From: a virus
Strand: one strand, 5' to 3'
Virus record (IMG/VR): IMGVR_UViG_3300025769_000410
Location: 1 to 34,555 of that record
Length of the DNA stretch: 34,555 bases
Shown here: positions 1 through 34,555 of the stretch, in pieces
Layout of the letters: each line of letters begins with the position of its first letter
Position numbering within the stretch: the stretch's first letter is position 1
Position numbers and translations under genes: made by a program
The notes under the pieces: model-generated
Told to the model about the DNA's origin: nothing
What the model saw: the letters and a program-made list of their open reading frames with translations, nothing else
Database searches by the model: none

Positions 1-61
1 GAACTGTTAAAACAACAACCTCTGCCGTGCTGGTAACTGTTGCGTGCTTAGTGTATAGCAT
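1..61 (-). CDS. Partial 5' end of the 112-aa small beta-rich protein gene
   Basis: These bases repeat the first 20 codons of the complete gene at 34034-34372, and the rest lies beyond the left end of the window. Two codons differ from the complete copy: residue 5 is Lys instead of Arg, and residue 17 is Val instead of Ile. The ATG (complement of 59-61) shares one base with the TAA of the M15 gene in a TAATG junction. It is the same locus seen twice on a circular map, not a second gene. Confidence 0.85.
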   Translation of the reverse strand, partial: MLYTKHATVTSTAEVVVLTV

Positions 62-244
62 TATTGGTATGTCCAGACTACGGGCTGACTTGTCCGAGTA
101 TCCACATGAATAAACGTTTTGGCTACCCCAATCCCCGTAAATCCCATATTAAAAGCAGTAATTAGTAGTTTAAAGCGATCTACCCCATTGCTGACGTATA
201 TGTCTGCGGCTATACCCTTTGTATGCATGCCTGGGTGCTCTTTC
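1..244. repeat. Left copy of the contig end overlap
   Basis: Bases 1-244 align without gaps to 34312-34555 with four differences (positions 13, 48, 67 and 118), all transitions. The copy covers the first 20 codons of the 112-aa gene and the distal part of the M15 endolysin gene. This is what a circular or circularly permuted genome gives when an assembly runs past its starting point. A true direct terminal repeat is possible but less likely, because the repeat cuts through two genes. Confidence 0.9.
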
Positions 245-405
245 TTAGCTTCAAGGCTGTGGGATGGATCGCGGTATCCTGATGTAATCGTAAAGGGAAA
301 CTTGCACTCATGCCGTAATTCATCAAGCTTTTCAAGAAACTCAGGGTTCATTTTATTTTCCCCTGTTTCCTGACAGTTAAACTCTTCAATATTAAAGTAC
401 TTCAC
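61..405 (-). CDS. Peptidase M15-family endolysin (VanY/L-Ala-D-Glu peptidase-like)
   Basis: The 114-residue protein carries the M15 zinc-peptidase signature. SGYR lies at about residues 42-45, His61 and Asp68 in HTKGIAADI, and a second metal and catalytic cluster in FIHVDTR with His100 and Asp102. Enzymes of this family cut peptide bonds of peptidoglycan, so a role as the lysis endolysin in the periplasm is likely. There is no signal peptide, so release would depend on the holin at 21874-22251. The start is GTG at 405, preceded by a GGGGA box, and it overlaps the upstream gene by 14 bp. The stop overlaps the start of the 112-aa gene in a TAATG junction across the circular join. Its place just upstream of terminase, far from the holin, is unusual for a lysis gene. 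Length is normal for a single-domain phage M15 protein. Confidence 0.88.
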   Translation of the reverse strand: MKYFNIEEFNCQETGENKMNPEFLEKLDELRHECKFPFTITSGYRDPSHSLEAKKEHPGMHTKGIAADIYVSNGVDRFKLLITAFNMGFTGIGVAKTFIHVDTRTSQPVVWTYQ

Positions 406-823
406 CAGAGTCCCCGTCTATTGTGGTCTGGTTAATGGTGGGGCTATCAGATACCTCAGCCATTCCAACGCCCGTAATGTTAATTTGAATGGCAGATTTA
501 CCACCACTTTGTACCACGTCCTTCTCAAATGCGGCTACAGGTAAGATTCTATCCATTACCAGCTTCCAAGCTGCGGCTTGATTCTTGTGGTCATGGTCAA
601 GTGCCGCATCAAATATAGTATCCAGCACCCTCCTAGACTTGGGGGACGCCAGCATACGAGCCTTATACTCGTTAATAATTCCCGCGTCACCCTTGGGCCT
701 GCCTATCTTTCCCCTGCCACGGCGGGAGTTACTAGCTAAGTCTTTTTGTGTTGGCCTGCCCGATGATTGGGTTCTTTTTTTTGACTTATCATCTATGGGT
801 ACAGGTATCTCTGCATTATCCAT
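392..823 (-). CDS. Putative small terminase subunit or DNA-binding protein
   Basis: The 143-residue protein has a basic N-terminal third with two AT-hook-like GRP motifs (GRPTQ and IGRPKGD, about residues 23-45). A helical middle part follows (about 50-100, NEYKARMLASPKSRRVLDTI and on) and then an acidic, Thr-rich tail. It lies three genes upstream of the large terminase in the same minus-strand operon across the circular join, where many phages encode TerS. The GRPKG plus helical layout resembles several annotated small terminases. That family call rests on context and motif and not on a firm domain match. The ATG at 823 overlaps the preceding small gene by 8 bp, and the end overlaps the M15 start by 14 bp, so translation is probably coupled. 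A general DNA-binding virion protein is the main alternative. Confidence 0.5.
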   Translation of the reverse strand: MDNAEIPVPIDDKSKKRTQSSGRPTQKDLASNSRRGRGKIGRPKGDAGIINEYKARMLASPKSRRVLDTIFDAALDHDHKNQAAAWKLVMDRILPVAAFEKDVVQSGGKSAIQINITGVGMAEVSDSPTINQTTIDGDSGEVL

Positions 824-962
824 CGTCTTCTTTACTGTCCTTTGCTAGCTCAATAAGCTCGGTTAAAGATTCCTCAATAGCAGATAAGCTATCCGAAAGC
901 AAAAAAAGGCTGTTGGTCAGCCTTTCTATTTGGTCGTGGATATCAATGTCTTCAACAGGCAT
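816..962 (-). CDS. Small acidic helical protein, unknown function
   Basis: This 48-residue reading frame starts with ATG at 962, which shares one base with the TAA of the upstream 65-aa gene (TAATG). It ends 8 bp inside the putative TerS gene. The product begins MPVEDIDIHDQIERL and is rich in Leu, Ser and Glu with i/i+3/i+4 leucines (about residues 10-40), consistent with a short coiled coil. The coupled junctions on both sides are the main reason to treat it as real. No family was recognised. Confidence 0.6.
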   Translation of the reverse strand: MPVEDIDIHDQIERLTNSLFLLSDSLSAIEESLTELIELAKDSKEDDG

Positions 963-1159
963 TACTTGCCCATCATAATAATAGAATATCCACCCATACC
1001 CTTGGATTCAGTCTCTTCTGGTGTAGCCTTGGCATCATGCATGGTAGAATAACCCGCATCCTGCATAGACTTAACCTGCTTCTTAGACTTCTCGCACATT
1101 GAATAGTAATCAATAGAGCGATATTCAACGCTATCTCTGGGATCTGGCTTCTCGTTCAT
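962..1159 (-). CDS. Small hypothetical protein
   Basis: The 65-residue protein starts with an ATG at 1159 that overlaps the stop of the preceding basic gene (ATGA). It has an acidic and Tyr/Ser-rich N-terminus (SVEYRSIDYYSMCEKSKK) and a Gly/Met-rich C-terminus (GMGGYSIIMMGK). No domain is recognised. Its operon position near the start of the late transcript, ahead of the terminase genes, suggests an accessory virion or packaging role, which is inference only. Confidence 0.65.
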   Translation of the reverse strand: MNEKPDPRDSVEYRSIDYYSMCEKSKKQVKSMQDAGYSTMHDAKATPEETESKGMGGYSIIMMGK

Positions 1160-1323
1160 TTCTTTTTCTTTCTCCTGGGCTTAGGCACCGCCTCTTGTGG
1201 CGTCCTTGGCGGTTGCCGGTCTGGCGGTCTAGGTGGGTTGTAACCCGCCGGTCGCCTAGATCCCCGCAATCCTGTTCTTGTCCCGCTTCCCCGAACTGTC
1301 CTTCCTGATCTTCGTACTGGCAT
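1156..1323 (-). CDS. Arg/Pro-rich basic protein, first gene of the late operon
   Basis: This 55-residue gene begins with ATG at 1323, preceded by a strong GAGGAGAG ribosome site 5-6 bases upstream, and ends in an ATGA overlap with the next gene. The product is almost entirely low complexity: Arg, Pro, Gly and Lys dominate, with RPPDRQPPRTP in the middle and a RRKKKK tail. Such composition fits a nucleic-acid-binding or DNA-condensing peptide, but no family is recognised. It is the first gene after the GC-rich intergenic island, so the late promoter should lie upstream of 1323. Confidence 0.7.
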   Translation of the reverse strand: MPVRRSGRTVRGSGTRTGLRGSRRPAGYNPPRPPDRQPPRTPQEAVPKPRRKKKK

Positions 1324-1504
1324 AAAACTCTCCTCGTTTATTTTAAATAAGGCTTATTAAGCCCGCCTTACCCCCCCTATCCTATACTAATTCCACATAA
1401 CCGCAATAGTGGTACTTAGAACAAAATGGAATATACAGCCAAAAGGTTATTCTTAAAGGGTTCCAGCCTTTTCAGTTTTGCCGTTTTTTGTATCTGGGTG
1501 GGAA
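1324..1504 (-). promoter_or_regulatory. Leader of the minus-strand late operon with nested palindromes
   Basis: This AT-rich stretch separates the first late gene from the GC-rich island. Two overlapping perfect palindromes, AATAAG-G-CTTATT (1347-1359) and GGCTTA-T-TAAGCC (1351-1363), sit 25-40 bases upstream of the start codon. They could form alternative hairpins or an operator. A run of seven G on the minus strand (1371-1377) lies just upstream. A TTTAAG / TATATT pair with 16-base spacing is visible on the minus strand near 1426-1453, but it is a weak sigma70 match. No promoter can be assigned with confidence. Confidence 0.35.
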
Positions 1505-1594
1505 CTATATATTTGGCCGCCGCTGCCGTCGCCCCCCCGCCGAGTAAATTCGACCCACCTGTGTCTGCTGGGTAGTAGTGTTCGATGTGGCATC

Positions 1595-1660
1595 GAGCCG
1601 ACTGGAGCCGATCCGCTGAGAGAGCCGAGTGAGAGAGCCGACAAAGCATCCCCAGAGCCG
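1595..1660. repeat. Five direct GAGCCG hexamers
   Basis: GAGCCG occurs at 1595, 1605, 1622, 1635 and 1655 in the same orientation within 66 bp. A reverse-oriented copy (CGGCTC) is at 1718-1723. Two of the units extend to GAGAGAGCCGA, at 1618-1628 and 1631-1641. A second short direct repeat, GCGACTAAT, is at 1698-1706 and 1726-1734. The spacing of 10 to 20 bp is irregular. They may be protein-binding sites or leftovers of the decayed inverted copy of the gene, whose intact partner has GAGC-rich codons. Confidence 0.55.
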
Positions 1661-1699
1661 GTTGGTTACATCTGCATCCCTATCCAGCTGGAGCGCAGC

Positions 1700-1922
1700 G
1701 ACTAATACCACCGCCGTCGGCTCCCGCGACTAATCGGGGCGAGCAGAGTGCAGTTCGGCAGCTTGCCACCTGTCTTCGCCTACCATTCCCATCCGACGGA
1801 GGAGCGGGCCGGCCTTCAACCATCATCACGCTTTCGGTCTCCGTTTTCCGTTGGCATTCGACCCTTGGCGTTGTTCCACGCACCCTCGGCTGTTTCCGAC
1901 GCCCAAGTACCATAAACGGTCA
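1700..1922 (-). pseudogene. Decayed inverted copy of the 2183-2524 gene
   Basis: The minus strand here aligns with the plus-strand gene at 2183-2524, including its leader. 1808-1827 matches 2275-2294 in 17 of 20 positions, and 1758-1796 matches 2307-2345 in 29 of 39. Homologous peptides appear in three different frames: NNAKGRM against HNTKGLM, then VMMVEGR against EIMFEGR, then VGWEW followed by a TAG stop against VVWERQ. At least two frameshifts and one internal stop therefore separate it from a working gene. Short fragments still begin after a GAGGAA box (ATG at 1922 or 1913). The 3' limit near 1700 is approximate because similarity fades. Confidence 0.7.
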
Positions 1923-2345
1923 TTTCCTCAGTCGATAGATTTGTACTCGTCGTAGCCTGACATCCGTAACGAATCCACAGCCCGCACCTGTTCGCAAGGG
2001 CCGCGAGAATAACGGTTTCCCGCTGACTCAGTTCCCGCTTCAGCCCGCAAGCGGTCTGGCGTCCACAGAGTCACCGTGACCCTCCGCGATTCACGCTCAA
2101 CTACCCCCTTGCAACCAGGCACAGCCTGTGGAGTTCTACTCCTGTCGGCAACGACACAAATCAATCAACTGAGGAAATAACCATGGCACTTAACATCGAA
2201 AACAACCAAGGGCTTGCCTTCCACAACACCAAGGGCCTCATGCGCAACGAAAAAGCTCCGACCTTCAAGGGCGAGATCATGTTTGAAGGCCGACGATTAG
2301 AGGTTGTCGTCTGGGAACGGCAGACAAAGACAGGCAACAAGATGC
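1758..2345. repeat. Large imperfect inverted repeat centred near 2050
   Basis: The left arm (about 1758-2049) and right arm (about 2050-2345) are reverse complements with small indels. The best block is 1918-1944 against 2156-2182, identical in 24 of 27 positions and covering the leader and ribosome site ACTGAGGAAAT. The axis is a short palindrome, CCGC-AA-GCGG, at 2045-2054. Every matched block I checked gives the same centre (2050-2051.5), so the match is collinear and not chance. The arrangement gives two divergent leaders pointing away from the axis, with the central 210 bp as shared control region. Confidence 0.8.
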
Positions 2346-2524
2346 TGTCGATGGCAGTCGAGGACGCCCACGCCGCTCAGATCGAGCGAGCCGAGAGGAC
2401 GCTGAATTACCTTCGCAACAAAAGCGAAGGCGACGAGCCAGAGCGAGGCGACGACATGGTGAAGGTCGACGAGTCACAGGACGATCACATCAAGCGAACA
2501 GCCGCCAAGAAGAAGGTGGCTTGA
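2183..2524 (+). CDS. Hypothetical GC-rich 113-aa protein, possible small nucleic-acid-binding fold
   Basis: The protein starts with ATG at 2183, 8 bases after an ACTGAGGAAAT leader that is duplicated in inverted form at 1918-1944. Residues 25-60 (PTFKGEIMFEGRRLEVVVWE and on to GNKMLSMAVED) show a beta-strand alternation. It resembles short phage proteins of 'GKGTINGKEYRISGW' type, sometimes thought to be OB-like, but this is a pattern resemblance and no family was confirmed. The C-terminal half is charged and helical (AAQIERAERTLNYLR) with a Lys-rich end (AAKKKVA). Codons are GC-rich, unlike neighbouring phage genes. It is closed by a strong terminator, so it forms its own transcription unit. 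A diverged, broken inverted copy lies on the other side of the 2050 axis. Confidence 0.75.
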   Translation: MALNIENNQGLAFHNTKGLMRNEKAPTFKGEIMFEGRRLEVVVWERQTKTGNKMLSMAVEDAHAAQIERAERTLNYLRNKSEGDEPERGDDMVKVDESQDDHIKRTAAKKKVA

Positions 2525-2530
2525 TTAACC

Positions 2531-2552
2531 AGGGGCTTCGGCCCCTTTTTTC
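2531..2552 (+). terminator. Rho-independent terminator
   Basis: A GGGGC-TTCG-GCCCC hairpin (2532-2545) is followed by six T (2546-2551). The TTCG tetraloop and U-tract make it a textbook intrinsic terminator, placed 7 bases after the stop of the 113-aa gene. Confidence 0.92.
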
Positions 2553-2570
2553 TTTCGTAAGGAGTGAGTT

Positions 2571-2711
2571 ATGGAGACTGTATTTATCTGGTGTTTAAAC
2601 AAGGATGACGGTGTGCACGTTGTGCAGCCTGAATTGACGACAAAAGATGATGACGTAGCTGATGACGACCTGCCGCCACTGTCTTCACTTGGCGAGTTAT
2701 TGGCAGATTAG
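2571..2711 (+). CDS. Small acidic hypothetical protein
   Basis: A 46-residue frame starts with ATG at 2571 after a strong AAGGAG box (2559-2564). The product begins METVFIWCLNKDDG, and its second half is very acidic (KDDDVADDDLPPLSSL). No family was recognised. It is the first gene after the terminator at 2531-2552 and is followed by a GC-rich hairpin. Confidence 0.65.
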   Translation: METVFIWCLNKDDGVHVVQPELTTKDDDVADDDLPPLSSLGELLAD

Positions 2712-2721
2712 CTCGCGTTTC

Positions 2722-2748
2722 ATGCCCCCCGCACAAGTGAGGGGGCAT
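2722..2748 (+). terminator. Hairpin, possible weak terminator or attenuator
   Basis: ATGCCCCC (2722-2729) and GGGGGCAT (2741-2748) form a perfect 8-bp stem with an 11-base loop, 10 bases after the stop of the 46-aa gene. There is no T-run after it, so efficient intrinsic termination is doubtful. It may act as a processing or stability element. Confidence 0.5.
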
Positions 2749-2779
2749 TCAACCCTCGCAATTATTAAAGGATTTGGTG

Positions 2780-2953
2780 ATGTTTAAAATTCTTCCAGAG
2801 ATTTATTTGGTAACAGGAATTGGGTTTTGTATTCATGGCCTGATGACGATGGATAATCAACACGTTTTGTATGGCGTTGGTTTGTTTACGTTGGCAATGG
2901 TAATGATTGCCGCACTGATATTTGATGTTGACTTAAAAAAAGAGAGGCAATAA
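2780..2953 (+). CDS. Small membrane protein with two transmembrane segments
   Basis: A 57-residue frame starts with ATG at 2780, preceded by AAGGA (2768-2772), and ends directly before the next ATG (TAAATG). Two hydrophobic stretches, about residues 7-22 (EIYLVTGIGFCIHGL) and 30-48 (LYGVGLFTLAMVMIAALIF), would span the membrane, with a charged tail DVDLKKERQ. An early-expressed inner-membrane peptide could act in superinfection exclusion or host takeover, but nothing in the sequence decides this. Confidence 0.65.
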   Translation: MFKILPEIYLVTGIGFCIHGLMTMDNQHVLYGVGLFTLAMVMIAALIFDVDLKKERQ

Positions 2954-3295
2954 ATGTCTAATACAAATAGCTTATGGGGAGATGATGAATATTGTTATGA
3001 CGTAGGTAGCAATTACATTATTCACTGTGGGGATTCAGACCTGGCAATTGATGACACGCTGGATTCACATCGTATGCATTGGTGTGAGCATCTAGTTACT
3101 GGCGCTGGTTATGTACGCTGGACACCCCACAAACTTAACCAGTTAGCTAGGTTATACATTCAATCGCAAACCCAACGTACGCATTTAGACGCCAAAGGTA
3201 GAGAGTTAATTGACCAAGTTACCGAAGCGTTCTGGGGATGCACCATGAAAGAAGCAATCACGTTAGTAGGCAAAGGAGAAGCCCATGGGACTTGA
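2954..3295 (+). CDS. Hypothetical protein
   Basis: The 113-residue soluble protein has an acidic N-terminus (SLWGDDEYCYDVGSNYIIHC) with several Cys and His residues. A more basic helical part follows (KLNQLARLYIQSQTQRTH, about residues 59-76). I do not recognise a family. Its ATG follows the preceding gene without a gap, with GAGAGG upstream, and its end overlaps the next start by 11 bp. It is part of the early operon at 2571-3852. Confidence 0.65.
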   Translation: MSNTNSLWGDDEYCYDVGSNYIIHCGDSDLAIDDTLDSHRMHWCEHLVTGAGYVRWTPHKLNQLARLYIQSQTQRTHLDAKGRELIDQVTEAFWGCTMKEAITLVGKGEAHGT

Positions 3296-3695
3296 CCAAT
3301 ATGCATTTAGTGCACCAGAAGCGTTGACTGTCGAGAAAGATGAGGATGGTCGGTTAGCAATTAAAGGTGTTCATGGTGAGGAATTTCAATGGCGAAAGCA
3401 TGCCAAGCTGCAAGAGTTTTTTGAAGGGCGAGTAGCTAGTGGAAGGTTAGTTCCCATGATCCACGACGCTGACTTTAATTGTAATCCTGTGCTTTTGGAT
3501 ATAGGAATCATTGATGATCTTGAAATGGCATTAAAGACTAGGACAATGCCGTCGTCTGGAGGAGGATGTTTTTATGGTCATCAATTTCAGGATGAATCTG
3601 CTGATGACTATAAAGAACAAGACTTAAAGTTTTGCGCATGGGCCAGGGAAGAGATCTCGGGAGGTGACTATGTCTACTACGACTGTTGGTGGTAG
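3285..3695 (+). CDS. Conserved phage protein of the 'MGLDQYA' type, function unknown
   Basis: The 136-residue protein begins MGLDQYAFSAPEAL and continues with a tract resembling 'YWRKHxxLxxWM' (FQWRKHAKLQEFFEGRV, about residues 34-50). It ends in a Cys/Trp/Tyr-rich motif (GDYVYYDCWW). Proteins with this start and the WRKH tract are common in marine and other tailed phages and have no established function. The ATG follows a GGAGAAGCCC box and overlaps the preceding gene. The end overlaps the following zinc-finger gene by 26 bp. Confidence 0.75.
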   Translation: MGLDQYAFSAPEALTVEKDEDGRLAIKGVHGEEFQWRKHAKLQEFFEGRVASGRLVPMIHDADFNCNPVLLDIGIIDDLEMALKTRTMPSSGGGCFYGHQFQDESADDYKEQDLKFCAWAREEISGGDYVYYDCWW

Positions 3696-3852
3696 GTGTG
3701 TCAACTGCGGCGAGGTCAACACGCTGGGTGATTGTTGTCCAATCTGCGCTTCATTCGATTGCGATGTCTGCGGAAAGCAGATTGATTTCGACGACGACAT
3801 CTACTGCGAAAAGACTGATCGCAGGATGTGTATCAGCTGTTCAACAAAGTAA
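3670..3852 (+). CDS. Small double zinc-finger protein (four CxxC motifs)
   Basis: The 60-residue protein carries four CxxC pairs (CVNC, CPIC, CDVC, CISC), enough for two zinc-binding knuckles. ATG at 3670 is preferred over the in-frame GTG at 3664 because GGGAGG (3659-3664) lies 5 bases before it. Small zinc ribbons of this type in phage early operons usually bind nucleic acid or protein partners, but no specific role can be read here. Confidence 0.7.
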   Translation: MSTTTVGGRCVNCGEVNTLGDCCPICASFDCDVCGKQIDFDDDIYCEKTDRRMCISCSTK

Positions 3853-3862
3853 AGTTTGCATA

Positions 3863-3876
3863 CCTTTTAAAAGGTT
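3863..3876. promoter_or_regulatory. 14-bp perfect palindrome upstream of ardC
   Basis: ACCTTTTAAAAGGT is a perfect palindrome in the 85-bp gap between the zinc-finger gene and the ArdC-like gene. Part of it recurs as AAAAGGTT at 3890-3897. It could be an operator or a short stem. No T-run follows it, so it is not a terminator. Confidence 0.45.
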
Positions 3877-3937
3877 GGTAAACTTCGCAAAAGGTTGAGG
3901 GGTTTCCCTTGGCCTTCCTTCAATCAAGGAGTGTTTT

Positions 3938-4774
3938 ATGTCTAACAAATTCAAGCGCATTGTCGCCTTGGTGTCTGAAGCCATGCAAGATGAGTTAACT
4001 TGGCGGAAGACCTGGCAGTCGCAGTCTGGCCTTCATCAGAATTGGATTAGCAAGCGGCCTTATTCTGGGACCAATCAAATTACCACGATGATATCCGCGT
4101 GGAAGAATGATTATAAAAACCCGTATTGGGTAACGTACAAGCAAGCGCAGGATCTTGGCGGCAACGTTAAGGGGCAGACCGCTACACCTGCAATTTTCTA
4201 CGGCACTGGGGAGGACAAAGACAACGAAAAAACCTACAAGTTTGCCAAGCTATACAACCTCTTTAATCTTGAGCAAATAGGCATTGAGGTTCCGCCTATT
4301 CAATTAAGGCAGACAAAGCTTGAGCGTCCATATGAGATGGCTGATGCGTTACAAGTTAAGGTTGATTCTAATTCATCTCACAACCCTTGTTATTCACCTG
4401 TAACAGACAAGATAAAGATGCCGATGCCTGGGCAGTTTGAGTCTGACGATTCACATCAATCCACTTTTTACCATGAGTGTATTCATTCAACTGGTCACAG
4501 CAAACGACTTGATCGTGAGTTAACAGGCATGTTCGGCAGCGAGGACTATGCAAAAGAAGAGCTTGTTGCTGAGCTTGGCAGTGTCTTCTTGTGTGCAGAG
4601 CTTGGTGTTCAATACAACATAGAGCAACATGCTAGTTACATTCAGTCATGGCAAAAGGCTATTGAGTCTGATGCTAATTACCTACTGACTGCATCATCTG
4701 CCGCACAAAAAGCAGCTGAGTATTGCATGAGTCAGTTCCGAATGATGCGACAGTATGACAATGAAGCTGCGTGA
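3938..4774 (+). CDS. ardC: ArdC-type antirestriction protein with zincin metallopeptidase domain
   Basis: The 278-residue protein matches the ArdC layout. The N-terminal ssDNA-binding domain (about 1-130) includes GTNQITTMISAWKNDYKNPYWVTYKQAQDLGG. The C-terminal zincin domain has the HExxH motif HECIH (His179, Glu180, His183) and a downstream EELVAELGS helix (about 207-215) that would supply the third metal ligand. ArdC proteins of conjugative plasmids protect incoming DNA from restriction. Phage homologues are presumed to do the same. Length is close to that of known members. ATG at 3938 follows AAGGAG, and the gene stands alone between a palindrome and a GC-rich hairpin, consistent with early expression right after DNA entry. 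Key catalytic residues are intact. Confidence 0.85.
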   Translation: MSNKFKRIVALVSEAMQDELTWRKTWQSQSGLHQNWISKRPYSGTNQITTMISAWKNDYKNPYWVTYKQAQDLGGNVKGQTATPAIFYGTGEDKDNEKTYKFAKLYNLFNLEQIGIEVPPIQLRQTKLERPYEMADALQVKVDSNSSHNPCYSPVTDKIKMPMPGQFESDDSHQSTFYHECIHSTGHSKRLDRELTGMFGSEDYAKEELVAELGSVFLCAELGVQYNIEQHASYIQSWQKAIESDANYLLTASSAAQKAAEYCMSQFRMMRQYDNEAA

Positions 4775-4786
4775 TCTCGGCTGGAA

Positions 4787-4816
4787 CCGGCCCCCATCCG
4801 TGGGTGGGGGGACCGG
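4787..4816 (+). terminator. GC-rich hairpin after ardC, weak terminator candidate
   Basis: CCGG-CCCCCATCC (4787-4799) pairs with GGGTGGGGG (4802-4810), and CCGG recurs at 4813-4816, 12 bases after the ardC stop. The stem is long and very stable, but the following bases (ATTCCCGCC) are not a T-run. It may partly terminate or stabilise the ardC message. Confidence 0.5.
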
Positions 4817-4849
4817 ATTCCCGCCTCAATCAATTAATTGGAGTTGCTA

Positions 4850-5212
4850 ATGACAGATTTTAGTTTGGAATACGTTGCAAAAGTTTGCCCTGAGCTTGTT
4901 AGGTCTGAAGTAGAAGCAGTGCATGACCATGTGCTTGACACTCACAGACCAAATGAGATTTACCCTGGCGTTGTAAAGCAAGCTGCAAGGAGTTTGTTTC
5001 CATATCAAGCTGCACCAGCTGACAATGTTAGGTTTATTGATGGACGAGATTCAATTAATGCGGCTGTTAATTTGCTTCGGCAAGTTGATGAGTTGCTTTC
5101 ACGTACAAAAAACAATGATGATGTTGCGCAAGTTCAGCTAGATGTGCAGTGTTGTATTCATTATTTGAGCGCTGAGGTTTCGCGAATGGAGTCTACAGAT
5201 GGGGCAGTCTAA
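4850..5212 (+). CDS. Hypothetical protein
   Basis: The 120-residue acidic protein starts with ATG at 4850, chosen over an upstream in-frame TTG at 4838 because TTGGAG (4838-4843) serves as its ribosome site. The N-terminal part (DFSLEYVAKVCPELVRSEVE) and the C-terminal part (INAAVNLLRQVDELLSRTKN and on) look helical. No domain was recognised. It opens a chain of small overlapping genes ending at 6694. Confidence 0.65.
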   Translation: MTDFSLEYVAKVCPELVRSEVEAVHDHVLDTHRPNEIYPGVVKQAARSLFPYQAAPADNVRFIDGRDSINAAVNLLRQVDELLSRTKNNDDVAQVQLDVQCCIHYLSAEVSRMESTDGAV

Positions 5213-5408
5213 AAGTACGGAGCTTTATTACCCCCAAGTTTTGTGCAAAGGTTATTTTAATTGGTGCAAAGCCAATGATGAGCGCCCAACTTTTGAAATG
5301 ATGCACGAATTTATATGTGAAGTTCAAGGATTTAGCGTTCTTAAAAAAGATTATGGCCCAAAGTTTCAATCAATTAAGGAGGCAATTGATGAATTGGATA
5401 AGAGCTAA
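5199..5408 (+). CDS. Hypothetical protein
   Basis: The 69-residue product (MGQSKSTELYYPQVLCKGYF at the start) starts with ATG at 5199 after a GGAG box inside the preceding gene, overlapping it by 14 bp. It ends in a helical segment, SIKEAIDELDKS, and overlaps the next start by 20 bp. No family was recognised. Coupled overlaps on both sides support it as a real gene. Confidence 0.6.
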   Translation: MGQSKSTELYYPQVLCKGYFNWCKANDERPTFEMMHEFICEVQGFSVLKKDYGPKFQSIKEAIDELDKS

Positions 5409-5652
5409 GCGAGTAGAAGAAAGGTTAAACGAAAAAATACAAAACCTTAGAGACTTGCGCGCACATAACATAAAAGAAATGAGGCGCTATTCTCGGTCCC
5501 CGTATTACTCCAAACATACCATGTGTGGAAATATGGAGTATTTTCATAAGGGCAGAGAAACAGCATTTGATTTGTCAATAGAAATTATTGAGATGATTAA
5601 GTCATCCATTGATAGGGAGGTGGTAAATGCAGATACATTGGGAGCACCCTAG
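5389..5652 (+). CDS. Hypothetical charged protein
   Basis: The start at 5389 is set by a perfect AAGGAGG box 7 bases upstream; the longer frame from 5317 has no such site. The 87-residue product has a basic helical N-terminus (MNWIRAKRVEERLNEKIQNL), a Tyr/Ser-rich centre (YSRSPYYSKHTMCGNMEYFH) and an amphipathic C-terminal helix (AFDLSIEIIEMIKSSID). Family unknown. It overlaps both neighbours, indicating coupled translation. Confidence 0.62.
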   Translation: MNWIRAKRVEERLNEKIQNLRDLRAHNIKEMRRYSRSPYYSKHTMCGNMEYFHKGRETAFDLSIEIIEMIKSSIDREVVNADTLGAP

Positions 5653-5836
5653 CTTAGAGGTAACTGTAATTCTTTATTATGAGCCTGGAACTAGAGGCGA
5701 TCCGCCCTGCGCAGAGATTGATAAGATCTATGCAAATGGCAGGTTTCCAGAAAAGGATATCTCTTGGCTTTTCAATCAAGACCACATAATGGACCAGTTC
5801 TGGGACATAAGACCTGACTTGGAGTGTATGTTATGA
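5627..5836 (+). CDS. Hypothetical acidic protein
   Basis: The 69-residue protein starts with ATG at 5627 behind a GGGAGGTGG box and overlaps the preceding gene by 26 bp. It has a beta-like N-terminus (LEVTVILYYEPG) and an aromatic C-terminus (ISWLFNQDHIMDQFWDI). No family was recognised. The stop TGA overlaps the ATG of the next gene at 5833-5836. Confidence 0.6.
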   Translation: MQIHWEHPSLEVTVILYYEPGTRGDPPCAEIDKIYANGRFPEKDISWLFNQDHIMDQFWDIRPDLECML

Positions 5837-6255
5837 GTAACAGTAACTTTAACGAAAATGCAGCATGCAACAATCTTAAGTGGACAAAGCAAGATAATGA
5901 TTTGTTTTATGAGCTTATGAAAGCAGGTAAAACATATGGACAGGTTGCTGTTGCGCTTGGCAGATCTCAAAGATCTATAGAGAATCATGCTTATAAAATG
6001 AGATTGCAAAGAAGAAAGCTGGGTATAAGTGATGCTGACCTTTATGCCAATAGACCACGGCGTAAAAAATCAGCAGTAAACATTGACAAAATTCATCAAA
6101 AGTTTCCCAAACAATCTGAGCCTAAAGCTGTTGAAGTCGAGGGTGCATTGTTTGATAAAAGAATCGGCAACTTGCTGATATGGACAGCCGTACTTACTGG
6201 CGGATGTCTTTTAGCCTTGGTCACTATGACCATTATCTTAATATCAATTGCTTAG
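5833..6255 (+). CDS. Myb/SANT-like DNA-binding domain with C-terminal membrane anchor
   Basis: ATG at 5833 is preferred to the GTG at 5824 because TTGGAG (5819-5824) is correctly spaced. In the 140-residue product, residues about 16-60 (KWTKQDNDLFYELMKAGKTY, then GQVAVALGRSQRSIENHAYK) read as a three-helix Myb/SANT-type DNA-binding unit. A basic linker (NRPRRKKSA) follows. Residues about 114-140 form one hydrophobic transmembrane segment (LIWTAVLTGGCLLALVTMTI). A DNA-binding domain tethered to the inner membrane is uncommon. Possible roles are attaching phage DNA to the membrane or sensing. This is inference from architecture only. Confidence 0.65.
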   Translation: MSNSNFNENAACNNLKWTKQDNDLFYELMKAGKTYGQVAVALGRSQRSIENHAYKMRLQRRKLGISDADLYANRPRRKKSAVNIDKIHQKFPKQSEPKAVEVEGALFDKRIGNLLIWTAVLTGGCLLALVTMTIILISIA

Positions 6256-6264
6256 GAGGCAATT

Positions 6265-6489
6265 ATGAATATCGAAAAGAACATTCCAATTCCTGCCCGT
6301 GGACGATCTGGCAAGTGGCAACAGCTAGGGCAGCAGATGGATATTAACGATTCTGTTTTGTTAACAACTAAAGAAGCTAATTGTTTTAGGTTTGCATTAA
6401 CAAGTAGCGGATTTAAAGTTGTAACAAGAGCAGAGGGGGACAATGTTAGGGTGTGGAAAACAGAGGCAGAAAATGTCAACGGCGCTTAG
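6265..6489 (+). CDS. Small phage protein of the 'GKWxxLxxxMxxxDSVLL' type
   Basis: The 74-residue protein starts with ATG at 6265 behind an AGGAGG box. It reads NIEKNIPIPARGRSGKWQQL, DINDSVLLTTKEANCFRFAL, then SGFKVVTRAEGDNVRVWKTE. This pattern recurs in many small phage proteins with no assigned function. The alternating strand-helix-strand layout with basic residues may suit nucleic-acid binding, but this is not established. It overlaps the next gene by 17 bp. Confidence 0.65.
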   Translation: MNIEKNIPIPARGRSGKWQQLGQQMDINDSVLLTTKEANCFRFALTSSGFKVVTRAEGDNVRVWKTEAENVNGA

Positions 6490-6694
6490 CTACCGCAACT
6501 GTGATTCATGTGATGAGCTTTACCTCGATAACGGGGTAGAGCTTATTCATGCTAACAATAAAATTGAAGATGGCCCTAACGAGATATGGTGTCATCATTG
6601 CCTGGATAATTATTTGGATCATCAATCAAAATATTACGATGAGCCTGACGTAAGTGAGGCTGATGAATGGCATGACTTCGATCCTGATTGCTAG
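6473..6694 (+). CDS. Small zinc-finger-like acidic protein
   Basis: The 73-residue protein starts with ATG at 6473, with GAGGCAG just upstream; the longer frame from 6443 lies wholly inside the previous gene. CDSC (about residues 11-14) and CHHC (about 41-44) form a plausible zinc knuckle, followed by an acidic C-terminus (EPDVSEADEWHDFDPDC). It is the last plus-strand gene before a convergent intergenic region. Confidence 0.62.
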   Translation: MSTALSYRNCDSCDELYLDNGVELIHANNKIEDGPNEIWCHHCLDNYLDHQSKYYDEPDVSEADEWHDFDPDC

Positions 6695-6847
6695 TACAGT
6701 CAAGCGTGTCCAGGGCTTACACTCCTAGCCTGATTGAGTCGGTTGGCGGCGTCCCGATGGACAAAATCGCCGCTCCCCTCCGATCCTCCCGCTGCGGTGA
6801 GCTTGCAGGTTGTTGCTGCGATGGCAGGGCTGGCACTTCCACCCTAT
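6695..6847. other. Convergent intergenic region with structured GC-rich hairpin
   Basis: This gap lies between converging transcription units. GCGGCG (6746-6751) pairs with CGCCGC (6768-6773). Inside the loop GTCC (6751-6754) can pair with GGAC (6759-6762), giving a nested hairpin. No T-run follows on either strand. The minus strand keeps an open frame from about 6880 to 6711 (ending in a Pro/Ser/Gln-rich stretch) but has no start codon, so it was not called. No promoter was recognised. Confidence 0.4.
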
Positions 6848-7081
6848 CTAGCTGAGCGATGGTGCGACTTCTGACAGCCCCTCCGGAGCGGTTGATGGGA
6901 CGGTGCTCTCCGGTTCCAATGCCCCTTCGATGGCACTGCGGGTGGTGAATGGCTTGCCCTTGGCATCGACCATATATTTAATCCCCTGCTTTTCTAACAC
7001 GCGAATAAGTTTGGGCGTGGTGTAAGCCTTGAAGATGTCAAAAAGTTGACGGTAATACAGGTATTCAGATTGATCGTTCAT
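6848..7081 (-). CDS. DUF4224-like small protein (possible DNA-binding or excisionase-like)
   Basis: The 77-residue protein starts with ATG at 7081 behind TTGGAGAG; longer starts run into the upstream terminator. Residues about 8-55 (YYRQLFDIFKAYTTPKLIRV, LEKQGIKYMVDAKGKPFTTR) resemble the DUF4224 pattern of a short helix pair followed by 'LxxxGIxYxVxxxGxPxxxR'. That pattern is found in small phage proteins often encoded near recombination genes. The Pro/Ser/Glu-rich tail is not conserved in that family. A terminator at 7096-7118 separates it from the Erf block, so its expression may depend on read-through. The family call is tentative. Confidence 0.5.
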   Translation of the reverse strand: MNDQSEYLYYRQLFDIFKAYTTPKLIRVLEKQGIKYMVDAKGKPFTTRSAIEGALEPESTVPSTAPEGLSEVAPSLS

Positions 7082-7095
7082 TAGACTCTCCAAGT

Positions 7096-7118
7096 AAAAA
7101 AGCCCCGACAAGCGAGGC
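7096..7118 (-). terminator. Intrinsic terminator on the minus strand
   Basis: On the minus strand GCCTCG-CTTGT-CGGGGC (7118-7102) forms a 6-bp stem with one G-T pair, followed by six T (complement of 7096-7101). It ends the Erf operon after the 7142-7411 gene and lies just upstream of the DUF4224-like gene. Confidence 0.8.
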
Positions 7119-7141
7119 AAAGCATGGTTTTTAAATTAAAA

Positions 7142-7411
7142 CTACCAAGGCACATCTTGTGTTGACGATGCGGGTGGTTTTGTGTCCTCCGACGGCTTCC
7201 ACATATTACGCTCAGCATACCATTTGCCAGAACGACCCTCTTTGATTTCTATGTTAATCCATTCCATATCTGGATCATTTTTTTTCTGCGTTGAAATCCA
7301 TGGGCCTAACTCATCAAGCTTTAATGACAGCTTAAGCTTTACAAAGTCTGGCGCATTGCCATCGGGAAGCTTAACAATCATTCCATCAACAAAGTTTTTT
7401 TCTTCACTCAT
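7142..7411 (-). CDS. Putative ssDNA-binding or recombination accessory protein
   Basis: The 89-residue protein reads NFVDGMIVKLPDGNAPDFVK, KLKLSLKLDELGPWI, EWINIEIKEGRSGKWYAERN. This is strand-rich with a short OB-like rhythm. A Pro/Ser linker and the acidic-hydrophobic end TQDVPW follow, recalling the C-terminal tip of SSB proteins (DDIPF). It is the third gene of the Erf operon, starting with an ATGA overlap. Proteins of this look accompany Erf in other phages but have no proven function. The SSB-like role is inferred from the tail and the neighbours. It is followed by a terminator. Confidence 0.5.
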   Translation of the reverse strand: MSEEKNFVDGMIVKLPDGNAPDFVKLKLSLKLDELGPWISTQKKNDPDMEWINIEIKEGRSGKWYAERNMWKPSEDTKPPASSTQDVPW

Positions 7412-7647
7412 TGTATATTCCTATTTGGATTAGTTTTCATTACCCTATTTTCATAGGTAGTAAAAATGCCACCCTTGGATGGCGCTAGGTTTAATGCCTC
7501 CTTAACATGATTTGGAGTATCTTCAACAATATCCCGAAGAAGATTCCATTCTTCATTAGCAACTGCGCTTTTAACATCACAAACAAAATCAAAGTTTTCA
7601 CGCACTGATTCCATGTACGCAATAAACTCTTCATATGTTTCTACCAT
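7408..7647 (-). CDS. Hypothetical protein in the Erf operon
   Basis: The 79-residue protein (MVETYEEFIAYMESVRENFD at the start) is acidic and helical in its N-terminal half. It continues with DIVEDTPNHVKEALNLAPSK and GGIFTTYENRVMKTNPNRN. No family was recognised. The start at 7647 overlaps the erf stop by 7 bp, with AAAGAGC as ribosome site. The end overlaps the next ATG by 4 bp (ATGA), so it is co-translated with the recombination genes. Confidence 0.62.
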   Translation of the reverse strand: MVETYEEFIAYMESVRENFDFVCDVKSAVANEEWNLLRDIVEDTPNHVKEALNLAPSKGGIFTTYENRVMKTNPNRNIQ

Positions 7648-8051
7648 GCTCTTTTAGATCCTGACTCTGCTTTGTTTCCATCATCGTCTTTATCTGCACC
7701 AATACCTAAAGCCATAGATAAACTATATCTTTTAGCGTAAGTGACGGCGCTACCAAAACTCTGAGCTGTTGGCTTGTCTGCCCTAACAATCATCTTGCCA
7801 GCGCTTAATGACTCGCCATGCCCATGCAGTACAGTTTCGATACAGGCTCCGACCTCACACTCATGACTGATCTGCTGTATGAAAATCCCTTTGTTGTTGA
7901 GGTGCTCTTTTGCATAATCCCACAGCGCTTCAAAGGGAACGTACTGGCTTTTAAAATGAGGGTTGGTTGCTGATGCTTTAGCGTGTGACAGTTCGCGCTG
8001 TACATCCAGAAGCAAATAAAGCAGATCGCCGGTGGTTTTTTTATCGTTCAT
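7641..8051 (-). CDS. erf: Erf-family single-strand annealing recombinase
   Basis: The 136-residue protein matches the Erf superfamily. It shows DVQRELSHAKASATNPHFKS then QYVPFEALWDYAKEHL near the N-terminus, and later QSFGSAVTYAKRYSLSMALG followed by GADKDDDGNKA. Erf proteins anneal ssDNA and circularise or recombine phage DNA. The start is ATG at 8051 because AAGGAGTCAGGA lies directly upstream; the frame could extend to 8120 but without a ribosome site. It is the first gene of a minus-strand block that diverges from the RepA-like gene. It is shorter than P22 Erf (about 200 aa), lacking most of the C-terminal domain. Confidence 0.88.
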   Translation of the reverse strand: MNDKKTTGDLLYLLLDVQRELSHAKASATNPHFKSQYVPFEALWDYAKEHLNNKGIFIQQISHECEVGACIETVLHGHGESLSAGKMIVRADKPTAQSFGSAVTYAKRYSLSMALGIGADKDDDGNKAESGSKRAW

Positions 8052-8203
8052 TCCTGACTCCTTGATTGACCGAAAAGAAGGATGACACATTTGATAACAT
8101 TCGTCAACCTTTGTAAACATTAAAAAACATGGCGGTAATTGTTGACAGGTTCGGCACCTTCCGTCAAGATTGAGGGTTCCGGTCTTAGCTTAAGGGGAGC
8201 TAT
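8052..8203. promoter_or_regulatory. Divergent control region between erf and the RepA-like gene
   Basis: This 152-bp region separates back-to-back operons. The pentamer TTGAC or its complement GTCAA occurs four times with alternating orientation: TTGAC at 8066 and 8142, GTCAA at 8103 and 8163. The last two flank the -35 of the plus-strand promoter as an inverted repeat. A minus-strand promoter near 8085-8115 is possible (TTTACA with TATCAA downstream), but the 15-base spacing is short. The layout suggests one regulator controlling both directions, which is inference. Confidence 0.5.
8142..8170 (+). promoter_or_regulatory. Candidate sigma70 promoter for the RepA-like operon
   Basis: A consensus -35 TTGACA (8142-8147) is followed by 17 bases and a weak -10 CAAGAT (8165-8170). 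The start codon at 8204 lies 34 bases downstream with AAGGGGAG before it. The perfect -35 and ideal spacing support it, and the poor -10 suggests activation or modest strength. Confidence 0.5.
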
Positions 8204-9388
8204 ATGCAAGATGATTGGGCGCTGTATTGTCTGGAAGAAAGCAGACGAAATCTACAGCCATCCACTACAACAGCTGAGAAGCCCGTCAATGGCTCTACAG
8301 TAAACAATCAGTTAATCAATGGGGAGTCACATGCCCCAGTTAAATCGTCCTTGAGCAGGCTTATAGACGCCTCAGTTAACGGGCGAATAAAAGAAATAGA
8401 AGAGCGGCTTGCCAAGGAGAGGGATGTAATTCCTGGCATGGTTACGACAGGCACTGTCACTTTGGTCTACGCTCCAAGTGGCGCAGGCAAAACTGTCTGG
8501 ATTCTTGGAAATCTTTTTCAATCTATTAGAAATAATTTAATTAGCGGATCTGACGTCATATATTTTAATGAGGACGATGGCGCTAAAGGCGTCCTTCAGA
8601 AAGCAAAGCTTGGCAAAGATCACGGAATAACCATGGTGACTTTGGCAACCTCGCCAGATCCAAGCCTTCGCACAACTGCCGACGCCTTGCGATTGCTGAA
8701 TATGATTCGGCTTGAGGGCGAGGCCGATGGAAAAATAATTATTTGCGACACCCTAAAGAAGTTTGCCCCAGTGCTTAACAAGGCTGACATGCGTGAGGTT
8801 TTGCACGTATTCAGGGAGTTTGCCGCAGCTGGCGGCACAGTTGTATTGCTTGGTCATTGCAACAAGCATCGGACAATGGATGGCAGACTTGTATATGAGG
8901 GGGTTGGCGATCTTAAAGCTGACGTTGACAACATGTTTGGCCTTGATCCGCTTAATGATAAGTTTTCAGAATGGCAAGAGCTTTTAGTAATTAATGAAAA
9001 AGATAGAAGTCAGGTTAGTTTTGAGGGTGGGTTTAAATATAAGCAAACAGGAATGTTAGTCGGGTATTCAGAATCAGTAGACTCTGTAGAATTTATGAGT
9101 CCCGACGATATATCAGGCTTAAAAACAAAACAGCGTGGTCAAATAAACATTGGGAAAGCGTTAAGCAAATATGAAGATGAGTTTGTTTTATTGCAAAGCG
9201 TTATGAAAGATGGTCGCTCATATTCGCAGTCAGATTTGTTTGGCTTGTTAAATGATGACGACATTAATCCAAATGGATGTTCAAGAAAAACACTGCGGAC
9301 ATGCATAGATTTACTTAAAGATAACTATCTTAAGCTAGAGCGACGAGGTGCACATGGTAAAAAGTTTTACCGATGGCAATCTTTCTAG
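8204..9388 (+). CDS. RepA-like AAA/RecA-fold ATPase, putative replicative helicase
   Basis: The 394-residue protein has a Walker A motif APSGAGKT (about 90-97) after the introductory GMVTTGTVTLVYAP. A Walker B strand IIICDT is at about 168-173, and a GGTVVLLGHCNK sensor-like strand at about 200-211. This order matches the RepA/RSF1010-type hexameric helicase family (AAA_25-like), which unwinds DNA at an origin and recruits the host replisome. The N-terminal 75 residues are low complexity, and the C-terminal 90 residues (DGRSYSQSDLFGLLNDDDIN) look like a winged-helix DNA-binding domain. It starts after AAGGGGAG, leads the plus-strand replication block, and is followed by iteron-like repeats. 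No primase motif is seen, so host primase is probably used. Confidence 0.8.
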   Translation: MQDDWALYCLEESRRNLQPSTTTAEKPVNGSTVNNQLINGESHAPVKSSLSRLIDASVNGRIKEIEERLAKERDVIPGMVTTGTVTLVYAPSGAGKTVWILGNLFQSIRNNLISGSDVIYFNEDDGAKGVLQKAKLGKDHGITMVTLATSPDPSLRTTADALRLLNMIRLEGEADGKIIICDTLKKFAPVLNKADMREVLHVFREFAAAGGTVVLLGHCNKHRTMDGRLVYEGVGDLKADVDNMFGLDPLNDKFSEWQELLVINEKDRSQVSFEGGFKYKQTGMLVGYSESVDSVEFMSPDDISGLKTKQRGQINIGKALSKYEDEFVLLQSVMKDGRSYSQSDLFGLLNDDDINPNGCSRKTLRTCIDLLKDNYLKLERRGAHGKKFYRWQSF

Positions 9389-9509
9389 CATCCAGTTTGC
9401 CCAGGATGCCCAGTTTGCTTCTAATGCCCATGGTTTAGGGGGCCGGTTCCCCTTGCCCGCCCCCTTTTTTATGGGCACGCAGGGCATCTTGGGCATTCTG
9501 GGCATTCTG
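9389..9509. repeat. 9-bp iteron-like repeats in inverted arrangement around a terminator
   Basis: Left of the terminator, TGCCCA-type units follow a 9-bp rhythm at 9398, 9407 and 9425, with a degenerate unit at 9416. Right of it, the complementary GGGCAT-type units are at 9473, 9482, 9491 and 9500, of which 9482-9508 is a clean tandem of three 9-mers. The two sets are inverted with respect to each other, and TGCCCAT (9425-9431) and ATGGGCA (9471-9477) directly bracket the terminator stem. Iterons next to a rep gene are a hallmark of replication origins, so this is a candidate origin. Confidence 0.7.
9438..9470 (+). terminator. Rho-independent terminator after the RepA-like gene
   Basis: GGGGGC (9438-9443) pairs with GCCCCC (9459-9464) across a 15-base loop, followed by six T (9465-9470). 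The flanking TGCCCAT and ATGGGCA can extend the stem, so the whole 9425-9477 segment may fold as one structure. Confidence 0.85.
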
Positions 9510-9511
9510 AT

Positions 9512-9604
9512 ATGAACGATTTAGGAGAACACATCATCGCGTTAGTTGCGGTTATCCTAATTACTATTAGTTTTCAAATCATCGAAATGTGGAGCGTGTT
9601 ATGA
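9512..9604 (+). CDS. Tiny membrane peptide, tentative
   Basis: A 30-residue frame, with ATG at 9512 and the stop overlapping the ninB start by 4 bp (ATGA), encodes an almost wholly hydrophobic peptide (MNDLGEHIIALVAVILITIS at the start). One transmembrane helix at about residues 8-28 is clear. The ATGA junction supports it, but no good ribosome site is seen because iteron repeats run directly up to the start. Function is unknown. Confidence 0.42.
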   Translation: MNDLGEHIIALVAVILITISFQIIEMWSVL

Positions 9605-10020
9605 CAGATGGACATCAATGGCTTGTAGACCATAAAGATAAACTTGATTTCTTTATTGCATTTATTACTGCGGAACTTCAATCTGGCAGTCACCACCTAT
9701 ACTCAATTAAACCAGCTGGAAGAAGCGAAAAGCAAAACAATGCAATGCACTTGTGGTTTAGGCAGATTGCTGAAAAGTTAAATGATGGCGGCTACCACGC
9801 TACTCATCCATTCAACAATGAAGTTGAAGTACCTTTTACCGAGGTGCTTGTAAAAGAAATGCTGTACAAGCCCGTCATCAAAGCTATGTACGACAAAAAA
9901 TCTACATCAGGGCTGTCTGGAAGGGAGCTTAGCGAAGCCGCAGAGGTGCTTGTACGGTGGCTTGCAGAACATAAAGGATTTCTTGTGCCATTCCCAAGCG
10001 AACTAAAGGAGTCAGCATAA
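9601..10020 (+). CDS. ninB: NinB/Orf-family recombination mediator
   Basis: The 139-residue protein fits the NinB (lambda Orf) family. It shows YSIKPAGRSEKQNNAMHLWF then RQIAEKLNDGG, the family's 'RS..QN...W.....IA' core. A helical C-terminal part follows, with SGLSGRELSEAAEVLVRWLA and a final FPSE motif. Lambda Orf helps load annealing proteins onto SSB-coated ssDNA, substituting for RecFOR. ATG at 9601 is chosen over the GTG at 9589 because GGAGCG lies between them. The stop shares one base with the HNH start (TAATG), indicating coupled recombination functions. A role alongside Erf is plausible although Erf is encoded on the other strand. Confidence 0.82.
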   Translation: MTDGHQWLVDHKDKLDFFIAFITAELQSGSHHLYSIKPAGRSEKQNNAMHLWFRQIAEKLNDGGYHATHPFNNEVEVPFTEVLVKEMLYKPVIKAMYDKKSTSGLSGRELSEAAEVLVRWLAEHKGFLVPFPSELKESA

Positions 10021-10403
10021 TGGCTATTAAAAGAGAAGCTTGCGATGTGTGGTTTAGCAAGTGTGTTCGACACAGAGATCAACATCGCTGCCAGTATTGC
10101 TTTGGAGAGGGCACGGACTGCGCTCATATTTATGGAAGAGCACGAAAGTCTGTGCGTTGGAGTATGGATAACGCAGTTACACTATGCCGATACCACCACA
10201 ATTGGTTTGGATCCAATCCAGTTGCCTTTACTGATTGGCTAACAAAGTTATATGGATCTGGACATATGGATATCTTGCGAGAAAAAAGCAACGCAGTACT
10301 TAAAACAAATAAAATTTTGCGTAAGGAAATTAGCAATCACTACCGTGCTGAGTTTAGAAAAGCAGAGGCTGAGCTTGGCTATGAAATTGTAAGCTGGAAT
10401 TAG
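10020..10403 (+). CDS. HNH nuclease, NinG-like recombination endonuclease
   Basis: The 127-residue protein has a zinc-stabilised HNH core. CQYC is at residues 24-27, CAHIYGR at 34-40 with the catalytic-type His36, Asn51, and then CRYHHN at about 56-61. The layout, a C-x2-C pair and 'AHI' followed by a second cysteine-histidine cluster, resembles NinG/Rap and related phage HNH enzymes that cut branched recombination intermediates. A basic helical tail follows (KSNAVLKTNKILRKEISNHY). It directly follows ninB in a TAATG overlap. Its stop overlaps the stop of the convergent late operon by 3-4 bp. A generic HNH homing nuclease is the alternative, but the ninB linkage favours recombination. Confidence 0.75.
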   Translation: MAIKREACDVWFSKCVRHRDQHRCQYCFGEGTDCAHIYGRARKSVRWSMDNAVTLCRYHHNWFGSNPVAFTDWLTKLYGSGHMDILREKSNAVLKTNKILRKEISNHYRAEFRKAEAELGYEIVSWN

Positions 10404-13400
10404 TCTTCATCTGGCAAGCGCTTTTGAGTCATCATCCCGCCGACTTCTGCAAGCGGCTCAATTCCAAAACGCTCTCCGACGTTGCGAGATGTCCTGCCTA
10501 TGTCCCTAACTAGCGGTAGCTCTGATGCAAGTCGGGCTACCGGATACTCTCTATCTATTACCCCAACAGTAGTGCCTGCAATGTCGAACGGCCTTGTGAC
10601 TGTTATTGGCAATAGACCTTGAGCAAACGTAAGCATGATCCCGTTTTCTTTTATTTTGCCGAATTGGTAATCATTAAGTCCAAGCGTATTGGCTGTTAGT
10701 AATGATGCCCATGCATCCCCATACCCTCGCGCAAGACCGCCGGCACTTGCTTCGCCATCGCCAAACAAGAACTGCCTGCCCTCATTAATAACCGCATAAC
10801 CACCAGCCCCATAAACTGCGTAGCGGCCCAGGAACTCTGCGGCTTTTTCTGGCTTGCCTGCTTTTATATTGCCGACTACCTCGCGGAGCGCGAGCGCTTG
10901 CTGCTTAACCACGAAGCCCCTCAATGCCCACAAAGGTCTGAGGTTTGGATGACGCGCCCATGCTGATGGCCTGCCTGCCCCGCTAATTAACTGCTGTTGA
11001 CCAAGCCCAGCAAACATAAGCTCTTCAACAAGATCCTTTCCCTTGCCTGTATATTTTTGCCAATCAATTCCATGTCGTTGCAATTGATCAGATAAAATAT
11101 CTAGCTCTGCTTTGTTAAAATAAAACCCCCAGCTTTCCTTAAGAGTGCCAGCGCGAGCATCGTCAGCAGCACTTTTTAATACGCCACGCATAACCCCTTG
11201 CTTTCCAACTCTATCCATTGCAGCAAAACCAGAGCCTTTCATTAAAAAGTTAGCAGTGTTTCGCATTTTTTCTGCGGTTGTAACCATCCAGTTTGTTGAG
11301 TCACTTGCTTGATCGTTAATAATATTTACAAACTCACCCATTGTTTGGTTGTCTAAACCCATCTTTTTAAGATCTGCGTTTGGCACTTTCTTAAATGGGG
11401 TGGCAGCTTTTAACCCTTCTCTAACTGCTCCGCCTCCATACTTGGCTCCAAGCAACGGAATGTCTGCAAGGTTAAGAACAGCCGACAATGGACCAGCTAG
11501 AGTTAATGCGTATGCCAGGGAATTTGCTGCTTGAATTAGTGGGTGAGGCGCTTTGGCTTGCCCCATGATTGACTCGGTTATTTCTTTGACAGCAAAGGTT
11601 GCGCCTTGTTCGCTAATGCCTTTCTTTATTAACGTAAACTTTAATGCGTCCATAAACTCATCAGGCGTTAATGGATCAGTAGCTGCTTTACGAAGATTTG
11701 TAGTAAGCAGCATAGGGTCGGTTGCCATTTCGCCCGTAGATTCAATAACCATTGACGACCTGTCTAATGCTTTTTGCTTGCGGGGGCCAGCCTTATAGTC
11801 ATCAATGCGAACCCCAAATTTTCGTTGTAACTCTGCCATTCGCTGCATTTTAAATATACGCCGCATGTCAGAAACAATTGGATTTTCATAAGCTAAAGGA
11901 TCGGGCCTGCTTGGGTCTGACTCATTAAGATATGAGCCGCGAGTTCTTTGCTCAAACGCAGGGTCTTCAAACATCTTTTCAATTTCTGCGTCTGTCATGC
12001 CCTCCTGTTTAAGCTTGTCACGATACCCTCTGTTTCTAGTATGGAGATAAGTAAGATCCCCAAAGTTAGCGCCAAATACTTTCCCGTTTAGCTCGTCGTT
12101 TTTCTTTTTGCTATAGCCAAGATATCGCTTAAGAACTTTCATGTGATCGGCATTAAGCTCTCCAGATAACTCTTGCTCAATTCGCTTTATTGATTCATTA
12201 AAGTTTTTTCCTAAGTCACCTTTTCCATAATCAAGCAAGACTCCCTTTGCTCTGGTGCTTTCATTAATTATTTTAATTACAGGAACAAGCTCTTCCGACA
12301 GGTTGTCTAGCTCTTTGTTGACGATGCGCAGCGCAGCTTCATCCGATGCCTGATGACGACCCATAACTTCTGGGCCAACCTCACGACCAAGGCGGTCCGA
12401 TGTGCCAGTAAGCTTGTCGTTATAAAAGTTACGCAATGCCCCCTTTAGCCCCGTCCATAACTCACCAGCAGTCTGCGCCTCAGACAATGGCTTTATTGCA
12501 TAAGCAGGGTTATCAACCTCTGTATATATGGCGGCATCTTCTGCTTCATTAATAGCTCGCTCAGCGGCTTGTTTATCAATATCATAAGCCTCTTCTGCAA
12601 TATCATCTGCTTGGGTTTTTAAACCCCCATTTGCCTTTGGGGTTATAGCGGCATCAACAACCTTGCCAAGAGCTAAACCTGCAAGACCGCCAAATGCTGC
12701 AAGTCCAGCACGCTCTTCAAAAGTTTCTCCAGTGCCTGCGCCATACAAAGCGCCTTCTGCAAATCCTGCTTTAGCAACACTAGCCCCTGCTTTTGTTAAG
12801 CCTTTCACAAGCAGCCCGCCTGAAGGGACAGCCCCAAGAACTTCAAGCGGCAAAGCAAGCCCAGCCATTTCTGGGTTTTTGCGCTTCCACATTTCCCTGG
12901 CTACTTCGTATTCTGCCTTGGCTTGACTGTATTCAATGCCCTCTTTTGCCGACCTAGCTTTAGCAACAAGCTCGCCAAGAAATCCAAATGTTATGCCTTC
13001 ACCAAACTCAGTAAGCAATCCACGGACATTGTCTTGGCTTTCCTTTGCTCTGCGCTGGGCAATTTTGGCTGCAAGATCCATTGTTTCATCAGAAAACTGC
13101 GGCGTAGTAGGCGCAGCTTGCGCAGATTTTTTTAAAGAGTAAAAATAATCAACTGCGTCTTTGCCTCCCTCCATCTGCACAATAGACCTTACAACCCCAG
13201 AAACTTGATTTTCAGAAATTAAATCGTCGGGGTTTATGCCTAACTCTTTGCTAACAAAATCAACATAACGTGATGTTTCATTTTCACTTGGCGGAGCATA
13301 CTTATTAAGAAACTCAGAAAGAGTTAACCCTCTAGTTTGCGTATCAAGAACAACTTGTTTTTCTAGTGCTTTAAGCCCAGCTTGAGGTGTATCAAAAGAT

Positions 13401-13594
13401 GCAAACCCCCCTTCACCTTTTTGTGCGCCTGATTGCCCAGCCATTCTAAGGTTTCCAGGATTGTTATTTCGCACAGACAAAGGCGCATCATCAAGCAGCT
13501 CTTCTGGTATAACAGAAACAGCACTGTCTTTAACGCCAAAGCGACGCTTAACGATAGAATCTAAAAGAGCCTGGCTTTCAGCTGGCAATGCCAT
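10400..13594 (-). CDS. Large internal virion/ejection protein with N-terminal murein-lytic-like domain
   Basis: The 1064-residue protein is the last gene of the late operon. Near the N-terminus, NNNPGNLR (about 43-50) with FASFDTPQAGLKAL and the following ETSRYVDFVSKELG to residue about 140 match the 'NNPGN' domain of phage virion peptidoglycan-degrading proteins. Middle regions are Ala/Gly-rich (GGLAGLALGKVV) with amphipathic helices suitable for membrane insertion. This layout parallels T7 gp16, which enters the cell envelope at DNA ejection. ATG at 13594 is chosen because AAGGA lies 7 bases upstream, overlapping the previous stop. The frame extends to a TTG at 13657 that would need a 53-bp overlap and has no site. 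It converges on the HNH gene at its 3' end. Confidence 0.78.
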   Translation of the reverse strand: MALPAESQALLDSIVKRRFGVKDSAVSVIPEELLDDAPLSVRNNNPGNLRMAGQSGAQKGEGGFASFDTPQAGLKALEKQVVLDTQTRGLTLSEFLNKYAPPSENETSRYVDFVSKELGINPDDLISENQVSGVVRSIVQMEGGKDAVDYFYSLKKSAQAAPTTPQFSDETMDLAAKIAQRRAKESQDNVRGLLTEFGEGITFGFLGELVAKARSAKEGIEYSQAKAEYEVAREMWKRKNPEMAGLALPLEVLGAVPSGGLLVKGLTKAGASVAKAGFAEGALYGAGTGETFEERAGLAAFGGLAGLALGKVVDAAITPKANGGLKTQADDIAEEAYDIDKQAAERAINEAEDAAIYTEVDNPAYAIKPLSEAQTAGELWTGLKGALRNFYNDKLTGTSDRLGREVGPEVMGRHQASDEAALRIVNKELDNLSEELVPVIKIINESTRAKGVLLDYGKGDLGKNFNESIKRIEQELSGELNADHMKVLKRYLGYSKKKNDELNGKVFGANFGDLTYLHTRNRGYRDKLKQEGMTDAEIEKMFEDPAFEQRTRGSYLNESDPSRPDPLAYENPIVSDMRRIFKMQRMAELQRKFGVRIDDYKAGPRKQKALDRSSMVIESTGEMATDPMLLTTNLRKAATDPLTPDEFMDALKFTLIKKGISEQGATFAVKEITESIMGQAKAPHPLIQAANSLAYALTLAGPLSAVLNLADIPLLGAKYGGGAVREGLKAATPFKKVPNADLKKMGLDNQTMGEFVNIINDQASDSTNWMVTTAEKMRNTANFLMKGSGFAAMDRVGKQGVMRGVLKSAADDARAGTLKESWGFYFNKAELDILSDQLQRHGIDWQKYTGKGKDLVEELMFAGLGQQQLISGAGRPSAWARHPNLRPLWALRGFVVKQQALALREVVGNIKAGKPEKAAEFLGRYAVYGAGGYAVINEGRQFLFGDGEASAGGLARGYGDAWASLLTANTLGLNDYQFGKIKENGIMLTFAQGLLPITVTRPFDIAGTTVGVIDREYPVARLASELPLVRDIGRTSRNVGERFGIEPLAEVGGMMTQKRLPDED

Positions 13595-13604
13595 TGCTTG
13601 TTCC

Positions 13605-15146
13605 TTATGGTCGTCTACTAGAAAATAAACCTTCTCGTTCCTTTTCTCTTCGCTCAACCGCTGTGCTGTAACTTTGTTTTATGGCACTTGAAACGGACTG
13701 CATAGCCTCCGATGGCGTCAATGAAGAGCTAGAAATTCTAGGGTTAGTTACAGCTTCCGATGGTTTTTGTGATGCAGCAGCGCTTGAGGTTGGGCCTGTT
13801 GTCTTTGGTTTTCCTTGAGACCCTTGCCGATCAAAGGCAGCTATAGCGCCAGCAAGCGCAAGCTCAGCTTCTTTTTGCGCAACTGCTCTAGCCTCTTCTA
13901 TTTCTTCTTTTGACAAACCGCTTAAATCTCGACCACCAAGAATGCTGTTAGTTAAGTCTGCAACATCCCTAGCATCAGCTTGGTTTTTATTAGCAAACGC
14001 TTTGGAGCGATTCATTTCGTCTGGAAAGTTTTCATATAGCCAAGCATTAACTTCGTTGGGTATATCTTCTTCAGCTAACCCAGCAATGCGACCCATTAAA
14101 TTTGTTACTTGATCTGGATCTTCAAGCAAGTCTTCAATCCGAGTTGAAATATCTCTATTCCAAAGAAAGTCAACATAATCACCCTCTCTAGCAATAAGAT
14201 TCAGCTGAGCCTTGGCTATTGCCTCTGCTCTTGGTTTTTCTGGAACAGAAACTGGGCGCAATGCTTGCGCTAATTCCAGTTTGGCCTGTTCTACTTTAGC
14301 GGCGTTGTAAACTTTTCTTGCTAAAGGACTGGTAAAATCTGTAATTGGTAGCTTGAGCCCTTTTGCGTCAGCTATTTCTTCGCTGCTTAATGGCCCTACC
14401 TCACTTAAAATTTGTTTAATTTCAAGATCAGCCTTTGTTGCTGCCCGCATTTTTTTCTCATTATTTTCAACAGCCTGACCAAGACCTTGGGAATTTAACG
14501 ATGATACCAACTGGCTATATTGATCGCTGCTTGGGTCAAGGCTTGCTAGCGCAGCTTCTGCCGCTTCCACTTTTTTTGTTCTAATCGCGGCATCTCTCTC
14601 AAAAGCTTGTATATCTGAGTTATATTGTATTGTTGCTGCTTCAGTTGCAGCGCCGGTATTTTGTTTCATAAGAGCAAGCCGATCTTCAAGTGCGCCCTGA
14701 ACTTTTGCCCTTTCCATGTATTCTTCATTAGTCATAGGAGCAGTTGAGTTATTCATTTCCTCAATAGCTTGCTCAGTTTTAAGAATAGACATGGCGGTAT
14801 TGGTTTGCGCTGTTTTTTGGGTAGCTGCACGCCTGCCCTGTATGTTTTCAAGCCCCGCTGTAATTGCTTGACGAGCCTGTTCATTTTTAGTTTGCGGCAG
14901 CAAAGCATTAAGCTCATCGCCAAGTCCCGTAAGCATTCTCATGTCGCCTGTTTCTTGAGCAACCTGTGCTTTACGCAACAACTCAATAGTAGCTTCTTGC
15001 GTGGATCTTGCTTCAGCTTCATCCGCTCGCCTTTGAGCGCCAAGCATTCCTGCGCCAATGCTCATGCCAGCTGCGCGAGCAAAGTTAGGCTCAGCAAGAC
15101 TGCCTAATACGGTAGAGCTTAATCTTAAATTTGGACTATAAGCCAT
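13605..15146 (-). CDS. Internal virion protein, coiled-coil
   Basis: The 513-residue protein starts MAYSPNLRLSSTVLGSLAEP, followed by a Gly-rich helix. It then has long Ala/Glu/Lys/Gln-rich heptad-like regions (about 45-300, for example ALEDRLALMKQNTGAATEAA) and a Ser/Pro/Thr-rich low-complexity C-terminus. Size, Ala-rich helices and position between the S74-tailed protein and the large ejection protein match the gp15-like internal core proteins of podoviruses. The ATG at 15146 is 3 bases from the preceding stop. No enzymatic motif is visible. Function is inferred from position and composition. Confidence 0.68.
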   Translation of the reverse strand: MAYSPNLRLSSTVLGSLAEPNFARAAGMSIGAGMLGAQRRADEAEARSTQEATIELLRKAQVAQETGDMRMLTGLGDELNALLPQTKNEQARQAITAGLENIQGRRAATQKTAQTNTAMSILKTEQAIEEMNNSTAPMTNEEYMERAKVQGALEDRLALMKQNTGAATEAATIQYNSDIQAFERDAAIRTKKVEAAEAALASLDPSSDQYSQLVSSLNSQGLGQAVENNEKKMRAATKADLEIKQILSEVGPLSSEEIADAKGLKLPITDFTSPLARKVYNAAKVEQAKLELAQALRPVSVPEKPRAEAIAKAQLNLIAREGDYVDFLWNRDISTRIEDLLEDPDQVTNLMGRIAGLAEEDIPNEVNAWLYENFPDEMNRSKAFANKNQADARDVADLTNSILGGRDLSGLSKEEIEEARAVAQKEAELALAGAIAAFDRQGSQGKPKTTGPTSSAAASQKPSEAVTNPRISSSSLTPSEAMQSVSSAIKQSYSTAVERREKEREGLFSSRRP

Positions 15147-15149
15147 TGT

Positions 15150-16466
15150 CTATCTCCAAATGCCTGTGTAATCAACTTGGTAGTAACCGCTGTCATGCAG
15201 GCTTACTCGGTCAGGATGTGTCTTTATAAGCTCCTGGGCCAACACGCCAACTTCAGAGCCAAGCTCGCCAAGCTTGTTAGCTTTGTCATTCCAATCCCAC
15301 TTGTAAATATTAAAGCCTTGTTGGTTTGTGCCAACAAACTCAACATTGTCTTTAAGCCGAACATCTGATATTTGTTTTATGATGTTATTAACAAAGTCAA
15401 ACAACCCGCCACTACCGCTACTTGCACCAGCCGCTAATACGCCGGCACCAACATTGCCAATTAAATTAGCCTGACCAAGACCTGACGCAAGTGCCGCATC
15501 TACCCCTGTCATAGTTGCTTCACCAAACATTCCAGTACCAAACTGTTGAGCTTGCTGAGCCAGCTTGCTGGTAGCAATGCCCTGCTGAAGTGCATTAAGT
15601 GACATAGCTTCTGGTACAAACGCGCCTTTAGTGGCGGCAAGTGCTTGCTGAAGTTGAGCGGCATTAAGAGCTTGTTCTCCGCTAAGCATTCCCAGGCCGG
15701 CATCGGCAAACTGAAGCCCTCTGGTCTGCCTTCCAGTAATTAGATCTTGTGCGGCCTGCCCAAGCCCCGCTCCGGTTGATGCAAACTGCGTTCCCAGCTG
15801 ACCAGCTAACTGTCTTTCCGCCTGGGATTGCTGCATAGCTTGAATCATTGCCGTGTTTTGGGCTTCGGCTCTTGCCTTGTCTAAAGACAATTGCTCTGGC
15901 GTTCCACCATAAAGGTTTGTAGAAACTCCAAGCCTTCCTTGAGATGCCAGCCGCTCTTCCAATTGAAGCCTTTGCCGTTCTTCTTCTGGTGTCTGAGCCG
16001 CCCTTATCCTGCTATAAATGTCTTGCTCTCTTACAGTTGGATCTGCCATTGCCTCATCCATCAAAGCATAAGACCCTAACAATCCTTGTCTTGCGGCTTT
16101 TTCTGTCGGCAGCAACGTAGGAAGATTTCTTGATAACTCTGGCGCAGACCTTCCTAAAAAATCTAACCCCATAGCCCCAGTTTGAACAGATCCAAAAGCA
16201 GGGCCAATGTTAAAAAGCGCCTCTCCAAGCAATGCATCTTGAACCTGTTTAGCAGTCCCAGTTGCTCCAGCCGTTAAGCTTCCCCCAGCGCCAATAGAAG
16301 ACCTGCCAGTTCCTGTTGATACAGTAAATGGTTGAAACTTAGACTGAGCTAAAGCCAGGCTTGCAAGAGTGTTCGCATCTGTTTGAGCCGCAGCACCAAC
16401 ATCTCCAAGCTTGTTATAAGCCGCATTAATCGCGGCTAACCCAGTTATATCACCAAAAAGCGACAT
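15150..16466 (-). CDS. Virion protein with C-terminal S74-type intramolecular chaperone domain
   Basis: The 438-residue protein is Ala/Gln/Gly-rich and helical over residues 1-350 (for example LEERLASQGRLGVSTNLYGG), as in internal or injection proteins. The C-terminal 80 residues read ISDVRLKDNVEFVG, then YKWDWND, GVLAQELIKTHPDRV and YYQVDYTGIWR. This is the peptidase S74 / intramolecular chaperone pattern with the Ser-Asp-x-Arg-Leu-Lys dyad motif, normally found on tail spikes and fibres. Finding it on an internal-type protein suggests assisted trimerisation. Its ATG shares one base with the preceding TGA. It is one of two S74-like domains here; the other ends the 988-aa fibre. Confidence 0.72.
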   Translation of the reverse strand: MSLFGDITGLAAINAAYNKLGDVGAAAQTDANTLASLALAQSKFQPFTVSTGTGRSSIGAGGSLTAGATGTAKQVQDALLGEALFNIGPAFGSVQTGAMGLDFLGRSAPELSRNLPTLLPTEKAARQGLLGSYALMDEAMADPTVREQDIYSRIRAAQTPEEERQRLQLEERLASQGRLGVSTNLYGGTPEQLSLDKARAEAQNTAMIQAMQQSQAERQLAGQLGTQFASTGAGLGQAAQDLITGRQTRGLQFADAGLGMLSGEQALNAAQLQQALAATKGAFVPEAMSLNALQQGIATSKLAQQAQQFGTGMFGEATMTGVDAALASGLGQANLIGNVGAGVLAAGASSGSGGLFDFVNNIIKQISDVRLKDNVEFVGTNQQGFNIYKWDWNDKANKLGELGSEVGVLAQELIKTHPDRVSLHDSGYYQVDYTGIWR

Positions 16467-16720
16467 CAGTACGTCCCTCCATCTATGGTGACTGTATCAG
16501 CGCTTCCTAGACTAGCAACCACATTTCCAGTAATTGTTAGGTTTGGAACTGTCACCGTTCCTGTAAAAGTTGGCGAAGCAAGATCTGACTTGGTTGCTGA
16601 CGCTACGGCAATAGCATCAAACTCTGCGTCAAACTCACTGCCTCTAATAATTTTATTGGTATCGCCAGAGGGCAACGTGTCCTTAGCGCCAAAGCTAGTA
16701 GTTTTAGTGTAATTGCTCAT
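16466..16720 (-). CDS. Short tail fibre-like protein
   Basis: The 84-residue protein contains IIRGSEFDAEFDAIAVA then SPTFTGTVTVPNLTI. This linker sequence is typical of phage tail fibre shafts ('SEFDTEFDAIATAV', 'SPTFTGTV'). It ends after a beta-rich stretch without a receptor-binding or chaperone domain, so it may be a short adaptor or a shortened fibre. The start at 16720 overlaps the tail tubular B-like stop by 4 bp, and the end couples to the next ATG. Confidence 0.65.
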   Translation of the reverse strand: MSNYTKTTSFGAKDTLPSGDTNKIIRGSEFDAEFDAIAVASATKSDLASPTFTGTVTVPNLTITGNVVASLGSADTVTIDGGTY

Positions 16721-18234
16721 ACTGTTTTACCCATTAACGCTAGTACGTTTATTTCTTGAACAGACAAAGCTGCTCCGTTTATTGCCGACTCAAGGCCAAT
16801 TGTAACTACCCCGCCATTACCCGTCCCCTGCACTGACCTTCTAGTAATTAGTAGGCCGCCAGTGTATTTGCCAATGCCATACTCACTAACGCCAAAAAAT
16901 GCAGGATCTTGATCGCCAACATTTATTTCGTAATTAGAAAATGCTGTTTCAAAATCATATGCCCATTTAACAAACACAGTTCCGTCGTTAAGACCAACCA
17001 AGGTAGGCCGTATTTTTTTTAATAATTTTATACGGCTTGGATCTCCAAATGTTAACCCTGGACTAAAGTACCGAAACTGATAGCTTGAAGAGTTGTCTTG
17101 ATAACCATCATACGTCCCAATACCGTCAGCCGTCCCTATGTATAAAGTCCCATCTTTACCGCGCTCAAAAGATTTATGTCCCGCAGACGTCCACCGAGTA
17201 ACACGATATGAGTTGTTTTCAAGTCTTACTTTAAGATCAAAACAATAAACAGTTTGTTGGTTTGGAAAGCAAATTAAATAAAAAGAATTTTCAGGGCTAT
17301 AAACAGATGCAAATGGTTTTGTTTCTGCACTAATTACTTCTATAAGCTCTGTTTTAATATTAACGCTAAGGTCAGATAGCGGCAAAGACTTTTCTTGTAT
17401 TGTTCTTCCCAAGCTGCGAAGCCCAGAGTTAGACAAAAACAGCACATCAGTTCCAATGCTTTGTATAGAGTCGCGGTCAATGCAGCCTACGCCAGATACA
17501 GTGTCTGCTAAATTCATTACCGCAGGCGTATCAGCGTTTTGGTAAACTAAAGTGCTATGCTCTCCAAAAATAACAAGCAAATTATTGTGCGCCGCCAAAC
17601 CCACAACAACATCATGACCATCAGGCCATGCTTTAGATACATTAATTGAGCCACTAGATCCGCCAGTAAAGTCCACGCCATCTAAAAGGTCAGACCAATA
17701 CACAGTTTGAGACTCAGAAGCATTGTCAGTTATCCATAAGCGCCCAAACGAGGCTATTGCTTCATTGCACTTTAACGTAGCTGACGTTGTTGTACTGGTA
17801 ACTGTGCCAAAAGTTCTTAAGCCTGTTGCGTTATCATAAACAAGAGGATCAAAACCCCTTTGAAAAAAATATGCTTTGTTGTTGAAGTTAACAATTTTCC
17901 AGTTGTTAGCATTAATTGTGTATGAGCCTGGAGTAACGTCAACTAACGTTGTCGTTCCGGTCATTATCTTATTGTTGCCGGCGCTAAAAATTACCTCATT
18001 GCCAGACTCATCATAAAAATGATGGATCTTGTGTATGTAATCAGATCCCAACTCTGTTTTGTTTGTTGTAATAACGTCTATGCCTTTTCGCGCTGCAATA
18101 CGCCCGCGCTTGTCAATTACAGCATTGTCTGCAACATCTGCAAATGACGGATCCTGTGCTAATGGGGAGTCTTCTGTATTAACTCCCTTAAAGCCTGGGG
18201 CAATTAAGTCAATGCTTTGTAATGGCTGGGCCAT
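16717..18234 (-). CDS. Tail tubular protein B-like (nozzle) protein
   Basis: The 505-residue protein begins MAQPLQSIDLIAPGFKGVNT, then DSPLAQDPSFADVADNAVID and GRIAARKG. This resembles the start of podoviral gp12-type nozzle proteins and marine homologues ('GGVNTQDSP...A.NAVID..GRI.ARKG'). The rest is beta-rich with repeated aromatic strands, compatible with the propeller of the nozzle ring. It lies directly downstream of the tubular A homologue, the conserved T7-like order. It would form the distal tail through which DNA passes. The start is 8 bases after the preceding stop. Length is shorter than T7 gp12 (about 790 aa). Confidence 0.75.
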   Translation of the reverse strand: MAQPLQSIDLIAPGFKGVNTEDSPLAQDPSFADVADNAVIDKRGRIAARKGIDVITTNKTELGSDYIHKIHHFYDESGNEVIFSAGNNKIMTGTTTLVDVTPGSYTINANNWKIVNFNNKAYFFQRGFDPLVYDNATGLRTFGTVTSTTTSATLKCNEAIASFGRLWITDNASESQTVYWSDLLDGVDFTGGSSGSINVSKAWPDGHDVVVGLAAHNNLLVIFGEHSTLVYQNADTPAVMNLADTVSGVGCIDRDSIQSIGTDVLFLSNSGLRSLGRTIQEKSLPLSDLSVNIKTELIEVISAETKPFASVYSPENSFYLICFPNQQTVYCFDLKVRLENNSYRVTRWTSAGHKSFERGKDGTLYIGTADGIGTYDGYQDNSSSYQFRYFSPGLTFGDPSRIKLLKKIRPTLVGLNDGTVFVKWAYDFETAFSNYEINVGDQDPAFFGVSEYGIGKYTGGLLITRRSVQGTGNGGVVTIGLESAINGAALSVQEINVLALMGKTV

Positions 18235-18242
18235 GACTAATC

Positions 18243-18902
18243 CTATGGTGTATAAAAGATTGTTTCTTCAGGGTGTTTTTGTGCATCTAGCGCAATAGCA
18301 TCAGACAAGTATTTATCTGCAATAGAAAAGTATTCTGCTGTTGATGTTCCTCCAGTTTCACCCCGCTCTCTAGCTAACAAAGCAACCGCCAAATGAATGA
18401 CAGGCTGGCTAGGAACCGCAAGCGTGTCATCATCGCCGCTCAATGCGGTTTTGCGTATAACAATTCTAGACTTTAAGGAGTACACGCCATCTGGCTTGGG
18501 GTAAATATCAATTTGCGTGTCACCATTTGCATCAACCCCGTTGTATGTGTAGTACTCGGGCGCGCCTGACGCTGGGGTTTGGACTAAAAACTTATCATCA
18601 AACCAGTTCTGGGTTTGATATTCCATTCTTAAATTAGAGGTGTCGTTGATTATATTTAACACTTTTCCTTTGTCACCGCTCCCTGTTAACGAATAAGTAA
18701 AGTCCCCAGATGACGTTGTAATTGTTAATGGCGAGCCTGACGTAGTTCTTAGCGCAGACCAATCCCATGCCGATTCAACAATTTCTTTTGCATCATTTAC
18801 AAAATCACCCACCATCGTGCTGTAAGTATCGTTTGTAACAGTTGGAACTGTATCTTCGCGCAGCCGTCTTAATACATTGTTAACTAAATTTAAATATGTC
18901 AT
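18243..18902 (-). CDS. Tail tubular protein A-like head-tail adaptor
   Basis: The 219-residue protein begins MTYLNLVNNVLRRLREDTVP and continues with YSTMVGDFVNDAKEIVESAW, DWSALRT. This is the signature of the gp11-like adaptor family: a helical N-terminus with 'VN.AK..VE.AWDW'. Later strands include SLKSRIVIRKTALSGDDDTL and a C-terminal helical part (LAVALLARERGETGG). Twelve such subunits connect the portal to the nozzle in T7-like tails. The start overlaps the stop of the acidic repeat gene (ATGA). Confidence 0.82.
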   Translation of the reverse strand: MTYLNLVNNVLRRLREDTVPTVTNDTYSTMVGDFVNDAKEIVESAWDWSALRTTSGSPLTITTSSGDFTYSLTGSGDKGKVLNIINDTSNLRMEYQTQNWFDDKFLVQTPASGAPEYYTYNGVDANGDTQIDIYPKPDGVYSLKSRIVIRKTALSGDDDTLAVPSQPVIHLAVALLARERGETGGTSTAEYFSIADKYLSDAIALDAQKHPEETIFYTP

Positions 18903-21871
18903 GTAAACATTCCGCCAGAATTTCGCTTAATAACGTCGTCAAGAATCTCTCCTGAACTCATGTTTTCCAGCTTAGCAACGTAATCTTCATTAAACACATT
19001 AAGATCTTGCATTTCTGGAACTTGAAAATTTAATCGATAATCAAAGTTAGTGGCTTTTGGTACAGAAGATAACCCGCCAGAAGATCCTCCCCCATCATCC
19101 TTGTCGCCAAAGCCAAATGCCTCCATTAAAGCATCTTCCCCTCCAGGATCTTTATCTGCATTTTCAGGATCTTTTGTCCCAATAACATCAAGTGCAGGCT
19201 CTGGATCTTTTGTTGCTATTTCTTCGTTTGCATCCTCCCCGCCTTCCTTGTCATCTCCAGCGCCTAACTCTGGCTCTTTTTCTTTTGCCTCTGTTTCAGC
19301 GTCCTTCCCATTAATTATTTCGTAAACAGTTTCAGCGTCTTTTATAGGATTAGCGGCAGCTTCTTCTTGAGTCTCGCCATCCTTGTCTTCATTAAGATCT
19401 TCGTCACCTTCTCCGTCTTTTGTTGCTGGATCTTGGGTTTCGCCAGGATCTTTATTTCCAATTAAATCTTGATAGGTTTCGGCATCCTTAACGGGATTGT
19501 TTAATATTTCAGCCTCTGTTTCACCATCTTTATTATTAGGATCAGTGTCTTCAGTTTCGCCATCTTTTACTTCTGGGCTATCTGTTTCTTGCTCTCCATC
19601 TTTTCCATCAATAACATCAGCACCAGTCTCTCCATCCTTGGTCGGATTGTTTTCTCTTTCTTCTTGGCTTTCTCCGTCTTTAACTGGATTATTTTCTCTT
19701 TCTTCTTGGGTTTCGCCGTCTTGCCCGCCATCTTTGTTATCAAAAATAATATCAATGATGTCTTGGAAAAACCCCTCAGAGTCTTTATCGGCAATATCTT
19801 CATCTTCAGACTCCCCGTCTTTTGTGTCAGGATCTACGTCCTCTGATTCGCCATCACCGTCGTCATCACCGTCACCATCATCACCATCTTTTGTATCAGG
19901 ATCTACGTCTTCTGTTTCTCCATCCTTAGTAGTGTCTGCAAAGGCGGTGTCTTCTGCGTCTTTATCAATGCCTGCATTATTTGCAACATTTTCTGCTGTA
20001 TCTTTTTCTAGCTGCTCAGCTGCATCGTCATCTTTGTCTTTTTCTGCTTGTTCATCGCCTTCTTTTTGTGCATCTTCTGCATCAGTATCTTTTTGTTGTT
20101 TCTCAGCATTATCTTTTTCGGTTTGCTCCCCTTCTTTTTCTGCCGACTCAGCATCTTTTCCGCTTTGTTCTGAATCTTTTTCTTGCTGCTCTACCTGATC
20201 CTTTTGATCTTGCTCGGCCTGTGCATCTTTATCTGCCTCAGCGTCTTTATCTTTTTCAGCAGACTCATCAGCATCCTTGTCTTTTTCTGTTTCTTCTTGA
20301 GCGTCCTTGTCTTTCTCGGCGCTTTCGTTATTTTTCTCTTCGTTTTCTGCATCTTTTTCTGCCGACTCGGCATCTTTTTCTTCTTGCTCTGTTGCCGCAT
20401 CCTTTTCTTGCTGCTCAGCATCATCGTCTTTGCGTTTTTGCTCTGAGTCTTTTTCGTCTGTTTCGGCCTGATCTTTATCCGCCTGCTCAGCATCCTTTTC
20501 TTGTTGCTCTGCTTGAGTTTCCTTGCTGTCTTTTTCGCCTTGCTCAGCATCTTTTTCTTTCTTTTCTGACTGAGCGTCCTTATCCGCCTGCTCAGAATCC
20601 TTGCTTTCTTGCTCCGCGTCCTTTTGGTCTTGCTCAGCTTGATCTTTGCTTTGTTGTTCAGAATCCGCATCCTTTGCGGCTTGCTCTGCATCTTTGTCTT
20701 TTTGCTCAGCAGAGTCCTTTGCTTGCTGCTCAGCCTGTTCGTCTTTTAATTGTTGCTCTGCATCCTTTTGATCTTCTTCTGCGTCCTTTGTTTCAGTTTC
20801 AGCATCCTTGTCTTTTTCGGCATCTTCTGCATCTTTTTGTTTTTCTTCTGCGGCATCTTTGTTCGATTGCTCAGTATCTTTGTCAGCCTGCTCAGCATCC
20901 TTGTCAGACTTTTCAGCAGCATCTTTTTCGGATTGTTCAGCTTGATCTTTGTCGGCCTGTTCAGCCTCGTCTTTTTCTACCTGTTCGGCATCATCTTTTT
21001 GCTGTTGCTCAGCGTCATCTTTTTCTTGTTGCTCTGCTTGATCTTTTTCTAACTGCTCAGCCGCATCTTTGTCAGCCTGCTCCTGGGCATCCTTATCTGC
21101 TTGTTCTGCGTCCTTATCAGTTTTTTCAGCCGCATCTTTTTTTTCCTGCTCAGCCGCATCTTTGTCTGCATTTTCGGCTTCTTTGTTTGTTCGCTCAGCC
21201 TCATCTTTTTGCTGTTGTTCAGCCTGGTCTTTTTGATTCTGCTCAGCCTCATCCTTAGCAGTTTGCTCAGCCTCATCCTTTTGATCTTGCTCCGCATTAT
21301 CCTTTGCAGCATTTTCAATTTCTTTGCTAGATTGCTCAGCATCTTTTGCTTCTTGCTCAGCATTACTGTCCTTAACTTTTTGCTCAGAATCTTTTTCTTG
21401 CTCTTCTGCGTCTTTGTCTTTTTCTGATTCTGTATCTTTAGCCTCAAGCTCCGCGTCTTTATCTTTTTCGTCTTCAGCAAAATCTTTTTCTTGTTGTTCT
21501 GTATCCTTTGTAGCTATCTCCGCATCTTTATCTATTTCAGAATCTTTGTCTTTTTCTGTTTCGGCTTGATCTTTTTCTAGCTGCTCTGCCGAATCGTCGT
21601 CAGTAGTATCGTCATCTACATCAGAATCTTTTTGATCTTGTTCTGCATCCTTGTCATTTTGCTCTGCTTCATGAAGCTTTAGTATTGCTGCATAACGCTC
21701 AATTAGCTGTATTCTGCTTAAGCCTTGAGTGTTAAAAGTTGCAAAACCTGGAGCAACGCCAAGATCAATAAGATCGCGAAGCATTTTGTCAGCTGCTCGT
21801 TTGTAATGCAGATCATCTTCAAGTTCTTTTATTGCCTCTTCTGAGCTGTTTCCGCCATCAAACAACCCCAT
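18899..21871 (-). CDS. Giant acidic KD-repeat protein, probable virion component
   Basis: The 990-residue protein has ordered ends and a repetitive middle. Residues 1-72 are helical (KRAADKMLRDLIDLGVAPGF). About residues 73-640 consist of charged repeats of 7 or 8 residues each containing Lys-Asp, for example KDAEQADKD and EQQEKDDAEQQQKD. About 640-910 switch to looser 'KDGET' repeats of about 12 residues with DPDT, ENNPV and similar inserts. About 925-990 is a Gly/Ser linker and an ordered tail ending SGEILDDVIKRNSGGMFT. Net charge is extremely negative, and the 7-8 periodicity with i/i+4 Glu-Lys pairs suggests a long single charged helix. It lies between holin and tail tubular A. No known domain was recognised; a tail-length, ejection or DNA-mimic role is speculative. 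Confidence 0.75.
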   Translation of the reverse strand: MGLFDGGNSSEEAIKELEDDLHYKRAADKMLRDLIDLGVAPGFATFNTQGLSRIQLIERYAAILKLHEAEQNDKDAEQDQKDSDVDDDTTDDDSAEQLEKDQAETEKDKDSEIDKDAEIATKDTEQQEKDFAEDEKDKDAELEAKDTESEKDKDAEEQEKDSEQKVKDSNAEQEAKDAEQSSKEIENAAKDNAEQDQKDEAEQTAKDEAEQNQKDQAEQQQKDEAERTNKEAENADKDAAEQEKKDAAEKTDKDAEQADKDAQEQADKDAAEQLEKDQAEQQEKDDAEQQQKDDAEQVEKDEAEQADKDQAEQSEKDAAEKSDKDAEQADKDTEQSNKDAAEEKQKDAEDAEKDKDAETETKDAEEDQKDAEQQLKDEQAEQQAKDSAEQKDKDAEQAAKDADSEQQSKDQAEQDQKDAEQESKDSEQADKDAQSEKKEKDAEQGEKDSKETQAEQQEKDAEQADKDQAETDEKDSEQKRKDDDAEQQEKDAATEQEEKDAESAEKDAENEEKNNESAEKDKDAQEETEKDKDADESAEKDKDAEADKDAQAEQDQKDQVEQQEKDSEQSGKDAESAEKEGEQTEKDNAEKQQKDTDAEDAQKEGDEQAEKDKDDDAAEQLEKDTAENVANNAGIDKDAEDTAFADTTKDGETEDVDPDTKDGDDGDGDDDGDGESEDVDPDTKDGESEDEDIADKDSEGFFQDIIDIIFDNKDGGQDGETQEERENNPVKDGESQEERENNPTKDGETGADVIDGKDGEQETDSPEVKDGETEDTDPNNKDGETEAEILNNPVKDAETYQDLIGNKDPGETQDPATKDGEGDEDLNEDKDGETQEEAAANPIKDAETVYEIINGKDAETEAKEKEPELGAGDDKEGGEDANEEIATKDPEPALDVIGTKDPENADKDPGGEDALMEAFGFGDKDDGGGSSGGLSSVPKATNFDYRLNFQVPEMQDLNVFNEDYVAKLENMSSGEILDDVIKRNSGGMFT

Positions 21872-21873
21872 GA

Positions 21874-22251
21874 CTACTTACCAGCCTTTAGTTTCATGAG
21901 CTTGTCAGCACCACGTATTCCAAATGACGCAGATACTGCAAGAAACAATAGATACTGATACCAATCTGGAAGAGTATCCAAAGCAGAAAAACTGTCATGA
22001 ACCCTATCAACAATAAAAGGGTCGTCAGCAATGATGCTCCAACCAAGAGCAAATAATGGCACTGCGAGAACAATTGTCCAAAACTCATCTTTCCAGCTAG
22101 ACGCAGACGCGTCAGCCATTTTGCTTTCCCAATCTGCGCCATTTTGTATAACCTGCATCTTAGCCTCATGCTTAGCTTGAGACTGTTGTTGCTTATTGCC
22201 TAGCCATGTTTTAGCTAAGCCAGCAACTGGGCCTATCAATGCTTGCAACAT
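21874..22251 (-). CDS. Holin of the 3-TM (GTA holin-like) family
   Basis: The 125-residue protein matches the Holin_3TMs pattern. An amphipathic start (LIGPVAGLAKTWLGNKQQQS) is followed by the highly characteristic SWKDEFWTIVLAVPLFALGW segment. DTLPDWYQYLLFLAVSASFG then leads into a Lys-rich end. Two strong transmembrane segments (about 58-75 and 95-112) and an N-terminal amphipathic helix are seen. Such holins permeabilise the inner membrane so that the endolysin reaches peptidoglycan; here the M15 enzyme at 61-405 is the likely partner. The gene sits in a membrane-protein cluster (22255-23427) and ends 2 bases before the acidic repeat gene. Confidence 0.82.
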   Translation of the reverse strand: MLQALIGPVAGLAKTWLGNKQQQSQAKHEAKMQVIQNGADWESKMADASASSWKDEFWTIVLAVPLFALGWSIIADDPFIVDRVHDSFSALDTLPDWYQYLLFLAVSASFGIRGADKLMKLKAGK

Positions 22252-22254
22252 ACA

Positions 22255-22542
22255 TTACCTCATTAGGTAAACAATGAGTGAAGCGGCGGTTGTTATTGAA
22301 ATCCAAAACATCCTTTCGCCAAATCGCAAAGAGTTTGAGTTGGTTAGTACGTTATTAGTCAGACCTTTAATATCTTCTGTATGACCATCAATTTGTTTTT
22401 CATGCCGTTCAAGTCGCTTAAATATAGATAACAACCTTTCTTCAATCCGAGCAAAATTAGCCACTGTATCTGACAGCTTATCTAGCTTGTCTTCTATTCT
22501 TTCAAGCCTTTGTTCAGTCACCGCTATAAACCTTTCCATCAT
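22255..22542 (-). CDS. Coiled-coil protein with C-terminal membrane anchor, lysis-associated
   Basis: The start is set at ATG 22542 by AGGA 8 bases upstream; the frame could run to 22626 but only inside the previous gene. The 95-residue product is a continuous heptad coiled coil (about 5-70, ERFIAVTEQRLERIEDKLDK and on), closed by one transmembrane helix (ERMFWISITTAASLIVYLMR). The layout is that of XhlA-type haemolysin-associated or spanin-like lysis proteins, but no clear family match is claimed. It overlaps the secreted 148-aa gene by 29 bp and lies immediately upstream of the holin, so a lysis role is likely. Confidence 0.65.
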   Translation of the reverse strand: MMERFIAVTEQRLERIEDKLDKLSDTVANFARIEERLLSIFKRLERHEKQIDGHTEDIKGLTNNVLTNSNSLRFGERMFWISITTAASLIVYLMR

Positions 22543-22960
22543 TACACCGATCCTGCCATTCAATTTCTTCAAATGACAAAATACCAGTTGGCTCGTAGTA
22601 ATCGCACATGTCGTAAGCGCCGTCATTGTTAATATCGCACTGCCTTTGCCATGTAACCATATTAAACGTCAATCCTTCCGACCAGGGAATATAGCTTTCA
22701 CACCACTGTGCGCTGCCTATAACGCCAACGCCGCCTGTCTCAACATGCACATGATCTTTCTTTGTATTCGGCAGCGTTAAATGAAAAAGAATATCGCCTC
22801 GGCTGTAGGCTTTTGTGTAATAAAGCTTAGAATAATGACTAACGTACACTTTTTCATTGTCTTTAACCGTGTATTGGCTGCCATCATCATACAAAATTAC
22901 TGTATCTGCCGAAACAAACATTGTTGTTACAACAGATACAAAAGCCAATATGTTTTTCAT
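22514..22960 (-). CDS. Secreted protein with calcium-loop-like motif and four cysteines
   Basis: The 148-residue protein has a signal peptide (MKNILAFVSVVTTMFVSA, cleavage likely after Ala18, no lipobox). The mature part starts with strands (TVILYDDGSQYTVKDNEKVY) and contains four cysteines (87, 108, 119, 139), consistent with two disulfides in the periplasm. Residues 109-120 (DINNDGAYDMCD) match the D-x-N-x-D-G-x-x-D calcium loop seen in dockerins and EF-hands. No family was recognised. Placement between two membrane proteins and the holin suggests a periplasmic task in lysis or exclusion. The start overlaps the upstream stop by 4 bp. Confidence 0.68.
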   Translation of the reverse strand: MKNILAFVSVVTTMFVSADTVILYDDGSQYTVKDNEKVYVSHYSKLYYTKAYSRGDILFHLTLPNTKKDHVHVETGGVGVIGSAQWCESYIPWSEGLTFNMVTWQRQCDINNDGAYDMCDYYEPTGILSFEEIEWQDRCNDGKVYSGD

Positions 22961-23427
22961 CCTGCGCTCCTTATAACTGATATCGTTGCATAAATAATTC
23001 CACTCGAAAGCATTAAAGCAATAATCATTGCTGAAACATCTAACATTCTTCTTTGCCTTCTCCGTTGTTTATAAATTATTCGCTCACGTTTTGCCCGTAT
23101 TTCTCGACGCATTTGCATCATTTCTTTATACGCTTCTACTCCGTAAGACCAGGTAATTAACTCCCGTATTTGCTTTTCTTGCTCCTCTACTTTCTTTTTT
23201 GCAATAACGCTGTTTAATGCTTGTTGCTCAACAGATTCGCCATCAAACAACTTTTTAAACAATGGCGGCTTTTCTGATTCTTTTTCTGCTTCTTTAATAT
23301 CGGAAACCAAGCCATACCAATGACCAAGTTTCTGAGCAACATGTTCAATCTCAGCACCTCTGTTTACTAGCGTCTGTATCCCTTTGAAGGTTGTAGACGC
23401 CATAGCAATTAAAGAAAGAGGATCCAT
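22957..23427 (-). CDS. Conserved marine-phage membrane protein with coiled coil
   Basis: The 156-residue protein starts MDPLSLIAMASTTFKGIQTL and continues with HVAQKLGHWYGLVSDIKEAE. It then has a charged coiled-coil region (AKKKVEEQEKQIRELITWSY), a very basic stretch (IIYKQRRRQRRM) and a C-terminal transmembrane helix (DVSAMIIALMLSSGIIYATI). Proteins of this order are frequent in cyanophages and other marine phages next to tail or lysis genes, with no assigned function. The membrane end and the basic patch suggest it links the membrane to DNA or the virion. The product sits upstream of the secreted protein in an ATGA overlap. Confidence 0.7.
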   Translation of the reverse strand: MDPLSLIAMASTTFKGIQTLVNRGAEIEHVAQKLGHWYGLVSDIKEAEKESEKPPLFKKLFDGESVEQQALNSVIAKKKVEEQEKQIRELITWSYGVEAYKEMMQMRREIRAKRERIIYKQRRRQRRMLDVSAMIIALMLSSGIIYATISVIRSAG

Positions 23428-23435
23428 TCATTAGA

Positions 23436-23747
23436 TTACCAAGAAACGCCAGTGCCAGACGTAGGTGTAGCTTGCTCTGCAATCTGTGCATCAATAGCCG
23501 CCTCTGTAGCCGCTACTTGCTCGTCACCCAGAGCCGCCTTAGCCCAGCCAACAGCCATCTCTTCGGTAACATCAGCCCACTCTACAAACGACTCTCCGGG
23601 TGCCTCAAGCCCTACAGTGCCGTATGAAGAGCCAGAGTTATCTCCGTCAGTCTTTGATACACGCCAGTGTACGGTGTTGACTACGTTGGTGTGTCCGTTT
23701 TGTGAAACGGTGTAGTCCATTGCTGATACAGTCCATGTGTGTGCCAT
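23436..23747 (-). CDS. Small beta-rich phage protein, tail fibre-adjacent
   Basis: The 103-residue protein reads MAHTWTVSAMDYTVSQNGHT, then VVNTVHWRVSKTDGD and a helical second half (SFVEWADVTEEMAVGWAKAA, LGDEQVAATEAAIDAQIAEQ). The pattern 'TWxVxxMDxxxxxxGxTxVVxxVHWRV ... W' is common in marine podovirus and cyanophage proteins encoded next to fibre genes. It is usually unnamed and sometimes found in virions. GGAG lies before the ATG at 23747, 3 bases after the fibre stop. Confidence 0.68.
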   Translation of the reverse strand: MAHTWTVSAMDYTVSQNGHTNVVNTVHWRVSKTDGDNSGSSYGTVGLEAPGESFVEWADVTEEMAVGWAKAALGDEQVAATEAAIDAQIAEQATPTSGTGVSW

Positions 23748-23750
23748 TGT

Positions 23751-26717
23751 TTATTCTCCTTTAAGTGCCGTTACTTCGGCTTTGAGTTCGTTTACTTGTG
23801 TTGAAAGTTCTTGAATAGATTTCATCATGGCGAACATAAGATCAGTGTTAAACACGGAGTCCATCTGTTGCTCGTTGTATTCCCAAGATGCTTTGCTTAC
23901 AAACTCTGGCGCAACAGCTTCAACGTCCTGTGCAATAACACCTAAGTGAAGTTTGCTGTTTTCCTCGTCCTCATTGTATCTAAAGTTTTTAACCGGAATA
24001 CTGCAAAGTTTTTCAAGGTAATCACCAGATTCAACAATGTCTTTTTTGGCGCGTTGATCTGATAAATTTGAATCAAAGGCTTGATAATTACTGATTCCTC
24101 CATTTGAGGTAACCGACATCCTCAATGCGGAGCTATCTTCACAATAAATAAACTGATTACCACTGCCGTTAGGAGCCGCCGCCGAATAATCAATATTAAG
24201 GCCAAAACAGTTTGCGGTATTCGTATTTGTGTCTATCAGCTTTGCGGTATAAACGCCTGTTGCAACACTCTTACTAGCAACTAAGCGTGAACTTCCAGAG
24301 GTAGTTGTTCCAACCAGCAAGTTGCCGCTAGAGTCGATAGAAAACCTATTCGTCATGGTCACTGCATCGCCAATGGTATCCGTACCAGACGCGCTTGTCT
24401 TAAATTCTAGACTGCCATTACCAATTTCTAGGGCCGATTTTGCAAAGGAAAAATTACCCGCCGCTGAAACATATCCGTGAGAAGTAGTTGTTGATGGCTT
24501 TGCACCATAAGTCAGTGTGGTATAGCCCGATGATCTCACTGATCCAAATATGTTTAAGAGGTCATCGTTGGTGTAATTGATCGCGTAAGCCGTAGCGCCG
24601 CTGGTAGACGAGTCGCCGGCTAGTACGGAACCACCAGCAGTAATACGCATGGCTTCTGACGTACCGCTCCCACCACCACCGCCAGTTAAAAAGCGAATTG
24701 ATCCTGTACCAGATGTTGCGCCATAACTGTGTATTGAGACTAGGTTACTGCTGTACTCAACAACGCCCGCATTGGTTTGGTGACTTGCTAAAGACCCTTT
24801 GAAAATAACACCGCCAGAGCTATCTATCGCCATGCGTGTCGCGCCAGCAGTACCAATAAGCATTTCATCGGTTCCGCTGTTGTTATGGTTGTATTGAATG
24901 AACCCCCTGTACTGCTCGTCACCTGTTGTGCCATCGGCGAAGTACAAAGCACCATAACCGCCAGACGTAGAATCACTGACTACCGTAATACCTCCAGAAA
25001 CACCAGTATCCACAACAAGCTCTGAAGCATTGCTATAAGTTGAAGGGGATGTAGTGCCAATGCCAACCCTGCCGCTGGAGTCGATAAGCATACGCCCTAT
25101 TTCATTTGTGCCGAAGATCAAAGAGCGTGAAGCACTGTTGTGGTAAATGTGCATACCTGTGGCGTCTAATGCGATTGCGCCATCGTAGCCATTGCCATCA
25201 ATCCTGATCTGACCAGTGGGTGTTCCCGACATACTGATATCAGTGCCATCACCAGCAGTGAGGTTGCCATCTATGTCCACGTTCTGACTTGAGTCAATCG
25301 TAATTGCAGTGCTTGTGGCGTTGTCGTCGATGCCTGTGGAGGTAAACGTAGTAAACGTGCCTGCGGCGGCTGTAGATGCACCAATAATTGTGTTTTCGAT
25401 TGTGCCGCCAGATATGGTTAAGTCATTGGCAACATAGGTGTCAGAGATAACCGAGCCTTGCCAGGTTCCTGTGCCAATTGTTCCAACTGCCGTTATTTGC
25501 GTCTGAGAGGCATCCACAGACAAAGTGTCCGTACTAAGGGTAATACCCGTACCTGCCGTCAAAGCGGTCTTAGAAACGCTTATAGCAGCGCTGGCGTTAA
25601 CATCATCATTAACAATAACCCCAGAGCCAATAGCCGCTACGCCAGTATCGGCAATCGTAACGTCGCCAGAGACTACATTGTCAATCCACTTTGATGTGCC
25701 TGTGTCATAAAACAAAACGGCGGCATCAGCAGGGCTTGTAACATTTGTATCTGTAAGCTCGGCAAGTGTATCCGCAGATGCAACCTGAGAATCGACATAT
25801 GCCTTAATAGATTGTTGGGTAGCGAGTTGAGTTGCAGAGTCTGAAGACATATCATCTTCATCAAGAACCGCAGTGCCAGAAACGCCCGTGTTTAAAACAG
25901 GCGATGTTAGTGTTTTGTTTGTAAGAGATTGACTTCCAGTAAGCGTTGCTACCGTCGAATCAATCGCAAACGTAACGGCATTACCAGAACCCGACGTATC
26001 AATACCAGTGCCGCCAGTAAACGTCATGGTTTCTGAGTCAAGATCAATATTTAAAGCACCACCGCTGTCAGCTTGAAAGTCTAAGTCTGATGCTGTTGCT
26101 ACAGAATCAACATATGCCTTTACTGATTGCTGGCTGGGAATAGATGTAGCTGAGTCGCTAGACATATCATCTTCGTCAACAAAAGCTGTAACGCCATCAA
26201 GCACATTTAATTCTGCGGCTGTACTTGTTACTCCATCTAGTATATTTAACTCTGCGGTTGTACTTGTAACCCCGTCAAGAATGTTTAATTCTGCCGTTGT
26301 CGAAGTAACACCATCTAGTATATTTAGCTCAGCCGCAGTAGAAGTCACTCCGTCCAAAATATTAAGCTCAGCCGCTGTGCTGGTAACCCCATCTAAAATA
26401 TTAAGTTCGGCTGTAGTGGATGTAACGCCATCCATAATATTAAGTTCTGCGGCAGTAGCAGTAACTCCGTCAAGGATATTTAACTCCGCCGCAGTAGAGG
26501 TTACGCCATCAAGAATGTTTAACTCTGCCGCTGTAGCGGTAATTGCAGTCCCCGCAATAGAAAGGCTGCTTGGGTTTGACCCCACTTCGATAACAGCACC
26601 ACTGCCATTTTCGGTATAAAGTCTTTTGTTTGTTAAATCAATTGCTGGTTCGCCTTGGACTAAATCACTAGCTGAGGGCGCACCCGATCCATTTTTAAGC
26701 TTAATTGTGGTTGCCAT
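23751..26717 (-). CDS. Tail fibre with TAAELNILDGVT repeats and C-terminal S74 chaperone
   Basis: The 988-residue protein begins with a virion-attachment-like segment (MATTIKLKNGSGAPSASDLV). Nine near-perfect 13-residue repeats (residues 61-177, core TAAELNILDGVT) follow, then a twice-used module with DEDDMSSDSAT and QQSxKAYVDS. A long Thr/Ser/Gly-rich beta shaft comes next. The last 110 residues carry the S74 intramolecular chaperone: SDQRAKKDIVESGDYLEKLC, then GVIAQDVEAVAPEF and a terminal helix (SIQELSTQVNELKAEVTALK). The S74 Ser-Lys motif suggests self-cleavage after trimer folding. It should be the receptor-binding fibre. GGAG precedes the ATG. A terminator at 26745-26770 lies between it and the capsid gene. 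Confidence 0.88.
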   Translation of the reverse strand: MATTIKLKNGSGAPSASDLVQGEPAIDLTNKRLYTENGSGAVIEVGSNPSSLSIAGTAITATAAELNILDGVTSTAAELNILDGVTATAAELNIMDGVTSTTAELNILDGVTSTAAELNILDGVTSTAAELNILDGVTSTTAELNILDGVTSTTAELNILDGVTSTAAELNVLDGVTAFVDEDDMSSDSATSIPSQQSVKAYVDSVATASDLDFQADSGGALNIDLDSETMTFTGGTGIDTSGSGNAVTFAIDSTVATLTGSQSLTNKTLTSPVLNTGVSGTAVLDEDDMSSDSATQLATQQSIKAYVDSQVASADTLAELTDTNVTSPADAAVLFYDTGTSKWIDNVVSGDVTIADTGVAAIGSGVIVNDDVNASAAISVSKTALTAGTGITLSTDTLSVDASQTQITAVGTIGTGTWQGSVISDTYVANDLTISGGTIENTIIGASTAAAGTFTTFTSTGIDDNATSTAITIDSSQNVDIDGNLTAGDGTDISMSGTPTGQIRIDGNGYDGAIALDATGMHIYHNSASRSLIFGTNEIGRMLIDSSGRVGIGTTSPSTYSNASELVVDTGVSGGITVVSDSTSGGYGALYFADGTTGDEQYRGFIQYNHNNSGTDEMLIGTAGATRMAIDSSGGVIFKGSLASHQTNAGVVEYSSNLVSIHSYGATSGTGSIRFLTGGGGGSGTSEAMRITAGGSVLAGDSSTSGATAYAINYTNDDLLNIFGSVRSSGYTTLTYGAKPSTTTSHGYVSAAGNFSFAKSALEIGNGSLEFKTSASGTDTIGDAVTMTNRFSIDSSGNLLVGTTTSGSSRLVASKSVATGVYTAKLIDTNTNTANCFGLNIDYSAAAPNGSGNQFIYCEDSSALRMSVTSNGGISNYQAFDSNLSDQRAKKDIVESGDYLEKLCSIPVKNFRYNEDEENSKLHLGVIAQDVEAVAPEFVSKASWEYNEQQMDSVFNTDLMFAMMKSIQELSTQVNELKAEVTALKGE
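26187..26537 (-). repeat. Nine 39-bp coding repeats in the tail fibre gene
   Basis: Nine tandem units encode [S/A]T[A/T]AELN[I/V/M][L/M]DGVT. The protein sequence is almost invariant, while third-codon positions vary among units. The repeat is therefore kept by selection on the protein as well as by recent DNA duplication. Such shaft repeats expand and contract easily and may set fibre length. Confidence 0.9.
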
Positions 26718-26744
26718 GAACTACTCCAAGGAAAACATTGGATA

Positions 26745-26770
26745 TAAAGAAAGGGGGGCCGAAGCCCCCG
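26745..26770 (-). terminator. Terminator downstream of the capsid gene
   Basis: On the minus strand GGGGGC-TTCG-GCCCCC (26769-26754) is followed by C and TTTCTTTAT. A six-pair GC stem with a TTCG loop and a T-rich tail sits 7 bases after the capsid stop. It would reduce transcription of the fibre and later tail genes relative to capsid. Confidence 0.78.
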
Positions 26771-26776
26771 TAAAGA

Positions 26777-27766
26777 TTAAGCAGATGGTAGTGCGAGCAC
26801 AAACCCAGCTTCAGGACGATACACTTGGACACCATAAAGCGTGTCGGCAGTGTACAGAGTAGACAGGTACTCTTGCTTGTATTGTGTCTGTGATCGAACG
26901 GCCATTTGCTCAGCCATCACAACTGCATCAGCGTGGAAAAGCAACGCCGCGCGAGTATCAACACTTGCCGCAGTGTTAGCAGCAGCAGCTTCGATAGTCG
27001 CACAGTTAGCAGACACGTATACATCTACGCCATAAAGGTTACCAATAAGCCCGCTATTTACTACTCCGCCGTTTACAAAGTCAGATGAAACATATCGGTC
27101 AATGCCCATAATTTCATTCCGTACTCCAGGGGGAATAACAAAATAACGATTTTCCATTGGGACATTGTTGTCATCCAACTTTTGGATCATGTCTCGGAAA
27201 AAACGATCAGTAAACTTATCACCAGCAATACCGTCAATGGTATCGTCAGTGTACTGAGTCGTTGAGTCATTAGTATTCATAAAACAGCCAGTGTGCTGGT
27301 AGTCAGTAGGAGCTACTGATCCAGAAAATACAACTGCACCACCGTCACCAAAGCCAGTACCGCAAGAGTGCAGGTCATTATCAACCTGTACAGCCAGAGC
27401 ATAACCAGCGTCTTCAGTGTAAAACTGACGCAAAGAAGACAAAGCCTGAACTTCTACAATGTCCTCAATTAAGCGCGAGTATTCAAAGTGACGGTTAATA
27501 GTAATCGTCAACTCTGACTCTGTATTGGCAATGATAGTTACCGCAGTATCAGCCGCTTTAGCATTGGCATCGCCGCGAGTAGGCTTAGGAATATGAATAA
27601 CGTCACCCTTCTTGCCAGACATAGAAATGCGCTTGACAAGGGGAGCCATCTTCAAGTTCTTTTGGTAGGCAGCAATAATTTCATCTGACCAAATTTCTGG
27701 TACAAATGTTGCCGCTTCTGTTAATGCGGTATTACCACCCGCGCCGGGATAAGTTGCTGTAGCCAT
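26777..27766 (-). CDS. Major capsid protein
   Basis: The 329-residue protein matches the podoviral HK97-fold coat proteins of marine phages. It shows ALTEAATFVPEIWSDEIIAA, then KRISMSGKKGDVIHIPKPTR, an E-loop-like region near residues 75-110 (SELTITINRHFEYSRLIEDI), YRFV-type strands (NRYFVIPPGVRNEIMG) and a C-terminal GVQVYRPEAG motif. It is downstream of an acidic scaffold and has a strong AAGGAG site, consistent with high expression. A GC-rich terminator follows. No decoration gene is recognised beside it. Confidence 0.9.
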   Translation of the reverse strand: MATATYPGAGGNTALTEAATFVPEIWSDEIIAAYQKNLKMAPLVKRISMSGKKGDVIHIPKPTRGDANAKAADTAVTIIANTESELTITINRHFEYSRLIEDIVEVQALSSLRQFYTEDAGYALAVQVDNDLHSCGTGFGDGGAVVFSGSVAPTDYQHTGCFMNTNDSTTQYTDDTIDGIAGDKFTDRFFRDMIQKLDDNNVPMENRYFVIPPGVRNEIMGIDRYVSSDFVNGGVVNSGLIGNLYGVDVYVSANCATIEAAAANTAASVDTRAALLFHADAVVMAEQMAVRSQTQYKQEYLSTLYTADTLYGVQVYRPEAGFVLALPSA

Positions 27767-27783
27767 GATAGTTCTCCTTTAGG

Positions 27784-28587
27784 CTATTTAACTCGACCCT
27801 CCGCGTATGCTTTCAGTATCTCATCTGATAAAGCGTTATAACGGTCTGGGTCAGTCTTCATAAGTTTAATAATGTCAGCACGACGATAAACTTTTTTGTT
27901 TGACCTTTCCGCTGTACCTCGGGCATTGCCTGTTGTTGCTGACCTAACCGCATTCTTACGACTTGCGCGCTCTGCTATTGCAGTTTGCTGAACTATACTG
28001 CTTCGTTCTTTCCAAAGCGAAAATAGCTCATTTGCCGAATCATAATCATACGCTTGGTCTGCATTAACAAACAGTTGCGTTCTAACCTTTGATCCTTTTA
28101 TCCATTCAGCAAATTTAGGGTCTTGCAAAACTTGATCCATATCAGGGTGATCTGATCTTAACTGTGCAAGAGTGGCCTGTTGTTTGTACTGTTTAGTGTA
28201 CGTTTCTGCCTCTTTGATTTTAGGATGATTGTCTATAGCCCGATTAACAGCACTTTGTGGGTCAACAAAAAAATCAACATCATTTGTGTTGCTATCTTCT
28301 TGCTGTGTTTCAGGTGCTTGCTTGTTGTCGAGTTCTGTCTGAATGTATCCGTCAACTAATCTTCGCAGCTCGCCTACTTCCGTACTCTGTTTGCCCGAAA
28401 ACTTCTCAAGCTCTTGGTTCATCTGCACCAAATCTTGTACAGACTTACCACGATACTTTTCTGGAATGTCAAAATCTTGAGGTTTCTCCTTTACTGGAGC
28501 CTCAACGGATTCTTGCGCTGTGTCCTGCAAAGCATCAGAAGATTCTTCATCTTGACGCTCATCAATAATTGTTGCTCTTGACATCAT
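27784..28587 (-). CDS. Capsid scaffolding protein
   Basis: The 267-residue protein is acidic and helical. Its N-terminus is disordered (DERQDEESSDALQDTAQESV), followed by DIPEKYRGKSVQDLVQMNQE, a motif common in podoviral scaffolds. Helices (SAVNRAIDNHPKIKEAETYT) and a basic C-terminus with helix-turn-helix character (RADIIKLMKTDPDRYNALSD) come next. The C-terminal domain would bind coat protein, as in P22 and T7. It immediately precedes the capsid gene with a 17-bp gap. Either Met at 28587 or 28584 could start it. Confidence 0.85.
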   Translation of the reverse strand: MMSRATIIDERQDEESSDALQDTAQESVEAPVKEKPQDFDIPEKYRGKSVQDLVQMNQELEKFSGKQSTEVGELRRLVDGYIQTELDNKQAPETQQEDSNTNDVDFFVDPQSAVNRAIDNHPKIKEAETYTKQYKQQATLAQLRSDHPDMDQVLQDPKFAEWIKGSKVRTQLFVNADQAYDYDSANELFSLWKERSSIVQQTAIAERASRKNAVRSATTGNARGTAERSNKKVYRRADIIKLMKTDPDRYNALSDEILKAYAEGRVK

Positions 28588-28617
28588 TTAAACTCATTCC
28601 GCCTAATGGTTATGGAA

Positions 28618-28863
28618 TTATTGGGCTTGACTCTCCTCTCGTTGAGCTTCCCGTCCTCGTCTTCCCGCTTCTTCATGCTCTCGCACCCACCTAATGTGCC
28701 TGCCAGGGAAATCCCCAGTAGACCCATCCAGCACGAAATTTGATGCTGAAGCGATCTTTCTAGCATTAGCGCCACATCCGCACCTAGTGGCTGTGGTTCC
28801 GCCCGCTACAAACTCTTCAAATATATGACCGTTTTCGCAACGAAAGTCAAATATCTTATTCAT
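28618..28863 (-). CDS. FmdB-like zinc-ribbon protein
   Basis: The 81-residue protein starts with ATG at 28863; the longer frame uses a TTG at 28884 without a site. It begins MNKIFDFRCENGHIFEEFV and has a second pair CGCG (about 27-30), giving a single zinc ribbon of FmdB type. A tail with Arg/Glu repeats (EHEEAGRRGREAQREESQAQ) follows. Similar zinc-ribbon proteins lie near scaffold or portal genes in many marine podoviruses with no proven role. It overlaps the preceding gene by 8 bp. Confidence 0.72.
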   Translation of the reverse strand: MNKIFDFRCENGHIFEEFVAGGTTATRCGCGANARKIASASNFVLDGSTGDFPGRHIRWVREHEEAGRRGREAQREESQAQ

Positions 28864-29104
28864 CTTCTTTTTGCAACTCTTCAAAGTTGTTGTTAACAGT
28901 AGACTCTAAATTCAACAAAAAAGCCAAAATGTTTAGCTGGCCTTTCCGAAAATACATATCGTCACTGTCTTTAACTGCCTCAACGCTATTAACAGAAATA
29001 GCATTGTGCTTTAACTCTTCAAGTAACTGCTTCCAACCATCGGTTGTAAACAAATCAAAATACTTGTTGTAATACTCTTCAACTTCTTTTTCCATCGAGG
29101 CCAT
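28856..29104 (-). CDS. Small acidic conserved phage protein
   Basis: The 82-residue protein (YYNKYFDLFTTDGWKQLLEE, then LKHNAISVNSVEAVKDSDDM) follows a pattern seen in marine podoviruses as 'YFDLFxTxGWKQFxE'. It ends in a helical acidic segment. Function is unknown. It sits between the tiny basic genes and the zinc-ribbon gene, so it likely belongs to the head assembly block. The start may be Met1 (29104) or Met4 (29095). Confidence 0.65.
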   Translation of the reverse strand: MASMEKEVEEYYNKYFDLFTTDGWKQLLEELKHNAISVNSVEAVKDSDDMYFRKGQLNILAFLLNLESTVNNNFEELQKEDE

Positions 29105-29120
29105 TTGGTTATCTCACTAA

Positions 29121-29378
29121 TTACGCTGTCTTTTTTGCGGTTTTCCTTCTTTTGCCTGAAGCCGTTACCGCGTACTTAATTGCTTTTGGCCCTGTCTTTT
29201 TCCGCTTAGCTGCTTCTTTTTCTGCCTTTGTCATCTTAGCGGCTACTGCTTTGGGCCTACATGCAGGATATGGGCGGCTAGATCCTTTAGCTTTTTTACG
29301 ACCACATTTTTTTCCGGTCTTGATGTCAACCCACTCTTCCTTAAACCACTTTGTTAAGCCGCCTTTAGACTTAGACAT
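29121..29378 (-). CDS. Small basic conserved phage protein
   Basis: The 85-residue protein starts MSKSKGGLTKWFKEEWVDIK and has CGRKKAKGSSRPYPACRPKA, matching small phage proteins of 'GLxxWFxExWVDxxTGKxCGR...YPxCRP' type. The tail is strongly basic (KRKKTGPKAIKYAVTASGKR). ATG at 29378 lies 8 bp inside the preceding 57-aa gene; a longer frame to 29447 was rejected because it covers most of that gene. Two cysteines could bind zinc. Function is unknown. Confidence 0.68.
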   Translation of the reverse strand: MSKSKGGLTKWFKEEWVDIKTGKKCGRKKAKGSSRPYPACRPKAVAAKMTKAEKEAAKRKKTGPKAIKYAVTASGKRRKTAKKTA

Positions 29379-29544
29379 AAGTGCCACCACGTTTTTTGTA
29401 TTCCCGAACAAGCCACGCATTAGCATAGGCGCTAGGGTATACGTCAAATTTCTTTTTAGCTTCAGACTTTACCCTAGAGTACAGCGCCTTGTTTTTTGGC
29501 GTTGAACTGCTTTTCTTTTTAGGCAAGGTCTTTTTTGCTGCCAT
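29371..29544 (-). CDS. Small basic conserved phage protein (YPSAYANAWLVREYKKRGG)
   Basis: The 57-residue protein reads MAAKKTLPKKKSSSTPKNKA and then KKFDVYPSAYANAWLVREYK, a conserved string in many small phage proteins of unknown function. The ATG shares one base with the TAA of the 21-aa peptide (TAATG), and the end overlaps the 85-aa gene by 8 bp. High Lys/Arg content suggests a nucleic-acid-bound or virion role. Confidence 0.72.
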   Translation of the reverse strand: MAAKKTLPKKKSSSTPKNKALYSRVKSEAKKKFDVYPSAYANAWLVREYKKRGGTYV

Positions 29545-29609
29545 TACTTTTTAACCTTTTTTTTCTTTTTCTTTGGCTTTGTTGAATATGCTCCACTTCC
29601 ATAGCCCAT
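29544..29609 (-). CDS. Tiny Lys-rich peptide, 21 residues
   Basis: ATG at 29609 is preceded by AGGGAGAT, a strong ribosome site, and the stop overlaps the next ATG (TAATG). The product starts MGYGSGAYSTKP and ends in a poly-Lys tract. The good ribosome site and coupled junction support expression. Similar 'MGYG...K' mini-proteins occur next to the YPSAYANAWLV family in other marine phages, as far as I recall. It could be a translation-coupling leader as much as a functional peptide. Confidence 0.55.
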   Translation of the reverse strand: MGYGSGAYSTKPKKKKKKVKK

Positions 29610-29623
29610 TTTTATCTCCCTAC

Positions 29624-29773
29624 TTATTTGCCTTTGTGAGTTTTTTGAACTTCAAAGTTAGCAGATTGAGAAGCCCCCTTATGTGGCTTGTATCCGCCAG
29701 AAGGATTTTTCATAAGCTTATAACTATTTCCGCTTTTCATCCAATGATAACCATCAGGAGCTTTAACTTTCAT
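29624..29773 (-). CDS. Small basic conserved phage protein (MKVKAPxGYHWMK)
   Basis: The 49-residue protein begins MKVKAPDGYHWMKSGNSYKL and continues with NPSGGYKPHKGASQSANFEV. It is a recognisable small phage family ('APxGxHWMKxGxxYKLM...PHKGAS') with no known function. The ATG at 29773 overlaps the end of the QueC-like gene by 11 bp. It belongs to the cluster of tiny basic late genes. Confidence 0.68.
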   Translation of the reverse strand: MKVKAPDGYHWMKSGNSYKLMKNPSGGYKPHKGASQSANFEVQKTHKGK

Positions 29774-30467
29774 TGTCAAACCTTTTAATGTGCTGCTTCA
29801 TTGCATGTTGCCGCCTACAAGCATGGCACTCGCCACAGGATAAAAATCCGTCTGGCGTTTCACTTGGTCTTCTACACGACCAATACATTTTTTGCAACTG
29901 CTCTGGCATAGCGTAATAAACCCCAAGGCTTCTTTCAAGAGGGGTTTTGCTCATATAGTCAAATGGCGCAGCCCAAACCGGCTTTGATTGTTTATTCATA
30001 AACAAAGCACTCATGACGCCATATGCTTCTGCGCTTTCTTCCTTGCTCATGTTGTAATCGCCGGTAAATATAGCGCATACAGGCTCAGTCATTGTAGATA
30101 TAACCCTTCCAGCCTGAAACAAAGCTAATGACATGTCCCTTCCCCCAGGATATTTAGCCTTGTAAGAATACAAGCAAGATGAAAACTCAAACTCTCGTTG
30201 GTTATCTTTAAGCCAGTTTATGCTTTTATGAATAGCATTTGCTTCTGCTTTAAATCTACCTTCAGAATTATCTAGGTGTATTGAGTGTATGTGTACGTTA
30301 TGCTGTGTATGCTCTAGCAAGCTCCATGCTAACGACACGCTATCCATGCCGCCAGAGTACATAACTATAACCTTTTCTTTTCGTTTGGTTAAAAGCCTAT
30401 GATACTTTGCTGCGGTGTCGAGAGATTCTTTTACTTTTAATTTGTAAATACTTTCTAGTTTGTTCAA
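29763..30467 (-). CDS. queC: QueC-like PP-loop ATPase (7-cyano-7-deazaguanine synthase family)
   Basis: The 234-residue protein has the PP-loop SGGMDS at residues 38-43 after a MY strand. It also has a QueC-like HIHSIHLDNSEGRFKAEANA segment and a C-terminal zinc site made of Cys198, Cys211, Cys214 and Cys217 (SCRRPSE, then CGECHACRR). QueC converts 7-carboxy-7-deazaguanine to preQ0 with ATP and ammonia. Phages use preQ0 derivatives to replace guanine in DNA and evade restriction. Here no QueD, QueE, FolE or DpdA gene is visible, so precursor and insertion would come from the host, or the enzyme has another PP-loop substrate. The start is TTG at 30467 with AGGAGTGAGC just upstream; no ATG exists before the PP-loop. 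It sits unusually inside the virion operon. Confidence 0.75.
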   Translation of the reverse strand: MNKLESIYKLKVKESLDTAAKYHRLLTKRKEKVIVMYSGGMDSVSLAWSLLEHTQHNVHIHSIHLDNSEGRFKAEANAIHKSINWLKDNQREFEFSSCLYSYKAKYPGGRDMSLALFQAGRVISTMTEPVCAIFTGDYNMSKEESAEAYGVMSALFMNKQSKPVWAAPFDYMSKTPLERSLGVYYAMPEQLQKMYWSCRRPSETPDGFLSCGECHACRRQHAMKQHIKRFDNES

Positions 30468-30491
30468 AGCTCACTCCTAATTGATTGATTG

Positions 30492-30758
30492 TTACCACTT
30501 TTTACATGACCAGTACCTAGCTGTTAGCTTGTCTGGTGGGCTTGTATCGCACTTGTGCCTTGCCCTAAACGACTTTCTTCGTGCTGGCTGATCTTTTTTA
30601 ATCGTCATTTTTTGATCGCCAAATCGAATCGTTTTGGTTTTATCCCCCTTCTTGGCTACTACCACAAACTTCTTCGTTGCGTGGTTCGGTGTTCTCTTCG
30701 GCTTGTTGTATCCGCTTACGCCCGCGCGTGCCAACTTTGGATCCTTTTTCTTGCTCAT
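30492..30758 (-). CDS. Small basic conserved marine phage protein
   Basis: The 88-residue protein has TIRFGDQKMTIKKDQPARRK, SFRARHKCD, then KLTARYWSCKKW. This pattern recurs unchanged in small proteins beside portal genes of marine podoviruses and myoviruses. It is very basic, with two cysteines. Function is unknown. ATGA overlap with the portal stop shows coupled translation. It shares 119 bp with the coiled-coil frame 30640-30873. Confidence 0.75.
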   Translation of the reverse strand: MSKKKDPKLARAGVSGYNKPKRTPNHATKKFVVVAKKGDKTKTIRFGDQKMTIKKDQPARRKSFRARHKCDTSPPDKLTARYWSCKKW

Positions 30759-30873
30759 TGAATTTGCTCTCCAATGCCTGCAATCGGACTTGGACTTGCT
30801 CCAGCTTGTCGGTTTGGTCTTGGAATGCCTTGTTGATTTGCCCCAGCAGGCTGTTGATTTCTGTTTGCGTCAT
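30640..30873 (-). CDS. Overlapping coiled-coil reading frame at the portal 3' end, candidate
   Basis: The 77-residue frame starts MTQTEINSLLGQINKAFQDQ and continues LEQVQVRLQALESKF, a clear heptad coiled coil, followed by a charged tail. It lies in a different frame inside the last 119 bp of portal and the first 119 bp of the 88-aa gene. A GGAGGG box lies about 17 bases before ATG 30873 (11 before ATG 30879). The portal end is low complexity (Asn/Gln/Pro/Ala), so the coiled-coil frame could be the constrained one. It may instead be a by-product of composition. Confidence 0.42.
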   Translation of the reverse strand: MTQTEINSLLGQINKAFQDQTDKLEQVQVRLQALESKFNEQEKGSKVGTRGRKRIQQAEENTEPRNEEVCGSSQEGG

Positions 30874-32782
30874 TAGCATTAGGTGACTTTCCCTCCAGTT
30901 CACGCTCTTTTAAAAGCCTGTCAGCAATCTTAAGCCTGCGCTCAAACTCTTTATCTTCCGAGTCGCCTTCTTTAAGATTCCTTGTGATTGCATTAATCTT
31001 ATCAATTTCCAGTTCTTGAGGCGCAATCTGCGCTTCAATCGATATCTTAGCTGCGCGAGCCTGAGACTCTGCGGCCTGACCATTAAGCGCATTTGTCTGG
31101 CTTTGTTGAAACTGCAACTGAGCCTGCTGAGCCATTTCAGCAATTTGCTGCGCCTGTGGGTTAGGCTGAGACGCCTGCTGCATTGTCGCAATAAGCTCTT
31201 CTCGGTTACTAAGATTCATGTTATCGATAATGCTTTGGATTAAAACAGGATACATTGGACTGTCCTGCTTCATAGTCTGCAATAGCTGAACTAGCTGAGT
31301 TACCTCATACTCTCTTGCAATAATTCCAAGAGTGCTGGTTGCAACAAACTTATAATCTGCAACCGGATAGTTTTCGGGATCAAACTGCATGTATCGATGA
31401 GCCGCTTTAGTTACAAACGGCAACAAAAATGACTGCTGAAAGTTAATTAAAGTACGCTTATGACGCTTAATAATAGCGCCAAGAGACATACTAATCCCAG
31501 CAGCAGTTGATTCTCCGTTAACTTGACCCGCGATGCCAGCGGAGTCAACAGCCCCTGTAGCTTGCTGTACCATTTGCTGAAGACTTGCGGCTTGGGCAAA
31601 CGTGATTTGGCCCACTTGACCAAAGTTGAAAGGCTGTAAGACTTCACGCGGATCTCCATTGGTTAAAATCATCTTGCCGGGGCGCACTTCTGGCTTAGCA
31701 CCCCTTGGAAGCCTTGTTGCATCTACTGCAATCATTGGGTGAATTGTAAGGCTTAACGCATCTATGCGAGCGCGAAGCTCTGTATCAAGCGCTTTTTGGC
31801 TGTTATAGCCTTTTTCACATACACCACGACCCCAAAATCTTCCTGGCACTACATCCCAAGGAAAAGCAACAACAGGTCTATCACCCATCATGTATGGATT
31901 TTTAGATGCTTTAAGTAATGTTCCGCCATTTGCTATAACAACAATAGCCTCAACATACTTTGAGTCTTCTTCAACCTCAATATCTTCGGCTTCTAAAAGC
32001 TCTCTTGGAACAAGGCCATAATACTTTGTTAATCGAACTTTATCGTCGTTATATATCGTAAAGTCTTGGTCTGGCTCAAGATCAGAGTCTGGGGCCGCCG
32101 ATTCGATTGGCCCCTCCATGTAAGCGCCCTGCTCTTGCAGCAACTCAACGGTGTGCTTGCTTACAAACTCATCAACTGCCACGCCATAAGCGTCATCAAC
32201 TGATGTTGCCACGGGATCAATAAGAAAATTTTGCGGAAGTACAGGCTTAAGCTTTACAACAACTCTGTCAGTAATATTTACACCAACCGCCTGAAGGTCG
32301 CCACCCATGATCGGCTCAGACGCTGGAGCCATTTCTTTAATTTCCTCAATGACCACTTCGCCAATGCCAGTTCCGAATACAGCCGAGTTAATAAGACACT
32401 CTGCAACAGCCTTTCGCACCATGCAGGCTTCAAAATCTTCTCCAAGCTTTTTGCGTAAATACAAAACATCTTGCTTTTGACCGTCAGTGAAATCATCAGC
32501 AATGTCAAACCACTTTCCACGACCAAAGGTAGCCTCCTCAAGCTCTGCAACATTTGACTCAACCGCCTGTTGCAGCGCAGGAGCAATAATTCTGGATCTT
32601 TCAGATGCTCTTTGAGAGTCCGATGGATCCCACTGACCGCGCCAAAGTCTATAATACTCTTCAAACTTGTCTTCGTAGTTTGACTCATAGTAATCACGCC
32701 AGTTTTCACACTTGGTCATAACCCATTCTGCAAGAGATTCTTGAATCATTATTGGGTCTGGATTGTAAATATCTTCTGCCAT
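30755..32782 (-). CDS. Portal protein
   Basis: The 675-residue protein resembles podoviral (P22/T7-like) portals. The N-terminus has EWVMTKCENWRDYYESNYED then FEEYYRLWRGQWDPSDSQRA and SERSRIIAPALQQAVESNVA. The middle reads PVVAFPWDVVPGRFWGRGVC, then KALDTELRARIDALSLTIHP. A Gln/Ala-rich helical crown region is at the C-terminus (AEMAQQAQLQFQQSQTNALN). ATG at 32782, two bases from the terminase stop, is preferred to 32803, which lies inside terminase. Terminase, portal, scaffold and capsid follow in the classic order. The last 40 residues are low complexity and overlap another reading frame. Confidence 0.88.
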   Translation of the reverse strand: MAEDIYNPDPIMIQESLAEWVMTKCENWRDYYESNYEDKFEEYYRLWRGQWDPSDSQRASERSRIIAPALQQAVESNVAELEEATFGRGKWFDIADDFTDGQKQDVLYLRKKLGEDFEACMVRKAVAECLINSAVFGTGIGEVVIEEIKEMAPASEPIMGGDLQAVGVNITDRVVVKLKPVLPQNFLIDPVATSVDDAYGVAVDEFVSKHTVELLQEQGAYMEGPIESAAPDSDLEPDQDFTIYNDDKVRLTKYYGLVPRELLEAEDIEVEEDSKYVEAIVVIANGGTLLKASKNPYMMGDRPVVAFPWDVVPGRFWGRGVCEKGYNSQKALDTELRARIDALSLTIHPMIAVDATRLPRGAKPEVRPGKMILTNGDPREVLQPFNFGQVGQITFAQAASLQQMVQQATGAVDSAGIAGQVNGESTAAGISMSLGAIIKRHKRTLINFQQSFLLPFVTKAAHRYMQFDPENYPVADYKFVATSTLGIIAREYEVTQLVQLLQTMKQDSPMYPVLIQSIIDNMNLSNREELIATMQQASQPNPQAQQIAEMAQQAQLQFQQSQTNALNGQAAESQARAAKISIEAQIAPQELEIDKINAITRNLKEGDSEDKEFERRLKIADRLLKERELEGKSPNANDANRNQQPAGANQQGIPRPNRQAGASPSPIAGIGEQIQ

Positions 32783-32783
32783 A

Positions 32784-34034
32784 TTAATATCCCGATACCA
32801 CATCTAAAATTTCGTGGTCGTCAATTTCATACTCGTAATCGTATGCAACTTGAGCCAGCTGGTCTATGTAAGCCAGCGCATCTACTAAGTCATCATGCGT
32901 TAAGGCATCTGGAAACTGAAATAGCTGGTCAAGAAACCGCGTATTCCACTCTCCCTTGCTTAAAGTAACATAACCATTTTCAAAACGCCCCTGCAATGCC
33001 CACATGACCCTGTCGGTTTTCTTTTTATTTCCATGAGTTAACTCTTCAACACGAAAAAACATACCATATCGTTTCATAAGGTCTGTTAACGGGGACATTA
33101 CTGCTTGTTTTGCTATGCCACGCTCAATTCCTACACTAATAGGGCGATAATCCCTTACAGCCTGAAAGATCTTCATTGCTGTTTCATTTAAATCCCAGCG
33201 CCCATAAATAATGTTTTCTATAAACCATCCATCTGGGTTTACTTTTGCAACCGCAATAGCGGTTTCATCTAGGTTAGTGCTTTTTGTGCGCTTCTTGTTA
33301 ACGTCCTCAAAGCCAGCAAGGTCAACTGCTATATAATAATCACCCTCATCTGGGCAATTACCAAACTTAACCCAGTCCTCTTTAAACATTTCAGAGCCTC
33401 TAGCCTCAAAAGAAGCCATAAACTCCTGCCTAAACGCATAACTTGACATTGATTTCTTTGCAATATCAATCTCATTAGGGTCTAGTATAGGATTATCATA
33501 GCTTGTAAAGTGCCAGCCCCTATAAGTTTCGTCATCTCCAAGCTCTGAATACTTATAAAGATCGTAAAAGTGGTTTCGACCCATCGGAGTGCCAATAAAA
33601 AGCGCCTCGCCCTTTTGATCTGCTAGTGCTGGGCGCAATATTTGCTCCCAAACATCAGGCTTCATGTCGGCATACTCGTCCATTACGAGGTATTTTAAAG
33701 ACACACCCCGCATTGTTTCGGGTCTATCTGCACCTTTAAGGCTGATTGTTGCTCCATTTACAAGTTTAATCTGTAGGTTATTAATATGAGAGCCTGATAT
33801 AACTGGATGACCTAACTCTAGGAGAGTTTGCCACATGATATCCCTGGCCTGCCCCTGAGTTGGGGCCACATAAAAGACATGACCCCTATCGGCCTGAAGG
33901 CCATTAATGATTAACAGCCATGCGGCCAGCCTAGATTTGCCTGTGCGCCTACCTGCGGCAACTACCTTAAAGCGAGTAGGATCAGAATATACATCCTGCT
34001 GCCAAGGCAATAACTCTACATTTAAATCAGACAT
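32784..34034 (-). CDS. terL: Large terminase subunit
   Basis: The 416-residue protein contains Walker A AAGRRTGKS (26-34), the Walker B strand LKYLVMDE (113-120) with catalytic Glu120, and the coupling motif FIGTPMG. The RNase H-like nuclease follows, with acidic residues in YIAVDLAGFED, VGIERG and HDDLVDALAYID. This is the complete two-domain motor that packages DNA into proheads. The length is typical of podoviral terminases. The start shares one base with the 112-aa gene's stop (TAATG). A putative small subunit lies three genes upstream at 392-823 across the circular join. Confidence 0.93.
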   Translation of the reverse strand: MSDLNVELLPWQQDVYSDPTRFKVVAAGRRTGKSRLAAWLLIINGLQADRGHVFYVAPTQGQARDIMWQTLLELGHPVISGSHINNLQIKLVNGATISLKGADRPETMRGVSLKYLVMDEYADMKPDVWEQILRPALADQKGEALFIGTPMGRNHFYDLYKYSELGDDETYRGWHFTSYDNPILDPNEIDIAKKSMSSYAFRQEFMASFEARGSEMFKEDWVKFGNCPDEGDYYIAVDLAGFEDVNKKRTKSTNLDETAIAVAKVNPDGWFIENIIYGRWDLNETAMKIFQAVRDYRPISVGIERGIAKQAVMSPLTDLMKRYGMFFRVEELTHGNKKKTDRVMWALQGRFENGYVTLSKGEWNTRFLDQLFQFPDALTHDDLVDALAYIDQLAQVAYDYEYEIDDHEILDVVSGY

Positions 34035-34372
34035 TAGGAAAAGTTTACAAGCGTAGATGGAGCTTCAAGAAGGTCAAGCGTTACTGCAAACTCAACATCA
34101 CCTGATGATCCCGTTTGAGCCTTGATCTGTTCTCCCGACTGCATAACAAATATTCCGCTAGAAAACTCTTCCCTGTCGTTACTGCCAATGTTTTTAGCGT
34201 CGAGTAGGTGAAGCTCGTCAGTGCCGTCGTCAAAGTACAGGGTGCAGGCATTTGTTGATCCGCCATTATTAGCCACCAGCAAATAACTTACATGAGCAAC
34301 AAATCCTGCTGGAACTGTTAAAATAACAACCTCTGCCGTGCTGGTAACTGTTGCGTGCCTAGTGTATAGCAT
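34034..34372 (-). CDS. Small beta-rich virion-type protein
   Basis: The 112-residue protein reads HATVTSTAEVVILTVPAGFV, then AHVSYLLVANNGGSTNACTL, an alternating strand pattern with Gly/Asn turns. It ends FAVTLDLLEAPSTLVNFS. It resembles small jelly-roll or Ig-like decoration or tail accessory proteins encoded near terminase in podoviruses; no family was confirmed. Its start overlaps the M15 stop and its stop overlaps the terminase start, both in TAATG junctions. The first 20 codons are repeated at 1-61 with two conservative changes. Confidence 0.68.
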   Translation of the reverse strand: MLYTRHATVTSTAEVVILTVPAGFVAHVSYLLVANNGGSTNACTLYFDDGTDELHLLDAKNIGSNDREEFSSGIFVMQSGEQIKAQTGSSGDVEFAVTLDLLEAPSTLVNFS

Positions 34373-34555
34373 TATTGATATGTCCAGACTACGGGCTGAC
34401 TTGTCCGAGTATCCACATGAATAAACGTCTTGGCTACCCCAATCCCCGTAAATCCCATATTAAAAGCAGTAATTAGTAGTTTAAAGCGATCTACCCCATT
34501 GCTGACGTATATGTCTGCGGCTATACCCTTTGTATGCATGCCTGGGTGCTCTTTC
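34312..34555. repeat. Right copy of the contig end overlap
   Basis: This is the partner of 1-244: 240 of 244 bases agree with no gaps. In the endolysin part both changes are silent. In the 112-aa gene they give Arg5/Lys5 and Ile17/Val17. The pattern suggests the two ends derive from slightly different members of one viral population. Confidence 0.9.
34372..34555 (-). CDS. Partial 3' part of the M15 endolysin gene (repeat of 61-244)
   Basis: These bases carry the last 60 codons plus stop of the endolysin at 61-405, with two silent transitions. The 5' part continues past the right window edge and, on the circular map, is the copy at 61-405. It should not be counted as a separate gene. Confidence 0.88.
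   Translation of the reverse strand, partial: KEHPGMHTKGIAADIYVSNGVDRFKLLITAFNMGFTGIGVAKTFIHVDTRTSQPVVWTYQ

Follow-up and report, generated by a model that had tools for sequence, protein, structure and literature searches.

A mirror repeat over an SSB-like early phage gene may be the DNA image of a rod-like antisense RNA

Introduction

Hepatitis delta virus adopts a rod-like fold of ~1 kb, its gene being encoded by the complement of the genomic rod. Not all Obelisks carry a self-cleaving ribozyme. They are rod-like RNAs of ~1 kb with a protein gene in one arm (PMC11922315, PMC13096302). The phage locus analysed here resembles both in its predicted ~1 kb rod and in the protein gene that occupies one arm, and differs in that the rod is encoded in DNA, within a phage genome and beside ordinary phage genes.

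RNA II of ColE1, a replication primer, is a long structured RNA with a G-run, an A-rich 3' region and an opposite-strand RNA on the same DNA, and the R-loop origins of T4 offer a further parallel for R-loop priming. The candidate RNA would share these attributes of RNA II; here, in contrast, the long arms follow a protein gene, and the locus shows no sign of an origin or of an RNase H site. Some RNAs of the GOLLD, ROOL and OLE type occur in phages. These are large, ornate bacterial and phage RNAs (PMC12286853). The structure proposed here is likewise large, but it is a simple long rod rather than a multi-domain fold and has no Rfam match. Cis-antisense RNAs are described in bacteria and phages, with double-stranded products in E. 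coli (PMC7373196). The candidate RNA would similarly be read opposite a gene and cover its ribosome site, and by position it has the expected complementarity, as the right arm (2052-2394) overlaps the open reading frame (2183-2524). It differs in having a second, target-mimicking arm. Ordinary antisense RNAs are not known to have an additional arm of this kind, which imitates the target, co-evolves with it and folds back onto the antisense arm. The likenesses to delta virus, Obelisk RNAs, ColE1 RNA II and the T4 origins offer a lead, not a test.

Results

A single long inverted repeat in the genome

The record under study (W) is a viral record of 34,555 bases, all of which was analysed (the window). 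Window positions 1-244 and 34312-34555 have the same sequence, as placed by the relative L001, in which 1-3062 corresponds to window 31494-34555 and 2819-6271 to window 1-3453. L001 thus joins the two window ends through an overlap of 244 bases, which suggests that the record is a complete genome with a circular or terminally redundant map. In a terminase comparison 1387 phage records were matched, every one below 60% identity, and the collection therefore holds no close relative of W.

The initial annotation had described an inverted duplication in a GC-rich island, with an intact gene in one copy and a decayed version of it in the other. The features of the element as we now place them are as follows.

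1484-2552, minus strand: proposed RNA, with putative ends, from folding; the rod closes at 1513/2508
1484-1507, plus strand: near-invariant box (T-run, GTATCTGGGTGGGAACTA), from a pattern scan of viral contigs; viewed on the minus strand, it would form the 3' edge of the RNA
1532-1538, plus strand: C-run (a G-run on the minus strand) at near-fixed spacing from the box, from box comparison
1717-2047, minus strand: left arm, a probable non-coding mimic that, in the minus-strand RNA, would pair with the right-arm antisense, from alignments, arm tracking and the lack of a conserved frame
2003-2096, minus strand: apical part of the hairpin, conserved in sequence across lineages
2052-2394, minus strand: right arm, antisense to the leader and ribosome site of the reading frame and to its first 70 codons, start codon included, from alignment and fold
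2183-2524, plus strand: 113-aa SSB-like reading frame (DUF736-related; phrog_18154, E 4.9e-6), which opens the rightward early block
2531-2552, plus strand: terminator-like hairpin of the gene (stem and loop at 2531-2546), with the same stem in the other genomes examined

The arms are reverse complements about a single axis at 2049/2050, as proposed. Their local alignment scores 188, against a mean of 26.7 and a maximum of 46 in 1000 dinucleotide shuffles, and 233 of 315 columns are identical (~74%). The strongest gap-free blocks are 1918-1944 with 2156-2182 (27 nt, 89%) and 1810-1831 with 2271-2292 (22 nt, 86%). The limits first assigned to the arms were slightly narrow, since the arms can be aligned over 1717-2047 and 2052-2394 and the fold extends to 1513 and 2508. 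A scan of 1692 centres across the window gave 182 for the element and 38 for the runner-up, making it unique in the genome. Its GC content is indeed raised (0.56-0.59, compared with 0.36-0.52 in 500-base windows clear of it). A second GC-raised stretch, well conserved in relatives, lies at window 6501-7250 (0.516).

Leftward genes end on the left of the element and rightward early genes start on its right. The cumulative GC skew also reverses here, which proves nothing about an origin because the coding strand changes at the same place. Recombination- and replication-type genes sit in the same early block as the SSB-like gene, and an ArdC-like antirestriction gene with ArdcN and MPTase-PolyVal domains lies in this block at 3938-4774. 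Ahead of the leftward genes, at 1355-1391, there is another conserved block, whose C-run (TTACCCCCCCTATCCTATA) resembles that of the main element.

An intact gene on the right and no gene on the left

The intact 113-aa gene claimed for the right arm is present. Profile search gave no Pfam match for its product, and the predicted structure (pLDDT 57) is too poor for fold comparison. Among distant relatives, the DUF736 profile matched the protein of L081 with 23.5 bits (cut-off 22.1) and that of L075 with 18.1 bits, under the cut-off. The terminator placed after the gene stands as a terminator-like hairpin, although sites of this kind are no more frequent in our scan than in shuffled sequence.

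The left copy is broken, as first noted: the three frames of its minus strand contain 4, 2 and 3 stops. We considered the left arm as a second gene and rejected this, as three minus-strand ORFs within it have no PHROG or Pfam match and the frame is unconserved in the 13 lineages examined. The longest ATG frame is 65 aa in W, 61 aa in L062 and 3-47 aa in the others, and a conserved open frame or a distinct intact gene was found in the left arm of none of the 13. Neither outcome that the initial annotation had named as refuting, an arm alignment at the level of shuffled sequence or an intact left-arm gene in homologues, was thus observed.

The initial annotation had also raised a divergent twin-promoter unit with leaders more conserved than the gene. 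The sole sigma-70-like match in 1200-3400 is on the minus strand at 2788-2761, a long way from the axis, and such matches average 2.1 in shuffles, so that this count is below chance frequency; the twin promoter is not borne out, and the match is no convincing promoter for a minus-strand RNA. Greater conservation than the gene holds in part, for the apical portion.

Conservation of the symmetry among relatives

A protein search found 13 viral loci, all of which (13/13) have the inverted symmetry, with the axis 101-142 bases upstream of the gene. Further relatives were gathered by scans with the protein, the box and the apex. Long arms are present in 29 of 36 elements measured, in L093 and L101 and in the truncated L035, giving 32 sequences including W. 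The right arm spans the ribosome site and start codon in all 31 sequences in which it is complete, reaching from 77-149 bases before the start codon to 21-296 bases after it, and in three of them (L062, L087 and L093) the whole gene lies inside the hairpin.

The other seven measured elements (L022, L025, L029, L037, L042, L044 and L048) have no long arms and carry the box before other genes. In a second set of 23 loci, 11 have the box with other genes and no long arms, and 4 are too short to judge. Arm scores at these 18 box loci are 27-39. Box, apex and arms are all absent from the distant SSB relatives L075-L084 (10/10, scores 20-34; L074 is cut off and was excluded).

Two short self-palindromic inserts per element, of the TTTTCCGC...GCGGAAAA type, occur in the apex of L008, L012, L101 and L087, and part of the apex is seemingly repeated in L093. 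The outer part of the left arm groups L008/L010 against L009/L012 differently from the rest of the element, a sequence pattern that suggests recombination between elements.

The left arm follows the right arm of its own lineage

Across 14 lineages, the left arm matches its own right arm best, ties with it, or matches best that of a close sister. In L006 the score of the left arm is 145 against its own right arm but 23, which is noise, against that of W; conversely, the left arm of W scores 175 with its own and 28 with that of L006. For L087 the values are 310-313 with its own right arm and 100 with that of L093, which itself scores 313 with its own. The right arms of L087 and L093 score 58 and 46 against that of W, the gene being barely alignable. 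Because left arms change along with the right arms of their respective lineages, and because the symmetry is kept in 13 of 13 loci, we conclude that the left arm is maintained or regenerated. Duplication followed by decay, as first suggested, was therefore rejected: left arms match the right arms of their own lineages, and independent divergence was not found.

Of the 338 paired columns compared for L087 and L093, 63 differ in the right arm. At 38 of these the left arm has changed to match, with Watson-Crick pairing, while 22 are paired in one genome only and 3 in neither. An RNAalifold consensus of ten genomes has 230 pairs, 39 of them with two-sided changes that keep pairing; for the apical part in 12 lineages the figures are 41 and 22, with some broken cells. 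When partners were swapped, 522-561 of 840-854 cells paired, compared with 596 of 854 for the correct partners. Two-sided changes that do not keep pairing are by no means rare, 12 against 21 kept for W and L008 and 27 against 46 for W and L006.

The spacing of these changes bears on gene conversion. Between W and L008, 22 two-sided Watson-Crick changes are interspersed with 32 conserved non-pairs. For W/L008 and W/L006 the conserved non-pairs that bracket two-sided changes are a median of 23-24 columns apart, some only 5-8, which argues against conversion tracts longer than ~25 columns in these two pairs. The corresponding median for L087/L093 is 84 columns, and the two-sided changes of that pair could be from conversion tracts.

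G-U pairs and folding favour the minus strand

Read from the right arm to the left, A>G and C>T differences leave G-U pairs on a minus-strand RNA, and G>A and T>C differences leave them on a plus-strand RNA. Minus to plus counts are 29:7 in W, 46:7 in L006, 44:5 in L093 and 11:0 in L021, where composition predicts ~1.5:1. The minus-strand class is the larger in all 32 long-arm sequences, which include many near relatives (for example W, L003 and L004) and are not 32 independent events; the arms were located by best identity alignment, which favours pairing generally and neither strand in particular. In seven sister pairs, one-sided changes from Watson-Crick pairs comprise 87 of the minus class, 22 of the plus class and 71 transversions; 87 against 22 gives P = 2.5e-10 if all changes are independent, no genome being reused and four genomes of one mosaic-looking clade giving two of the pairs.

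Strand-specific mutation bias could add to this excess. A regional A>G and C>T bias on the minus strand would enrich that strand in G and T. Summed over ten neighbouring plus-strand genes, third positions lean the opposite way, with G 357 > C 277 and T 546 > A 442 on the plus strand and with variation among single genes. The SSB-like gene has C>G and A>T at third positions, opposite to its summed neighbours.

The minus strand of the element folds at -525.7 (z -10.3, 60 shuffles) into a rod from 1513 to 2508, and thus shows the extended self-pairing, over most of ~1 kb, of a rod-like viroid-like RNA. Its z is lower than that of the plus strand in 14 of 14 genomes (20 shuffles), though the plus strand also beats shuffles in most of them, with z down to -8.4. 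Leader-only elements fold weakly (L027, z -0.8; L021 and L031, about -2.5 to -2.8; 16 shuffles). At box loci with other genes the plus strand has the slightly better z in 4 of 5 folded, L025 being equal within error (16 shuffles). The shuffle sets behind these folding scores are small throughout.

A box and a C-run at the outer edge

The box, TTTTTTGTATCTGGGTGGGAACTA or variants of it, borders the left arm on its outer side and is present once in the window. Its exact pattern occurs in 33 stretches of viral contigs, and a G-to-C variant in 23 stretches. Of 41 distinct boxes, 39 have a run of 6 or more C at offset 39-48 behind them, often with one T inside, and this C-run pairs with the box in the RNAalifold consensus. 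Box and C-run precede unrelated small early genes at the seven armless loci named above and at L091, L092, L097, L103 and others; these loci have long structured leaders and no long inverted arms. As the box is retained, with the C-run, even where long arms are absent, it may have an older, separate function, either as a promoter on the plus strand or as a 3' end or primer site on the minus strand. Twelve contigs stop 29-631 bases right of the box (L018, L020, L023, L028, L030, L033, L045, L047, L099, L100, L106 and L108), perhaps at a hairpin that breaks assembly.

Searches for similar elements

No Rfam family, known self-cleaving ribozymes included, matched at E<=5 in 1200-2700 of W or at gathering score in the window and eight relatives. 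Phage and plasmid records yielded no near DNA relatives and no protein relatives at E 0.01, and of 58 pattern matches in bacterial and archaeal genomes none was confirmed. A shallow literature search, covering the sources in part, found no report of such an element, which is weak evidence of absence.

Discussion

The element is quite likely to be a paired nucleic-acid structure under selection. We propose that the mirror repeat reflects, in DNA, a rod-like hairpin RNA of 0.75-1.06 kb made from the minus strand. Its 5' half would be the antisense of the SSB-like early gene from the leader through the ribosome site and start codon into a variable part of the gene. The RNA would then turn at the conserved apex, and its 3' half, the apparent decayed copy, would be a non-coding mimic arm that pairs back on the antisense half and evolves after it. 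It would end near the conserved G-run and box. Its likeliest work would be to control the first early gene in cis, with the mimic arm locking the antisense arm and so leaving the mRNA free until the hairpin is opened or cut. With G-U pairs, the minus-strand RNA would stay paired while the corresponding positions of the mRNA would be A-C mismatches, and the gene would remain translatable. We infer the making of this RNA, its ends and its work from sequence, and give the whole reading, a minus-strand hairpin RNA that controls the SSB-like gene, a probability of about one half.

Other readings of the same symmetry have to be set against this. Transcription might instead run on the plus strand, with an mRNA that starts at the box and whose ribosome site is masked by the left arm, serving as a long 5' leader. 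The order of box, leader, ribosome site, reading frame and terminator is tidy, TATATA follows the box in many genomes, plus-strand folds beat shuffles in most, and the box precedes long structured leaders at loci of other gene types. Yet the G-U changes expected of a plus-strand RNA are always the rarer class (22 against 87 in the sister pairs, fewer in every long-arm sequence), and the minus fold is better in each of the genomes compared; we regard this reading as unlikely. It is also rather improbable that the same minus-strand hairpin RNA mainly primes replication, in the manner of ColE1 RNA II or the T4 R-loop origins, its 3' G-run and A-rich box holding an R-loop on the C-rich template. 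Such a role would fit the position of the most conserved module, box and C-run, at the putative 3' end, its retention even without arms, a C-run that tolerates T as a hybrid or quadruplex would, and the turn in skew beside recombination- and replication-type genes. The turn coincides, however, with the change of coding strand, and priming offers no reason for arms that invariably span a gene's ribosome site and start codon.

The symmetry might also have no RNA function, if template switching or conversion over short tracts keeps the quasi-palindromic arms alike, or if the pairing works in single-stranded DNA. Conversion does yield concerted change, and most two-sided changes between L087 and L093 fall in long stretches free of conserved non-pairs. 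The closer spacing in W/L008 and W/L006 would nevertheless demand short, repeated tracts, the 4:1 lopsidedness of G-U mismatches is unpredicted by conversion, and the third-position sums of the neighbouring genes run against a regional minus-strand bias, which together leave this account doubtful. An inverted duplication with one copy intact and the other decaying neutrally seems very improbable. It would account for a left arm that can be recognised as a descendant or an imitation of the gene and is broken in every frame, but the arm is kept over wide divergence and re-matched to the gene of each lineage, and its relatives do not decay independently.

The minus-strand hairpin RNA may, tentatively, stand for a class of phage RNA that is new: an antisense rod locked upon itself, with a protein gene in one arm on the opposite strand. 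Its non-coding arm would be selected to re-complement the gene whenever the gene changes or is replaced, and G-U pairs would keep only the minus-strand RNA strongly folded. If this is true, a protein gene and a non-coding arm would be co-evolving over a long range, and the strand of an unseen RNA would be readable from the lopsidedness of G-U pairs in DNA alone. The element would also be a compact test case, either for how an early SSB-like gene is controlled or for a phage origin primed by RNA, and a warning that apparent decayed inverted copies may be structured RNAs.

Follow-up and report, generated by a model that had tools for sequence, protein, structure and literature searches.

Directly before the adaptor gene of an uncultured short-tailed phage lies a gene for a protein of 990 residues, built largely of short units that each carry Lys-Asp (KD), and we asked what such a protein might do in this position and what takes its place in related phages. 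The window, by which we mean the whole stretch of DNA that was analysed, corresponds to a 34,555-base virus record with an SU10/P22-like portal and an SU10-like adaptor, and its capsid is distantly related to that of cyanophage Pf-WMP3. The original prediction, made from the letters of the window, had described the reading frame, its repeats and a tight ATGA junction with the gene for tail tubular A, i.e. the adaptor. Both the frame and the junction, a 4-nt overlap, were found; the frame lies on the minus strand, the plus-strand reading being full of stops. With 8.6% of the window, the gene also takes the share of the genome that had been predicted (nearly 9 percent). A summary of all features can be found in Table 1.

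Table 1. Features of the KD-repeat gene, its neighbours and other genes of the window.
Feature	Position	Strand	Remarks
KD-repeat protein gene, 990 aa	18899-21871	-	ATG start; judged to be an allele at a hypervariable slot
N-terminal region, aa 1-72	21656-21871	-	weakly predicted helical
Array 1, aa 73-632	19976-21655	-	73 KD pairs; consensus AEQxxKD; predicted long charged helices
Region 2, aa 633-925	19097-19975	-	21 KD pairs in KDGE(T) units; Gly/Asp/Pro-rich; predicted disordered
C-terminal region, aa 926-990	18899-19096	-	best conserved part of KD alleles; proposed anchor
ATGA overlap with adaptor start codon	18899-18902	-	4 nt
Adaptor ('tail tubular A')	18243-18902	-	Pfam SU10_adaptor, E 3.7e-11, above cut-off; conserved right flank of slot
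Nozzle-like tail protein, 505 aa	16717-18234	-	phrog_5107; probable role, from gene order and SU10 adaptor/portal matches
Membrane protein, 125 aa, probable holin	21874-22251	-	phrog_2524; relative annotated DUF3154; conserved left flank
XhlA-like protein, 123 aa, coiled coil and membrane segment	22255-22626	-	weak match, below cut-off
148-aa protein of lysis region	22514-22960	-	signal-peptide-like start; several Cys
Fibre, 988 aa	23751-26717	-	tandem 13-residue repeat (TAAELNILDGVTS/T); C-terminal S74 chaperone
438-aa protein	15150-16466		ends in second S74 domain
Internal virion proteins, 513 and 1085 aa	10400-15146	-	1085-aa protein with lysozyme-like region
PP-loop protein, QueC-like match	29763-30467	-	E 4.6e-5, just above Pfam cut-off; among head genes; possibly a nucleotide or DNA-modification enzyme
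ArdC-like anti-restriction protein	3938-4774	+	ArdcN and MPTase-PolyVal metallopeptidase domains

The KD-repeat gene and its surroundings

The KD richness of the protein proved to be real: it contains 94 KD dipeptides where shuffling gives 22 (the maximum of 2000 shuffles was 36), and 94 of its 119 Lys residues are followed by Asp. The net charge is -232. The predicted run of more than 500 residues of short KD repeats corresponds to array 1 (560 aa), in which KD pairs are mostly spaced by 7 and 8 residues, with a mean of 7.6 and a Fourier peak at 7.76 (K power of 19 versus a null maximum of 11). The second repeat type, with KDGE(T) units, was recovered as region 2 (293 aa), where a KD spacing of 12 is the commonest. 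Ordered ends had been claimed as well, and for these AlphaFold2 agreed in part, placing some helix at both ends (aa 9-36 and 53-78, pLDDT about 35-63; aa 964-984, pLDDT about 60-70), albeit at low confidence. Within the gene there are no exact DNA repeats of at least 24 nt, which indicates that it is not a young slippage array. Since all 2973 nt of the gene are, moreover, identical in a contig separate from the window (L002), a collapsed or expanded assembly is unlikely.

In the closest records by capsid (the cyanophage Pf-WMP3 group, at about 31%, and MedDCM-OCT-S30-C28), no such gene lies between capsid and adaptor. In the lysis region, no endolysin gene was recognised near the gene for the 148-aa protein, which is replaced by a 267-aa lipoprotein-like gene in three other loci (L030-L032).

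Whole-gene replacement before the adaptor

To examine the position before the adaptor in other phages, loci were taken from an adaptor-alignment scan of IMG/VR. Among the best 80 of 591 confirmed stretches, 79 had a readable upstream gene; the phage group is larger than the loci scanned. At these 79 loci, a long gene for an acidic protein nearly always precedes the adaptor, and in 69 of them the upstream gene overlaps the adaptor gene by 4 nt. Complete slot genes (n=56) encode 227-1278 aa. By type, 6 loci carry KD alleles, 32 Cys-rich alleles and 41 other alleles, with EGF-like Cys (cEGF), RTX nonapeptide and DUF4214 modules as well as GDGTG, TDT, PPTGPEG and EEEDEDDPLG repeats in the non-KD types. 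In one locus (L055, 122-1556), GDGTG repeats come after a near-perfect TDTTDT array, giving in all about 200 aa of simple repeats. The comparison also showed that slot acidity holds for complete genes whatever their sequence type, with a median net charge per residue of -0.117 versus -0.030 for the other ORFs of the same contigs (P of 7e-23, a value that overstates independence). The slot proteins show no conspicuous signal peptide or membrane segment and would therefore be released by lysis or in the virion.

Alignment of closely related phages showed whole-gene replacement between conserved flanks. The DNA of the window and that of L037 is 93% identical to 3 nt before the start codon, then shares nothing within the gene, and similarity (80%) resumes from 15 nt before the gene end; the holins and adaptors are 98% and 96% identical, and the slot genes are unrelated. 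The same swap pattern was seen between L101 and L100, with flanks of 99.3% and 98.8%. In adaptor pairs that are 95-100% identical, the median identity of the slot proteins is 21% at the N-terminus and 33% at the C-terminus (56 complete genes), and the KD array is wholly absent in sister phages with a nearly identical adaptor. N-terminal modularity was apparent from a module common to a KD allele (L064) and the non-KD allele of L037 (71% over 80 aa), and from modules that cross types in L034/L066 (47% over 113 aa) and L027/L089 (52% over 44 aa). Judged from these comparisons, a group of uncultured short-tailed phages has a hypervariable, modular slot here, of which the KD protein represents one allele. 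This slot is one of several variable sites, as sister phages also show poor conservation of the fibre and of the internal virion proteins (513 and 1085 aa); in a relative whose adaptor is 96% identical (L121), the two internal proteins are largely replaced.

KD alleles were also collected by a C-terminus search of IMG/VR contigs. Complete ones include proteins of 474, 525, 642, 683, 709, 738, 760, 777, 990, 992 and 1007 aa, and those found always lie directly before the adaptor. Conservation is seen over their C-terminal 55-80 aa (50-94% to the L008 type), with the ending ..DYxAxLE....LDDxIKRNSGGMFT. We checked whether the shared C-terminal letters are a mere Shine-Dalgarno site of the adaptor gene, and this is not general. 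The N-terminal aa 1-72 of the window protein are 99-100% identical in its three nearest relatives and 89% in L005, and unlike the N-termini of other alleles. Related ends with different allele lengths, which the original prediction had suggested looking for, were found for the C-terminus; the N-termini differ. In three KD alleles (L028 2299-3720, L013 6618-8192 and L046 1275-3605), a small Cys module (W..SFCPSGYS...C.P) sits inside the KD array and resembles the Cys modules of non-KD alleles.

Constraint on the KD pairs and predicted structure

Comparison of the window with its nearest distinct allele, L003, showed an extreme constraint on the KD pairs. On the 140 KD codons of array 1 there were 44 synonymous and 0 nonsynonymous changes, an exact zero that should be taken cautiously because the window sequence defined the KD positions and the alignment may be biased towards KD columns. 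The other array 1 codons had a dN of 0.088, and dN/dS was about 0.06 in both arrays. Across KD alleles, Arg-Asp hardly occurs and Lys-Glu reaches about a tenth to a quarter of the Lys-Asp frequency, a strictness that charge alone would not demand. Such near-absolute conservation of Lys-Asp amid drifting fillers is an unusual selection signature, which calls for a biochemical cause.

A very long single charged helix had been proposed, and the computed properties of array 1 make a charged single helix plausible there, whereas region 2 looks disordered. With KD positions fixed, array 1 has 69 E/D-to-K pairs at i+4 versus 34 expected (z 9.3), a pattern that is present in most long KD alleles and lacking in L028, L030 and L046. 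Its composition includes 20% Asp, 14% Gln, almost no Arg, 1% Gly plus Pro and 2.5% non-Ala hydrophobics, and it has no hydrophobic seam. AlphaFold2 placed helices at aa 161-324, 359-444, 449-521 and 547-632 with a pLDDT of about 80-90, to be read with the proviso that the program can over-call helices on charged low-complexity sequence; the overall pTM was 0.25. For a second KD allele (L064) the predicted helices were shorter and of lower confidence. Region 2, with 17% Gly plus Pro, gave no i+4 signal and a pLDDT below 50. With a period of 7.76, and not 7.0 or 7.2, the KD pairs would not form a straight stripe along an alpha-helix, and this idea was rejected.

A candidate exchangeable tether

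We consider a virion-anchored, exchangeable tether or adhesin to be the best explanation for the slot protein, and give this reading, in which virion location and function are both inferred, roughly even chances of being correct. It is based on the fixed position, the adaptor overlap, the extracellular-type modules of other alleles, the whole-gene replacement, the better conserved C-terminus and the absence of a signal peptide. Slot acidity, the conservation of KD codons and the docking of long fibres on the SU10 adaptor speak for it as well. The KD protein would be made late and belong to the virion, where it would dock by its C-terminal segment on the adjacent adaptor or nozzle. The repeat region would then form an extended acidic tether, consisting of a charged rod and a flexible part in the KD allele, and the variable N-terminal module would meet the environment or the host surface. 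Gene exchange would in this way change surface specificity, as tail-fibre swaps do. Like tail fibres, the slot is hypervariable between otherwise near-identical phages. The tether idea is thereby the part of the earlier interpretation that survived best, with the swap, the modularity and the adaptor-side position in its favour and presence in the virion presumed.

Several observations weaken this reading. A fibre with an S74 chaperone is already encoded elsewhere in the genome, the slot adjoins a probable holin gene and may have a role in lysis, and a single docking motif is made less plausible by the last 60 aa, which differ even between some closely related phages. The same applies to the outcome of the homology searches with the slot proteins. 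No isolate among 50,697 phage records has the locus, as tblastn against these records gave no match with the whole KD protein, its C-terminus or the non-KD alleles L058 and L110. The KD protein had no match in Pfam, PHROGs or, by sequence, the PDB, with no fibre or receptor-binding domain homology in any of the three, and Foldseek of its model gave nothing significant; the adaptor profile likewise had no PDB match. An adaptor scan of 84,980 prokaryote genomes found no relative and so gave no hint of the host, and the papers searched on KD or acidic repeat phage proteins and on DUF4214 and phage tails contained nothing on the slot or the KD type.

Alternatively, the protein could be an internal or an ejected part of the virion, or act late inside the cell, and its acidic array could imitate nucleic acid or bind basic proteins of host or phage as a counter-defence or DNA-packaging aid. 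The acidity of all complete slot alleles agrees with this, and the variable internal virion proteins encoded downstream demonstrate that variability is not unique to surface proteins. We nevertheless hold it to be improbable, as the EGF-like, RTX and Cys-rich modules of other alleles suit an oxidising, Ca-rich outside, and a pure negative-charge mimic would not need a strict K-D pair with Lys kept throughout. Nothing specific supports DNA mimicry: the N-terminal module of L064 has a confident predicted fold (pLDDT about 88), for which the DNA mimic Ugi was the top weak Foldseek match (E 0.37), and re-alignment fell below Z 2. The chances also seem poor for a non-virion lysis or cell-surface factor that is made with the holin and, for example, blocks receptors or binds debris after release at lysis. 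The KD gene does come immediately after the genes for the holin-like and XhlA-like proteins, at a distance of 2 nt, and both flanks are conserved, but its translational overlap is with the adaptor and not with the holin, and neither a signal peptide nor a membrane segment is present.

In favour of a molecular ruler for tail or core length, as suggested in the original prediction, array 1 in a largely helical state would reach a length of roughly 60-80 nm. For the tail we reject this role, since KD alleles vary from 474 to 1007 aa beside an adaptor of 215-219 aa and a nozzle of about 505 aa, both constant in length, and sister phages have no array at all; overall, a ruler is very improbable. 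It is hardly more credible that the repeats are low-complexity filler, neutral and free to expand by replication slippage. Repeat number varies widely among relatives, as such a filler would, yet the lack of long exact DNA repeats, the low dN/dS in both arrays, the absence of nonsynonymous changes at KD codons and the non-random E-to-K placement at i+4 all speak against it.

With the exchangeable tether as the preferred reading, the slot can be set beside known systems. In marine phages, variability at host-recognition modules is already known: variable host-recognition genes and metaviromic islands have been described for them, as have tail fibres in which a repeat stretch specific to the allele accompanies one conserved and one variable end (Mizuno et al. 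2014, PMC3909814). As in these islands, a gene-sized region is replaced between conserved flanks; in contrast to those fibres, the conserved end of the slot protein is its C-terminus and the variable end its N-terminus, it has no lectin, C1q or fibre domain, and its gene immediately precedes that of the adaptor. The adaptor of phage SU10 carries docking sites for long fibres, and gp12, the long tail fibre proximal protein, docks by its N-terminus and has a coiled-coil trimer (PMC9509320). A KD tether would resemble gp12 as a long thin appendage docked on an adaptor that belongs to the Pfam family of the SU10 one, but the KD array is almost without hydrophobics and there is no detectable homology. 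Natural single alpha-helix domains have a Glu/Lys/Arg composition, and de novo versions consist of AEEEKKK heptads (PMC5347031). Array 1 shares with these domains the seven-residue Ala/Glu/Lys-rich units, the Glu-Lys salt-bridge spacing and the missing hydrophobic seam, and differs from them in its far higher Asp content, its Gln content, its near lack of Arg, its net negative charge, its far greater length and its Lys fixed beside Asp instead of Glu.

More tentatively, and with the odds in our view against it, the slot proteins could constitute a new appendage class of C-terminally anchored, sequence-unrelated acidic tethers that are swapped whole at the adaptor slot, with KD as a multivalent recognition or modification motif in about 90 copies. 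The tether repeats of such a class may be of the charged helix, EGF-like, RTX, collagen-like and TDT kinds. In an uncultured group with hundreds of IMG/VR contigs, the slot adds a second hypervariable site to that of the tail fibre, and host interaction there may therefore depend on a protein without a name in any database. With unrelated whole repeat architectures at one genetic position, it also constitutes a natural experiment for testing which properties (charge, length, stiffness or calcium binding) are required of an extended acidic tether.
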